A DNA stretch of 47,785 nucleotides from Methanobacteriota archaeon. GTDB lineage: Archaea; Thermoplasmatota; Poseidoniia; Poseidoniales; Thalassarchaeaceae. The stretch lies in assembly GCA_011523055.1 (NCBI GenBank), contig WTHQ01000005.1, positions 1 to 47,785 on the forward strand. Reading direction: 5' to 3'. The position numbers and the translations under genes are program-made. This document shows positions 1 to 47,785 of this stretch, piece after piece. Below the pieces are notes generated by a model that saw only the letters and a list, made by a program, of their open reading frames with translations, was not told the DNA's origin and made no database searches. The stretch's first letter is position 1, and the number at the start of each line of letters is the position of its first letter.

Positions 1-3000
1 AGCACATGGGACCAATACTGGCAATATGAGGGCATGACAGTCCTGTTTTCAGCAGGGAACGAGGGTAGCAGCGGAATATCTCCCCCTGCAACCGCAAAGA
101 ACGTGATCACCGTCGGGGCGCACCAGAATAGATACGGCGGGGCTCCGGATGCAATGTACCCCTACAGCAGTGAGGGTCCCACCGATGATGGCAGAATAAA
201 GCCGGACGTCATAGCACCGGGAATGTACGTTCGTTCTTGCGAGGCCCAGGAGTCAGGGGGGTCATCAGACCTGGGCCAGTGGTACGAAGAGTTCAGCGGG
301 ACGTCGATGGCTACCCCAGCCGTCGCTGGAGCATCCGTGCTGATTCGGGAGTACCTCATGGAGATCGCCGAGAGACCAGCCCCACAGGCCTCATTAATCA
401 AGGCCATGTTGATCCTAGGAGCGGAGGACATTGGAACCCCGAACATCCCCAACAACGTCGAGGGTTGGGGAAGGATAGACCTGACGAACAGCCTGGTCCC
501 AGACTCAGATGTGGGCATATTTGTCGACGATCGCCACAGGTTGAGAAGCGGAGAATACGACGACTACAGCTTCGATGTCACTAGAGCCGGCGAGCCTCTC
601 AAGGTGGTATTGGCGTGGTCAGACTATCCCGGATCCTCTTCATCCACCGACCAGTTGAGGAACGATCTCAACCTCGAGGTAATCTCACCAGACGGATCTA
701 CGACCTACATCGGGAACGTCTTCTCTCAGGGCCGTTCGGTCCCAGGGGGGCAGGCCGACTCAACGAATAACGTAGAGGTCGTTCTCATCGAATCCGCCGG
801 AACCGGCGTCTGGACAGTGAGGGTCAGCGATGTTTATCACTCCGGGGCTCGACAATACCAGCCATACTCAATCGCACTCAGGGGGGTGAACGTGAATGAC
901 CTGGCCCCCGACCCATCAATCGACCCTGACAGTTTCTCGCTTTCGACCCCAATACCTCAAGTTGGAGAAACCGTCTCCGTCGGGGCCTCCATTGTGAACC
1001 TCGGCGCAGGCTCAGTGCCTTCCCTATCCATCTCTGCCTCTGTGGCTGGCCAACCGCTCGGAGTTCGAACAATATCAATGGCACCGGGAGAATCGGTCCC
1101 AGTGGAATGGGACTGGAACCCAACCTCATCAGGAAACCTACAGCTAACCATCGAGGTCGATCCTCTTGACCAGCTGGAAGAAGCTGCGGAGGACAACAAC
1201 CTCTTCTCAACATACGTCCTCGTAAGCGAACCGGGAATTCGGGTGGACGCATCTGAACCCAATCCCATAATGACGGAGCCTCGGGGGACCACGAGCTTTG
1301 ACATCGAGTTGACGAACACAGCACTTTTCCCCACCAACGCATCGATCTCCGCCTCAAGCGTGATTCGTCTCTCCGACGGAGCCGTAATGCCATGGTACAG
1401 CTCCTTCTCCCAAACGCAGGTCCAACTGAATGCATCCGAGACTGAGCAGATGACATTCGCACTGACTCATCCGAACCCCCCAGAACCAGGAGTCTACAGG
1501 ATAATCGTCACAGGGCTGGACACAGAAAACGAGGTCACGAGCGAATTGATCCTGAGGTTGACAGTTTCCTCGTTCCCAGACGTCGAATTAAGAGTTCCAG
1601 GGGGGGTACTGGCCATCGATGCCTTCGAGCCAACAGGGGCATCGCTGCAACTGACCAACGAAGGTAATGGCCCACAGACATACGACCTGGCCCTGGACTC
1701 TCCCCCAGGTTGGCGAGCCACATTGGACAATCTCGGGACGTTCGTAGACTCAACCCACGGCTCGACCGGCATATTGGGGCAAGGGGGCACAAGGGAGGTG
1801 GCCATCACCCTGACCCCCCCGTCCATGGTGGTGTCGGCAGGCACCCAAATGAATGCGGAACTCACGATTTCCGCGAGAACCACCAGTGACACATGGATCC
1901 ATCAGATCCCCCTGATCGTCGCTCCGACCGACTCAGTCAGCTTCACCCCGAACCCCGGGGGCACCGACTCACAGATCAGGCCAGATGGAACCCACGAGAT
2001 CCCAATACAAATCGTGAATCAGGGGAACAGAGACATATCCTTGACCCCCCAGATCCTATCGCTTCCAGGCGGTTGGAGTAGCATATCGGACACTGAACCG
2101 ATCACGATTGAACAAGGATCCACCTCGATATGGGAACTTGCGATACAAGGCAACGGGGTCGCAGCAGGGGGCCTCGCGAAGGTTAGATTCCTTACACAGG
2201 ATGGATCGGCCTTCCTGTGGAACAGAACGATCGAGGTGACCTCAGGCGCAGCACCAGTCGTTTCCTTCCAATCCATCGTGCTTGCTGATGGGTCAACCTC
2301 TCCAAGCCCATTGGGGCTGGGACCGCTTCCGGTCGCCACCCAATTCGATCTCTCGTGGTCTGTTTCCAACCAAGGTCTGGGAACCTGGTCGCCCTCCGCC
2401 GAACTGACTTCGCAAGGGGAGGGATGGACGACAAACTGTACTCCTGTGAGTCCCGTTCAGCCCTCGACCTCCTCTTTGGTGTGGTGCTCCGTGACAATTC
2501 CTGAGTCCCAGGAAGGGAATGTCGAGGTGCCACTGACGCTCAGACTGGAGTCCGAGGGCCTCCTTGCCATAGACACTGTCTCGATTCTGGTGCAGGTGAC
2601 CTCCAAGGTCTCCTGGACGATGAGGGGGACGGCCCCCATCCTAGCCTCTGGTGACAGCACGGTCGTGACCCTTGACGCAGTGAACTTGGGTAATACGCAG
2701 ATCAACACCAAGATCGCAGTCGAAACTCCTTCGGACTGGATCCACCAGGTGACTGGGAGCGAGATCCTCTCACTGTCTCCCGGCGAGTCCAGATCAGTCG
2801 AGGTCTACCTCTCCGTGGGAGATTCCAGGGGGCCTGTCACGATTGACCTACAAGGAGGGGCATCCATCGAGGGGTCAGCCTTCGAGGTACCACTCCAAGT
2901 ACGCGCCATCGACTCCGGGGGCCTACCAGTCATCCCATTGGTGGTTGGGTTGGTGGCTGTGGGAATCGTGCTCGTCATTGTAATCACCCAATTGAGAAAG

Positions 3001-3207
3001 GGACGGGAATCTGGAACCGGGGCCCATTACGAAGAGGAGATACAATGCTTCCTCTGCGACATGCCTGTTGTCGATGGGGGAGCGTACGCTTGCGGGGAGT
3101 GTGGTGCCAGATTCCACAGCCCGGGCCAGTCCAAGACTTGCGACCTCACACAGATGGAGTCATGCACGAATTGCGGGGCGTCCCGGGAACTCCTCGTGAG
3201 GGTCTAA
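1..3207 (+). CDS. Subtilisin-like (S8) surface protease with CARDB-like repeats, TM anchor and zinc-finger tail; 5' partial
   Basis: The reading frame is open from base 1, so the true start and the catalytic Asp and His lie upstream. Visible are the oxyanion-hole Asn in SAGNEG (codon 58-60) and the catalytic Ser in SGTSMATPAVAG (codon 304-306). A beta-rich P-domain-like stretch follows, then several CARDB/NEW3-type Ig-like repeats. A hydrophobic segment at about 2929-2995 anchors the protein, followed by a basic stop-transfer (QLRKGR). The tail at 3046-3186 has Cys/His spacing C-x2-C-x11-C-x2-C-x4-H-x7-C-x7-C-x2-C, so a cytoplasmic zinc-binding domain is likely. Predicted role: secreted, membrane-anchored endopeptidase degrading external protein. 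The tail's function is unknown. The first in-frame ATG (34) is inside the protease domain and is not a plausible start. Confidence 0.9.
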   Translation, partial: STWDQYWQYEGMTVLFSAGNEGSSGISPPATAKNVITVGAHQNRYGGAPDAMYPYSSEGPTDDGRIKPDVIAPGMYVRSCEAQESGGSSDLGQWYEEFSGTSMATPAVAGASVLIREYLMEIAERPAPQASLIKAMLILGAEDIGTPNIPNNVEGWGRIDLTNSLVPDSDVGIFVDDRHRLRSGEYDDYSFDVTRAGEPLKVVLAWSDYPGSSSSTDQLRNDLNLEVISPDGSTTYIGNVFSQGRSVPGGQADSTNNVEVVLIESAGTGVWTVRVSDVYHSGARQYQPYSIALRGVNVNDLAPDPSIDPDSFSLSTPIPQVGETVSVGASIVNLGAGSVPSLSISASVAGQPLGVRTISMAPGESVPVEWDWNPTSSGNLQLTIEVDPLDQLEEAAEDNNLFSTYVLVSEPGIRVDASEPNPIMTEPRGTTSFDIELTNTALFPTNASISASSVIRLSDGAVMPWYSSFSQTQVQLNASETEQMTFALTHPNPPEPGVYRIIVTGLDTENEVTSELILRLTVSSFPDVELRVPGGVLAIDAFEPTGASLQLTNEGNGPQTYDLALDSPPGWRATLDNLGTFVDSTHGSTGILGQGGTREVAITLTPPSMVVSAGTQMNAELTISARTTSDTWIHQIPLIVAPTDSVSFTPNPGGTDSQIRPDGTHEIPIQIVNQGNRDISLTPQILSLPGGWSSISDTEPITIEQGSTSIWELAIQGNGVAAGGLAKVRFLTQDGSAFLWNRTIEVTSGAAPVVSFQSIVLADGSTSPSPLGLGPLPVATQFDLSWSVSNQGLGTWSPSAELTSQGEGWTTNCTPVSPVQPSTSSLVWCSVTIPESQEGNVEVPLTLRLESEGLLAIDTVSILVQVTSKVSWTMRGTAPILASGDSTVVTLDAVNLGNTQINTKIAVETPSDWIHQVTGSEILSLSPGESRSVEVYLSVGDSRGPVTIDLQGGASIEGSAFEVPLQVRAIDSGGLPVIPLVVGLVAVGIVLVIVITQLRKGRESGTGAHYEEEIQCFLCDMPVVDGGAYACGECGARFHSPGQSKTCDLTQMESCTNCGASRELLVRV

Positions 3208-3272
3208 ACCAGCACAAATCCTACGCGAGGGGCCGAAGCCCTTAGAGAGGTTAAGAGCGGGATTGGCCGTCT

Positions 3273-5951
3273 GTGAGACCCCGCTCAGTCACAGCAGTCG
3301 CAACTTTGCTGCTTCTGGCTGCTATTGCCCCAACGGTTGCCGCTGACGTTGACCCTCAGTTATCCACACCTACCCTGGAGCTACAGGCAACCACCAGCGA
3401 TCCAGCTGTTTACAAGATAACGGTTCGTAACAATGGAGACGATGACATGACCTACTCCCTGCAAACCCAACAGGGAGCTGGCTGCAGCGGTTTCACTTCC
3501 TCGGTCGACTCCCCAACAGGCAGTGTCAACTCAAATGACGAGGAACTTGTGGACCTCGAAGTACAAGTCAATGACCAGGCCTCAGGCGAGTGCGAGACAA
3601 CCTTGACCATAACCGCGACTGGCGGAACGAATCCAACACCCCAGTCAGATTCTTTGACGGTCACAACCACTGCGGAGGATGGAGGATTGTACTCCGTCGT
3701 ACTCACCACAGACGATTTGACAAAGGAGTATGATCTAGACGGGGATACGATCGATTGGGTCGTCAATGTGGAGAACAACGGGGACCAACAGGCAACTGTA
3801 CAGCTAGAAGTTGAGAATGACAGCGGGTGCGACTCCGACGACGACTCGGTGTCCGCTGCGGTCGACCCAGCGACAGTGACCCTAAATTCTGGAAGCAACC
3901 AAGACGTGGATTTCGCTATTACGCTCGACGACGAAGGGGAAACAGAAGCGGGTGATCACTGCTTCATCCTCAGGGCAACAGTCAGCAACGACCCGAGCCA
4001 GACGGCGGAGGACAACCTCACACTAACCGGGATCGTCCCAGAGATAAGGTCATGCGAAGAGACGCTCGATTGGACATTCGTTAACTTGCAACCAGGGCAG
4101 ACCAGCACGCAGAACAACCTAGTAGTCAGAAACACAGGGAATACGGCTTGGACAGCAGCGGTGCAGGCCCAGAGCTCGGGAGGCCAGGACATAACAGGAT
4201 GGGTGTCATTCGACAGCCCCACCAGCAAACTTCTCGCTGAGCCTGGAAACAACGGTGACAGCTTCTCGTTCGGCTTCGACATTACACCTGACTCTTCTGT
4301 GGAATCAGGATCAAGCGTAGACATCAGAATCATGGCGAAAGCTGGGTCCTCGATAGGGTGCGAGGCAATCGTCACTGTGAGGGTGGGGCAGATCCACGAT
4401 GCAGACATGTCCCTGAACACTGGAACGATATCAAACGTCGAACCCGGTAGTCAGCCTCAGGTGACCATTTTCCTTGAAAACACTGGAAACGGCGCGGACA
4501 CATTCACCCTGAACACCGACCCCCTCCCACCCGGGTGGAGCGTTTCATTCTCCCCTCCATCACACAGTCTGAACGCGGCCCAGACATCAAACAATGATGC
4601 CACCTCTACAGCGGTAATCACCGTCCCAGACGACGCTCTCGCCGGATCCACCTCGATCATCTTCAAGGTCTCTGGGGACGGAGGCCCCGAAACCCTCGAT
4701 TCTGTCTCACTGACCATTAACGTAAACCAGAGACACGAGGTGGACTTGGAATTCACCTCCACTTCACAAAATGGACGCACAGACCAGATTGTCAGGTTTC
4801 CGTTCGTCGTCACGAATCTCGGAAACGTTGAGGACACAATCAAACTGCAGGCCTGCGATCCCGATGACCAGACCGGTTGTAATCCCCCGGAGTGGAGTGC
4901 GTCCTACTCAGACTCAAATGGGAATGGGGTCAATCAAGTCAGCCTAGGCCCCGGACAGTCAAGAAGCCTCTACCTTGATGTGAACGTACAGGGCGAGGAG
5001 AACGCAGACTCAGCGAGGATCCTGGCTAGAGCAGCCGTGTTCGGTGCTAATGCGGACGCAGATGAGACCGTCACCGTGACGGTCTCGAATTACAACTACT
5101 CCTTCGAGATCTCGCCACTGGAGCCGGGTTTGATGCCCGACCAGATCGACTTGACAATGCCGCCCGGAGGCGAAACCACAGTCTCGTTCTACGTCGACAA
5201 CACAGGAGACTACCCTGCCGGCGATGACCTTGAGATAGAGATCCTGGGACTCGAGGCGCTCGTGATCAGGACGGTCACGATACAGGGCAATTCGATAACC
5301 GCTCCGGTTCCTGTGGGAGCAGGTGAGAGGATCCAGGTCGACGTGAGGCTCGAGGTCGTCCAAGGATCTGCGAACGGATTGAACGGCTTAATGCAGATCA
5401 ATGCGTTCTCGACTTTGAACCCCAACGAAGTCTCAAGCATCGATATTGCCGTGGAGATACGCACGATACACGACCTTCGGATAACGATGGAGGAGCCGAC
5501 CAAGCAGACCACAACGTACCCAGACAAGGGAGAGTACACATTCTTCGTTACAAACCATGGAAATGTCGTGGAGGACGTTGTCGTGATCCCCACCGAGTCG
5601 CTCAGGGGTTGGTCAGTGGACATCTTGCCTGATGACTTCGAGCTCGAGCCAGGACAGACCATGGAGATCAAGGTAAACACCCTCCCACCGGCCAATCTGA
5701 TCTCCGACGATGAGTATCGTTTCACCATCGTTGTCCAACCAAAGGGACTCCCGGCAGCGGGGGAGCCGCTGGATTTGATCACTGAGACCAACCTTCCCGC
5801 TGGGTTCCTCTCCCTTTCCGACACAGCAGAACAGATTCTCATTGTCTCAGTAATTGGAATCGGGGTTCTGACGATCGCAATTCTCACCTTCAGGTCGAGA
5901 CGGGAAAATCAGCGAATTTTAGAGGCGCTGGGCGATGAGCGCGGGCTCTGA
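3273..5951 (+). CDS. Secreted CARDB/NEW3 repeat surface protein with C-terminal membrane anchor
   Basis: An 892-residue protein starting at GTG. It begins with a signal peptide (MRPRSVTAVATLLLLAAIAPTVAA, cleavage after AxA-like residues near 24). The rest is acidic, beta-rich, and made of repeated Ig-like units marked by phrases such as NNGD, NTGNG and NLGNVEDT, each followed by PGWS/PPEWS-type segments, as in COG1470/CARDB proteins. A transmembrane helix near residues 862-880 (ILIVSVIGIGVLTIAIL) precedes a short basic tail. It lies 65 bases after the S8 protease gene and has similar architecture, so both probably act at the cell envelope, perhaps in substrate binding or as stalk proteins. 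No catalytic motif is visible; the exact function is unknown. Confidence 0.85.
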   Translation: MRPRSVTAVATLLLLAAIAPTVAADVDPQLSTPTLELQATTSDPAVYKITVRNNGDDDMTYSLQTQQGAGCSGFTSSVDSPTGSVNSNDEELVDLEVQVNDQASGECETTLTITATGGTNPTPQSDSLTVTTTAEDGGLYSVVLTTDDLTKEYDLDGDTIDWVVNVENNGDQQATVQLEVENDSGCDSDDDSVSAAVDPATVTLNSGSNQDVDFAITLDDEGETEAGDHCFILRATVSNDPSQTAEDNLTLTGIVPEIRSCEETLDWTFVNLQPGQTSTQNNLVVRNTGNTAWTAAVQAQSSGGQDITGWVSFDSPTSKLLAEPGNNGDSFSFGFDITPDSSVESGSSVDIRIMAKAGSSIGCEAIVTVRVGQIHDADMSLNTGTISNVEPGSQPQVTIFLENTGNGADTFTLNTDPLPPGWSVSFSPPSHSLNAAQTSNNDATSTAVITVPDDALAGSTSIIFKVSGDGGPETLDSVSLTINVNQRHEVDLEFTSTSQNGRTDQIVRFPFVVTNLGNVEDTIKLQACDPDDQTGCNPPEWSASYSDSNGNGVNQVSLGPGQSRSLYLDVNVQGEENADSARILARAAVFGANADADETVTVTVSNYNYSFEISPLEPGLMPDQIDLTMPPGGETTVSFYVDNTGDYPAGDDLEIEILGLEALVIRTVTIQGNSITAPVPVGAGERIQVDVRLEVVQGSANGLNGLMQINAFSTLNPNEVSSIDIAVEIRTIHDLRITMEEPTKQTTTYPDKGEYTFFVTNHGNVVEDVVVIPTESLRGWSVDILPDDFELEPGQTMEIKVNTLPPANLISDDEYRFTIVVQPKGLPAAGEPLDLITETNLPAGFLSLSDTAEQILIVSVIGIGVLTIAILTFRSRRENQRILEALGDERGL

Positions 5952-6024
5952 TCCCACGGATACCTTAGATGGGTTTATGGAGCATTTTCTGGTGGGAAGT
6001 CTCGTGGCCCCCTCGGGGGTCAGT

Positions 6025-6029
6025 GGTGA
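6025..6029 (+). promoter_or_regulatory. Shine-Dalgarno site GGTGA deciding the nuoA start
   Basis: GGTGA lies 5 bases before ATG 6035. The same motif precedes nuoC (GGTGG), nuoB and nuoL at 4-5 bases. This favours 6035 over the upstream in-frame ATGs at 5969 and 6029. Confidence 0.65.
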
Positions 6030-6034
6030 TGCTA

Positions 6035-6481
6035 ATGGATACAGTCACTGAGGCGTATCTAGCATTCGCCATAATGACCCTCGTGGGCATTGGTTTTCCG
6101 GTTGGCGCATTCATTGCCTCTTACTTCCTCAGGCCGATCGAGGATCCCAACGACAAGACAAAGGTCCGCTCAATCCTACTGCCTGGGTACGAAAGGGACC
6201 ACTCACTCTATCCTCGTGCTGCAACAACATACGAGTGTGGTGCTGAGCCCCTCGGGGAGGCGCACATTAACTTCCACTTCCAGTACTACTGGTACGCCAT
6301 CATCTTCCTTGTGTTCGACATCGCCTTCATGTTCCTGGCATTCGGGGGAATCGTGGCCATCGACTCCTCCCTGGGCCGGTCGGAGGTGATCTCCGCACTG
6401 GTGACTATGTCGATTTTCGTCCTCCTCATGAGTCTAGGTGTCTGGCACGTATTCCGGAAGAGGGGCAGAATTTACATTTGA
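6035..6481 (+). CDS. nuoA: NADH-quinone oxidoreductase-type complex I, subunit A
   Basis: A small three-helix membrane subunit of complex I (148 residues from this start; family about 120-150). It holds the family loop YECGAEPLGEAHINFHFQYY between TM1 and TM2, which lies near the quinone cavity. The start at 6035 is chosen for the GGTGA at 6025-6029; the longer frame from 5969 adds 22 residues unlike the family. In TM2 the usual FDVE is FDIA: the Asp is kept but the conserved Glu (E81 in Escherichia coli numbering, from memory) is Ala. It is first in a twelve-gene operon and 9 bases before nuoB. Confidence 0.95.
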   Translation: MDTVTEAYLAFAIMTLVGIGFPVGAFIASYFLRPIEDPNDKTKVRSILLPGYERDHSLYPRAATTYECGAEPLGEAHINFHFQYYWYAIIFLVFDIAFMFLAFGGIVAIDSSLGRSEVISALVTMSIFVLLMSLGVWHVFRKRGRIYI

Positions 6482-6490
6482 GGTGACCCA

Positions 6491-7087
6491 ATGGCTGACG
6501 ACAACCAGAACTTCGCAGTATTCAACAGCAGGATCCTAGTTGACACAGTCGGCCACGTGACCGATGAGGCCCTGAAAGCATCCAGGATCAAAGATGTGAT
6601 CGGCGTCTTGGCAGGGAGGCTCTTCAATTGGGGCCAGAGGAAGTCACTCTTCCCCCTTCACCTCGGAATAAAATGCTGTGCGCTCGAGATGGCCGCAGCC
6701 GGCGCAAGTCGATTCGATGCGGAGCGATTCGGCGTTTTCTTCAGATCAAGCCCCCGCCAATGCGATGTCTTGTTGGTGAACGGACCGGTCAGCAAGAAAT
6801 TTGCAGATCCACTCGTTCGCCTTTGGGAGCAGATGCCTGAGCCCAAGTGGTGCATCGCAATGGGGGAATGCGCGATCTCAGGAGGGCCGTACTTCCAGTC
6901 ATACAACATCCTGGAGGGAGTAGACACCGTGATACCCGTAGATGTCTACATACCCGGTTGCCCCCCTCGCCCGGAGGCTTTGATTGACGGGTTCGCCAAG
7001 CTCAGACAGAAGATAATCAGGATCGGCGCTGTGCCAAGCGAGAGCCGCTCAGATGTCGAAGTGCCGTTGATTCTTGGCGATGACTGA
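6491..7087 (+). CDS. nuoB: Complex I subunit B (N2 iron-sulfur cluster)
   Basis: A 198-residue peripheral subunit that ligates the terminal [4Fe-4S] cluster N2, which passes electrons to quinone. The four ligands are visible: the tandem Cys pair in GIKCCALEM (C62, C63), C127 in MGECAISGG and C157 in YIPGCPPRPEA. Length and motifs are normal for the family. The start is supported by GGTGA four bases upstream of ATG 6491. It lies between nuoA and nuoC, the standard order. Confidence 0.97.
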   Translation: MADDNQNFAVFNSRILVDTVGHVTDEALKASRIKDVIGVLAGRLFNWGQRKSLFPLHLGIKCCALEMAAAGASRFDAERFGVFFRSSPRQCDVLLVNGPVSKKFADPLVRLWEQMPEPKWCIAMGECAISGGPYFQSYNILEGVDTVIPVDVYIPGCPPRPEALIDGFAKLRQKIIRIGAVPSESRSDVEVPLILGDD

Positions 7088-7101
7088 CTTAGGTGGTTCA
7101 C

Positions 7102-7764
7102 ATGGGCAAAAGAGTCAGCGCTGAGGCACAAAAGGAAGCCGTTTCCAGGTTGTTGGACCACGTCACATCCATAGAAGGGGTCACTGGCGAAGTCCTGAGT
7201 CGAACAAATGGAACTCAAGACCGCAACATTGCCAACATCGCATGCGAACCCTCAGCTTGGAGAACGCTCGCTGAGACCCTGAAATACGACCACTCCGTCG
7301 ACCACTGCTCCATGATCACAGGAATACACTGGCCTGAATCCACGGACAAGAACTGGGAGCTCGTCTATCATTTCCTAAGGACTGGGGTATTAGATCCCGA
7401 GATCACAGAGAGCGGGTCCACGATCATCCCGAGGATCACCGACACCAAGAAAATGGATCCAGACGCGATACCCATAGAGATCCAAGTCAACGTTGCGATC
7501 CCAGAGACCCGAACACCGTCAATCGCATCCGTGCAAGATATCTGGATTGGAGCCGACTGGAACGAGAAGGAGACATGGGATTTGGTGGGAATCGACTTCG
7601 AGGGCCATGAGGGCATGAGGAGGGTGTTGAACCCCCACGAAACCCCTCCCGGGTACCATCCTCTGCAGAAACAACACAAACTCCGTTACCATGGATTCGA
7701 GGAGATGTACGATGACGCTCAAGGGTTCCTAAGAAAGGCCCCGGATTCAGGACGGGTGAAGTGA
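7102..7764 (+). CDS. nuoC: Complex I subunit C (30 kDa subunit)
   Basis: A 220-residue soluble subunit of the connecting module, separate from NuoD rather than fused. The family signature region near residues 150-190 reads GADWNEKETWDLVGIDF followed by GMRRVLNPHETPPGYHPL. I start it at ATG 7102, preceded by AGGTGG; a GTG at 7093 would put the start inside that ribosome-binding site. The N-terminal half is weakly conserved, as usual for NuoC. Confidence 0.93.
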   Translation: MGKRVSAEAQKEAVSRLLDHVTSIEGVTGEVLSRTNGTQDRNIANIACEPSAWRTLAETLKYDHSVDHCSMITGIHWPESTDKNWELVYHFLRTGVLDPEITESGSTIIPRITDTKKMDPDAIPIEIQVNVAIPETRTPSIASVQDIWIGADWNEKETWDLVGIDFEGHEGMRRVLNPHETPPGYHPLQKQHKLRYHGFEEMYDDAQGFLRKAPDSGRVK

Positions 7765-7774
7765 GGCGACGATC

Positions 7775-8911
7775 ATGGCAGAGATGTGGATTTCGATGGG
7801 GCCGCAACACCCTATGACCCATGGCCTTTGGACTTTGAAGGTCAAGGTGGATGGCGAGACCGTAGTCGACACTGAGCCTGATTTAGGATACATTCACAGG
7901 GGAGTGGAGAAGATCTGTGAGTCCCGGGACTTCACACAGATAACGACCTACTGCGATCGGCTGTGCTACGCCAGTGCCAACACTTGGTCACATGCCTACA
8001 TCTATGCCGCGGAGGACCTCCTCGAGGTTGAAGTCCCAGAGAGAGCGGAGTACATCCGACTCATTGCAGTCGAGCTCCAAAGAATCGCTAGCCACCTAAT
8101 GTGGTTGGGCGCATATGGCCCCGACATCGGGAATCTGTCGATCATGGTATGGTGCCTCAGGGAGCGTGAGATGATGATGGACCTGCTACAGGAGCTAGGA
8201 GGATCCAGAATGCACTACAACTTCCCAAGGATTGGTGGAGTAAAGAGAGATCTTCCATACGGCTTCGCACAGCGAGCCAGGGCAAAGTTAGACCTGTTCA
8301 AACAGAGAATACAGGAGTATGAATCACTCTTCGACGAAAGTACGGTCTTCCTCGTGAGAACCCAAGGCGTCGGCTACTCAAAGGCTGAGGAAATGGTGAA
8401 CCACGGAGTGACGGGACCGAACGTCCGCGCAGCGGGAGTCGACTATGACGTGAGGTGGGCCCATCCCTACTCCGTTTACTCCGAACTTGATTGGGCTCCA
8501 GCCGTTGAAAGGTCGTCGGTCAAGGGCGCAGACTGCTATGATCGCTACAGGGTCAGGGTCACCGAGATGGTCGAATCTGCTAACATGGTGCTTGAGGCCC
8601 TCGACAGAATTCCTGGGGGCGCGGAGACCCACTATGAGTCGGGCGACCCTGCTATCATCGCCAAGGCTCCTTCAAGGGCACCTGAGGGAACATTTGGATC
8701 CCATCACTTCGAGGATAGCCGGGGCGAGTCCATGTTCCACATTGTCGGAGGCGGCGAAGGACGGGGGAAGAACCCCTACAGGGTGTCCATCCGCTCTCCC
8801 ATGTTCATTACCATCCCATACGCTTCAAAGTGCATGATCGGCTACAAGGTAGCTGACATACCAGCCATCATGGGATCATTCGATCCCTGCATCGGGGAAA
8901 CAGACAGGTGA
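7775..8911 (+). CDS. nuoD: Complex I subunit D (49 kDa, hydrogenase-large-like)
   Basis: A 378-residue subunit forming the quinone-reduction site with NuoB. The N-terminal loop GPQHPMTHG holds the His involved in quinone binding. RGVEK, GSRMHYNFPRIGGV and the C-terminal GSFDPCIGETDR are family landmarks. The C-terminus matches complex I, not hydrogenase: there is no CxxC nickel site. Starts after GAGGCGA; the leader resembles that of nuoH. Normal length, no N-terminal NuoC fusion. Confidence 0.97.
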   Translation: MAEMWISMGPQHPMTHGLWTLKVKVDGETVVDTEPDLGYIHRGVEKICESRDFTQITTYCDRLCYASANTWSHAYIYAAEDLLEVEVPERAEYIRLIAVELQRIASHLMWLGAYGPDIGNLSIMVWCLREREMMMDLLQELGGSRMHYNFPRIGGVKRDLPYGFAQRARAKLDLFKQRIQEYESLFDESTVFLVRTQGVGYSKAEEMVNHGVTGPNVRAAGVDYDVRWAHPYSVYSELDWAPAVERSSVKGADCYDRYRVRVTEMVESANMVLEALDRIPGGAETHYESGDPAIIAKAPSRAPEGTFGSHHFEDSRGESMFHIVGGGEGRGKNPYRVSIRSPMFITIPYASKCMIGYKVADIPAIMGSFDPCIGETDR

Positions 8912-8920
8912 GGCGACATC

Positions 8921-10444
8921 ATGGCAAGCAGCGATTGGCTAGACATCAGGGGTTGGATGGACTCAATCATCGGGTGGAGTTTGGACAAGACACACCAACT
9001 CCTACCATCATCCGATATAGGGCTGGGCCCCTTGGGGTCGATCAACCTCCAAGACGGGTTCTCATCGATACAGTCGCCTCTCCACCTCTTCATCTTCACC
9101 TCGGTGATGTGCACGGTAGTTTTCGCGACCATGATGATAACCCTGATCGTAGTTCCCTACATAGAGAGGAAATTCATTGGCAGATTGATGGACAGGTTCG
9201 GCAACACCATGAGCGCCCGGAGCCTTTGGGTCGGAGAGGGGGGGGTGACTGCAGGCGAGTGGTGGTCGGGCCTCCCACTAGGCTTGGGGAAGCCGATTGG
9301 CGCGCTAAACAAGGCGCTGAACAATAGCTTCGGGAATGAGCACCATACGAACTCTGTCACTCGAGTAGGAGACCGGGGATACCACGGGATCTGGTTCATG
9401 TTACCCGGATTCGTGGCCGCAGTAGCGGACTTCGTGAAATTCAACACAAAGGCTCACATCGTACCCGAGAAGGCTGATCGACTCGTATTCGAGGTAGCGC
9501 CGGTCATCATAATCTCAACCACCGTCATGGTCTACGCCTTCGTACCGTTCGGACCACACATATGGGCCGCGAACCCTGATTTATCGCTCATCTTCATGAT
9601 GGCGATTTTCGGGGTCGCCCCGTTGGGCGTATTTTTCGCTGGCTGGGCATCCAACAACAAATACACCCTGATTGGCGGAATGAGATCCGCAGCACAACTT
9701 ACGGCCTACGAAATCCCGTTGTTGGTCACCGTCCTCGGTATAGCCGTCCTCAGCGGCTCATTCAACATAATCGAGATCGTCGACTTCCAGATCCAGTCTT
9801 CCGATACCTGGAACCTCTTCCTTATGCCTCTTGGGGCCGTGCTGTTCATTGTGACCATGATCGCTGAGGTTGAAAGAATTCCATTCGACATGCCGGAGGC
9901 GGAGGCTGAACTCGTGGAAGGATGGTGGACAGAGTACGGCGGGATCCGATGGGGCCTGATGTTCGCCGTCGAGATGATGCGGGCCTACGCAGCTTGCATA
10001 CTGTTCGCACTGTTCTTCCTGGGGGGTTGGGAACTACCATTCCAAGACACACTCGTGGCCCTGCCGTTGGTTGGAGGCGTCTTCTCTCTATTAGCGGCAA
10101 TCACGCCAGGCATCGCCATACTCCTGATCAAGGCCTACCTAATGTTCGCACTCTTTGTTTGGGTAAGGGCATCCCTTCACAGGATCCGGACCGACCAGAT
10201 CCTTGAATTCGGCTGGAGGTACCTCCTCCCCCTCTCCCTGCTCAACCTCGCATTGGCAATGGTGATGAGGGTGGCTCTCTGGGACGGCTCCTGGCCGATT
10301 TGGCTGGCCCCCGCGATGACCGCAGGAAGCCTGCTATTGTTCGTCTTGCTCGCAGTTGACGAGGACAAAGAAGCCTTGAAGAGCTCGAACAGGATATACC
10401 ACACCCAGACCCTCGAAAAGGCGTACCCAGGAAGGAGGGACTAG
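8921..10444 (+). CDS. nuoH: Complex I subunit H, enlarged
   Basis: A membrane subunit that bridges the quinone site and the proton-pumping arm. At 507 residues it is clearly longer than most NuoH (about 320-420). Family landmarks are present: IERKFIGR (near residue 81), VADFVKFNTKAHIVPEKAD (about 168-186) and EVERIPFDMPEAEAELVEGW with TEYGG (about 310-335). The extra length is an N-terminal amphipathic extension (about 1-50) and an insertion of roughly 55 residues after the first ERK loop (about 95-153), rich in Gly, Trp and Asn. About eight to nine hydrophobic helices. It sits between nuoD and nuoI, as expected. Confidence 0.95.
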   Translation: MASSDWLDIRGWMDSIIGWSLDKTHQLLPSSDIGLGPLGSINLQDGFSSIQSPLHLFIFTSVMCTVVFATMMITLIVVPYIERKFIGRLMDRFGNTMSARSLWVGEGGVTAGEWWSGLPLGLGKPIGALNKALNNSFGNEHHTNSVTRVGDRGYHGIWFMLPGFVAAVADFVKFNTKAHIVPEKADRLVFEVAPVIIISTTVMVYAFVPFGPHIWAANPDLSLIFMMAIFGVAPLGVFFAGWASNNKYTLIGGMRSAAQLTAYEIPLLVTVLGIAVLSGSFNIIEIVDFQIQSSDTWNLFLMPLGAVLFIVTMIAEVERIPFDMPEAEAELVEGWWTEYGGIRWGLMFAVEMMRAYAACILFALFFLGGWELPFQDTLVALPLVGGVFSLLAAITPGIAILLIKAYLMFALFVWVRASLHRIRTDQILEFGWRYLLPLSLLNLALAMVMRVALWDGSWPIWLAPAMTAGSLLLFVLLAVDEDKEALKSSNRIYHTQTLEKAYPGRRD

Positions 10445-10446
10445 AG

Positions 10447-11451
10447 ATGGAACATTATGACTTCAGGAGCGGCCACCCCCATGCTCAACCTAACTTCAGG
10501 AACCTGATCATAAGGCCAATGTGGATAACGATGAAGACCGCCCTGAGGACCATTCCGTTGATTGGCCGCCTGCCATTCCTCCACAACGACTACCACAACA
10601 AGAGAGTCAGCATGACTGATGGATTCACCGAGGAGAGGATAGGTTCCGATCACGTCTCTACGAAGTGGACTGACTCAGGATCATACGCCGCTGATAGGGA
10701 GGCCAGCGAGGTCATGCCGTTTGTCGAGAGGCCTGTGACTGTCATGTACCCCTACGAGAGGCTGGAGGACCTTGAGCCGTGGCTTTTCGTGCCAGGGGAA
10801 TACAACGGAAGGATCGGGATTATCTGGGAGACATGCACAGCCTGCAAGGCCTGCGTGCGAGCCTGTCCGAACGACTGCCTGCACATGACCACAGAGACCA
10901 GGGTCAACGTATTGGACACCGCTCAGGAAGGTGACGAGTGGCATGGGTACGGAGGCGAGATCGAGGTCGGTGGCTTTGCAGCCCTACCAAGGGGGAATTC
11001 CGAAGATGCCAACGAGTTCGATCTTGTCAACGCCCATTCAGCGGCCCCGCAAGAATATGACTTTGGCGAGGTAATCGACCTGACTGGCTCAACAGCAACC
11101 GTGAAGTGGAATGATGGAAGCGGGACTGGCGATGTGCAGGTCACTGACTTGAAGCCAGCCGAGCAAGACATAGTCTCCGGAAGAATAGACATCGGCAGAT
11201 GCATGTTCTGCGGCCTCTGTGCCGAAGCGTGCCCGTTCGAGTCCTTCTTCATGACCAACGAGTATGACGGGATGTCCGGATACACGCGGCAAGACCTGTG
11301 GTTTGATGCTGACAGGACCCGTGTCCTGCCCTCCGTCCACAAAGAGAGGGTGGACATGGAGCTCGAGAAGAGGGCCAGGAAAGAGAAAGCCAAGAGAGAG
11401 AAGAAGGCAGCGAAGGCTGAACAGGCCGCAGAGGCAGCCAAGGGAGCATGA
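10447..11451 (+). CDS. nuoI: Complex I subunit I (two [4Fe-4S] ferredoxin) with large inserted domain
   Basis: A 334-residue iron-sulfur subunit. Two complete 8-Fe ferredoxin motifs are present: CTACKACVRACP (C130, C133, C136, C140) and CMFCGLCAEACP (C252, C255, C258, C262). In ordinary NuoI these are about 40 residues apart; here they are about 110 apart. The extra segment includes a beta-rich, Trp-Asp-Gly-containing unit at about 206-240 that resembles an SH3-like barrel. The C-terminal 35 residues are a Lys/Ala/Glu-rich helix. Follows nuoH by two bases. It is probably the first Fe-S subunit to receive electrons, since NuoE, F and G are absent. Confidence 0.95.
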   Translation: MEHYDFRSGHPHAQPNFRNLIIRPMWITMKTALRTIPLIGRLPFLHNDYHNKRVSMTDGFTEERIGSDHVSTKWTDSGSYAADREASEVMPFVERPVTVMYPYERLEDLEPWLFVPGEYNGRIGIIWETCTACKACVRACPNDCLHMTTETRVNVLDTAQEGDEWHGYGGEIEVGGFAALPRGNSEDANEFDLVNAHSAAPQEYDFGEVIDLTGSTATVKWNDGSGTGDVQVTDLKPAEQDIVSGRIDIGRCMFCGLCAEACPFESFFMTNEYDGMSGYTRQDLWFDADRTRVLPSVHKERVDMELEKRARKEKAKREKKAAKAEQAAEAAKGA

Positions 11452-11455
11452 TCGC

Positions 11456-11722
11456 ATGGTCAACGCTGAGGAGGCCGCGTTCCTTGTGCTCGCAGCCATT
11501 GCCATCGGCGGTGCGATCGGTTGTGTCTATGCCCGACGCGTGGCCCACTCCCTCCTCTCTTTGATGATGACATTCCTGGCAGTCGCAGGGGTATTCATAC
11601 TTGCAGAGGCCGAGATGCTCGCTGCCGTTCAGATCCTAGTCTATCTGGGCTCAGTAATGCTGGTGGTCCAGTTCGGAGTAATGCTCACTCGCCGCCAAAT
11701 TCAAGAGGGGGACATCGAATGA
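11456..11722 (+). CDS. nuoJ: Complex I subunit J, N-terminal half
   Basis: An 88-residue membrane protein with three hydrophobic helices matching the N-terminal half of NuoJ; ARRVAHSLLSLMMTFLAVAG and EAEMLAAVQILVYLGSVMLV correspond to the conserved TM2-TM3 part. The start is ATG 11456, four bases after the nuoI stop. It ends in an ATGA overlap with the next gene, which supplies the rest of NuoJ. Split J genes are known in the Fpo operons of methanogens and in haloarchaea, so I read this as a genuine split, not a frameshift. Confidence 0.92.
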   Translation: MVNAEEAAFLVLAAIAIGGAIGCVYARRVAHSLLSLMMTFLAVAGVFILAEAEMLAAVQILVYLGSVMLVVQFGVMLTRRQIQEGDIE

Positions 11723-12066
11723 GGGCGTTAGGAATCCTTGCGAGAATAGGGGTCCTGGCACTCGTTCTCGTCCTCTTGACCGAGACAATGCAATTTTCTG
11801 GATGGAACGACTCGCCAACTGCCCCGACATCCTCATCATTCGCGATTGCGATGCTAGATGATTGGAACATGATGACACTCGTACTTGGACTGCTACTTAG
11901 CATGGCGATGATAGGAGCCTCATACCTCGTTAGGGACGAGCGTTTAGCGAATCTGACATGGGACCTTGGTCAGGATGTCGAGACCCCAGTCATAGGGATG
12001 CCACCAGCGGCAACCAGGGCATCAAGCATCAATCAACCGGGCATCGTGGGAGATGATGAGGAATGA
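11719..12066 (+). CDS. nuoJ2: Complex I subunit J, C-terminal half
   Basis: A 115-residue protein with two hydrophobic helices, near residues 5-21 (LARIGVLALVLVLL) and 48-70 (WNMMTLVLGLLLSMAMIGAS), then a soluble tail of about 45 residues. By position and topology it is the C-terminal half of NuoJ. The start ATG overlaps the stop of the N-terminal half (ATGA), and its own stop overlaps the nuoK start in the same way, implying translational coupling. Sequence conservation in this half is low across the family, so the call rests mainly on context. Confidence 0.85.
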   Translation: MRALGILARIGVLALVLVLLTETMQFSGWNDSPTAPTSSSFAIAMLDDWNMMTLVLGLLLSMAMIGASYLVRDERLANLTWDLGQDVETPVIGMPPAATRASSINQPGIVGDDEE

Positions 12067-12365
12067 TAGAACCCTCTTGGATATCCGGGTTGGCTGCGAT
12101 TCTCTTCGGCATAGGCCTCATTGGGACCTTCTCACGAAAGAATGGGATCGTCGTCTTGATGTGCATCGAGCTGATGCTAAACGCTGCAAATCTGAATTTC
12201 GTGGCAGGTGCCTTGAACACGGGTGGAGTCGAAGGATGGGTCTACACTGCTGTCGCAATCGCCATCGCTGCGGCGGAGGTAGCCATCGGTCTCGCGATCC
12301 TGCTCTCCCTTTACAGCACCCAAGAGACGATTTCTCTGGATGAGGCGGTCTATCTTAGCAACTGA
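12063..12365 (+). CDS. nuoK: Complex I subunit K
   Basis: A 100-residue, three-helix membrane subunit (MrpC-like) of the proton-pumping arm. The two functionally important buried glutamates are present, in MCIELMLNAANLNFVA (TM2) and AIAAAEVAIGLAIL (TM3). The length is exactly that of the family. The start codon overlaps the previous stop as ATGA. Confidence 0.96.
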   Translation: MIEPSWISGLAAILFGIGLIGTFSRKNGIVVLMCIELMLNAANLNFVAGALNTGGVEGWVYTAVAIAIAAAEVAIGLAILLSLYSTQETISLDEAVYLSN

Positions 12366-12370
12366 GGTGA
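12366..12370 (+). promoter_or_regulatory. Shine-Dalgarno site GGTGA of nuoL
   Basis: GGTGA is followed by four bases and ATG 12375. The same arrangement occurs before nuoB (6482-6486) and serves as the standard against which the nuoM CTG start is judged. Confidence 0.7.
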
Positions 12371-12374
12371 AATT

Positions 12375-14672
12375 ATGGGCGAGCAACAGAACCAGGAATG
12401 GAACCTACTATTCCCATTGATCCCTGCTATCGCCATAGTGCCCATCTTGGCAATCGCTGGGATCGAACCCATCGACCTAGGCTTCGCAGCCATCGCAGCC
12501 CCACTTGCAATGTTTCCTGTAGTACTGATCGTGGGCCAGCTGTGGAACGGAAACGAAACATGGGTCAGCCGGTTCAAGGAAGGGGGCGTACTAGCGCTAT
12601 CAGCCCTATCGGTATCTCTTGTTGCCGGCCTTTGGATGGTACTTGACTTCCTGGGGGCCGGGGAGAAGAAAGCACATGGCGACCCCCTCACTTGGCTTGA
12701 CTTCGACGTGCTTGGCCATGATGGAACCCAGTGGACCATAGACACAGGATTCACGAACATATCCTTTGGGATCTGGCTCGACCCGATAAGTGCCATGTTG
12801 CTCTTCGTTGCAACATTCCTCTGCTTCCTCATATGCTGGTTTGCAATTGGTTACATGACCACGGACGACATAAACTCGAATAGGAATCACCGGTTCTTCG
12901 CCGAGTTCATACTGTTCAGCATGGGGATGTTCGGGATGGTCCTAGCTGACAGCTTCCTGTGGTTGTTCATCTTCTGGGAGATCATGGGCCTCTGCTCATA
13001 CCTGCTGATTGGATTCTATTACTGGAAGGAAAGCGCCGCTGCCGCTGCAAAGAAGGCATTCATGACGACGAGGGTCGGTGACGTCTTCCTAATGGTTGGC
13101 CTATTGATGCTCTATGACATATATGGGTCGCTGGACTTCTCAGTCGTTTTTGACAACCCCTCCACCGGGGTCGGCGATGCACCCGTCAAGGCATCCGAGC
13201 TCCAACCTGCTCTGTTGATGCTCTTCATTGGGTGTGTGGGAAAATCCGCCCAGTTCCCCCTTCATGTATGGCTTCCAGATGCGATGGAAGGACCCACCCC
13301 GGTCTCTGCATTGATCCATGCTGCGACAATGGTCAATGCCGGACTCTATCTCGTGGCTAGGATGGTGCCCTTCGTGGACGTCGGCTACTACGGCGTGGCT
13401 GGAATGGAGGACCTTGGAATCATAATCGCCTGGATAGGTGGCGTCACGGCATTCATGGCTGCTTCGATCGCATTCGTTCAGAACGACATAAAGAAGGTCC
13501 TGGCATACTCCACAATGAGCCAACTAGCCTACATCTTCCTCGGCCTCGGCTCCGCCTTGTATCTGATCTCAACTGGACACAGGTACGAAGGCCTGTTTGT
13601 GCTGGGGGGCGCCCTGTTCCACCTATTCAATCACGCCATGGCCAAAGGTATGCTATTCATGGCCAGTGGCTCGGTCATACACGAGATGCACCATGCCCAT
13701 CATGAACTCCATCACCACCAGGAACACGACGATCATCATGACGAACACTTCGACGCTCAAGACATGAGGTACATGGGCGGTCTTGCATCCAAGATGCCCG
13801 TGACGTCCATCGCCATGATGCTGGGAAGCATGTCAATCATCGGCATACCCCTCATCGGAGGTTTCTGGTCCAAGGAGGCGATCATCGCTGAGACATGGCT
13901 GGGCGCGCTGGAGTACGAGCCACTCCTATTGGGCCCTGCCATTCTCGCAGTCATGACCGCGGGCATGACGGGATTCTACATGTCGAGGATGTGGATGATG
14001 ACGTTCGCCGGAGAACCCAAACACGAAGCAGCATCTCACGTCCACGAGGAGACCCTCTGGATCAAAACCCCACTGATCACACTCTCGGTTGTCACGGCAA
14101 CGACTGGTGCACTCTTGGCATTCTTCCATATAGGGGAGTTCCTGAGCGGCAAAGACTACTCCTTGGGGCTCGACGACTTCGAGGTCGCAAGAGCCCTCCA
14201 GATAGCCTTCCTTCCTGAAAAGCAGGCGTTAATGGCCGTCGGGTACATCACGATAGTCCTCTCCACCTTCGTTGGGCCAATAATCGCCATGAAGGTCCAT
14301 GGCGGGAGGCTTAGTGAGGGACAAGAGGCAAATGCAGCAGTTTCATGGCTTGTCGGCCTCTCTGGCTCCTTCAAGAAGATCGACGTATCTGGCATGGCGA
14401 GCAGCAGCCTCTCTGAATCACTCAGGAACCGCCTCCACTTCGATGACCTCTACGCATGGGGCATATCGAAAACAATCGTCCCGATGGCGAAATTCTCCGC
14501 CTGGTTCGACGCCAACGTGATAGACGGGATCGTGAAGCTGGTCGAGAGGACAAGCATACAAGGATCCCATTGGATCAGGTCATACACAACAGGAAGCACC
14601 AGGGACTACATTCTCATGGCCGCGGTCGGGGCACTCTCGATCTTCGTCCTCATCGTGGGGGTGACAGTCTGA
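12375..14672 (+). CDS. nuoL: Complex I subunit L (antiporter-like), with His-rich loop
   Basis: The largest proton-pumping subunit, 765 residues with the Mrp-antiporter core and the C-terminal lateral helix region. The TM5 glutamate is visible in FWEIMGLCSYLLIG and the TM7 lysine in GKSAQFPLHVWLPDAMEGPTP. The discontinuous-helix motif HAATMVNAGLYLVAR follows. In the loop after GSVIHEMHH (residues 436-458) there are 12 histidines in 23 residues, with Asp and Glu between them, before the usual QDMRYMGGL. It ends in a CTGA overlap with nuoM. Confidence 0.97.
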   Translation: MGEQQNQEWNLLFPLIPAIAIVPILAIAGIEPIDLGFAAIAAPLAMFPVVLIVGQLWNGNETWVSRFKEGGVLALSALSVSLVAGLWMVLDFLGAGEKKAHGDPLTWLDFDVLGHDGTQWTIDTGFTNISFGIWLDPISAMLLFVATFLCFLICWFAIGYMTTDDINSNRNHRFFAEFILFSMGMFGMVLADSFLWLFIFWEIMGLCSYLLIGFYYWKESAAAAAKKAFMTTRVGDVFLMVGLLMLYDIYGSLDFSVVFDNPSTGVGDAPVKASELQPALLMLFIGCVGKSAQFPLHVWLPDAMEGPTPVSALIHAATMVNAGLYLVARMVPFVDVGYYGVAGMEDLGIIIAWIGGVTAFMAASIAFVQNDIKKVLAYSTMSQLAYIFLGLGSALYLISTGHRYEGLFVLGGALFHLFNHAMAKGMLFMASGSVIHEMHHAHHELHHHQEHDDHHDEHFDAQDMRYMGGLASKMPVTSIAMMLGSMSIIGIPLIGGFWSKEAIIAETWLGALEYEPLLLGPAILAVMTAGMTGFYMSRMWMMTFAGEPKHEAASHVHEETLWIKTPLITLSVVTATTGALLAFFHIGEFLSGKDYSLGLDDFEVARALQIAFLPEKQALMAVGYITIVLSTFVGPIIAMKVHGGRLSEGQEANAAVSWLVGLSGSFKKIDVSGMASSSLSESLRNRLHFDDLYAWGISKTIVPMAKFSAWFDANVIDGIVKLVERTSIQGSHWIRSYTTGSTRDYILMAAVGALSIFVLIVGVTV
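14660..14664 (+). promoter_or_regulatory. Shine-Dalgarno site GGTGA supporting a CTG start for nuoM
   Basis: GGTGA stands four bases before CTG 14669, exactly the spacing seen at nuoB and nuoL. There is no ATG, GTG or TTG in frame at a suitable place, so this site argues that CTG is used. Confidence 0.6.
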
Positions 14673-16288
14673 CATTCACTGGGCCACTGAGCATAATCAC
14701 CCTCGTACCCCTCCTCTCAGGGATAATCCTGCTCGCCCTACCGAACATACTCCCGAGCGACATCTCGATGAGGATGAAGGCCTCCGTCAGGAACGTCGCT
14801 ATCGGACTTTCATCAGCCATATTCCTCCTTACAACCCTGATCTTCGCAGGCACGATAGGACAGATCGATTGGCTTTCAATCGGCATGGGGGACTATGTTT
14901 TGGAAACTGAGGATCCAATCTGGCTGATAGAGTCAATTGGGGTAACATGGCACCTCGGGACAGACGCACTTTCCTTCCCGATGATATGGCTAACCACCCT
15001 TCTGATACCGATTTCCATGTTGGTGCAATGGGATGCCAAGGATGGCCATAGCTTTCACTCACTCCTCCTGATTATGGAGGGGGCCCTGATTGGGGTATTC
15101 GTCTCTCTGGATCTGTTCGTGTTCTACGTGTTCTGGGAGCTCACCCTTGTCCCGATGTTCTTCCTGATCATGATCTGGGGCGGTGAGGACAGGAAATACG
15201 CATCCATGAAGTTCTTCATCTACACGTTCACTGCTAGCGTCCTCATGCTCGTCGGCATCCTCGTGATGTACTTCAACACGGCCACGGACCCTAATTTCGC
15301 AGGCACTCTCACTGGCCACCACTTCAACTTGGTTCTGATGACAGAGCAATCGAGGGTTGACGGACTGATAACCAGTGAGGGCCTCAGGCATCTCGTATGG
15401 CTGCTGCTGCTGATAGGCTTCGCCACGAAGATGCCCAGCGTACCGGTCCACACATGGCTTCCAGACGCTCACGTCCAAGCCCCCACAGCAGGCTCGATGC
15501 TTCTTGCTGGAGTGATGCTGAAAATGGGGGCCTATGGCTTCCTAAGGGTCGCCGTTGCCATGTTCCCAGAATCAACGCTGACGTTCGTCCCTCTCTTGGT
15601 CTTCCTCGGCATGGCGAGTCTGGTCTATGGGGCAGTCGTCTGCCTCGGGCAAACGAACCTGAAGAGGATGGTCGCATACTCATCCGTCTCACACATGGGC
15701 CTGATTTTCCTGGGGATCGCAACCATGCAGCCCCTGGGATTTGCGGGGGCGCTCTTCATGATGTTCGCCCATGGCATCATCAGCCCACTGTTGTTCGCCG
15801 TCGCAGGATCGTTCAAGCACCACTACCACACGCTAGAAATCGGATCAATGAGGGGCATCGCCCACCACTCCCCATTCCTCGCAGGACACATGATGCTCGG
15901 GTGGATGGGTAGCCTCGGACTACCGCTGCTCGCGGGCTTCGTAGCAGAGGTCGCAATAATGATCGCGTTCTGGATGACCTTTGGCTGGTGGGTCCTGCTC
16001 CCGGCCCTCACGCTGATCTTCACAGCGCTGTACTACCTGACATCGATGCAGAAGATGATCTTTGAGTCGGATGACCCACACGTCGGGATACTCCCAGACA
16101 CCATGCATGGCGAGGAGCCCAGGGACGTCACCTGGCATGAGAACGCAGGAATGTTCGTCCTTGGTGCCCTGACCATCCTGTTCGGGATTCTACCTTTCAT
16201 ATTCTGGGACATGATGTCCGCTTGGAGCACTGATTTCATCCAAACTTACCTCGTGCACGCAATGAACATGCTGGAGGCCTCCCCATGA
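14669..16288 (+). CDS. nuoM: Complex I subunit M (antiporter-like), probable CTG start
   Basis: An antiporter-like proton-pumping subunit, 539 residues from CTG 14669. The TM5 glutamate lies in FWELTLVPMFFLIMIWGG and the TM7 lysine in ATKMPSVPVHTWLPDAHVQ; TLKRMVAYSSVSHMG-like NLKRMVAYSSVSHMG is also conserved. The frame is open further upstream, but that part (from 14456) is out-of-frame nuoL sequence with no family likeness. The first ATG downstream (14768) would remove the first helix. CTG 14669 overlaps the nuoL stop as CTGA and has GGTGA four bases upstream. A sequencing error turning ATGA into CTGA is the alternative. Confidence 0.93.
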   Translation: MTFTGPLSIITLVPLLSGIILLALPNILPSDISMRMKASVRNVAIGLSSAIFLLTTLIFAGTIGQIDWLSIGMGDYVLETEDPIWLIESIGVTWHLGTDALSFPMIWLTTLLIPISMLVQWDAKDGHSFHSLLLIMEGALIGVFVSLDLFVFYVFWELTLVPMFFLIMIWGGEDRKYASMKFFIYTFTASVLMLVGILVMYFNTATDPNFAGTLTGHHFNLVLMTEQSRVDGLITSEGLRHLVWLLLLIGFATKMPSVPVHTWLPDAHVQAPTAGSMLLAGVMLKMGAYGFLRVAVAMFPESTLTFVPLLVFLGMASLVYGAVVCLGQTNLKRMVAYSSVSHMGLIFLGIATMQPLGFAGALFMMFAHGIISPLLFAVAGSFKHHYHTLEIGSMRGIAHHSPFLAGHMMLGWMGSLGLPLLAGFVAEVAIMIAFWMTFGWWVLLPALTLIFTALYYLTSMQKMIFESDDPHVGILPDTMHGEEPRDVTWHENAGMFVLGALTILFGILPFIFWDMMSAWSTDFIQTYLVHAMNMLEASP

Positions 16289-17952
16289 TACTAACCTCGT
16301 CGGAGGCCATTGCCCTAGCCCCGGAGATGACGATCCTGTTCGGCATCACTCTAGCGATCCTGGTGCCCAACCTCGGGGATGCGAGAGCCAGGATCCCCCT
16401 CACGAACATCAAAGTCCCCATACTTTGGGGAGGAACCCGATTCGAGATCACCTCCGATCCGAGGGCACCCGGGGCGCTCTCGACGATCTGCCTTGCCGTC
16501 GCGTGTTTGCTGTCGCTCTACGCAATCGAGTCGAGCGAGGGTAAAACAATCTCCGGAGTCATGGAAATCACGGGCTTTGGTAGATTCATGTCGATGGTCT
16601 TCACAGCTGCGCTGGCGATCACAGCAGCCGCATCGATCTACCGTATCCCGTCCAAGAAGATCACCGCGGCGGACGTGAAGGATGCTGATGATCAAGTCAC
16701 ACAAAGTCTGATGGACAACCGCAGGCAAGTCGATCTTCACATCCTCCTAATGATGGTCGCACTAGGAATGAGCCTAATGGCCCTATCAACGAACCTATTC
16801 TTCCTGATCGTCTGCCTGGAGCTTGCCTCCATGGCCTCGTATGTGCTCGTTGGCTTCCACAAGGAGAGCAGCATCGGAGGGGAGGCCGGCACCAAGTACT
16901 TCATCGTTGGATCAATAGCCTCTGCGACGGGAATCTATGGCATGTCTCTGCTCTATCTCTGGGCCGGGAGCTTGGATTTTGCCATTCTATCAGCAACATG
17001 GGGGCAGATGGATACACTCGACCCCCTTGCCGGAATCGGTGTCGGGCTCATGATGGTGGCATTCGGCTTCAAGGTCAGCGCAGCCCCCTTCCACCTCGCA
17101 GCTCCAGATGCTTACTCTGGCACGAATGCGCCGATAGCAGGCATGCTCGCTACCGCCTCCAAGGCGATGGGCTTCGTTGCCATGATGAGGGTGCTTGTAG
17201 GCATCGCTGCTCCTAACGAAGCTGTGACCGCCTGGGCACCCGCGCTGGGCATCCTTGCTGTCATCACCATGACTTGGGGCAACCTCGCTGCTTTATCATC
17301 TGAAAATCCCAAGCGGATGCTGGCCTACTCGAGCGTCGCTCACGCGGGCTACATGCTGGCAGCACTCGCGGCGCTTGGCTCAGGACTCGCAGACTCCGGT
17401 ACCCAGGAGCTTCTGCAGATTGCCATTGTGTTCCACCTAGCCGTACTTGTCCTGTTCAAGATGGGGGCCTTCCTGGTCCTCACCCTAGTGGAGATGGAAG
17501 GAGGAGGATCATCGATCTCGGATCTGAATGGACTCGCCCGTAGAGACCCGATCCTAGCGATCTGCATGTTCGTATTCATGCTCTCCTTGGCAGGGATACC
17601 CCCGCTATCCGGCTTCCTCTCGAAATTCCTAATGATCAATGGGCTGGTAACCACCACAACGGACACTGGGGCCATCACGGCCGCGAGCGCAATGAGCTGG
17701 CTGCAATCGGTGGATCCATACTTCCTTCTGGCTCTGGCCATTGTCCTAAACAGCGCGCTATCCCTGTTCTACTACCTCAGAATAGGACTCCTGATGTTCT
17801 TCGAAGAACCAGCAATGGATTCACCTGTCCCCCGGGCACCCCTCCTCAGAGCGGTGATCCTTGCCTCGATGGTCCTCACGGTGCTCCTTGGCATAGGGCC
17901 CGCGAGCGAGCAGCTCCTGTCCCTGGTGGAGACGGCCATCTCCACGTTCTAG
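16285..17952 (+). CDS. nuoN: Complex I subunit N (antiporter-like)
   Basis: The third antiporter-like subunit, 555 residues and about 14 helices. The conserved TM5 glutamate is in VCLELASMASYVLVGFHKE and the TM7 lysine in FGFKVSAAPFHLAAPDAYSG; NPKRMLAYSSVAHAGYMLA and SLAGIPPLSGFLSKF are also typical. It begins in an ATGA overlap with nuoM and is the last gene of the operon. A polar loop near residues 120-140 (AADVKDADDQVTQS) is somewhat longer than usual. Confidence 0.96.
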   Translation: MILTSSEAIALAPEMTILFGITLAILVPNLGDARARIPLTNIKVPILWGGTRFEITSDPRAPGALSTICLAVACLLSLYAIESSEGKTISGVMEITGFGRFMSMVFTAALAITAAASIYRIPSKKITAADVKDADDQVTQSLMDNRRQVDLHILLMMVALGMSLMALSTNLFFLIVCLELASMASYVLVGFHKESSIGGEAGTKYFIVGSIASATGIYGMSLLYLWAGSLDFAILSATWGQMDTLDPLAGIGVGLMMVAFGFKVSAAPFHLAAPDAYSGTNAPIAGMLATASKAMGFVAMMRVLVGIAAPNEAVTAWAPALGILAVITMTWGNLAALSSENPKRMLAYSSVAHAGYMLAALAALGSGLADSGTQELLQIAIVFHLAVLVLFKMGAFLVLTLVEMEGGGSSISDLNGLARRDPILAICMFVFMLSLAGIPPLSGFLSKFLMINGLVTTTTDTGAITAASAMSWLQSVDPYFLLALAIVLNSALSLFYYLRIGLLMFFEEPAMDSPVPRAPLLRAVILASMVLTVLLGIGPASEQLLSLVETAISTF

Positions 17953-17980
17953 GCGGCACCAGCGGTGGTAACTTCACATA

Positions 17981-17996
17981 GGCGTCCCCCGACGCC
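17981..17996 (+). promoter_or_regulatory. Perfect 6-bp stem-loop just before the aIF1A start
   Basis: GGCGTC-CCCC-GACGCC forms a perfect six-pair GC-rich stem with a four-base loop, ending five bases before the aIF1A ATG. There is no T-run after it, so it is not a typical terminator. It could limit ribosome access or mark the end of the nuo transcript. It is not known whether the transcript includes it. Confidence 0.4.
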
Positions 17997-18001
17997 GGGC
18001 C

Positions 18002-18553
18002 ATGGCACGTCGCGCGGAGAGAGTCGACTCCGAGCTCCTCGCACGATTGGAATCAGGTGGTAGCGACAAAATCAGGGTGCCCCTGCCTAACAAGAAAATC
18101 AACGAGATGTTCGCAATAGCAGACCAGATACTCGGTGGCAGAAGGGTCAATGCGGTCTGTGAGGACGGCGAGTCGCGCCTCGCGAGAATACCCGGGAAGA
18201 TGCGACGAAGACAGTGGGTGAGGGAAGGCGATTTGATCGTTGTCCAACCATGGGATTTCCAGGATTCAAAGGCAGATGTCAGGAGCAGGTACACGAAGAC
18301 GCAGTCAATCTACCTATCAAGAAAGGGCGTGCTTCCTGAGATAGTCGACCTGTTCGGATACTCCGACGACGACATCACCGCAATGGACGAGGGCGACATG
18401 GAGTACGACGATCAACCTACAGAGGAAAGGACGAGGGCCGACGAATCCCAAGCTGCGGACGATGATGCAGGCATAGAAGAGACAAGACAAGAAGAGACAG
18501 ACACCATGGTCACCAGAAGGGATGAGGACGACATAGATTCATTCTTCGGTTGA
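18002..18553 (+). CDS. eif1A: Translation initiation factor aIF1A with long acidic tail
   Basis: An OB-fold initiation factor that binds the small-subunit A site and helps place initiator tRNA and mRNA. Residues about 24-110 match the family: RVPLPNKKINEMFAIADQIL, DGESRLARIPGKMRRRQWVR, EGDLIVVQPWDFQDSKADVR. At 183 residues it is far longer than usual archaeal aIF1A (about 100-120). The extra part is an acidic, disordered-looking tail (about 117-183) ending in DEDDIDSFFG, recalling the acidic C-terminus of eukaryotic eIF1A that binds IF5B. It starts 49 bases after nuoN and leads a translation/ribosome cluster. Confidence 0.95.
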   Translation: MARRAERVDSELLARLESGGSDKIRVPLPNKKINEMFAIADQILGGRRVNAVCEDGESRLARIPGKMRRRQWVREGDLIVVQPWDFQDSKADVRSRYTKTQSIYLSRKGVLPEIVDLFGYSDDDITAMDEGDMEYDDQPTEERTRADESQAADDDAGIEETRQEETDTMVTRRDEDDIDSFFG

Positions 18554-18560
18554 GTTTCCC

Positions 18561-19418
18561 ATGGCTGTCGACCCTCAGAGCATCATGGTGCCAGCCCTCT
18601 TCGCTGGATTAGTCGCAATCATCTCCACTGTCTTCGTGGAGAGGGGCGGCGGTGCGCTCGGAGGCGTAATCACCCTACCGACAACAATCGTCCCTGCTAG
18701 CATAGGAATCTGGAGAGAGGTGGGATCCCAGGAGTCATTCTCCGCCGCAATGTCGATGGTTCCGATTGGCATGCTCTTGAACCTCCTCTTCCTAGTGGTC
18801 TGGAGGAACTCGCCTTCTTGGTTTGGCAGCGTGCTCAGGGGAAACTCACTTTTAGTGGGCGTATCAGTGCTATCGATTGTCCTTTGGGCGATTTTCGCTG
18901 GCCTCGCTGCAGCACTTGTAGAGTCGGCCTCGGAACAGTTGGACCCTATGTTCATCGCGATCCTTACTACTTTGGCTTCGATTGCGTTGGGGTTCTCAGC
19001 GGTGAAAACAGGCCCTCCTGCCCCTAGTGGGAAGAACTCCGTGAGCAAGACCGTCTTGATGTCGAGGGGGGCTGCTGCTGGGATGGCAATTGGGGCTTCA
19101 GTCTGGATTGCATCGATGGGCCTCCCCTTCATTTCCGGGATTATCTCGGTTTTCCCAGCAATATTCCTCACAACCATGGTATCACTGTGGCTATCTCAGG
19201 GGCCTGCCGTTCCAATAGGAGCCACTGGGCCTATGATGCTAGGATCCGCCTCAGTCTCAATCTACGCGCTTCTCAGCATTTTCTTGTTCCCCGTAACAAG
19301 TGCTTGGATGGGCGCCATGATCTCTTGGTTGATCGTCGTAGTCTTCTTCACCACCCCAGTGGGCATCTGGACATGGCGAACCCTTGATGGGGATGGCGTC
19401 CTGGAGGGAATGGAATGA
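18561..19418 (+). CDS. Unknown multi-pass membrane protein
   Basis: I do not recognise a named family. The 285-residue protein has about eight hydrophobic helices. The first hairpin carries a striking Gly/Pro-rich stretch, ERGGGALGGVITLPTTIVPA, which may be a re-entrant or substrate-binding loop. It lies 7 bases after aIF1A, and its stop overlaps the RIO1 start (ATGA), so it is translated with ribosome-biogenesis genes. A transporter or permease-like role is possible, but nothing in the sequence proves it. Confidence 0.8.
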   Translation: MAVDPQSIMVPALFAGLVAIISTVFVERGGGALGGVITLPTTIVPASIGIWREVGSQESFSAAMSMVPIGMLLNLLFLVVWRNSPSWFGSVLRGNSLLVGVSVLSIVLWAIFAGLAAALVESASEQLDPMFIAILTTLASIALGFSAVKTGPPAPSGKNSVSKTVLMSRGAAAGMAIGASVWIASMGLPFISGIISVFPAIFLTTMVSLWLSQGPAVPIGATGPMMLGSASVSIYALLSIFLFPVTSAWMGAMISWLIVVVFFTTPVGIWTWRTLDGDGVLEGME

Positions 19419-20302
19419 AGGAACAGGATGACGTTAAGTGGGAGGAAAAGCCGAACATGAGGAATCCTTCGGAGCCGTCAGACCACTGGATGGAAGAACC
19501 CAGATACAGGCAACTGTTCAATGAGATAGAGGACAAGATTTCCGGCGTGCTAGGGAGGGGAGAATTTGAATGGTCAGATAGAAGAGTCTTCGATAGTGTG
19601 TTCGATCAGAGCACGCTTCTAGCGCTGCACAAATTAATGGAATCAGGGGAAATAGACACCCTCGACTTCCCGATAGCGAGGGGCAAAGAAGCACACGTTT
19701 TTCATGCTACAACTTCAAGTGGTGCAGCTGCGGTTAAGATCTTCCACACCACAAATGCGGTATTCAAATCCCTCTCAAAATACATAGACGGGGATCCCAG
19801 ATTCGGAGGCCTGAAGAGACGTCACAGGGAGCTGGTAAACGTATGGGTGAGAAAAGAAGTGAGGAACCTTCGACGCTGTAGGCGGCATGGGATCCCTGCC
19901 CCCTTGCCTCGGGCGAATTACAAGAACGTCCTCATAATGGATTTGATCGGATCCATAGGTGAGCCTGCGCCTAGGCTGAGAGACGTGACCATCCCAGATG
20001 TGGAGAAAGTATTCGAAGAACTGGTCAAACTCTTGGCGGTAATGTGGCAGAGGGCCACCTTAGTCCACTCCGATTTTAGTGAGTACAATATTCTCTGGCA
20101 TGGCGAAGAACCATGGGTTATCGATGTAGGCCAGGCAGTGATCGAGCAACATCCGTCCGCAAGGGAGTTTCTGGTCCGCGATGTCACCAGGATTGTTGAG
20201 TGGTCCAATCGAAATGGTATGGACATCAATGTAGCTGACACGTTGCTTAGGGTCATCGACGATCCGGCACCAGAATTGGACCCGCTACCAGGATTGGATT
20301 GA
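19415..20302 (+). CDS. rio1: RIO1-type atypical serine protein kinase
   Basis: A 295-residue RIO1 kinase/ATPase, a family needed for final maturation of the small ribosomal subunit. The flexible nucleotide loop is GKEAHVFHATTSSG with the lysine in AAVKIF; the catalytic loop is VHSDFSEYNILW (Asp acting as base, Asn binding metal) and the metal-binding Asp is in VIDVGQAV. The full-length family is about 250-300 residues. It is coupled by ATGA overlap to the membrane protein upstream, and 25 bases before the Dim2 homologue, a pairing common in archaea. Confidence 0.95.
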   Translation: MKEQDDVKWEEKPNMRNPSEPSDHWMEEPRYRQLFNEIEDKISGVLGRGEFEWSDRRVFDSVFDQSTLLALHKLMESGEIDTLDFPIARGKEAHVFHATTSSGAAAVKIFHTTNAVFKSLSKYIDGDPRFGGLKRRHRELVNVWVRKEVRNLRRCRRHGIPAPLPRANYKNVLIMDLIGSIGEPAPRLRDVTIPDVEKVFEELVKLLAVMWQRATLVHSDFSEYNILWHGEEPWVIDVGQAVIEQHPSAREFLVRDVTRIVEWSNRNGMDINVADTLLRVIDDPAPELDPLPGLD

Positions 20303-20327
20303 ATAAGGACGTTCACGAGAGATTAGC

Positions 20328-21020
20328 ATGGAGCCACTCACAAGAATACCGAGGGAACGCATAGCTGTTCTGATTGGAAAGGGCGGCGAGACTCGGAAGT
20401 CAATTGAAGAGGCCACAGGGGCCAAACTCCACGTTGACTCCACGACAGGGGAGGTTTCTGTGGTTTGGCCTGTTGAAATCGATCCAGTATTGAGGCTCAA
20501 ACTACCTGACATCATAAGGGCAATAGGCAGGGGACTCGCTCCAAACAGGGCACTCCGGCTGATTGCAGATGACACCTTTCTACGCATCTATGACATCAGA
20601 GAGTGGGTTGGGAGAAAGGGCAATCATACCCGAAGAATGCGAAGTCGACTTATTGGCAGGGATGGGAGAATTAGATCGCTGATTGAGAGCTTCACCGGTA
20701 CAGAGATCGCAATACACGGATCCACCGTGGTAGTGATTGGTGATGAGGTGGGGCTGATGACGGCTTGCACTGCTATCGAGGGCCTCTTGGATGGAGCAGA
20801 ACATAGCACGGTAATCAGGGGGATGGAGAGAGACGTACGCAGGAGGAGAATCGAGGACCGAAGCCTGGACAGCTATGTACTCAACGAAGCCCCAACACCT
20901 AACGTATCTGAATTCGAGGATCTCGTACCTGGGTTAGCAGAAAAGAGAAACGAAAGGAATGCGAGTAGGACTACCAGCTCCATGCCAGATTTCAGGCAAC
21001 CGGGCGAAGAAAGCGAATGA
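20328..21020 (+). CDS. KH-domain ribosome-biogenesis protein (Dim2/Pno1-like)
   Basis: A 230-residue RNA-binding protein with two KH domains. The first holds RIAVLIGKGGETRKSIEEATG (GKGG is the GxxG loop), the second RMRSRLIGRDGRIRSLIESF (GRDG). This layout is that of archaeal Dim2 / eukaryotic Pno1, which binds the 3' end of the small-subunit rRNA together with RIO1. The C-terminal 50 residues are charged and low in complexity. The neighbours aIF1A and RIO1 support the assignment. Confidence 0.92.
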   Translation: MEPLTRIPRERIAVLIGKGGETRKSIEEATGAKLHVDSTTGEVSVVWPVEIDPVLRLKLPDIIRAIGRGLAPNRALRLIADDTFLRIYDIREWVGRKGNHTRRMRSRLIGRDGRIRSLIESFTGTEIAIHGSTVVVIGDEVGLMTACTAIEGLLDGAEHSTVIRGMERDVRRRRIEDRSLDSYVLNEAPTPNVSEFEDLVPGLAEKRNERNASRTTSSMPDFRQPGEESE

Positions 21021-21095
21021 ACTCGACGTTGTAACAATAACCAGTAACGATACTTGAAACGGGGGTTGATACCACCCCGGTCCTAGTTAGGAACA

Positions 21096-22631
21096 ATGAC
21101 GGTCAACGTGGTCTGGTTCAAGCGTGACCTAAGGCTTGCCGACCACGAGCCCCTGTCAGATGCTGCGGGTGAAATCGAGCCCACTATACTTCTGTATGTA
21201 ATTGAGCCAGTTAGATTAAATCAACCAGATACCGACCCAACCCACATCGCTTGGGAGTTGGATTGTGCAAATGAACTCGATAAAAGCCTCAGAAAAATCG
21301 GTGGATCCCTTCGGATAGTGCATTCCAACATTATTGATTGCCTGAAGCAGATCCACAGAGAGCACGGAATAAACAGCATATACTCACACCAGGAGACGGG
21401 AACTACCTGGTCCTATGAAAGGGACCGAGCAGTCAAGAAATGGTGCGAGCGAGAAAAGGTATCTTGGAGGGAATACCCTGTTAATGGCGTCGTTCGGGGA
21501 TTGAAGGACAGAGACCTCTGGAAAGGACTCAGAGACAAGAGGATGAGAACCTCTCCAATCAGCCCACCCACTAGGATCAACACTGTGGGAAACGAGGTGG
21601 TAAAACCCACCCTCAGCTCAATGGGACTCACCCCTAGGAAGCTAAGCCATCGCCCACCTCCTGGGGAGGACGCAGCATTGGATACACTGCAGTCGTTCCT
21701 AGCCTCGAGGGGGGAATTGTATCGGTGGCGAATGTCCTCCCCAAATCAAGCAAGCCATCATTGCTCTAGGCTATCGCCTTACTTCAGCACTGGATGCCTC
21801 TCGATAAGGACGGCCTTGTCTATGACCAATCAGAGAAAGGCCAAGATTAGGGAGGCGGAAATCACTGAAAAGAGAAAGTCAAATTGGATGAAAAGCCTAA
21901 GCTCGTTCCAGAGCAGACTGGCTTGGCATTGCCATTTCATCCAGAAGCTAGAGCAAGAGCCAACATTGGATTACCTCGCGATGAACGAGGAGTTGGACTC
22001 TCGTATGGTCAGGGAATACGACAAGAAGATTTTCAGCGCGTGGGCGACGGGGAACACAGGCTGGCCGTTCTTTGACGCTTGCATGAGACAATTGATCTCA
22101 ACCGGATGGATCAATTTCAGGATGAGGGCGATGATTATGTCTGTGTCTTCATATACCCTCTGGCAGCCATGGAGAGACTCTGGATTGCATCTGGCCAGGC
22201 TTTTCTTGGACTATGAGCCCGGTATACACTGGTCCCAGGTTGGCATGCAGTCTGGAACCACCGGGATCAATTCAATCAGGGCCTACTCTGTTCTCAAACA
22301 GGGTCTTGACCATGATCCAGAGGGTGAGTTCATCAAAACATGGATACCCTCGTTGAGGCAAGTCCCCACTGAATTCATTCACGAGCCCTGGAAAATGCCA
22401 CTTAGCATCCAGAAAGATGTTGGTTGCCTCATCGGGGATGACTATCCTTCACCAATCGTGGACGAGTCGAGTTCGAGAAAAGCTGGAGTAGCCAAGGCAT
22501 ACTCCGCTAGGCGAAGCCAGGAGTCCAGAGAAGCGAGCAAGAGGGTATATTCCAAGCACGGAAGCAGAAAAAGGCGGGCGAGGAAAAACCGACCTAAACC
22601 AGAGCAATCAACACAAACGAAGTTGTTCTAA
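21096..22631 (+). CDS. phr: Cryptochrome/photolyase family flavoprotein
   Basis: A 511-residue protein. The N-terminus VNVVWFKRDLRLADHEPLSD is the typical photolyase Rossmann start; the C-terminal FAD region includes WATGNTGWPFFDACMRQL (about 314-331), TGWINFRMRAMIM and DHDPEGEFIKTWIPSLRQVP. At the position where class I CPD photolyases have NGGWQW...TGTD, this protein has EPGIHWSQVGMQSGTTGIN (about 374-392), so it belongs to a divergent subgroup. The final 55 residues are strongly basic (RKRRARKNRPK), perhaps for DNA binding. Predicted role: light-driven repair of UV lesions, or light sensing. It stands alone, with 75 bases before it and 41 after. Confidence 0.92.
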   Translation: MTVNVVWFKRDLRLADHEPLSDAAGEIEPTILLYVIEPVRLNQPDTDPTHIAWELDCANELDKSLRKIGGSLRIVHSNIIDCLKQIHREHGINSIYSHQETGTTWSYERDRAVKKWCEREKVSWREYPVNGVVRGLKDRDLWKGLRDKRMRTSPISPPTRINTVGNEVVKPTLSSMGLTPRKLSHRPPPGEDAALDTLQSFLASRGELYRWRMSSPNQASHHCSRLSPYFSTGCLSIRTALSMTNQRKAKIREAEITEKRKSNWMKSLSSFQSRLAWHCHFIQKLEQEPTLDYLAMNEELDSRMVREYDKKIFSAWATGNTGWPFFDACMRQLISTGWINFRMRAMIMSVSSYTLWQPWRDSGLHLARLFLDYEPGIHWSQVGMQSGTTGINSIRAYSVLKQGLDHDPEGEFIKTWIPSLRQVPTEFIHEPWKMPLSIQKDVGCLIGDDYPSPIVDESSSRKAGVAKAYSARRSQESREASKRVYSKHGSRKRRARKNRPKPEQSTQTKLF

Positions 22632-22672
22632 ACATCCGATGACCTCAATATGCACCTCTTCTTCCAAGGGCT

Positions 22673-23962
22673 GTGAACCCCTTCGAGTCACTGTATGATT
22701 ATGAGAAGTGGGCGATCCGAATTTTGCTGATAACATTGTTATTCTTTGGATTCGGCATCACCACTCACTTCAGCGGTCACGAGAACTTAGCCTCAGAGGT
22801 CGTTTACACATATTTCTTGGACTCGATATTGAATGAGTCGACGGGGGATAGCGGCTACAACTACGTAAATACAGCTGGGTATGGGATCGGTCTAGCTCTG
22901 TTCGTCGTGTCTCTAGCAGGTCTGCTGAGGGTCGCTGGAACTGATGGATCTGATGCAATGCTCGTTGCGCTTATTCCATGGGTTCTCTGGGCGCCTTTTG
23001 GGGAGGTCATCGAGGATGCTGGACTATTCGGGGCCACAATGGCGCCATGGTTTGTCAGTCCAGGTGTCCACTTCCAGACAGCAGCATGGGTCGTCGCCTC
23101 CGGATTCCTGGGTTATCGGATCTCGGTGGGGCCATACCACGGTACGGAAAAGGCCACTCGATCGACTAGGCATGTGTCTGCTCTGATAATTGCCGCTCAG
23201 GCCTTGATCTACTGTTCGAGCGTCCTTGAGTCAAATTCCACTAACGGAGTTGGGAACGCACTCGACCTTGAGGTGATGGCCATAATCTCAATATTCGGAA
23301 TAACATCTCCCTACTGGCTCGCAGGATCGCATGCGGATAGGTTCGATTACACACAAAGGGTAGTCTACGCAGCTGGGGTGGGTGGCTCCATAGTACTGTT
23401 CTCCATATTGTCCGCATACGCCGTTGTAGGGATCGAGGGCGGCATCACGGTATGGCCACTGGCAATCGTCTTCGGAGTGCCGTACGTAGTCTGCTTGGGG
23501 CTCTACTCATATGGGAAGGAAGATGCATTGAAGTCAATTGAAATGGGCTTCATCCCCGGGGTTCTTCCCCCCGGAGTTACTGAGGGGGACTATCTTAGTT
23601 CAGATACTCCCATGAAGAGGGAGGTAGCCCCTCTCTGGAAGCGCGGGGTCCTAGCCAGTCCAGCAGTCCTTCTGCCTGTTGGCGGTCAAATTGGGGATGG
23701 TATCGCGACTTGGATTGGAATCGACTACTTTGGATACACAGAGAAGCACGTAATCAGCGCGATGGTCACAGGGGTGTTGGACACCTCTGTCACCTTCACC
23801 GTCCTCAAAATTGGAATCGCTGGCGTTATTTGCTGGTTCTACTCCCAAGCTGTCTTCGAACACAGACAACAGCACCTGAGAATTCTAATCGCGCTTTGTC
23901 TGATGGTGGTCGGTTTGGCACCAGCGCTACGCAACGTGTTCAGGCTGACACTCGGCGTGTAG
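22673..23962 (+). CDS. DUF63 family archaeal membrane protein
   Basis: A 429-residue multi-pass protein with about 11 hydrophobic segments, starting at GTG. The tract GQIGDGIATWIGIDYFGYTEKH (around residue 340-360) and the C-terminal APALRNVFRLTLGV match my memory of DUF63 (COG2034), a family restricted to archaea and of unknown function. There is a conserved acidic ED pair in the FGEVIEDAGLF loop. Possibly a membrane enzyme of lipid or cofactor metabolism, but unproven. Same direction as the following aminopeptidase, 42 bases away. Confidence 0.8.
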   Translation: MNPFESLYDYEKWAIRILLITLLFFGFGITTHFSGHENLASEVVYTYFLDSILNESTGDSGYNYVNTAGYGIGLALFVVSLAGLLRVAGTDGSDAMLVALIPWVLWAPFGEVIEDAGLFGATMAPWFVSPGVHFQTAAWVVASGFLGYRISVGPYHGTEKATRSTRHVSALIIAAQALIYCSSVLESNSTNGVGNALDLEVMAIISIFGITSPYWLAGSHADRFDYTQRVVYAAGVGGSIVLFSILSAYAVVGIEGGITVWPLAIVFGVPYVVCLGLYSYGKEDALKSIEMGFIPGVLPPGVTEGDYLSSDTPMKREVAPLWKRGVLASPAVLLPVGGQIGDGIATWIGIDYFGYTEKHVISAMVTGVLDTSVTFTVLKIGIAGVICWFYSQAVFEHRQQHLRILIALCLMVVGLAPALRNVFRLTLGV

Positions 23963-24004
23963 TCATATTCAAACATTCAAACGACAGTCCGTATTGGAGG
24001 TGCC

Positions 24005-25264
24005 ATGAACTCCTTCCCTGATGAGGACCTGCCTTTCGATGCTAAGATGCTGGACCGCCTCGCAGAGGTATCCATACGCGTTGGGTTGAATCTCCAAGAG
24101 GGTCAAGATCTGATAATTACTGCGCCAGTGGAATCCCTTCCGCTTGTTAGGAGGCTTTCTGCCGAGGCCTACAAGAGTGGTGCAGGGGTGGTTTCAACAA
24201 TATTGTCCGATGACCTACTGACACTCACTAGGTACAACCACGCACCCGATGAGAGCCTTGATGCTGCTCCATCCTGGATGTTCAATGGAATGGCCGAGGC
24301 CTTCGACAACAATACCGCCAGACTCGCCGTCTCCGCGGCAAATCCGCTGCTATTGGCCGATCAGGACCCCGCTCGGGTCGCGAGAGCTGGGAAATCGATG
24401 TCCCTGGCTTCCAAGCCTGCAATGGAGAGAATCACCAACTTCGTTACGAACTGGAATATAATCTCCTATCCCGGCGCCGCTTGGGCAAAACAGGTCTTCC
24501 CAGATCTCGACGAACGGGACGCAGTCTCTGCCCTTGCAGAAGCCATCTTTTCCATATCCAGGGTCGATAATTCTGATCCAATCGCCGCATGGGGGGAGCA
24601 CCAGAAGACACTCACTGAAAGACAAGACTGGCTCAATGAAATGAGCTTCCATTCACTGAGGTACACCGCTCCAGGGACTGATTTGACCATTGGGTTAGCC
24701 GAGGGCCATGAGTGGAAAGGTGGAGCCAGCACGGCAAAAAATGGAATCACATGCACGCCAAACATCCCGACGGAGGAGGTATTCACTACCCCCCACTCTC
24801 AGAGAGTGAACGGAACGGTCAGAGCAACGAAGCCATTGGTCTATCGTGGGACTTTGATCGATGGGATCGAGGTCGAGTTTGAAAATGGGACCATTGTCAG
24901 AGCGAGGGCTGATGTAGGCGAAGAGGTCTTCCTCAACCTAATTGACACAGATGAGGGTGCTAGACGATTGGGAGAGGTGGCCCTTGTCCCCCACTCTTCA
25001 CCGATAAGCGAATCAGGACTACTGTTCTACAACACCCTGTACGACGAGAATGCAAGTTGCCACATCGCACTCGGACAGTGCTACTCCAAGTGCTTCAAGG
25101 GTGAAATTGGAAACGATCCAGACAAGGTGCGTGAGGCCGGTGGCAATTCCTCCAATATTCACGTGGACTGGATGATTGGCTCAGATAGGCTGGATATCGA
25201 CGGAATTTCGGAGGATGGCAAGATCACGCCCATAATGCGAAATGGCGAGTGGGCATACGATTGA
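24005..25264 (+). CDS. M29 family metallo-aminopeptidase
   Basis: A 419-residue protein of the thermophilic aminopeptidase (AmpS/PepS/AmpT) family, which removes N-terminal residues from peptides with a two-metal site. The metal-ligand segments are visible: the PTEEVFTTPHSQRVNG motif (Glu near residue 256), GEVALVPHSSPIS, GLLFYNTLYDENASCHIALG and NIHVDWMIGS. Normal length. Start ATG 24005 is preceded by GGAGGTG. Its role would be intracellular completion of peptide breakdown. The 3' end is one base away from the convergent small zinc-finger gene. Confidence 0.93.
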   Translation: MNSFPDEDLPFDAKMLDRLAEVSIRVGLNLQEGQDLIITAPVESLPLVRRLSAEAYKSGAGVVSTILSDDLLTLTRYNHAPDESLDAAPSWMFNGMAEAFDNNTARLAVSAANPLLLADQDPARVARAGKSMSLASKPAMERITNFVTNWNIISYPGAAWAKQVFPDLDERDAVSALAEAIFSISRVDNSDPIAAWGEHQKTLTERQDWLNEMSFHSLRYTAPGTDLTIGLAEGHEWKGGASTAKNGITCTPNIPTEEVFTTPHSQRVNGTVRATKPLVYRGTLIDGIEVEFENGTIVRARADVGEEVFLNLIDTDEGARRLGEVALVPHSSPISESGLLFYNTLYDENASCHIALGQCYSKCFKGEIGNDPDKVREAGGNSSNIHVDWMIGSDRLDIDGISEDGKITPIMRNGEWAYD

Positions 25265-25265
25265 C

Positions 25266-25505
25266 CTAAACCCCGCCCATCGACTCTGCTATCATGTCAC
25301 TCATGTTTTCGTGCTCATGATATGCTCTATGGCCTGCTATGAAGCCTCCAGCATCGCGCTTGGTTCCGATGAATTCCTCCGTGCAAAGCGGACAAAATAC
25401 CCGAACAACCTCTGCTTCAACGTAGGTGCCATCATTCCTCCTGATTGTCACGATCCTACCGATATCCTCCTCCGTGAAGCCCTCATCGACGTCCGACATG
25501 ACCAT
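25266..25505 (-). CDS. Small zinc-finger protein (unknown function)
   Basis: A 79-residue acidic protein. The N-terminal part (EEDIGRIVTIRRNDGTYVEA) looks like a small beta unit; it is followed by a finger with spacing C-x2-C-x17-H-x3-H (CPLC ... HRAYHEH), close to a C2H2 finger. Two start codons, ATG 25505 and ATG 25499, are possible. It is divergent from the carboxylase operon and convergent with the aminopeptidase. It could be a nucleic-acid-binding regulator, but only the finger supports that. Confidence 0.65.
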   Translation of the reverse strand: MVMSDVDEGFTEEDIGRIVTIRRNDGTYVEAEVVRVFCPLCTEEFIGTKRDAGGFIAGHRAYHEHENMSDMIAESMGGV

Positions 25506-25603
25506 GGCTCATATCGAAGAGACGTAATTCTTCGGGCTCCTCGATCATGATATGACAATCCAAGTCGTGGGATTGAAGTCTGGGAGCCCCTAGGGTGTCC
25601 TGT

Positions 25604-27214
25604 ATGGCTAGGCTCCCGACACGTGTGAATAAGGCTGATGAGTCTTGGCGAAGTCGCCATGAAGTCAACCTTCAACTGGTTAGGGAACTCAAAGAGAGAA
25701 TGGATCTAGCTAAGAAAGGCGGAAGCGAACGATCCGTCGAAGTACATAGATCCCGTGAAAAGCTATTAGCGAGGGAGAGAATAGAGGAAATCTGCGATCC
25801 AGGATCCCCGTTTTTGGAACTTTCAACACTTGCTGGGAATGGCATGTACGATGGCAAGGCACACTCTGCGGGAATAGTGACTGGGATTGGGCTGGTCGAT
25901 GGACGTGAATGCATGTTTGTGGCAAACGATGCAACTGTGAAAGGCGGGTCCTACTATCCAATGACAGTGAAAAAGCATATCAGGGCACAGGAGGTTGCTG
26001 AGGCGAACAATCTACCCTGTATCTACCTGGTAGATTCCGGAGGGGCCTTCCTTCCCATGCAAGATGAGGTATTCCCAGATAAGGAACACTTTGGGAGAAT
26101 ATTCAGGAATCAGGCCATGCTATCGAGCAAAGGCATCCCCCAGATATCTGCAGTCCTGGGATCCTGCACCGCCGGAGGTGCGTACATACCAGCTATGAGC
26201 GATGAATCAATCATCGTGAAGGGGAATGGAACCATCTTCCTTGCCGGCCCCCCACTCGTCAAGGCAGCAACCGGAGAAGAGGTCTCCTCCGAAGATCTTG
26301 GGGGCGCGGATCTGCATACGAGGGAATCCGGGGTCGCGGATCACTTTGCTGAAAATGAAATGGAGGCATTGGGCATGGTACGCGAGATCGTAAGGCACCT
26401 CAACATAGACCCAAAACAAAAACTGGACTTCAAACCAGTTTCTCCGCCAGCACATGACCCAGAAGACCTCTTGGGCCTCATTCCTGAAGATAATCGGACG
26501 CCTTTCGATGTTCGCGAGGTGATTGGGAGAATCTTGGACGGATCTCAATTTCATGAGTTCAAGCCTAGATATGGGACCACCTTGGTCTGCGGTTTCGGTC
26601 ATCTCCATGGCTATCCAGTCGGCGTGATTGCAAACAATGGAATACTATTCTCAGAGTCATCCCTCAAAGGTGCACATTTCGTCGAGCTGTGCGGCCAAAG
26701 AGGAACACCCCTCATTTTCCTTCAGAATATCTCGGGCTTCATGGTTGGAAGAGATGCTGAGGCAGGAGGTATTGCTAAGGACGGGGCTAAGCTGGTGACG
26801 GCGGTCTCCTGCGTCCCAGTCCCCAAGTTCACAATCATCATAGGAGGTAGCCACGGTGCAGGGAATTATGGCATGTGTGGGCGCGCTTACGACCCCAGAT
26901 TTCTATTCATGTGGCCGAATGCGAGGATCTCAGTGATGGGGGGGCCTCAGGCCGCAGATGTTCTGGCCACAGTGAAACAGGATCAAAGGCAGCGACAAGG
27001 ATCAAGTCCAATGGATCAAGAGGAGATTGACTCCTTCAGAAAGCCGATTCTCCAGAAATACGAGGAAGAGGGGAGCCCATACTACTCAACAGCTCGACTG
27101 TGGGACGACGGTGTAATCGACCCAAGGGATACGAGGGACATACTCGGGTTATGCATATCCGCTAGCCTCAATTCAGAGTTTCCAGATCAAAGGTATGGAG
27201 TATTTCGGATGTGA
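25604..27214 (+). CDS. mccB: Acyl-CoA carboxylase carboxyltransferase subunit, methylcrotonyl-CoA type
   Basis: A 536-residue carboxyltransferase that moves CO2 from biotin to an acyl-CoA. The sequence [20 protein letters not shown], then [14 protein letters not shown] and [15 protein letters not shown], is closer to 3-methylcrotonyl-CoA carboxylase beta than to propionyl-CoA carboxylase. The second crotonase-like half has [19 protein letters not shown] 25604 follows an AGGGTG; a GTG at 25595 is also possible. First gene of a five-gene operon with an enoyl-CoA hydratase, a metallohydrolase, biotin carboxylase and biotin carrier, pointing to leucine breakdown. Confidence 0.92.
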
Positions 27215-27218
27215 TGAA

Positions 27219-28037
27219 ATGATTGGACCAAAAACAAATCTCTGCGAGCTCTCCTTGGATGGGGCTCAAGCGACCATAACGATGAAGCGAGTAAAATCCT
27301 ACAATGCTTTGAATATCGAGTTGATTTCTGAGTTGACCTCGCTACTTGATTGGACTTCAAAGCACTCCACAACTAATGGTGGACCCCTCAGGGTCCTACA
27401 CCTATGTGCGGAAGGAAGGCACTTCTGCGCAGGTGCGGATATCAACATGATGAGGGATGCTGGCTCGAAGTCCGAAGAAGAGAACAGGAAAGACTCGGAA
27501 CGTCTGGATGGTCTTTTCTATCGTCTATGGTCCCACCCGTGCTTCACCATCGGGCGCGTGCAAGGAGTTGCTCTTGGTGGAGGTGCAGGACTAGTTGCCT
27601 GTCTTGATCATGTCATAGCTGAGCCTAATACCAAGATCGCACTATCCGAGGTAAAACTCGGAATCCTCCCCGCAGTCATCGGCCCCTACGTCCATCGAAG
27701 GCTCGGGAGCGCGAATTTTCGAAGGCTGTCGATGTTGGCCACGAAGATAGATGTCAAAGAGGCCCTGAGAGTGGGTTTCGTCGATCAATTGGTCGACTCA
27801 GAATCCATGTTAGCTTCTGCTTCAGTCAAGGTAACGGAGAAGATAATGACATCTGCGCCGATCGCCGTTTCAAAAGTGAAACTCCTTACCGCCCGACTAG
27901 ATCACTGGGATGGTACTGATGATCAACTGCGAAGCTGGACCTTGGATTTGACAAGCGAGATGAGGGGCTCCACAGAAGGCCAAGAGGGACTGTCATCGTT
28001 TCTCGAAAAAAGGGATCCGAGTTGGAAGGAAAGGTAA
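27219..28037 (+). CDS. liuC: Enoyl-CoA hydratase family, probable methylglutaconyl-CoA hydratase
   Basis: A 272-residue crotonase-fold protein. HFCAGADINMM forms the first oxyanion-hole segment and VQGVALGGGAGLVACLDHV the second; SEVKLGILPAVIGPYV, with its catalytic Glu, resembles LiuC/AUH hydratases rather than short-chain fatty-acid ones. I start it at ATG 27219, four bases after the mccB stop, and not at the ATG at 27195, which lies inside mccB. In leucine degradation it would hydrate 3-methylglutaconyl-CoA, the product of the carboxylase, to HMG-CoA. Substrate is inferred from motif and context. Confidence 0.85.
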   Translation: MIGPKTNLCELSLDGAQATITMKRVKSYNALNIELISELTSLLDWTSKHSTTNGGPLRVLHLCAEGRHFCAGADINMMRDAGSKSEEENRKDSERLDGLFYRLWSHPCFTIGRVQGVALGGGAGLVACLDHVIAEPNTKIALSEVKLGILPAVIGPYVHRRLGSANFRRLSMLATKIDVKEALRVGFVDQLVDSESMLASASVKVTEKIMTSAPIAVSKVKLLTARLDHWDGTDDQLRSWTLDLTSEMRGSTEGQEGLSSFLEKRDPSWKER

Positions 28038-28057
28038 ACTATCCTCGGTGATTTGTT

Positions 28058-28909
28058 GTGACGGATGTTCCAATCGTCAAAATCCTAGGCACAGCACAAG
28101 ACGGCGGAGTACCACATGTGGGATGTTTCTGTGAGACTTGCGTGTCGTTCCACGACAACGCGGGACAGCTCTATCCCACATCCATTTCGATAGCTGCAGG
28201 AGAAGACCTCCATCTCATCGACGTCTCCAGGGAATTGGACCGTCAATCCAGGTCATTTGGATTCAACCCCAGAGACATCACTGATGTATGGATTACACAT
28301 GGCCACCTTGGTCATGTAGACGGCCTAGGCCTGTTTGGTAGAGAGGTTATGGGGCTAAGGGGAGTGAGATTACACACGAGCAGTGCAATGATGAAGATGA
28401 TACGCTCATCACCCCGTTTGAGATACCTCTTGGATTCAGGCGTTTTCATCGGCTCCATATTCCAATCGAACGTTGAAGTAAAGATGGAGGGGGGCCTCAG
28501 TGTTCTCCCAGTACCTGTCCCACATCGGGATGAGTTATCCGACACTCACGCATTCCTAATTCGAGGGCCCAGAAGATCCCTCTTTCACCTACCTGATCAT
28601 GATAGATGGGAACTCACCTTGGGTAAACACAAGCAGGATTCGATCATCGATTGGTTGAAGAGTTTGAACGTAGACATAGCTCTGGTGGATGGCACGTTCT
28701 GGAACGAGGAGGAGTTGCCATCACAGGCAGAGATCCCCCACCCAACTATCCAGGAATCCTTGCAGAGGTTGGGACCAAGGGGGGTAAACGATCCAGATAT
28801 CCGATTCATCCACATCAATCATTCGAATCCAATCCTAATTGATGAAAAACTCCGAAAGGACCTATCTGGGTGGTCCCTAGCAGAGCAGGGAGAAACATTC
28901 ATTCTGTAG
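28058..28909 (+). CDS. PqqB-like metallo-beta-lactamase-fold hydrolase
   Basis: A 283-residue MBL-fold protein starting at GTG. The N-terminus VKILGTAQDGGVPHVGCFC, with Cys 23, 25 and 28, is the hallmark of PqqB-type proteins. The metal motif is THGHLGHVDG (H81, H83, H86, D88), so both metal sites look intact. Further ligand candidates are VPHRDE and LPDHDRW. No pqqA, C, D or E gene is nearby, so a role in PQQ synthesis is doubtful. It lies between the hydratase and the biotin carboxylase with 20 and 4 base gaps, so it is probably part of acyl-CoA metabolism or its repair; the substrate is unknown. Confidence 0.85.
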   Translation: MTDVPIVKILGTAQDGGVPHVGCFCETCVSFHDNAGQLYPTSISIAAGEDLHLIDVSRELDRQSRSFGFNPRDITDVWITHGHLGHVDGLGLFGREVMGLRGVRLHTSSAMMKMIRSSPRLRYLLDSGVFIGSIFQSNVEVKMEGGLSVLPVPVPHRDELSDTHAFLIRGPRRSLFHLPDHDRWELTLGKHKQDSIIDWLKSLNVDIALVDGTFWNEEELPSQAEIPHPTIQESLQRLGPRGVNDPDIRFIHINHSNPILIDEKLRKDLSGWSLAEQGETFIL

Positions 28910-28913
28910 TCAC

Positions 28914-30512
28914 ATGCAAACACAGGAACTATTGTACGAGTTATCGAGGTGCGGAGATCAGATGGAACCAGCGTCTTGGATGTCAGACTCCCCGACCCCA
29001 TTCCATTCGGTACTCGTCGCGAATCGCGGTGAGATCGCAGTTCGGATTTTGAAGGCAGTCAGGGAATGCGGATTGAAGGGGATAGCAGTGCACAACGACT
29101 TGGATAGTGATGCTATGCATCTTGAGTTCGCTGACTGCGTAGCACACCTTGAGGGGGATGATCTATCCTCGACATACCTCTCGATAGAGGCCATAATGCA
29201 CGCCGCCAGATCGACTGGGGCTGAAGCGATACATCCTGGTTATGGATTTCTATCCGAGAGAGAGGAGTTTGCGAGGGCGGTCGTGGAATCAGGATTAGTC
29301 TGGATAGGCCCCCCTCCCGAGGCAATAAGGGTGATGGGAGACAAAATTAGAGCCCGTGAATCCATGATCAACGCACAAGTCCCAGTCATACCGGGGAAGT
29401 CAATCAGTATCTCAGAGGGAGAGGACCCCTTGCCACAATTAGCAGCAGCCGCGGCGGATGTTGGATACCCCCTGCTGCTCAAGGCCAGTGCTGGAGGGGG
29501 TGGAAAAGGCATGAGAGTTGTAGAAGAACCGAAACTTCTGAGGAGTGAATATCAAGCGGCTTCTAGGGAAGCAACTGCTGCATTTGGAGATGGAACCGTA
29601 TACGTCGAAAGCCTTCTAAGAGGAGCGAGGCACATAGAGATACAAATTTTCGCGGATAGCCACGGGAATATTATTCACTTGAACGAGCGCGATTGCTCAC
29701 TCCAGAGGCGCCATCAGAAGGTGATAGAAGAAGCACCATCCCCTGCTGTGAACCCTGAACTCCGGAGGAGAATGGGCGCAGCGGCGATTGAAGCAGCACG
29801 TGCTGTAAATTATGAGGGGGCTGGAACTGTTGAATTCCTCTTGTCCCAGCGGAATGAGTTCTTTTTCCTCGAGATGAACACAAGGCTGCAAGTAGAGCAT
29901 CCAGTCACAGAGCTAATCACGGGCCTGGATTTGGTACATATGCAGCTCATGGTGGCCGCCGGGAACGAGCTAAAACTCAGCCAGAGCGACGTCCCCATCA
30001 CTGGCCACGCGATGGAAGCTAGGATTTACGCAGAGGACCCATCCACAGGATTCCTCCCATCAATCGGCCCCATAGCTAGGTTCGACGCTCCTTCTGGCCC
30101 GGGTATCAGGGTGGATGCCGGAGTTCGGGAGGGGGACGAGGTTACAACTTCATTTGATCCGATGCTTGCAAAAATTATCGTTCACGCACCAGATCGGAAA
30201 ACGGCAATAAATAGGCTTGATCACGCACTTTCGGAGACAACACTTCACGGCGTGAGGTCAAACATCGAGTTCTGCCGAGACATACTCAACACCGAGGCCT
30301 TCCAGGGCCCTGGCGTCACCACTGACTACTTAGACGGCAAGGATTTCAAGCAAAATCCAGATGAGAATGCACTTGGCTTAGTCGCCATAATCGCAACAGT
30401 TGCAGAAAAGTTCGGGTTGAATAAGTCCAAGCACACATCATCGAACATCCTGGATAGGCACTCTGGAAACGAACAAGATCCATTCAGAACACTCGCAAAG
30501 AGGTTCCCATGA
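28914..30512 (+). CDS. mccA: Biotin carboxylase subunit of acyl-CoA carboxylase
   Basis: A 532-residue ATP-grasp enzyme that carboxylates biotin using bicarbonate and ATP. Typical segments: VLVANRGEIAVRILKAVREC, HPGYGFLSERE, the glycine-rich ATP loop KASAGGGGKGMRVV, ERDCSLQRRHQKVIEEAPSP and EMNTRLQVEHPVTELITG. There is no biotinyl domain at its C-terminus; that is the next gene. The family core begins at about residue 30, so starts at 28962 or 28980 are also possible; I keep ATG 28914, four bases after the previous stop. Confidence 0.93.
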   Translation: MQTQELLYELSRCGDQMEPASWMSDSPTPFHSVLVANRGEIAVRILKAVRECGLKGIAVHNDLDSDAMHLEFADCVAHLEGDDLSSTYLSIEAIMHAARSTGAEAIHPGYGFLSEREEFARAVVESGLVWIGPPPEAIRVMGDKIRARESMINAQVPVIPGKSISISEGEDPLPQLAAAAADVGYPLLLKASAGGGGKGMRVVEEPKLLRSEYQAASREATAAFGDGTVYVESLLRGARHIEIQIFADSHGNIIHLNERDCSLQRRHQKVIEEAPSPAVNPELRRRMGAAAIEAARAVNYEGAGTVEFLLSQRNEFFFLEMNTRLQVEHPVTELITGLDLVHMQLMVAAGNELKLSQSDVPITGHAMEARIYAEDPSTGFLPSIGPIARFDAPSGPGIRVDAGVREGDEVTTSFDPMLAKIIVHAPDRKTAINRLDHALSETTLHGVRSNIEFCRDILNTEAFQGPGVTTDYLDGKDFKQNPDENALGLVAIIATVAEKFGLNKSKHTSSNILDRHSGNEQDPFRTLAKRFP

Positions 30513-30521
30513 GGCATTGCT

Positions 30522-31019
30522 ATGAAGTGGAAATCAGCTAGGGATGGAGAAATCTGGTCTGTAAGGCTACTCCATGAGGGTGGCCAGACTTTGGTCAGTC
30601 ATCTGAAATGCGGTGAGAAAACTCTTCAATCAGATGTTAGGATAACCTTCGATAGTAAATCAGCGACCCTATCTCTGGATGATGGTGGAAAATGGTTGAA
30701 ACCCAAGGCCACGAAAGTGGGAGACTCATGGTGGGTAACTATCTCTGGACAAACTTTCGTAATGACTGAGGCTCAGATCAATACATCATCGTCACTTGAG
30801 ACCCAAGGCGGATTGACGGCACCCATGCCCGGAATCGTCAGAAAGGTCAACACGGAAGTTGGACAGAGGGTAAGGGAGGGCCAACCACTAATGGTACTGG
30901 AGGCTATGAAAATGGAGCACCAGATAACCGCCCCTAATGCTGGAAGGATAGAACAAATATTGTATCAAGAGGGAGATAGGGTTGACATGGGTTCCGTACT
31001 GATTTCCATCTCAGAGTGA
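30522..31019 (+). CDS. Biotin carboxyl carrier protein
   Basis: A 165-residue protein. The last 75 residues form a biotinyl domain; the biotinylated Lys is in VLEAMKMEHQI (around residue 129), with TAPMPGIVRKV before and APNAGRIEQI after. The first half (KWKSARDGEIWSVRLL) is a beta-rich region that may contact the carboxylase subunits, as the BT domain does in fused MccA. It lies 9 bases after the carboxylase gene and ends the operon. Confidence 0.93.
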   Translation: MKWKSARDGEIWSVRLLHEGGQTLVSHLKCGEKTLQSDVRITFDSKSATLSLDDGGKWLKPKATKVGDSWWVTISGQTFVMTEAQINTSSSLETQGGLTAPMPGIVRKVNTEVGQRVREGQPLMVLEAMKMEHQITAPNAGRIEQILYQEGDRVDMGSVLISISE

Positions 31020-31021
31020 AA

Positions 31022-31462
31022 TCATGTGGGTATTGATCTAACCAACTCGTCCATCTGCAAATTCTTCAGCTCACATTCCCAAATTACCAACACCTTCCAA
31101 CCCAACCTCTCAATCTCCGATCTTTTTCTCGAATCTCTGATTTGGTTCCTTGTGAATTTATCCTCCCAATATTCCTGGTTAGTCTTCGGCATGGGCAAAT
31201 TGCACTTTTGACAACGGTGCCAAAAACAACCATGGACGAAAATAGCCAATTTCCTCCCTGGATATGATATGTCAGGCCTGCAAACATATCTACCCTCCTC
31301 GTCGCTTATCCTCCAATGGAGCCTGTAACCAGGGAATCCTGCTTCCCTGAGAGCGTATCTTAGGTGAATTTCTGGCGTAGTGTCCTTGCTTTTGTTCCCC
31401 TGCATCACCTTGCGTACTGCAGGGCTTGACGCCGGGGGGGAACGGGAAACCATGTTTCCCAC
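31022..31462 (-). CDS. vsr: Vsr-type DNA mismatch (very short patch) endonuclease
   Basis: A 146-residue PD-(D/E)XK nuclease that in bacteria nicks beside T:G mismatches. Matching segments are KDTTPEIHLRYALREAG, CRPDISYPGRKLAIFVHG (catalytic Asp about 64), GCFWHRCQKC (zinc and active-site His/Cys), PKTNQEYWEDKFTRNQIRD and VLVIWECELK (last zinc Cys). The full length agrees with the family. No Dcm-type cytosine methylase is in this window, the usual partner in bacteria. It lies 37 bases downstream of the symporter on the same strand and ends two bases from the convergent biotin-carrier gene. Confidence 0.92.
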   Translation of the reverse strand: MGNMVSRSPPASSPAVRKVMQGNKSKDTTPEIHLRYALREAGFPGYRLHWRISDEEGRYVCRPDISYPGRKLAIFVHGCFWHRCQKCNLPMPKTNQEYWEDKFTRNQIRDSRKRSEIERLGWKVLVIWECELKNLQMDELVRSIPT

Positions 31463-31499
31463 CGAACACGCTCATTCATCATGATATCGAATGACGCAT

Positions 31500-33674
31500 T
31501 CAATCGATAGATTCGGATTGGCTTCCATCGTCCCTCAAAATCTCGAACTTCATTAACACTGCAGTCAGATAATAACTCACTTCCTCGCCATCGTCGCTGT
31601 GTGGGCACTGACCATTGCCCCCACTATTCGCGTCTAGAGTCAGAGACAATGAGTAATCACCATGATACCTACCAGAGGGACTCAGATTATCCCTGATCTC
31701 TCCCTCCGAAAGACCCGAAATGAACCAAGCGTATGTGTCATTACCGAGATCTTCGGCGATATCTCCAGAAGCAGTTTCCAGCCATTGTACGCCCGACCAG
31801 AACTCCTCGCTGACGTACCCTTCTCCTAGGTCCTCATCTCCGGGGGCTGTCGAAGAAAAACCATTGTGTTCCAATTCTCCGGTTGTTGAGTCCATGGCAT
31901 CGTTACCGGGGCTAATCGCACAAGCTGCTTGTTCCTGTAAAGAATTAGGATCAACCTCCTCATTTGTCTCACCATAGTACCAGTGCAATCGTACTTCCCC
32001 TACTTCAAAGCCAGCCTCTCGGTCTAGGTTGAGGATTGTGTGACCAAACTCAATCGTCTCACCGTCCCCAATGTAATCTTCCTCATCCACCAGTACTAGG
32101 TATTCATATTGGATTATCGCGGTATAGTTTCCAATCTCCCCGCTGTCTCCTCCTCCATCTGACCTAGTTAGGAAATAGGCAGCCTCCGCAGCGGACATTG
32201 GCGCCAAGATTACCAAGGCGGAGATACCGATCACACGGCCACTCGGCATGGTGTACCTTCCAAGTGGCGAGGATTCCGGCGTCCTGGCGGCATTCAACAG
32301 GAAGTGGGCAGCGAAAGCAGCGCCCATGCCAGGAACCGATTCGAAGACCTCATTGTTCAGGCCAGTTGCCCTCCAGAGAATTACAGCAACCAACGCAGAG
32401 ATCATCATGACGACCGAGTGGGTGGTGTCAGGCTCGTACCCCATCCATCGGATGGTGAGCATCGGGACGAAAATCCCCCCAAGGCCATATACGGCCAGAA
32501 CCACTAGGGCGAACACGGAATCTCCACCGGGTATGTATTGGCCGACGATTGAAATTGAAGTGGCAAGAGCGGCCACAAGCAGGGTCACTACTTTGGTCAT
32601 CGTGTGATTCTGACTCCAATTTGGTACTATATCATCGGTTATGGCTGCAGTGCAGGCAAGGACCTGACTGTCAGCAGTTGACATTGTAGCAGCAAAAATT
32701 GAGGCAAGGATCAGGCCGACCCAGAACGGTCCTAGAGTCTCCATGGCCATCATTGGCAGGCCAAGCTCGGGATCAAAATCAGTGGATGTGAAAGTTACTC
32801 GACTAGCCAGTCCGATGATGAGCATCAATAGGATGAATGGAGTCTGCCAGACGAAGAACCAGATCATGGCCTGTTTCCTGTCCTCCTCTGTTCCAAGCGT
32901 CATCACTCTCGAGACTACTTGTGGCTGGCCAGCCACTCCCAGCCCCCCCAAAAAGAACGCAAAGACCCATAGCGTCACTCCAAGCATAAGGTCCGATGGG
33001 AAGATATGTGTGAGGTTCGCGTTTTGTGAATCCAGTCCAGCATGGAGTCCATCAAAGCCACCGACCTCACCCAACGCGACCCAACAAAGGAGCACGGACC
33101 CGACTATCATTACGCAGGATTGGGCAGCATCGGTCCATATCGAAGCTCGAATGCCTCCAGCATAACAATACGCGACTACTAAGACGAATCCGATCAATAT
33201 GCCTATTGACTCCGACCATCCCATCATCGCGAATAGCGCCTTCCCACCCGATGTGAGCTGAGCAGCAGCGTATACTGACAGAAATAACACAGACAAAACA
33301 GCAGCTAGCTTGGCCTCTGGCGCCCCGCTGACTCGAGAAACAAGAGATGACAGGGATCGGACCCCTCTCTCATTCGCCTGCTCCTGAATGAATTTGTACA
33401 ACCAAACCCATGCCACAATTTGACCAATCGTTGATGCCAGTCCGATCCAGATGACCGAGTAGCCGATGGAGTATGTGAATCCGATGAAACCAATGAACAT
33501 GTATCCACTGTTCCACGTACTGACAGCAGACAGCGCCGCTAGGCCAGGGTGCATCCCTCGACCAGCGACGAGGTAGTCATCGGTGGTGTTCTTCTTTACT
33601 CGGATTGAGGAAAGCCCCACCGCAGCAAAAAAACCCATGAAAAGGAGGAAAGAGAGGATCAGCACGATCTCCAT
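31500..33674 (-). CDS. Sodium/solute symporter (SSS family) with extra C-terminal domain
   Basis: A 724-residue protein. The first 500 residues are an SSS (PutP/PanF-like) transporter with about 13 helices; DDYLVAGRGMHPGLAALSAV and STWNSGYMFIGFIG mark the TM1-TM2 region. The substrate could be an amino acid or organic acid. After a last helix (near 475-495, ISALVILAPMSAAEAAYFL) comes a domain of about 220 residues that is acidic, Gly/Ser-rich and mostly beta, with two Cys residues, presumably outside the cell. Ordinary family members are 480-560 residues. It is divergent from a small membrane protein, only 30 bases away. Confidence 0.9.
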   Translation of the reverse strand: MEIVLILSFLLFMGFFAAVGLSSIRVKKNTTDDYLVAGRGMHPGLAALSAVSTWNSGYMFIGFIGFTYSIGYSVIWIGLASTIGQIVAWVWLYKFIQEQANERGVRSLSSLVSRVSGAPEAKLAAVLSVLFLSVYAAAQLTSGGKALFAMMGWSESIGILIGFVLVVAYCYAGGIRASIWTDAAQSCVMIVGSVLLCWVALGEVGGFDGLHAGLDSQNANLTHIFPSDLMLGVTLWVFAFFLGGLGVAGQPQVVSRVMTLGTEEDRKQAMIWFFVWQTPFILLMLIIGLASRVTFTSTDFDPELGLPMMAMETLGPFWVGLILASIFAATMSTADSQVLACTAAITDDIVPNWSQNHTMTKVVTLLVAALATSISIVGQYIPGGDSVFALVVLAVYGLGGIFVPMLTIRWMGYEPDTTHSVVMMISALVAVILWRATGLNNEVFESVPGMGAAFAAHFLLNAARTPESSPLGRYTMPSGRVIGISALVILAPMSAAEAAYFLTRSDGGGDSGEIGNYTAIIQYEYLVLVDEEDYIGDGETIEFGHTILNLDREAGFEVGEVRLHWYYGETNEEVDPNSLQEQAACAISPGNDAMDSTTGELEHNGFSSTAPGDEDLGEGYVSEEFWSGVQWLETASGDIAEDLGNDTYAWFISGLSEGEIRDNLSPSGRYHGDYSLSLTLDANSGGNGQCPHSDDGEEVSYYLTAVLMKFEILRDDGSQSESID

Positions 33675-33704
33675 CGCTCACCCTGAGTCGCCACCCCATG
33701 ATCA

Positions 33705-34004
33705 ATGCCTTGTATCCGACATGACTTTGAGAGCCAGTCAAACGGCCGAACCGTGGACCTTCCCTGGTGGAAACGAATCACGACCTCGCCCTGGTTTAGA
33801 GGCGTTTTGATTTACTCGGCATTCAGAGCAGTCTACGGCGCAGTAATATTGCTCATCACAATTCTACTAGCATCCAGTGATGAAGCGCCGTGGTGGGCCA
33901 GCATCATCTTCCTCCTGGCCTCTATGGTTGTGAGCAGGGCCATTTTCAAGTGGATCAAGGCGCGCTCGAGGGGGCTATCGGGTGGTAGGCAAAATCAACT
34001 CTAG
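33705..34004 (+). CDS. Small two-helix membrane protein (unknown function)
   Basis: A 99-residue protein with two predicted helices, about 33-55 (GVLIYSAFRAVYGAVILLIT) and 62-82 (WWASIIFLLASMVVSRAIF), and a basic C-terminal tail. No known family is recognised. It starts 30 bases from the symporter start on the opposite strand and ends 22 bases before the SerRS 3' end, so it fills the interval exactly, which supports a real gene. An accessory role to the symporter is only a guess. Confidence 0.6.
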   Translation: MPCIRHDFESQSNGRTVDLPWWKRITTSPWFRGVLIYSAFRAVYGAVILLITILLASSDEAPWWASIIFLLASMVVSRAIFKWIKARSRGLSGGRQNQL

Positions 34005-34026
34005 CGCAAGTCAACCAGCTGGCACG

Positions 34027-35307
34027 TTACTGGTTCGGGGCCAGGGCCCTCTTACCGCCCATAGCGGGTACGAGTACATCTGGAACGGTTACAGACCCGT
34101 CACTTGCTTGGTATTGTTCCAAGATTGCGACTAGTGCCCGACTGGTCGCCACAGCAGTGGAGTTCAGCGTGTGAACCGCCTCGTTCCCTCCACTCTTCCT
34201 GAACCTCATTTTGAGTCTGTTAGCTTGATAGTCGGTGCAGTTCGAGCAGGAAACCACCTCCTTGAATTCCTTCGCTCCAGGCAACCATGCCTCAAGGTCG
34301 TACTTTCGCGATGCAACTGTTCCCATGTCCCCCGTACAGATGTCTACCACACGATAGTGTAGCCCTAGACTGTCCCAGAGTTCCTTGGCGTTTTCCAACA
34401 ATTCGACGTGATGATCCCATGAATCCTCTGGCTTGCATATGATCACCTGCTCCACTTTGGTAAACTGATGGACTCTCCAAATGCCTCTGTCCGACATCCC
34501 ATGGGCACCGACCTCTCTTCGAAAGCAAGGGCTGACTCCGACCATTTTGATAGGTAGTTCGGACTGCTCGATCACTTCGTCCATCCGCATTGCCGTTAGA
34601 GGATGCTCACTTGTGGCTATCAAGTAGTAGCCATCAGGCTCGACCCCATACATCACATTCTCAAAGTCCGATAGGTCTGTGACGCCCTCATACGCTCTCC
34701 TGTTCATCATCAATGGCGGCTGTACGAGGGTGTATCCCCTGTTAATGAGAAAGTCTGCAGAGTATTGCTGGAGGGCCATATCGAGCCTCGCGAGGTCACC
34801 CATCAGGAAATACTGCCTAGATCCAGTGATCTTACTGCCTCTTGATAGGTCGACCCAATGGTTCTGTTCGATGAGCTCGTTGTGAGTTTTCGGCTGGAAG
34901 TCGAAATCTGGAGAATTTCCATGTCGGCTAATCTCAACGTTCTTTTGATCGCTCTCGCCAATGGGCACGTCCTCATGCAACAGGTTAGGGATTTGCAACC
35001 TTATTGCGTCCCTTTCGGAAACCAGTCGTTGTGCATCAGCCTCAAGGTCTTCGATTTTTGAACCTAGGCTGCTCACTTGGCTGAGTATCAGCTTGACCTC
35101 CTCATCATCTCCCTTTTTCTTAGCCTCGGAGATCATTCTGGCAGCTGAATTGCGTGCTTTCCTGAATTGGTCGACTTCAAACCTAACTTCTCTCCACCTG
35201 CCATCAAGACGGAGAACCTCGTCAATGATCGATTCATCTAAGCCCCTCTTGGAGAAATCGGCCCTGATCCTATCTGGATCATCTCGGAATATCTGTATGT
35301 CCAGCAT
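34027..35307 (-). CDS. serS: Seryl-tRNA synthetase, bacterial type
   Basis: A 426-residue class II synthetase that charges tRNA-Ser. The start at ATG 35307 gives MLDIQIFRDDPDRIRADF, the usual SerRS beginning, and avoids overlap with the gene upstream. It has the N-terminal antiparallel coiled coil (about 30-100), motif 2 (PCFRREVGAHGMSDRGIWRV) and motif 3 (STAVATSRALVAILEQYQ). It is of the common bacterial/eukaryotic kind, not the rare methanogen kind with a zinc site. It is co-directional with the presenilin gene, 55 bases downstream of it. Confidence 0.95.
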   Translation of the reverse strand: MLDIQIFRDDPDRIRADFSKRGLDESIIDEVLRLDGRWREVRFEVDQFRKARNSAARMISEAKKKGDDEEVKLILSQVSSLGSKIEDLEADAQRLVSERDAIRLQIPNLLHEDVPIGESDQKNVEISRHGNSPDFDFQPKTHNELIEQNHWVDLSRGSKITGSRQYFLMGDLARLDMALQQYSADFLINRGYTLVQPPLMMNRRAYEGVTDLSDFENVMYGVEPDGYYLIATSEHPLTAMRMDEVIEQSELPIKMVGVSPCFRREVGAHGMSDRGIWRVHQFTKVEQVIICKPEDSWDHHVELLENAKELWDSLGLHYRVVDICTGDMGTVASRKYDLEAWLPGAKEFKEVVSCSNCTDYQANRLKMRFRKSGGNEAVHTLNSTAVATSRALVAILEQYQASDGSVTVPDVLVPAMGGKRALAPNQ

Positions 35308-35362
35308 TTGCCCCGACACTTGGTAGTAACGCGCTTTCTTGAGGGATTCGGCGGATGATGGC

Positions 35363-36427
35363 TCAGAACAAGGAAATGTTCTGCCAAAGAGCAGCCGGGC
35401 CAACGAGTATCATTCCTGAGACAATGTAGCCAAGGATCGCACCTCCGTTGAGTAGTGGCAGACCCGGTTGGGCCTCTCCCTTTGCGACAAATGACATCAA
35501 AGCGAAATATCCCACCAGACCACCTAAAAGGGTCCCTATAGCAACTAGCAGTTGCCCTAGGTACATTTCCCCGAATGGGTTGAAGACCACGCCCCCAACC
35601 TCTGGCATGTAGGTCAGGCTCGATATGACTAGCATACCTGGGAAAATCACGTCCCCCAAGCCCATGAAAAGCGCGTCTCTACCACTCCCGCTTTTGCCCT
35701 CGCTAAGGTCGATGTGGGGATCAATCTCTATGGAATCAGCGGGATCCTCGATTCCATTTCGTTGGCTCATGCTTCCCTTCTGCTCTCTGAAGCTGTAGCT
35801 AGAATCCTTCGGTGCTACCAGCACCACCGGGAGCTTTAGATCGATCATGGTGTCAGCAAGCTCAAGCATGTGCTTGGATCGATGTACCGCCCAGTAATCG
35901 TAGATTGCGGCCAAGACCATGAATACGCAAATTAGGACAGGGACGAAGCTTATTCCGAGCATAACGATCACCCCCGAGCCGACGACCATGCCAACGCTGT
36001 TCACGACCCACCACTCAGGGTACTTGTAGAGGGCCAGCATCGATGCAAAGCAGATTATAGGAGAGGCGACAAAGGCGAAGTTCCAAGGCTCTTGGCCCTC
36101 CATGCCGGCCATCAGGGAAATCAATGCCATGACCGGCAATGTCGCATACAACATCGAGAACCACAGGGCAAAGAGGACGAACCATTTGATCAAGACCTGA
36201 AGCCCCTTCCTGGCAAGCCAGATAACAAGCGCAGTGAATATCAGGATCATAAGCAACTCGAATACGATGTTCTTCGCCTCCGTTGACCCTTCGTCTCCGA
36301 AGGCCTTGGCCTCCTCGAAGTTCCATGCCGGTTGAATGAAAATCCCGAAACAAATGGTGATTACGAACATCCCCGCCATTCCAAGCATAGAGGTCCACCC
36401 CATCGAACTAGGCTTGCCGTCTGCCAT
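35363..36427 (-). CDS. Presenilin/signal-peptide-peptidase-like aspartyl intramembrane protease
   Basis: A 354-residue polytopic protease of the presenilin (A22) superfamily. The two catalytic aspartates lie in AAIYDYWAVHRSKHMLELAD (TM6, YD motif) and FMGLGDVIFPGML (TM7, GLGD motif). The third motif, usually PALP, reads PGLP in GEAQPGLPLLNGGAIL. The loop between the catalytic helices carries a hydrophilic, acidic stretch (about 210-245). I start it at ATG 36427 with AGGT upstream; an open frame continues to 36559 but overlaps the opposite-strand folC. Archaeal homologues cut membrane-spanning substrates; the substrates here are unknown. Confidence 0.9.
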   Translation of the reverse strand: MADGKPSSMGWTSMLGMAGMFVITICFGIFIQPAWNFEEAKAFGDEGSTEAKNIVFELLMILIFTALVIWLARKGLQVLIKWFVLFALWFSMLYATLPVMALISLMAGMEGQEPWNFAFVASPIICFASMLALYKYPEWWVVNSVGMVVGSGVIVMLGISFVPVLICVFMVLAAIYDYWAVHRSKHMLELADTMIDLKLPVVLVAPKDSSYSFREQKGSMSQRNGIEDPADSIEIDPHIDLSEGKSGSGRDALFMGLGDVIFPGMLVISSLTYMPEVGGVVFNPFGEMYLGQLLVAIGTLLGGLVGYFALMSFVAKGEAQPGLPLLNGGAILGYIVSGMILVGPAALWQNISLF

Positions 36428-36457
36428 GGCTACCTGATGGCCTAGGATCATATCAGG

Positions 36458-37720
36458 GTGTCCCGTCGCCGATGCATGTCGAAGTGGTCCCACGACGAGC
36501 TTCGCGAGTGGCTTGCCCCCACTCCAGGAAGGAAGCGCATGAGGCTTGCACTCGACCACGTGAGGCAGGCTCTCGCGCGATTGTCAAACCCTGAGCTCTC
36601 ATTCCCCTCAATTCACGTCGCTGGCACGAATGGCAAGGGATCGCTATGTGTCCATCTAGCAGCCAGAGGAGCAGCGAACGGAGTTCTTACGGGAGTCTTC
36701 AGTTCCCCCCATCTGGTGCATGTAGAGGAGCGAGTAAGGATAGACGGACAGCCAATAAGTCCCGAGGAATTTGATCTAGCCTTGTCAGAGGTCAGGGAAG
36801 CTGTGGAGAGTGAGCCAATGATAGAAATAACATACTACGAGAAGACTATGCTCGTCGCCATGATGGCATTTCATAGGGCCAAGATAGACCGGGCCATCAT
36901 TGAAACAGGGTTGGGCGGGAGACTTGACGCGACGAGATGCGTAAGGGCGGACCTCTGCGCGATAACAACCATCTCGGAAGATCACATGGAGATACTGGGG
37001 CCTACTCTGGCTCATGTTCTCAGGGAGAAGGCCGGAATCCACCGTGAGGGTACGCCTCTAGTCATGCTCGATCCTAAAGACTCGGAGTTGGCTGATGAGG
37101 CGGCTAGGATCATTGGTGATGACTTGATAATCCACTGCCCGAGCAAGGGGATGACTCCCTGGGAGATCAGTAGATCAATGGCAACTGAGATGGGAGGAAT
37201 GTTGGGTTGGGGAATCGATCATGAGGATCCTGTTTGGCCAGGTAGGGACGCCAGAACATATCAATTTGGTAAAGTTGAGTTGATCCTCAGTGCGGCTCAT
37301 AACTACGAAAGCATACTATCGGAGATGAGTGGGCTTAGGGAGCCTGTCGTGCTCATTGTCGGTTTGACAAAGAAACAAGACCTCGTTAGGGCTTTGGAGC
37401 CGGTAAGGGATGCAATTGAGAGGAAGATGATCCTGAGAACGCTGATCCTCGAACCGCAACATGGCCGACTTCCTCCAGAGAGTTCGCATGATGTGATGAT
37501 TGCACTTGGAATCGATGCGATGGGCCCCCAACCAGATGACATGGAGGACGCAATCAACTCAGCGAGCATGTATGCTGGTGAGCGAGGAGTAAGGGTATTG
37601 GTATTGGGCAGCATCCACATGGTGGGGGAGTGCGCGGACGTCATTAACAGAAATCAGGGAGGGCTTGATCACCTCCTTAGAATACATTCAAGCCACCATG
37701 GCTCTAAAAGTGAATCGTAG
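36458..37720 (+). CDS. folC: Folylpolyglutamate synthase / dihydrofolate synthase
   Basis: A 420-residue Mur-ligase-fold enzyme that adds glutamate to folates (and possibly makes dihydrofolate). The P-loop is VAGTNGKGSLCVHLAA and the folate-binding segment VFSSPHLVHVEERVRIDG; ETGLGGRLDATR and TTISEDHMEILGPTL are also typical. The start is GTG 36458 or ATG 36476. Twelve bases before the dCMP deaminase gene, giving a likely folate/thymidylate operon. Confidence 0.92.
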   Translation: MSRRRCMSKWSHDELREWLAPTPGRKRMRLALDHVRQALARLSNPELSFPSIHVAGTNGKGSLCVHLAARGAANGVLTGVFSSPHLVHVEERVRIDGQPISPEEFDLALSEVREAVESEPMIEITYYEKTMLVAMMAFHRAKIDRAIIETGLGGRLDATRCVRADLCAITTISEDHMEILGPTLAHVLREKAGIHREGTPLVMLDPKDSELADEAARIIGDDLIIHCPSKGMTPWEISRSMATEMGGMLGWGIDHEDPVWPGRDARTYQFGKVELILSAAHNYESILSEMSGLREPVVLIVGLTKKQDLVRALEPVRDAIERKMILRTLILEPQHGRLPPESSHDVMIALGIDAMGPQPDDMEDAINSASMYAGERGVRVLVLGSIHMVGECADVINRNQGGLDHLLRIHSSHHGSKSES

Positions 37721-37731
37721 ATAGTGATAGT

Positions 37732-38169
37732 ATGAGTGACAAGTGGGACATGCGATTCTTGGATCTTGCAACTCACATATCCGAGTGGAGTAAGGACCCT
37801 TCAACGAAGGTCGGTTGTGTGGTTGTGGGCCCGGACCGAGAGATTAGGTCAACAGGTTTCAATGGATTCCCAAGGGGTATACTAGACTCGGATGACAGAT
37901 TGACGGACAGGGACTTGAAATATCCGCTGATTTGTCACGCAGAAGAAAATGCGATAATGCACGCAGCGAGGATTGGTCTGGCATTGAAGGGCTGCACCGC
38001 GTATGTTACCTGGCCTCCATGCACCAGATGTGCTCGCAGCCTCATCCAAGCTGGAATATCCGAGATCGTAATCCCGTCAGGTTTGGAGATACCCGATCGA
38101 TGGAAGACTGATTTCGAGACCTCAATGGGCCTACTGCGAGAGGCAGAGGTTTTGATCCGATCTGCTTGA
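37732..38169 (+). CDS. dCMP deaminase family zinc enzyme
   Basis: A 145-residue deaminase of the dCMP/ComEB group, producing dUMP for thymidylate synthesis. The zinc site is CHAEENAIMHAARIG (His ligand and catalytic Glu) with WPPCTRCARSLIQAGI (two Cys ligands). DPSTKVGCVVV and STGFNGFPRG form the usual N-terminus. It follows folC by 11 bases. Normal length for the family. Confidence 0.93.
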   Translation: MSDKWDMRFLDLATHISEWSKDPSTKVGCVVVGPDREIRSTGFNGFPRGILDSDDRLTDRDLKYPLICHAEENAIMHAARIGLALKGCTAYVTWPPCTRCARSLIQAGISEIVIPSGLEIPDRWKTDFETSMGLLREAEVLIRSA

Positions 38170-38173
38170 TGGC

Positions 38174-38713
38174 CTAGATTGAGGGGAAAAGACCCTCAAG
38201 ACGCTTTGCCAATGCATCTATGTCGCCGTTGTTCTCAACTGTGTGGTCGGCTAAAGCCGAGGTCGCAATCAGAGATTGGCCCGAAGTGTCTTTCGACACG
38301 AGCTCGAGGTTTTCGGATTCGATGAAGCCCTCTTTCGTGACGGGATCACCAGGTCGCGCCCGCTCCTTCGCTCTGAGCCAGCGTATCTCAGGATCTGCAG
38401 TGACCTCAATCAATACGAAGTCGCCTCTTTTTCTCAGTGCGTGAACCTCGTCGGGAGTCCTTATTGAGTCGATGATGGCGTTCCTATCGCCAAAAGTCTC
38501 CAAAAGCATCTCCGCCAATATGCCCGGCCCATGCCTCCTTCTCAATTCTCTTCCGCCATTTATGAGATTCTCCCTGGTAGGTTCTGTGTTATTCTCTGAT
38601 AACCATGTCCTGATTGAATCTGAGCACGACCCGGTCAGAAAGCCCCTATCACGGAACCATTCTACGACAGTGGTCTTGCCGGCTGCATTCCTTCCCGTAA
38701 GTCCTACGAGCAT
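38174..38713 (-). CDS. P-loop nucleotide kinase, UPF0200/dephospho-CoA-kinase-like
   Basis: A 179-residue P-loop kinase-like protein. The Walker A is GLTGRNAAGKTTVVEWF; the segment NAIIDSIRTPDEVHALRKRG and the later ERARPGDPVTKEGF resemble the UPF0200 family of archaea, related to dephospho-CoA kinase. Substrate is unknown; a (deoxy)nucleotide is possible, given the adjacent dCMP deaminase. I chose ATG 38713 so that it does not overlap the helicase upstream; the frame continues to 38794. Convergent with the deaminase, four bases apart. Confidence 0.75.
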   Translation of the reverse strand: MLVGLTGRNAAGKTTVVEWFRDRGFLTGSCSDSIRTWLSENNTEPTRENLINGGRELRRRHGPGILAEMLLETFGDRNAIIDSIRTPDEVHALRKRGDFVLIEVTADPEIRWLRAKERARPGDPVTKEGFIESENLELVSKDTSGQSLIATSALADHTVENNGDIDALAKRLEGLFPSI

Positions 38714-38750
38714 GTATCTCGGAGGGAAGAGAACCCAATAGCGGTTTTCG

Positions 38751-41700
38751 TCAGGACCAGTATCGCCTTGTTCTGGCGTAATCGATCTCAGCATTGTGGA
38801 TCGACCTTAGGAGCTCCGTCCTTGACCTTGTATGGAATCCCCTGAGTATCCTGGTAGCGGTTTCCTCCCCGACTCCCCTGCCCATTAGACAAAGTATCGA
38901 TTCGAAACCATGGTTGCTCAGCAGCTCTGCATTCTTCTGGATCCTTGCCCTATCCTTGGGGTCTCTGCTTTTCACCCAACCTAGGATCATCTTCTCCATC
39001 CTTTCTGGCCCGCAGCACCTCATTCCCCCTCCACAAACGGGGCAACTGCCTATAGCTTGTTCAAGCCTGCTCACCCTACTTCTCTGTGTGCCATGGCAAT
39101 TCAAGCAAATCAATACACAGCGTTCAGACAGGAGCCTTGTTTCCAATCTCTCTCGAAGTTCCTTGTCACCCCATGCTGGGAGTAGCATGTCCTTCTCTGA
39201 TCTTGGTGACTGCCCAAGTGGCCCAGGACGGGTTATGTGAATTTCGACGTCACCACGCTGCAATTCAGACATCAGATCCATCGTTCCTGCTATGTCCATT
39301 CTCTCGTGGAATAGTTTTGATAGAGTCTCATCAACCACTGCGGTCCCCGCATAGCGATTCAGCATCCCTGAAATGTTCACCTTTCTTGGGTCAACATCCT
39401 TTCTTAGTATGCCAAACCTCCTAGCGACCTGCACAAACCTTGCTCTGATCGCCCTTCCATTCGGTATTGTCATTCTCAATACGGCTTCCAAGGCGAGTGG
39501 TGAGGTCTCTCGAAGCCATCCCTCTATGTCGGATGCGCTTACTCCGGGTATTCTGAATGATATACGGTAAGGGTCGACAACAGCGACTCCCATGCTTCCA
39601 CCAAGCCCAGATCCCATGGCCTGGATGAAGTGCGATAGCGTCTCATTAATCCTAGATCCTCGACAGCAATTTAGGACAATTGCATGTTCCCTTGGCTCTA
39701 TCGTCAATGTCTTGTCATCAGGGATGCAACCGGTTGATTCATGGTGATCGACAACGGTTTCGACATACATAGATGCGGCTTCATCCGACAGCGGGTAGTC
39801 TTCAAACGAGATCCCCCCTCCTTCCGTGGGTGTCGATTCCAACAAATCCAGAACCCTCCTCCGTAGTCGACCAACCTCGGTGGCGACGTCAGAGGGGACT
39901 GGTGGCAATTCTCCCGACCAAACAGGAGCGCTCCCTAATTGCGATACAGGAGCCACAACCAACTCATTTTGTTCTGGATCAGCATCTACGATCTGCCAAG
40001 TTCTCCCTGCCATAACGAAAGTCCTGGGCCTCCCTGCTGCATCTTCACTTCCATCAGAATTTAGAGAGAGGACAAACGACTCGTCTACTGTTCCAAGAAC
40101 TCGCCTAGTGACTAGATCTCTTATTTTGAATAGTGATTCGTCCGGGATCATTGAGTAATGGTCGCCTCTGGTGGACATCAGCTTGCCAGCGCCTTGGAAC
40201 CATCCATGAGACAGAATTTCAGGTAGAGCCGCCACCATTTTTACTCTCATCTTCTCTAACTCTGAATCAGAGTAATCACCTTGGTCTGGACGAGAGTCAG
40301 GAAACTCATCGTCATCAATGATTTTTGCTAGTTCCTCCCATAGGGCAGGACTCCAAGTCATGATGTCAGAATTGGAAGGATCCTCAATGAGCCTTAGGAG
40401 CCAACGGTCATCAAGTATCCTCAGACTTGACATGGTGTCACCCATTGTCCAACCATCGAACACAGAGACGGATGCAAGTGTTTCATGGGCGAATTTTAGG
40501 GGCAGAACTCTCCTCTCCATTGCCATTTGCAGTAGTTGGTTCGCTGCGACTATCGCTGGATTAATGCGCCATTCGACATCGGGCAGCTCCTTATCCAGCG
40601 CTTTTCTTGCGATCACAGCCGACTCTGCGATATCGTCATGCTCCCAAACAAGTATTTCGCCACGCCCCGTTCCTCCCAACTTGTGCTCGGACCTCCCGAC
40701 TCGCTGAAGTAGGCTGTCTACGCTTCTCGGCGATTGAATTTGGTGAACTGACTTTATCGATCCGACGTCTATCCCGAGCTCGAGGCTGGATGTGCAAATC
40801 ATCGCATCCAACTTCCCTTCCTTGAGTGCATTTTCCATGTATTCCCTGGTCTCTGCTGCTAGACTTCCATGATGAACGCCGATACTCACCTCCGGAGAAA
40901 TTTGCAACATTCGCTGCGCTACTGTCTCTGCGTTGGAACGGGAGTTGACGAAGACCAAGGCGGGTGATGAAGTTTTGATCAGACTGGTGAGCCTCCTCAG
41001 TGAGGATATGGCCCTTGGAGATACATTCCAAGTGACTGCCAGTGCCTCGTCCTCTGGAGTTGCTGGCTCCACGTGAACTGAAACCTCTGTTGATCGTGGC
41101 GATGGCCCTTCCACTACTACGGCGTTTTTGGAGAACCAACTAGCAACCTCATTTGTGTTACCAACTGTTGCAGATAGGCCGACGATTTGGATTTCCCTTC
41201 CAGCCAAGGCCCGTATTCTTTGGATCCCCACAAGCAGTTGGGAGCCACGCTCTGAACTTGCAATATCGTGCACCTCGTCGATAACTATTGCACGGACCCT
41301 TGCCAAATGCCTCCTCAATCTAGATCCTAGTAGCATGATCTGCAGGGTCTCAGGGGTCGTGATCAAGATGTCAGGAGGCGTCTTTGACTGCCTTAACCGC
41401 TCCTTCTTTGTTGTGTCCCCGTGTCGTAATGACACGTCGAGGCCGAGAGGTCGAAGAAAGGGCCCAAGACGCTGATCCATATCCCTGTTTAGTGCACGGA
41501 GGGGAGTGACATAGAGTATCGATAAAGGCTCCCAGCCCCCCCTCAATGCGTTCGATGCCAAGGGGATGACGGCAGCCTCGGTCTTACCACTTCCAGTTGG
41601 AGCCACCAACAAAGCATCATTGCCAGAGAGTAGGGGCTCCATCGCTGCAATCTGAATTGGCGTGGGCTTCCAGTTGACACTGTCCAACAGGTTCGAAACC

Positions 41701-41765
41701 TCGGGAACCAGCCTCTTGTCGGGTTGCAACGAACATACGGGACGCCCGGCCATGGAAAAAGACAT
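38751..41765 (-). CDS. lhr: Lhr-like superfamily II DNA helicase
   Basis: A large (1004-residue) SF2 helicase. Motifs: Q-like WKPTPIQIAAMEP, I VAPTGSGKTEAAVIPL, II VIDEVHDI, III GLSATVGN, VI QRVGRSEHKLGGTGRGE. The C-terminal part contains the winged-helix/Lhr core and a zinc ribbon (CLNCHG ... CPVCGGGMRCCG, near residue 910-940). Lhr proteins unwind DNA or RNA/DNA hybrids in repair. Start: ATG 41765, or GTG at 41780 (in frame). It runs opposite to the membrane-protein gene at 41822, and the kinase follows it on the same strand. Confidence 0.93.
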   Translation of the reverse strand: MSFSMAGRPVCSLQPDKRLVPEVSNLLDSVNWKPTPIQIAAMEPLLSGNDALLVAPTGSGKTEAAVIPLASNALRGGWEPLSILYVTPLRALNRDMDQRLGPFLRPLGLDVSLRHGDTTKKERLRQSKTPPDILITTPETLQIMLLGSRLRRHLARVRAIVIDEVHDIASSERGSQLLVGIQRIRALAGREIQIVGLSATVGNTNEVASWFSKNAVVVEGPSPRSTEVSVHVEPATPEDEALAVTWNVSPRAISSLRRLTSLIKTSSPALVFVNSRSNAETVAQRMLQISPEVSIGVHHGSLAAETREYMENALKEGKLDAMICTSSLELGIDVGSIKSVHQIQSPRSVDSLLQRVGRSEHKLGGTGRGEILVWEHDDIAESAVIARKALDKELPDVEWRINPAIVAANQLLQMAMERRVLPLKFAHETLASVSVFDGWTMGDTMSSLRILDDRWLLRLIEDPSNSDIMTWSPALWEELAKIIDDDEFPDSRPDQGDYSDSELEKMRVKMVAALPEILSHGWFQGAGKLMSTRGDHYSMIPDESLFKIRDLVTRRVLGTVDESFVLSLNSDGSEDAAGRPRTFVMAGRTWQIVDADPEQNELVVAPVSQLGSAPVWSGELPPVPSDVATEVGRLRRRVLDLLESTPTEGGGISFEDYPLSDEAASMYVETVVDHHESTGCIPDDKTLTIEPREHAIVLNCCRGSRINETLSHFIQAMGSGLGGSMGVAVVDPYRISFRIPGVSASDIEGWLRETSPLALEAVLRMTIPNGRAIRARFVQVARRFGILRKDVDPRKVNISGMLNRYAGTAVVDETLSKLFHERMDIAGTMDLMSELQRGDVEIHITRPGPLGQSPRSEKDMLLPAWGDKELRERLETRLLSERCVLICLNCHGTQRSRVSRLEQAIGSCPVCGGGMRCCGPERMEKMILGWVKSRDPKDRARIQKNAELLSNHGFESILCLMGRGVGEETATRILRGFHTRSRTELLRSIHNAEIDYARTRRYWS

Positions 41766-41821
41766 GTTCCGAATGGTCACATGCCCGCAAGTGACTAATT
41801 CCCGATGCCCCTCCGGGTGAC

Positions 41822-42574
41822 GTGGCCCGCTCGAAGCCCAAGGGAATGATCAGGAAGTGGTGGGCAGATAATCCAGATCTGCAGTACCCTATCACAGCCT
41901 ATGCATCGATTATATTCGCCGGCTCTACAATCTGGGGCTTTCTTTTCGTATTGCTTGGTGGCGCAACTGACCCAGAGGCATCATCCTTGGTCCCAATAAG
42001 TTGGGGCTGCCTGATTGTGGGCGGAATTGGAAGCTTCTTTCTTCTTCCAGAGTTTTTCTATTACATTTCACTTCGATCGACTTTTGAAGAGATAATCCAA
42101 CAAGACAGCAGATCAGAAATAATCCGGAGGAGAAAGGAGCTGGAAGACGCTGCGGAGTTGCTGGGATCGTTGTATCGGTCTCGGGTTCTAGGTGTATATC
42201 GACAAATGGAAATCAAGCCGAATCGGAGATGGAAAGAGGCTCCATCAAGGGTAGGTACTGATTTGACATGGTGGTCGAATACCGACTCCAAACTATCTCG
42301 AGTACTGCCCAATTTGCATGCACTCAAGAATCTGAGTACACACAGATTGCTAATTTTGTTCACAGGATCCTGTGTATTCACATTGATTTTCGAAACTGCT
42401 GTGGGGGGCTTGGATGGGGCTACCACCTCACTCAATGACGTCATCCTAGGGAATGGAGGGGTACTACACCCGTCGCCACACCTTGACCCCGTATCCGGTA
42501 TCTTGCTCATCTTCCTGACGATGCTCCTCTGGCTAACTTCTCCCGCCCCATCGGAATTAGAGGAATTTGATTGA
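41822..42574 (+). CDS. Membrane protein of unknown function
   Basis: A 250-residue protein with two N-terminal helices (about 24-45 and 57-79), a basic cytoplasmic central region with coiled-coil character (about 85-165), and two C-terminal helices (about 170-195, 225-242). I recognise no family. The start is GTG 41822 (GGGTGA just upstream) or ATG 41846. It lies one base before the signal peptidase ATG, so the two are probably co-translated. Confidence 0.65.
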   Translation: MARSKPKGMIRKWWADNPDLQYPITAYASIIFAGSTIWGFLFVLLGGATDPEASSLVPISWGCLIVGGIGSFFLLPEFFYYISLRSTFEEIIQQDSRSEIIRRRKELEDAAELLGSLYRSRVLGVYRQMEIKPNRRWKEAPSRVGTDLTWWSNTDSKLSRVLPNLHALKNLSTHRLLILFTGSCVFTLIFETAVGGLDGATTSLNDVILGNGGVLHPSPHLDPVSGILLIFLTMLLWLTSPAPSELEEFD

Positions 42575-42575
42575 G

Positions 42576-43427
42576 ATGAAATCAACTTGGCTAAGAGAGG
42601 CAACGATCTCCATAGGCATGGTGATCATAATACTGTCCGGCTTATGGGCCCTGACAGGCTCATGGCCCCCCCTTGTTGTCGTCGAGAGCAATTCAATGAT
42701 CCACTCTGAGGAAGGAGAAGTAGGCTCGATAGACGCTGGGGATCTAGTCCTGGTCAACTCCCCTCAGAGAACCGAGCATATTGTGACCTACGTGGAGTCA
42801 ATGCAGGAAGGGAACCAATACTATGGCTATGAGAGCCATGGGATGCCTGGGGACGTTATCATCTACCAGAAAAATGGTGGGAGCGACACCCCAGTCATTC
42901 ACAGAGCACTACTGAAAGCCGTAAGGAATGAGACAGGGGGATGGGATGTTCCAGGGACCAATGTGAGGGGGGTCGAGGAGATTTCTCTGACCCTGGATTA
43001 TAGGTGCTATCCACACGGGGGCAGCCTCAGGATTGACAGGTGGGCCCCGAACCATGAGGGCTACCTTACCACGGGGGATAATGAAAGGTCCAATGGCTGT
43101 AGGATAGACCAGCTAAGGGCCACAGACAAGAACGCCTCAGACCAATACATCAGGAGCCAGGGACTCAAGGACCAGGATGGGAACCCTGTCCTAGCAGTGA
43201 AGGAAGATTGGGTTTTGGGAGTAGCCTCCACGGAAATACCATGGTTGGGATCAATAAAATTGCTGACTACGGGGGCATGGCCCGCTGTTCCCAACTCGTC
43301 ATGGACCAAGTTGAGTATTCTAGTAGGCGCCATTCTGGTCGCCCCAGTGATCTTCGATGCTTTTAGGGGAAGGTCAGAAGAACCTCGGAAGCAAGATGGG
43401 GACAAGGACAAGGGCGAGGACGAGTAG
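42576..43427 (+). CDS. Signal peptidase I (archaeal/SEC11 type)
   Basis: A 283-residue membrane peptidase that removes signal peptides. One N-terminal TM (about 10-28) precedes the catalytic Ser in VVVESNSMIHS (S40, before Met). The general base is His rather than Lys (TPVIHRALL), and an acidic motif lies in GYLTTGDNERSNG, as in archaeal and ER enzymes. A large extracytoplasmic insertion makes it longer than average archaeal SPase. It has a C-terminal TM (SILVGAILVAPVIF) and a charged tail. I start at ATG 42576, just after the previous stop. Its last 54 bases overlap the opposite-strand protease gene. Confidence 0.9.
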   Translation: MKSTWLREATISIGMVIIILSGLWALTGSWPPLVVVESNSMIHSEEGEVGSIDAGDLVLVNSPQRTEHIVTYVESMQEGNQYYGYESHGMPGDVIIYQKNGGSDTPVIHRALLKAVRNETGGWDVPGTNVRGVEEISLTLDYRCYPHGGSLRIDRWAPNHEGYLTTGDNERSNGCRIDQLRATDKNASDQYIRSQGLKDQDGNPVLAVKEDWVLGVASTEIPWLGSIKLLTTGAWPAVPNSSWTKLSILVGAILVAPVIFDAFRGRSEEPRKQDGDKDKGEDE

Positions 43428-44873
43428 GGAACTGTACCCGCTTATCTGATCCGCGAGCCTTTCGATTTTCAGGGGATTCATTCTTGGGAACAAGGACTTG
43501 GCCATGATGTGTCCTGCGTTCCTGACCATGTGGCCCCCGTCGAATGGTATCAATGGAATCAGATTTGCGACTCCTAGGAGGAAGCTGATCCACATTACCC
43601 AGAACAAGAAATCGAACAAGCCGAACATGACATCCGCCCCCAGTAGCATGGGCAGGATTCCGTTACCTGCCTCCAGGAAGGCCCTTTCCTCGAGTACCAT
43701 GGTCTGCCCCTGGTTCTGGATCGGCACACCACTGAAGACCAGGGGCGAGATGGCTGTTGCGATGAGCCGCTCGCCAAAGGTCAAACCCTCCGAGAAAGGA
43801 AGGGCATAGGCGCTGGCCGCAGAGTCTGCTGACTTGATTCCACTAACTCCGAGAAACGCGTCACCCTCCTTAATCCCAGCCGCATCGACATTCGACTCAC
43901 ACTGAGCATTCCCATCACACAATTGATAGTAGTAATCCTTCTTGTCAGTCAGGACAACCTCGACCTCCCTGGTTACAACATCGCCGTGTATGGGGTTGGA
44001 GCTAACCTGCATGGCGATCATCTCCCCGGAACCGTACTCCGCAAGGGCATTCGTGAGGTCTTCGCCGCTTTTGATGGACACTCCATCAATCTCTGAAATC
44101 AACTCATATGGGAGGAGCCCAGCTTCGTCTGCCCCTGATCCCTGGACTATCCCTACGGCATACACACCGTCTTGTTTCGCAGTAAGTCCAGTTGATACAA
44201 ATGCAAGAAGAATGACCACGAGATATGTCATGACGATGTTGACTGATGGGCCCGCTGCGAACATCCTCAATCGATCTCTCTGCGGGGCTATCCTCATCTC
44301 CTCCTGGTCCGGCTCATAGAATGCACCTACCGGTATGATTCCAGCCACAAGTACGCCGAAAGATCGAATCCTCATCCCATGCGCCCTCGCCATCAAGCCG
44401 TGTCCGTACTCATGAACCACCACCGCTACAATCAGTGCGAGAATAGGCCAGAAAATTGGAACGAAACTAGTTACGCCGGGGATGAACAGAATGTCAGTTG
44501 CAGGTAGTACCTGTTGTTGGGCGGGTTCCATTGCAGTGCTGAGAGCGCTGGCTACTATCCCAAGGGAAAGGAAGAGCATGACAGCAAAACACAGCCATAT
44601 CGAAAACTCACCGAAAATCCTCCAAAGCCGCCTGGGACGAGCGATATATTCTGCCACCTTCTTTCCTTTGCTGGTCCTGATCATCAGTATGATTCCCAGA
44701 ACCCTGCTACAGTTCCACTCATCGAGATATCCCTCTCGATCCAGGAAGAGGATCGTGATGTACCACACGATTAACGATGTTCCTAGTAGGGGGCTTAGGA
44801 AGCCATTGAAGGTCAGTATGGCTATTCCAGCAACCACGATGATCTGATTGAGGCCAGAAGAACCCTCCTCCAT
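43374..44873 (-). CDS. Site-2-type intramembrane zinc protease (M50)
   Basis: A 499-residue M50 metalloprotease. The zinc motif HEYGH is in AVVVHEYGHGLMARAHGMRI; the second metal-binding segment is NLIPLIPFDGGHMV near residue 447. Between them lie PDZ-like parts (GSGADEAGLLPYELISEIDG and ...AGIKEGDAFLGVSGI). About six hydrophobic helices. It would cut transmembrane anchors, for example of anti-sigma-like or envelope-stress proteins; its substrates are unknown. The 3' end overlaps the convergent signal peptidase gene. Confidence 0.92.
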   Translation of the reverse strand: MEEGSSGLNQIIVVAGIAILTFNGFLSPLLGTSLIVWYITILFLDREGYLDEWNCSRVLGIILMIRTSKGKKVAEYIARPRRLWRIFGEFSIWLCFAVMLFLSLGIVASALSTAMEPAQQQVLPATDILFIPGVTSFVPIFWPILALIVAVVVHEYGHGLMARAHGMRIRSFGVLVAGIIPVGAFYEPDQEEMRIAPQRDRLRMFAAGPSVNIVMTYLVVILLAFVSTGLTAKQDGVYAVGIVQGSGADEAGLLPYELISEIDGVSIKSGEDLTNALAEYGSGEMIAMQVSSNPIHGDVVTREVEVVLTDKKDYYYQLCDGNAQCESNVDAAGIKEGDAFLGVSGIKSADSAASAYALPFSEGLTFGERLIATAISPLVFSGVPIQNQGQTMVLEERAFLEAGNGILPMLLGADVMFGLFDFLFWVMWISFLLGVANLIPLIPFDGGHMVRNAGHIMAKSLFPRMNPLKIERLADQISGYSSLLVLALVLVPILLPRFF

Positions 44874-44952
44874 GTTGCCATCTAGATGGGCCTCTGATTC
44901 AAATGTCTCTATTCCGAGAAGTACAAAAATTCAACACCACGTGGATTTTACA

Positions 44953-45117
44953 ATGGCTGCGAATGGGTCGGTAGATAGTAGGACTATTTGCAAGGTAAGG
45001 AAGGAACATGAGGCGATCAAAGCACGCTTGGATCGGATTGATCTCGACATCCCGAGAAGAGAGATAGAGGTCGTCAGACAAATATTAGACCTCATCGATG
45101 ACGAGCTCAAGGGCTAG
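44953..45117 (+). CDS. Small predicted protein, 54 residues
   Basis: A short ORF from ATG 44953: MAANGSVDSRTICKV followed by a charged helical region rich in Arg, Glu and Asp (RKEHEAIKARLDRIDLDIPR), which may form a coiled coil. No family recognised. The upstream part of the same open frame (from 44848) overlaps the protease start and is not used. The stop lies within the Hjc 3' end (overlap of 11 bases). Codon use looks ordinary, but the length makes it uncertain. Confidence 0.45.
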   Translation: MAANGSVDSRTICKVRKEHEAIKARLDRIDLDIPRREIEVVRQILDLIDDELKG

Positions 45118-45652
45118 ATTCCAACGATGCCCTTGAACCGTCAGATCTGCATATCATGGCAATGAACCTGTGCAATGGCATCCCATGATCCCAATCCAAG
45201 TGAGGGGCGCCATTTCTGGTGAGAGGGAGATTTGGGACTCTGTTGGCAATCAACCGCATTTTACCACTGAGGCCATGTACGGGAACAGACAGGATCCTCC
45301 AACTATCCCCCCTGACCCCCTTCAGTCTGAATGCATACAGCGGCAACAGGCCACAACGCTCCCCCGTCTGCTTGAAGGCGTCGTATTGTGTCATTGTTCG
45401 CCCCGAGAGGTATATCTTACTGGTCTTTGATGATTTTACCTCTATGGGGAAACAAACATCCCCCCTAAGCACCAGTAAATCTCCTGTGCCCTCTGATCCG
45501 CTGCCAGGTGCTCTGACAACCAGAAATGGACGTTTGCAGACCTGCATGGCTCGGGCCCTCTCGACCTCATTGCAAGACCTCGTTATCGCTATCACCCCCT
45601 TCCTTTCCCCGGCAAGCACGGAGCGCAATTCACGCTCATAGGGTCCGCTCAT
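45107..45652 (-). CDS. hjc: Archaeal Holliday junction resolvase (Hjc)
   Basis: A 181-residue nuclease that cuts four-way DNA junctions. It has the Hjc layout: YERELRSVLAG (helix 1, Glu), FLVVRAPGSGSEGTGDLLVL (Arg, Ser and the catalytic Asp) and CFPIEVKSSKTSKIYLS (Glu-Val-Lys). Compared with ordinary Hjc (about 130-150 residues), roughly 22 residues are inserted between helix 1 and FLVVRAPG, and the C-terminus is longer. I start at ATG 45652 (MSGPYEREL), the normal beginning. It is transcribed away from the RuvC-like gene. Confidence 0.92.
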   Translation of the reverse strand: MSGPYERELRSVLAGERKGVIAITRSCNEVERARAMQVCKRPFLVVRAPGSGSEGTGDLLVLRGDVCFPIEVKSSKTSKIYLSGRTMTQYDAFKQTGERCGLLPLYAFRLKGVRGDSWRILSVPVHGLSGKMRLIANRVPNLPLTRNGAPHLDWDHGMPLHRFIAMICRSDGSRASLESSP

Positions 45653-45711
45653 GTTCCAACACCCTGTCGGGTAGGCTAATGACGACACCGGTCTCGTAAA
45701 CTAGAAAATTG

Positions 45712-45730
45712 CGATTTTGATCCAAAATCG
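45712..45730. promoter_or_regulatory. Perfect inverted repeat between divergent hjc and RuvC-like genes
   Basis: CGATTTTG-ATC-CAAAATCG is a perfect 8-bp inverted repeat with a 3-bp centre, AT-rich in the arms. It lies 60 bases from each start codon in the only sizable divergent gap of this region, so a shared operator or a regulator/resolvase binding site is possible. No second copy was noticed elsewhere in the window. Confidence 0.45.
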
Positions 45731-45789
45731 ACATTGCGACGACTCAAACAGTAGTAAGACTTGAACACCGTCAGTTCAGTTGACCATCA

Positions 45790-46548
45790 ATGGACAGAGC
45801 GGGCGTCAGGACTGACGACTATCAACTCGCATACAGATTAATCCAAGCATTGCGAACTTCGGGCATCAGGCCTGTTCAATTCAGTCCATGCGATATAGTA
45901 CCAGCATCTATGCCCGTTTGGTTCGGAAGCCCATCCGAAGTAGAATCCTGGGGGGATCCTCGAGGAGTCGGCTGTACGATAGATACTCTTGACGCCGCGA
46001 TAACTTCTGCTTTCGCGGGAGAAGGTCGTGTGATCAATCACGTAATCTTTGGAGTGGACCCAGGTCCTAGGCCGGGACTGGCTTGGATAACTAAGAATCG
46101 AATGCTGGGTTCCTTGCAGCTTGAGTCAGTTGATGAAACAATCAACACGATCGACTCGATTCTCGAAAGTCTGAATCCAAATTGCCACACCATTCGAATA
46201 GGGGACGGAGCCAGAACCATCTCCCGCAGACTCGTCAACGTTTGTCTGGCTAGAGGTCATAACGTCGAGATCGTGGATGAGAGACGAACGTCTATGGGTT
46301 CACGACACAATCACGCCGCCTCTGCAGTTAGAATAGCACAAAAGAAGGGAATAAGGACGTCCGAAAAAATGCAATTGAACCCTTCCGAGGGTGAGATCAA
46401 AGAGATCCAAAGGAGATCAAGATCCACATCTGGGGGAAGGGTCACTATACCCAAGTCTCTGGCAAAGGCGGTCGCAGTAGGGCGCATGGACATCAATGAA
46501 GCAGTACAGAGGCACGCGACGATTAGTGAATTTAATCACATAGGCTAG
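45790..46548 (+). CDS. RNase H-fold (RuvC/YqgF-like) nuclease-like protein
   Basis: A 252-residue protein with three parts: N-terminal alpha/beta region (1-80), a central RNase H-like domain, and a C-terminal basic helical segment with SGGRVTIPKSLAKAV. The centre has HVIFGVDPGPRPGLAWI (D90 on strand 1), RIGDGARTISRRLVN (D139), VEIVDERRTS (E164) and SRHNHAASAVRIA (H173 or H175 in place of the usual last acid), like RuvC and YqgF. I recall similar conserved archaeal proteins without a named function. Predicted: DNA or RNA junction or structure-specific nuclease. It lies divergently beside Hjc. Confidence 0.75.
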   Translation: MDRAGVRTDDYQLAYRLIQALRTSGIRPVQFSPCDIVPASMPVWFGSPSEVESWGDPRGVGCTIDTLDAAITSAFAGEGRVINHVIFGVDPGPRPGLAWITKNRMLGSLQLESVDETINTIDSILESLNPNCHTIRIGDGARTISRRLVNVCLARGHNVEIVDERRTSMGSRHNHAASAVRIAQKKGIRTSEKMQLNPSEGEIKEIQRRSRSTSGGRVTIPKSLAKAVAVGRMDINEAVQRHATISEFNHIG

Positions 46549-47186
46549 TCAATCAACCCTCGTCGGTACTCCCTCGTCCGGTCAACACCTGGAAACCTAT
46601 CCTCTGATTCTCTGTAAACCGTCTTCATATTGTTTACGAAGTTAGCCTCCTGGGTGATTATCTTCACTTTCTTCACTCCGGGATCAACACCACTGTCCAT
46701 CCATGCCAAGACGATCTCCATGGTCATCCTCGCACCTTCTCTGTGTGGGTAGGCAAAGACATCCATGCTCAAAGGTGGTAGCACGACAGTCTCCCTGTCG
46801 TCTATCTCACCAATCTTTTCGAAGAGAGAGGCGTATGCAGCCTTCAGCAACTCTCTCCGGTCATTATCCTGTGTTGGTCGACGGCAATCGGGTCCAACAA
46901 CATGGATCAGACTGCTGTGCGGCAAAGAAAACGTGGGTGTGATTACGGCCTCGCCGACTCCGCAGGGCGGGAGATTCTCTTTCCTCCTCTCGACAGCTAT
47001 TCCATGAGTGTGCTCTCGAAGCTCTGGACCTGCAGCCTGATGTACGACCTCATCCACCCCTTCTCTCCCTGCAAGTCGATTATTTGCTGGAGTGACCAGG
47101 ATATCTCCCTCTTCCTTCGTGAGGTCTCCGTACATAAACCGGACCTGGCCAAATTGACATTCCCTCACAATGATCGTCTCAGCCAC
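46545..47186 (-). CDS. Macro-domain (ADP-ribose-binding) protein
   Basis: A 213-residue protein. The macro-fold signature is present: YGDLTKEEGDILVTPANNRL, the glycine loop AGREGVDEVVHQAAGPEL, and LIHVVGPDC near the middle. Most such proteins bind ADP-ribose or remove it from proteins or nucleic acids. The final 30 residues form a charged helical extension. It is convergent with the RuvC-like gene (4-base overlap) and divergent from the RAM-domain gene. Confidence 0.85.
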   Translation of the reverse strand: MAETIIVRECQFGQVRFMYGDLTKEEGDILVTPANNRLAGREGVDEVVHQAAGPELREHTHGIAVERRKENLPPCGVGEAVITPTFSLPHSSLIHVVGPDCRRPTQDNDRRELLKAAYASLFEKIGEIDDRETVVLPPLSMDVFAYPHREGARMTMEIVLAWMDSGVDPGVKKVKIITQEANFVNNMKTVYRESEDRFPGVDRTREYRRGLID

Positions 47187-47250
47187 AACCTCCCGGAATG
47201 GCTTCGACCTATATCCCCATCGACTGAAAGAGCCGTTTTACGAAGCCTTC

Positions 47251-47511
47251 ATGACTCTGAACGACTCATCACCTCTCATGGCGGCGGGCTTCGTGCTGAT
47301 CAATGTGGAACCGGGATCTGAAATCAATGTTCAACAAGAGGCTGAGAAATTTGACTTTGTATCTGAGGCGAATGTCCTTTTCGGAGACCACGATTTGATT
47401 GTAAAGGTCGAGGCAGAATCAGTGGGGGACATAGCAAAGATGGTCGTGGAAAAACTGAGATCAATTGATGGCGTCACAGCTACGAAGACCTTCGCCTGCG
47501 CTGAGCTGTAA
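47251..47511 (+). CDS. Stand-alone RAM (Lrp/AsnC ligand-binding) domain protein
   Basis: An 86-residue protein matching only the effector-binding domain of Lrp/AsnC regulators: GFVLINVEPGSEINVQQEAE, VSEANVLFGDHDLIVKVEA and a C-terminal strand GVTATKTFACAEL. There is no helix-turn-helix. Such proteins form oligomers that sense amino acids or assist full-length Lrp proteins. The start is ATG 47251 or 47278; the open frame to 47170 overlaps the divergent macro-domain gene. Confidence 0.85.
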   Translation: MTLNDSSPLMAAGFVLINVEPGSEINVQQEAEKFDFVSEANVLFGDHDLIVKVEAESVGDIAKMVVEKLRSIDGVTATKTFACAEL

Positions 47512-47533
47512 GTCACCAATTTCCCCGCCGGGA

Positions 47534-47544
47534 TGTCTTTTTTT
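47534..47544 (+). terminator. T-run, likely archaeal terminator
   Basis: TGTCTTTTTTT (seven T in a row at the end) follows the RAM gene stop by about 25 bases. Archaeal RNA polymerase stops at such T-runs without a hairpin. Confidence 0.55.
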
Positions 47545-47585
47545 GATAATTCAGCGCCGCAGTCTATCGAAATCGGGGAAACGAA

Positions 47586-47593
47586 TATATATA
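47586..47593 (+). promoter_or_regulatory. TATA box of the MC1 gene
   Basis: TATATATA, preceded by CGAA (possible BRE), lies 34 bases before the MC1 start codon. Archaeal transcription usually begins about 25 bases after the TATA centre, here near 47612-47616, giving a short leader that holds the ribosome-binding site. Confidence 0.8.
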
Positions 47594-47613
47594 GAAAAGT
47601 TCTGTAGTGTGCT

Positions 47614-47619
47614 GGAGGT
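47614..47619 (+). promoter_or_regulatory. Ribosome-binding site GGAGGT of MC1
   Basis: GGAGGT stands 8 bases before ATG 47628 and is complementary to the conserved 3' end of archaeal 16S rRNA. It is one of the strongest sites in the window, fitting an abundant chromatin protein. Confidence 0.75.
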
Positions 47620-47627
47620 ATTGTACT

Positions 47628-47785
47628 ATGAGTGATAAAAAGTACTTCGTTTTGCTAAACAGCGATGGAACAGATTCGGACCATGTGTTCGTCTCAAAGC
47701 AACCAAGGGGGGCCGCCTTGAAGGCAGCAACCCGTGGTCACACCAGCATTGAGCTGAGGGAGAGGGGGACCAACAGGGTCCACTG
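47628..47785 (+). CDS. Chromosomal protein MC1-like, 3' partial
   Basis: The first 52 codons of a small basic protein cut by the window end. The sequence MSDKKYFVLLNSDGTDS, then FVSKQPRGAALKAATRG and IELRERGTNRVH, closely follows MC1, the DNA-bending chromatin protein of methanosarcinas and haloarchaea. MC1 is monomeric, about 90-100 residues, and bends DNA sharply. The gene has its own TATA box and a strong ribosome-binding site. Confidence 0.88.
   Translation, partial: MSDKKYFVLLNSDGTDSDHVFVSKQPRGAALKAATRGHTSIELRERGTNRVH

Follow-up and report, generated by a model that had tools for sequence, protein, structure and literature searches.

An acidic, predicted SH3-like domain inserted into the NuoI subunit of Poseidoniales complex I

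Introduction

Few archaea are as abundant in the surface ocean as the Poseidoniales, an order without cultured members. Which donor delivers electrons to their complex I decides how they couple the breakdown of peptides and lipids to respiration, and a complex I gene cluster from the family Thalassarchaeaceae raises this question in an unusual form: its NuoI-like gene carries an extra domain between the two ferredoxin motifs. What is this domain, and what could it do at the point where electrons enter the complex? A genome survey, in the part of its text available to us, calls Poseidoniales complex I a canonical NADH dehydrogenase (PMC6336850), and the available part of a second paper mentions only an electron transport chain (PMC6461757). 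No report describing this NuoI insert was found among titles and the beginnings of abstracts, in a search that left most subscription journals outside.

A divergent NuoI in the complex I cluster

The window (the whole stretch of DNA analyzed, 47,785 nucleotides of contig WTHQ01000005.1, assembly GCA_011523055.1) contains an 11-subunit-type complex I cluster with subunits A, B, C, D, H, I, J, K, L, M, and N at positions 5969 to 17952. Reading the window by eye showed no E, F, or G gene in this cluster, and the subunit names other than I and D were likewise assigned by eye. The NuoD/NdhH homologue lies at 7775 to 8911, and the NuoI-like gene with the inserted domain at 10447 to 11451 (334 amino acids); these and all other features given here are on the forward strand. 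Two cysteine motifs of the form CxxCxxCxxxCP, CTACKACVRACP (residues 130 to 141, 10834 to 10869) and CMFCGLCAEACP (residues 252 to 263, 11200 to 11235), align together with their flanks with NdhI and NuoI, and all four cysteines of each motif are invariant in an alignment of 18 sequences. The best NCBIfam model is that of NuoI (TIGR01971), at 74.8 bits against a family cut-off of 113.05 that is not reached, and the match falls into two stretches because the insert splits it. The best PDB chains, chloroplast and cyanobacterial NdhI and bacterial NuoI, also align in two separate stretches. Judged by its position in the cluster and by the sequence of both halves, the gene is a divergent NuoI. The protein ends in a lysine-rich tail (residues 306 to 334, 11362 to 11448, net charge +6), where AlphaFold2, run on the whole protein, predicts a helix (residues 297 to 333).

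Two further features of this stretch were seen. About 129 residues precede the first motif (10447 to 10833), compared to 62 in Thermosynechococcus elongatus NdhI, and they include invariant stretches such as PNFRN and EPWLF. NuoJ, by eye, is encoded by two open reading frames (11455 to 12066), like fpoJ N and fpoJ C in Methanomassiliicoccales as described in the accessible part of PMC4153887.

Distribution and conservation of the insert

Measured from start to start, the two motifs are 122 residues apart, versus about 40 in ordinary NuoI (in T. elongatus NdhI they start at C63 and C103, i.e., 40 apart); counted between the motifs, there are 110 residues versus 28. By either measure the insert is about 82 residues long. 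The sequence-only reading of this DNA had given the spacing as about 110 against about 40, which was right about the insertion but mixed the two measures. With its junctions, the insert spans residues 149 to 246 (10891 to 11184).

The insert is kept throughout the order, as a survey of relatives proposed by that reading made clear. In a species survey, the spacing is 119 to 124 in every one of the 65 Poseidoniales loci that contain both motifs, and it is 119 to 125 in 79 of 80 named loci, labelled Poseidoniales, Thalassarchaeaceae, Marine Group II, or simply Euryarchaeota; a contig end truncates the remaining one (L131). These two sets share species and together comprise 144 measured loci with 106 distinct inserts, all 144 with a spacing of 119 to 125, and such constancy indicates that the insert is not a chance event. 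It is absent from 35 other Thermoplasmatota loci, in which the first two motifs are 38 to 57 residues apart; 5 of these are sister-family loci found with the window protein and 30 are taken from the best matches to the NuoI model in the phylum, so that the comparator set leans to ordinary NuoI. NuoI itself was found in 38 of the 40 relatives and in 124 of the 145 genomes of the class, of which, by hand count, 119 belong to the order and 5 to the sister family. In those 5 sister-family matches, the alignment to the window protein covers the first motif region only; their hairpin (53) somewhat exceeds the ordinary length, and the first part of it aligns with the beginning of the insert. Judging from this alignment, the longer hairpin may represent a step toward the insert.

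A profile of the insert, searched against 243 genomes, matched one place per genome in 62 Poseidoniales genomes (E ≤1.4e-32) and five weak places in other families (E 0.018 to 0.081). A spare copy of the barrel elsewhere in the genome was considered and rejected, since the profile matches only once per genome in the order. Two genomes (G016 and G017) gave neither an insert-profile nor a NuoI match, and a missing contig is the likely reason, because NuoI is present in other members of their genera. The insert evolves faster than the Fe-S part of NuoI, and several of its stretches are variable, while G, W, F, and H positions are invariant. Where dS was unsaturated (two of five pairs), the dN/dS ratio of the insert is about 0.06, indicative of purifying selection; in the other three pairs dS was saturated. 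The alignments used here comprise one of 18 chosen loci (one of them, L066, holding X) and others of 35, 34, 34, and 54 of the 74 available sequences; sequences with X were excluded from all but the 18-locus alignment.

Predicted fold of the insert

AlphaFold2 predicted a barrel twice. The whole NuoI (35 sequences) gave a mean pLDDT of 50, with residues 201 to 240 at 83 to 95, and the insert alone (54 sequences) gave the same strands with block means of 77 to 87. The five predicted strands (residues 177 to 181, 204 to 213, 216 to 221, 226 to 231, and 236 to 238) have the SH3-like topology, and nearly all structural matches of the models are SH3-like: Tudor, KOW, SH3, PWWP, and myosin SH3-like domains. 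The best VIA-align Z scores of the two models are 5.5 and 6.8, values below 8 that may mean only a common arrangement. Profile searches pointed the same way with weak matches, to TDRD3 Tudor and NdhO in the PDB and to Myosin_N, Agenet, UBE2O SH3, and NdhO in Pfam; the one recurring weak match outside the SH3-like families was PCB_OB (best E 0.0074). No significant family emerged for the insert from the Pfam, NCBIfam, and PDB profile searches. Since profile searches and structural matches agree, the predicted SH3-like fold is well supported, with no specific family assigned. An SH3-like barrel had been proposed for positions 11062 to 11166; the prediction bears this fold out, but the stretch is only the second half of a longer barrel that takes in residues ~172 to 240 (10960 to 11166). 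Neither outcome that would have told against the sequence-only reading, lack of a folded domain in the prediction or lack of the insert in close relatives, was observed. The ferredoxin core of the model mostly has a pLDDT below 50, and hence the model does not fix how the barrel is turned relative to the clusters.

Is the barrel a relative of NdhO, either taken up into NuoI or descended from a common ancient ancestor? NdhO and NdhS of the cyanobacterial and chloroplast complex, NDH-1, likewise form small barrels of the SH3-like type where electrons enter a complex I that depends on ferredoxin, but they are separate subunits, whereas the Poseidoniales barrel sits within NuoI. With either model, the first-ranked PDB chain in Foldseek was T. 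elongatus NdhO (6nbq_O; E 9.5e-3 and 1.1e-2), at an identity of 25% over 73 columns, NdhO was the sole PDB match of the whole-insert profile at E up to 10 (E 1.5), and cyanobacterial NdhO beat all 2,000 of its own shuffles with both profiles. However, in three of the four tests on plant NdhO some shuffles scored higher, none of the NdhO E values is significant, and the next Foldseek matches are close (SH3, E 2.1e-2). Among the best 50 VIA-align matches listed are KOW and Tudor chains but not NdhO, which could still rank lower, and hhalign with three NdhO sequences gave a probability of 34 with only 15 columns aligned. In Pfam, NdhO was matched by 1 of 34 members (E 0.21), compared to 7 of 34 for Myosin_N (best E 0.0049), and no sequence match to NdhO (PF11910) was listed for the 34 longer members. 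Plasmids were also searched for NdhO, to deepen its profile, and yielded no sequence. True kinship thus looks unlikely; by analogy of place and fold, NdhO may be regarded as the closest functional neighbour. The VIA-align matches listed for the barrel also include 3c4s/2jz2 (Ssl0352), which we take to be NdhS.

Position and charge of the electron-entry hairpin

Where does the barrel stand in the complex? NdhI of NDH-1 offers the nearest comparison, as it likewise has two 4Fe-4S motifs, belongs to a complex without an NADH module, and admits electrons at the hairpin between the motifs. According to the accessible part of one structural study, NdhI K86, K89, and K91 and NdhH K315 and K321 contact ferredoxin (PMC7021789); another, in its accessible part, describes the long NdhI hairpin and a C-terminal NdhH fragment as essential for ferredoxin binding (PMC6992706). 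In T. elongatus NdhI, lysines 86 to 91 fall between the motifs starting at C63 and C103, and therefore the barrel stands exactly at the ferredoxin-binding hairpin. The proposal that the insert lies beside the electron-entry clusters was thus upheld, in that it occupies the very hairpin that holds ferredoxin in cyanobacterial NDH-1.

The charge of this hairpin is reversed. Between the motifs, the net charge of 106 distinct Poseidoniales loops ranges from -9 to -22 (median, -17.5), with none at or above zero, whereas 29 distinct comparator loops range from -1 to +5 (median, +2), with 21 above zero. The NdhI hairpin, short (28 residues, net +1) and bearing lysines, binds acidic ferredoxin; in Poseidoniales NuoI it contains a barrel and has a charge of about -17. 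The insert accounts for -15 of the whole-protein net charge of -17 in the window NuoI, and across 108 distinct NuoI proteins the median charges of insert and tail are -17 and +6. That NuoC, NuoD, and NuoL are acidic too counts against a docking role of the insert, although their charge per residue is three to five times smaller. In the window NuoD, aligned to 6hum_H (E 3.3e-75), the positions of NdhH K315 and K321 are occupied by A and E. The same holds for 69 and 71, respectively, of the 72 sequences that fit the pattern, among 76 NuoD sequences found (4 did not fit). Lysines at these positions may not be a common feature of all complex I enzymes, and little can be concluded from the substitutions taken by themselves; in combination with the acidic insert, they mean that docking of the NDH-1 type is probably unavailable here.

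Electron input and candidate donors

The missing NADH module, suspected from the window, was confirmed in a search of 40 relatives, which found complex I-type NuoF or NuoG in none of them; this contrasts with the label of canonical NADH dehydrogenase in the accessible text of PMC6336850. NuoF-family matches below the family cut-off occurred in 3 of the 40 genomes, with NuoG domain matches in the same three genomes and contigs. By eye, these three (L182 to L184) are fused NuoE-NuoF proteins adjoining a molybdopterin-type, formate dehydrogenase-like catalytic subunit and are probably NAD-dependent formate dehydrogenases. FpoF-like proteins were also absent from all 40 relatives. The search for input modules covered NuoF, NuoG, and FpoF-like proteins, and the source genome is 94.85% complete. 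The lack of all three, which leaves neither an NADH nor an F420 module, indicates a complex I of the 11-subunit type. The same subunit set without an input module is found in 11-subunit complex I-like enzymes and in the Fpo-like complexes without FpoF of Methanosaeta and Methanomassiliicoccales, for which ferredoxin is proposed as donor in the accessible part of PMC4153887.

A reduced ferredoxin pool is probably available to Poseidoniales, as all 40 relatives have a pyruvate/2-oxoacid:ferredoxin oxidoreductase-type domain. The strong acidity of the insert speaks against a normal acidic ferredoxin docking here as it does in NDH-1, and a donor would then need a basic face. The most acidic small ferredoxin of the genome (L188, net -16) would be repelled by the insert. 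A 110-amino-acid two-cluster ferredoxin with an arginine-rich start (positions 1474 to 1803 of locus L189), found in 38 of the 40 relatives, was considered as a candidate donor and set aside: it looked basic in one genome but is near neutral over 13 loci (-3 to +3, including L212 to L223 and counting leader residues), and it lies beside an HdrD-like gene. Reading the window by eye showed no partner gene adjoining the complex I cluster, and this counts against docking.

Possible roles of the barrel

We infer, with the chances about evenly balanced, that the acidic SH3-like module serves to dock a basic-faced donor, or to gate its access, at the electron entry of an 11-subunit-type complex I. 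In such a mechanism, an acidic barrel built into the NuoI hairpin between the ferredoxin motifs would occupy the site at which the lysines of NDH-1 meet ferredoxin, and barrel and NuoD together would turn the electron-entry face from basic to acidic. The barrel would then dock, or gate the access of, a soluble donor whose contact face is basic or neutral, and electrons would enter at cluster N6a. Whether SH3-like subunits touch ferredoxin at all in NDH-1 is a matter of disagreement, which weighs against docking: NdhO does so according to PMC7021789, but NdhS, NdhO, and NdhV make no direct contact according to PMC6992706, as far as the accessible parts of both go.

The chief rival, a serious one though clearly less probable, is a structural role. 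The barrel could be a cap or brace over the surface exposed by the lack of an NADH module. It would shield N6a from oxygen in these aerobic cells and stabilize the arm, with the lysine-rich NuoI tail perhaps keeping it in place, and would make no contact with a donor. That acidic insert and basic tail occur in one protein (-15 and +6 in the window, with medians to match) is consistent with this, as are the description of the SH3-like NdhS as a foothold holding another subunit (accessible part of PMC7021789) and the faster change of the insert relative to the Fe-S part, which suits a brace. Yet the insert occupies the ferredoxin-binding hairpin proper rather than its rim, and the change of charge far exceeds what a brace would need. 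Far less credible than either role is a loop that expanded neutrally and folds by coincidence. Barrels of the SH3-like type are small and widespread, and the insert is partly variable, but its retention at all 144 loci, the low dN/dS, and the invariant G, W, F, and H positions speak strongly against neutrality.

Under the docking or gating role, the insert marks the site of action of the donor and is usable as bait for it. Poseidoniales probably feed their complex I from a different donor or from one that is differently held, and the barrel would join NdhO and NdhS as another example of the SH3-like fold at the ferredoxin end of a complex I. A broader proposal is more doubtful than the docking role itself: Poseidoniales may have remade the electron-entry face such that an acidic SH3-like module, possibly a captured NdhO-type barrel, replaced the basic ferredoxin grip and the complex came to run on a basic-faced donor that no other complex I is known to use.

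Other NuoI architectures in the phylum

Comparator NuoI proteins of the same phylum have no barrel, and some have a second pair of cluster motifs instead. NuoI with four cysteine motifs occurs in the sister family f3 (L052 to L056) and in family f17 (L087 to L089, L091, L093, L095, L098, L099, and L101), with motif spacings of 53-65-44 or about 38-83-39. Judged from the motifs, these proteins have an extra C-terminal pair of 4Fe-4S sites, which would be another lineage-specific change of electron entry. Since 38 and 83 add up to nearly 122, the insert was considered as a remnant of a four-motif NuoI; the flank alignments reject this, because the first motif keeps its NuoI-type approach sequence. 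Moreover, NEYDGMSGYTRQDLWFDADR after the second motif aligns with the sequence that follows the second motif in ordinary and four-motif NuoI, indicating that the residues were inserted and not left over.

In family f2, some NuoI proteins are extended to 375 to 454 residues (L024, L025, and L070); the tail of one (L025) contains a GIGPFIEEKLNALGI stretch resembling a helix-hairpin-helix, and Pfam shows nothing other than the ferredoxin models. A Poseidoniales-type NuoI (69% identity) is also present on contig PAJW01000011.1 (L164), labelled Gammaproteobacteria, which is probably a mislabelled or mixed assembly.

Follow-up and report, generated by a model that had tools for sequence, protein, structure and literature searches.

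A RuvX-like RNase H-fold protein widespread in Thermoplasmatota and encoded head to head with the Holliday junction resolvase Hjc in Poseidoniales

Introduction

The gene for Hjc, the archaeal Holliday junction resolvase, lies in a 1.45 Mb genome of the Thalassarchaeaceae (marine group II) next to a divergent gene whose 252 amino acid product exceeds the cut-off of no Pfam or NCBIfam family and has no significant match in a sequence search of the PDB. A preliminary description, made from the DNA sequence alone, regarded this product as a RuvC/YqgF-like nuclease and offered three roles for it: a second archaeal resolvase, a regulator of Hjc or an rRNA-processing enzyme. What is this protein, here called RuvX-like, and does its place beside hjc reflect a part in recombination? 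The stretch of DNA analyzed (the window) is the whole contig WTHQ01000005.1, 47,785 bp in length.

The divergent gene pair and its intergenic gap

The hjc gene (bp 45,107–45,652, minus strand; 181 amino acids) is the only copy in the genome. Its product matches PF01870 (E 3.7e-11, 43.3 bits against a cut-off of 21.1), although its 35 bits against the stricter NCBIfam equivalog NF040854 fall under that model's 70-bit cut-off, and the catalytic residues D64, E77 and K79 (numbered as in the first row of alignment A4) are invariant in 27 Thermoplasmatota Hjc proteins; the original identification of this gene is thus sound. Its start had been placed at the GTG at bp 45,688, up to which the frame is open, but conservation ends at the ATG at bp 45,652 (M13 of that frame) in all 11 congeneric species compared. 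The GTG is therefore probably 12 codons too early and the ATG the likely start, so that hjc occupies bp 45,107–45,652 and the intergenic gap bp 45,653–45,789. An insertion of about 22 residues in Hjc, suggested earlier to be a contact site, does exist, as it is found in 26 of 27 Hjc sequences across Thermoplasmatota. A contact with the RuvX-like partner is rejected, however, because the insertion is phylum-wide and is present even in the Hjc of family f17, where the RuvX-like gene is missing. One other Thalassarchaeaceae hjc (L024:484–1115) is broken over three frames, through pseudogene formation or assembly errors, and its RuvX-like neighbor is intact.

The RuvX-like gene (bp 45,790–46,548, plus strand) is a real gene with relatives 61–77% identical throughout the genus, and relatives are present in 77 of 98 genomes. 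The head-to-head arrangement of the two genes around one gap, as first described, was confirmed, the starts being 137 bp apart. An M50 metalloprotease gene with a PDZ domain (bp 43,374–44,873, minus strand; PF02163, E 1e-31) adjoins hjc on its other side, and a macro-domain gene (bp 46,545–47,186, minus strand; PF01661, E 8e-23) is convergent with the RuvX-like gene. An 89-codon open reading frame for a coiled-coil-like protein (bp 44,848–45,117) overlaps the 3′-end of hjc with its own 3′-end, and a similar small frame occupies the same place in the related locus L061.

Comparison of the gap among the 11 species (the window and relatives L003–L012) shows two conserved blocks in an otherwise diverged region. 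The 19 nt block GGCTAATGACGACACCGGT (bp 45,674–45,692, plus strand), some 22 bp upstream of the Hjc start, is identical in all 11, and the 18 nt block AGTAAGACTTGAACACCG (bp 45,753–45,770, plus strand), about 20 bp before the RuvX-like start, is nearly so. The two share a GA..ACACCG core and a distance of about 20 bp from their respective starts, and they are possible operator or promoter elements. A perfect palindrome between them, GATTTTGATCCAAAATC (bp 45,713–45,729), was considered as an operator and rejected; it is absent from the relatives, and 0.23 such sequences with no more than two mismatches are expected per window.

Predicted fold and active site

AlphaFold2 modeled the full RuvX-like protein with a mean pLDDT of 87 and its RNase H core alone with a pLDDT of 90 and a pTM of 0.86. 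The model contains the N-terminal alpha/beta domain (amino acids 1–77) and the RNase H core (84–190) that the preliminary description had proposed, and a helical C-terminal part (200–250) in which S210-R211 is invariant in Poseidoniales. The core has strands at residues 84–90, 96–101, 104–110, 132–138 and 159–162, helices after 104–110 and after 132–138, and a last helix at 175–184; as modeled, the order of these elements is that of RNase H. Foldseek searches with the core gave as top match the Thermus thermophilus RuvC–Holliday junction complex 6s16 (E 8.7e-5, TM 0.61), followed by RuvC 4ep5, the IS621 RuvC-like domain and RuvX 7ess, the last at ranks 4 and 6 (TM 0.62 and 0.59), with the chloroplast resolvase MOC1 and a canarypox resolvase at lower ranks. 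The full-length model placed the IS621/ISCro4 recombinases on top, with poor overall TM. The expected likeness to both RuvC and YqgF was thus found (6s16, 4ep5 and 7ess).

Only part of the active site first proposed (D90, D139, E164 and H173/H175) is retained when the family is compared. All 49 diverse members compared have D90 and E164, and position 175 is Asp in 24, His in 15 (as in the window protein) and Asn in 10, with no other residue, so the third acid position is acidic in about half of them. D139 is not conserved and is His in many relatives, the flanking G138 and G140 being conserved, and H173 is not conserved either. In RuvX and Tex, the acid at strand 4 has moved to strand 5 (Majorek et al., PMC3985635). 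Because D139 of strand 4 is unconserved and E164, in a VDERRTS motif, follows strand 5, the predicted acid layout D90, E164, D/H/N175 is that of RuvX and Tex and not that of RuvC. Families f27 and f24 have Asn175, and their members could accordingly be weak catalysts. The existence of the protein family and its fold class, the latter as modeled, are well supported.

Relationship to known families

The archaeal DUF460 family (PF04312, COG2433), which is RNase H-like and related to Tex and to resolvases, is the best Pfam match. It was found for 26 of the 49 diverse members, always weakly (best E 5e-5), and other families matched no more than two members each; in the single members inspected, DUF460 matches reached about 20 bits at best against a gathering cut-off of 28 and mostly covered the first strands only. 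Run against 194 Thermoplasmatota genomes, the DUF460 model yielded three matches, all weak and below its cut-off, at least two of which (G115 and G350) coincide with the RuvX-like gene; the positive controls Haloferax, Sulfolobus and Methanosarcina were all detected. COG2433 has been described as mainly missing from Thermoplasmata (PMC1852104). Such weak matches suggest that the RuvX-like family is a diverged counterpart or sister of DUF460.

RuvX/YqgF (PF03652) has a similar fold, and the window family agrees with it in the location of the acids, the first being on strand 1, the second behind strand 5 (DERxTS) and the third on the last helix. It differs in that the window protein, at 252 amino acids, is not of single-domain size and has extra N- and C-terminal domains, and in that the family carries a RuvC-type GIDPG motif and H, N or D at the last acid position. 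No significant match to PF03652 was found among the 49 members (one had E 0.021), and the DERxTS motif aligns with HDERLST of Escherichia coli YqgF at low probability. RuvC (PF02075), for which no Pfam or NCBIfam match of the RuvX-like protein is over cut-off, has the same RNase H fold as the model and a GxDPG first strand (GIDPG in the window family), but it lacks the extra domains, and its acid at the end of strand 4 (E66 in E. coli) has no conserved equivalent in the window family, whose acid lies after strand 5. The IS110-family recombinases IS621 and ISCro4, whose RuvC-like domain gives the top full-length matches, differ in that the window gene is single-copy and vertically inherited, has a stable neighborhood and shows no second recombinase domain in the model. 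A viral or phage origin was considered and rejected, as no relatives were found among viral contigs or phage records.

Distribution and independent losses

A family profile search found the RuvX-like gene in 235 of 293 genomes sampled across Thermoplasmatota (119 of 137 genera), usually in one copy per genome. It is also present in family f3, which lies within the class of the window genome but outside its order and is probably marine group III. One haloarchaeal relative was found by tblastn, WP_006067699.1 of Natronorubrum bangense (29% identity over 97%, E 8e-19). The gene has been cleanly lost in four genera of the window's own family (f1) and is missing from nearly all genomes of f17, including single-contig ones; nearly all of these genomes retain Hjc.

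Dependence between the two genes was examined in 159 genomes with a completeness of at least 90% and contamination of no more than 5%, the absences being confirmed by sensitive family profiles. Hjc is present in 138 of them and the RuvX-like gene in 124, and the latter occurs in 16 of the 21 genomes without Hjc (76%) and in 108 of the 138 with it (78%), so there is no association. Mutual replacement of the two, promising when viewed family by family, was consequently rejected. Five genomes at least 90% complete (G116, G117, G422, G436 and G495) have neither gene. The RuvX-like gene is not essential, because it has been lost in nearly all of f17 and in the four f1 genera and is absent with hjc from these five genomes. 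Since the two genes are lost independently, neither protein needs the other, and the idea of an obligate regulator of Hjc fails on this ground and on the phylum-wide presence of the Hjc insertion.

Gene order in and beyond Poseidoniales

Both genes were located in 59 Poseidoniales genomes, and in 56 of these, drawn from the two families of the order, they stand head to head no more than 400 bp apart; the exceptions are a broken assembly (G076), a 1.2-kb insert (G086) and a local rearrangement (G091). The surroundings are less constant. In the second Poseidoniales family the M50 gene is inverted and the macro gene has moved off or was not found nearby, and in the four genera without the RuvX-like gene hjc directly adjoins the macro gene, with about 30–95 bp between them. 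The expectation that the pair would be neighbors in other genomes therefore holds for Poseidoniales but not for the rest of Thermoplasmatota, where Hjc lies within about 5 kb of the RuvX-like gene at one of 60 loci (L238, at 3.7 kb).

A different recombination gene recurs outside the order. In N. bangense the RuvX-like gene and radB stand directly head to head. In families f4, f9 and f21 the divergent partner is a two-gene unit, X-radB, whose gene X lies between the RuvX-like gene and radB and encodes a protein of about 430–650 amino acids without a Pfam or NCBIfam match (L185:5983–7635, L194:3600–4883, L242, L280 and L292). Family f23 has it head to head with a gene for a RadB-like protein that is under the NCBIfam cut-off, which RadB exceeds in the other three of the four families. 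By a rough estimate, divergent radB placement within 2 kb should arise by chance in about 0.1% of genomes, or about 0.15 times in some 150 genomes, as against the four cases seen. RadB, which mediates recombination (PMC5480776), has been reported as an interaction partner of Hjc (PMC3950489). Searches of Poseidoniales genomes gave a single RecA-family match per genome, which is RadA-like in strength and falls short of the RadB cut-off; the order thus appears to lack RadB, and hjc occupies radB's place there. A second haloarchaeal plasmid radB, that of Salinibaculum KK48, has replication factor C genes around it and no annotated RuvX-like member beside it. Haloferax HVO_2382, beside radB (HVO_2383), is not claimed as an ortholog, its mention coming solely from a methods section.

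In most Thermoplasmatota the RuvX-like gene adjoins neither hjc nor radB. Five sampled genera of f27, which we infer to be Thermoplasmatales, have an rpsO-recJ(DHH) pair upstream of it; rpsO is convergent with it in families f5, f29 and f40, cdc48 lies near it in three families, and purH, dnaK-dnaJ-MFS or traB in others. A membrane-type protein of about 1,300 amino acids is encoded downstream on the opposite strand at L197, L199, L223 and the f27 loci L228–L238, in most f27 loci with a small partner.

Possible functions

The gene order in independent lineages points to a role in recombination, and we favor, at a probability of roughly 0.5, a RuvX-type, recombination-linked DNA nuclease that is accessory or alternative to Hjc. 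Such a protein would be a nuclease with an RNase H fold and a requirement for divalent metal, belonging to the RuvX/YqgF-Tex-DUF460 branch, with D90, E164 and H175 as the putative catalytic residues. Its substrate would be branched or single-stranded DNA, rather than RNA, arising in homologous recombination, and it would share a pathway with RadB and Hjc, either assisting there or serving as an alternative nuclease for junctions or flaps. The divergent pair may be under shared control through the conserved gap blocks. The second archaeal resolvase suggested in the preliminary description is possible and gains support from the repeated radB neighborhood. A bolder version, which we regard as rather doubtful, holds that the protein is a second Holliday junction resolvase of RuvX type, ancestral at least to Thermoplasmatota and also haloarchaeal, that cooperates with RadB and Hjc and serves as principal resolvase where Hjc has been lost.

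The protein might instead be a YqgF/RuvX-like RNA nuclease of rRNA maturation or RNA decay, its recombination neighbors reflecting shared regulation or mixed operons. This is a tentative alternative with some appeal: the acid layout is of RuvX type, DERxTS resembles the YqgF motif at low probability, the fold relative DrYqgF cuts RNA as an exo/endonuclease and shows no resolvase activity (PMC9601230), and rpsO, which encodes S15, adjoins the gene (with recJ) in f27 and is convergent with it in three other families. The recurrence of hjc and radB in independent lineages with the same divergent geometry speaks against it, however, as does the joining of the f27 rpsO to recJ, and a core function in rRNA processing is hard to reconcile with the loss in f17. 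A regulator or scaffold of recombination proteins such as Hjc and RadB, with an RNase H-like fold and little or no catalysis, seems unlikely. The non-acidic His or Asn at position 175 of many members, the three-domain build and the conserved C-terminal S-R element would suit it, but D90 and E164 are absolutely conserved, residue 175 is never other than D, H or N, and Hjc and the RuvX-like protein are lost independently. T. thermophilus RuvC, moreover, functions with His at the corresponding position. In favor of a scaffold role, one review found nuclease activity not yet demonstrated for Tex or YqgF at the time (PMC3985635).

That the hjc neighborhood is merely inherited gene order, with the protein having another, unrelated nucleic-acid function, is quite improbable. 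The hjc pairing is indeed limited to one order, with hjc elsewhere outside Poseidoniales, but the pair persists in 56 of 59 genomes though its neighbors on both sides are rearranged, the gap blocks are conserved, and the same geometry recurs with radB. We give even less credence to a direct substitution, in which two redundant Holliday junction resolvases each cover the loss of the other; the retention of the RuvX-like gene by 16 of 21 high-quality genomes without Hjc, and of Hjc by nearly all f17 genomes and f1 genera without the RuvX-like gene, would accord with it, but the nearly equal frequencies (76% and 78%) and the five genomes with neither do not.

The RuvX-like protein is a candidate overlooked recombination nuclease, because it is widespread in the phylum and repeatedly encoded beside recombination genes, its activity being predicted. 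It amounts to a nuclease-like protein present in most of an archaeal phylum, for which the libraries searched contain no curated family model. It may be the Thermoplasmatota counterpart of DUF460, reported missing from Thermoplasmata. Since a haloarchaeal member exists, the family should be accessible to genetics.
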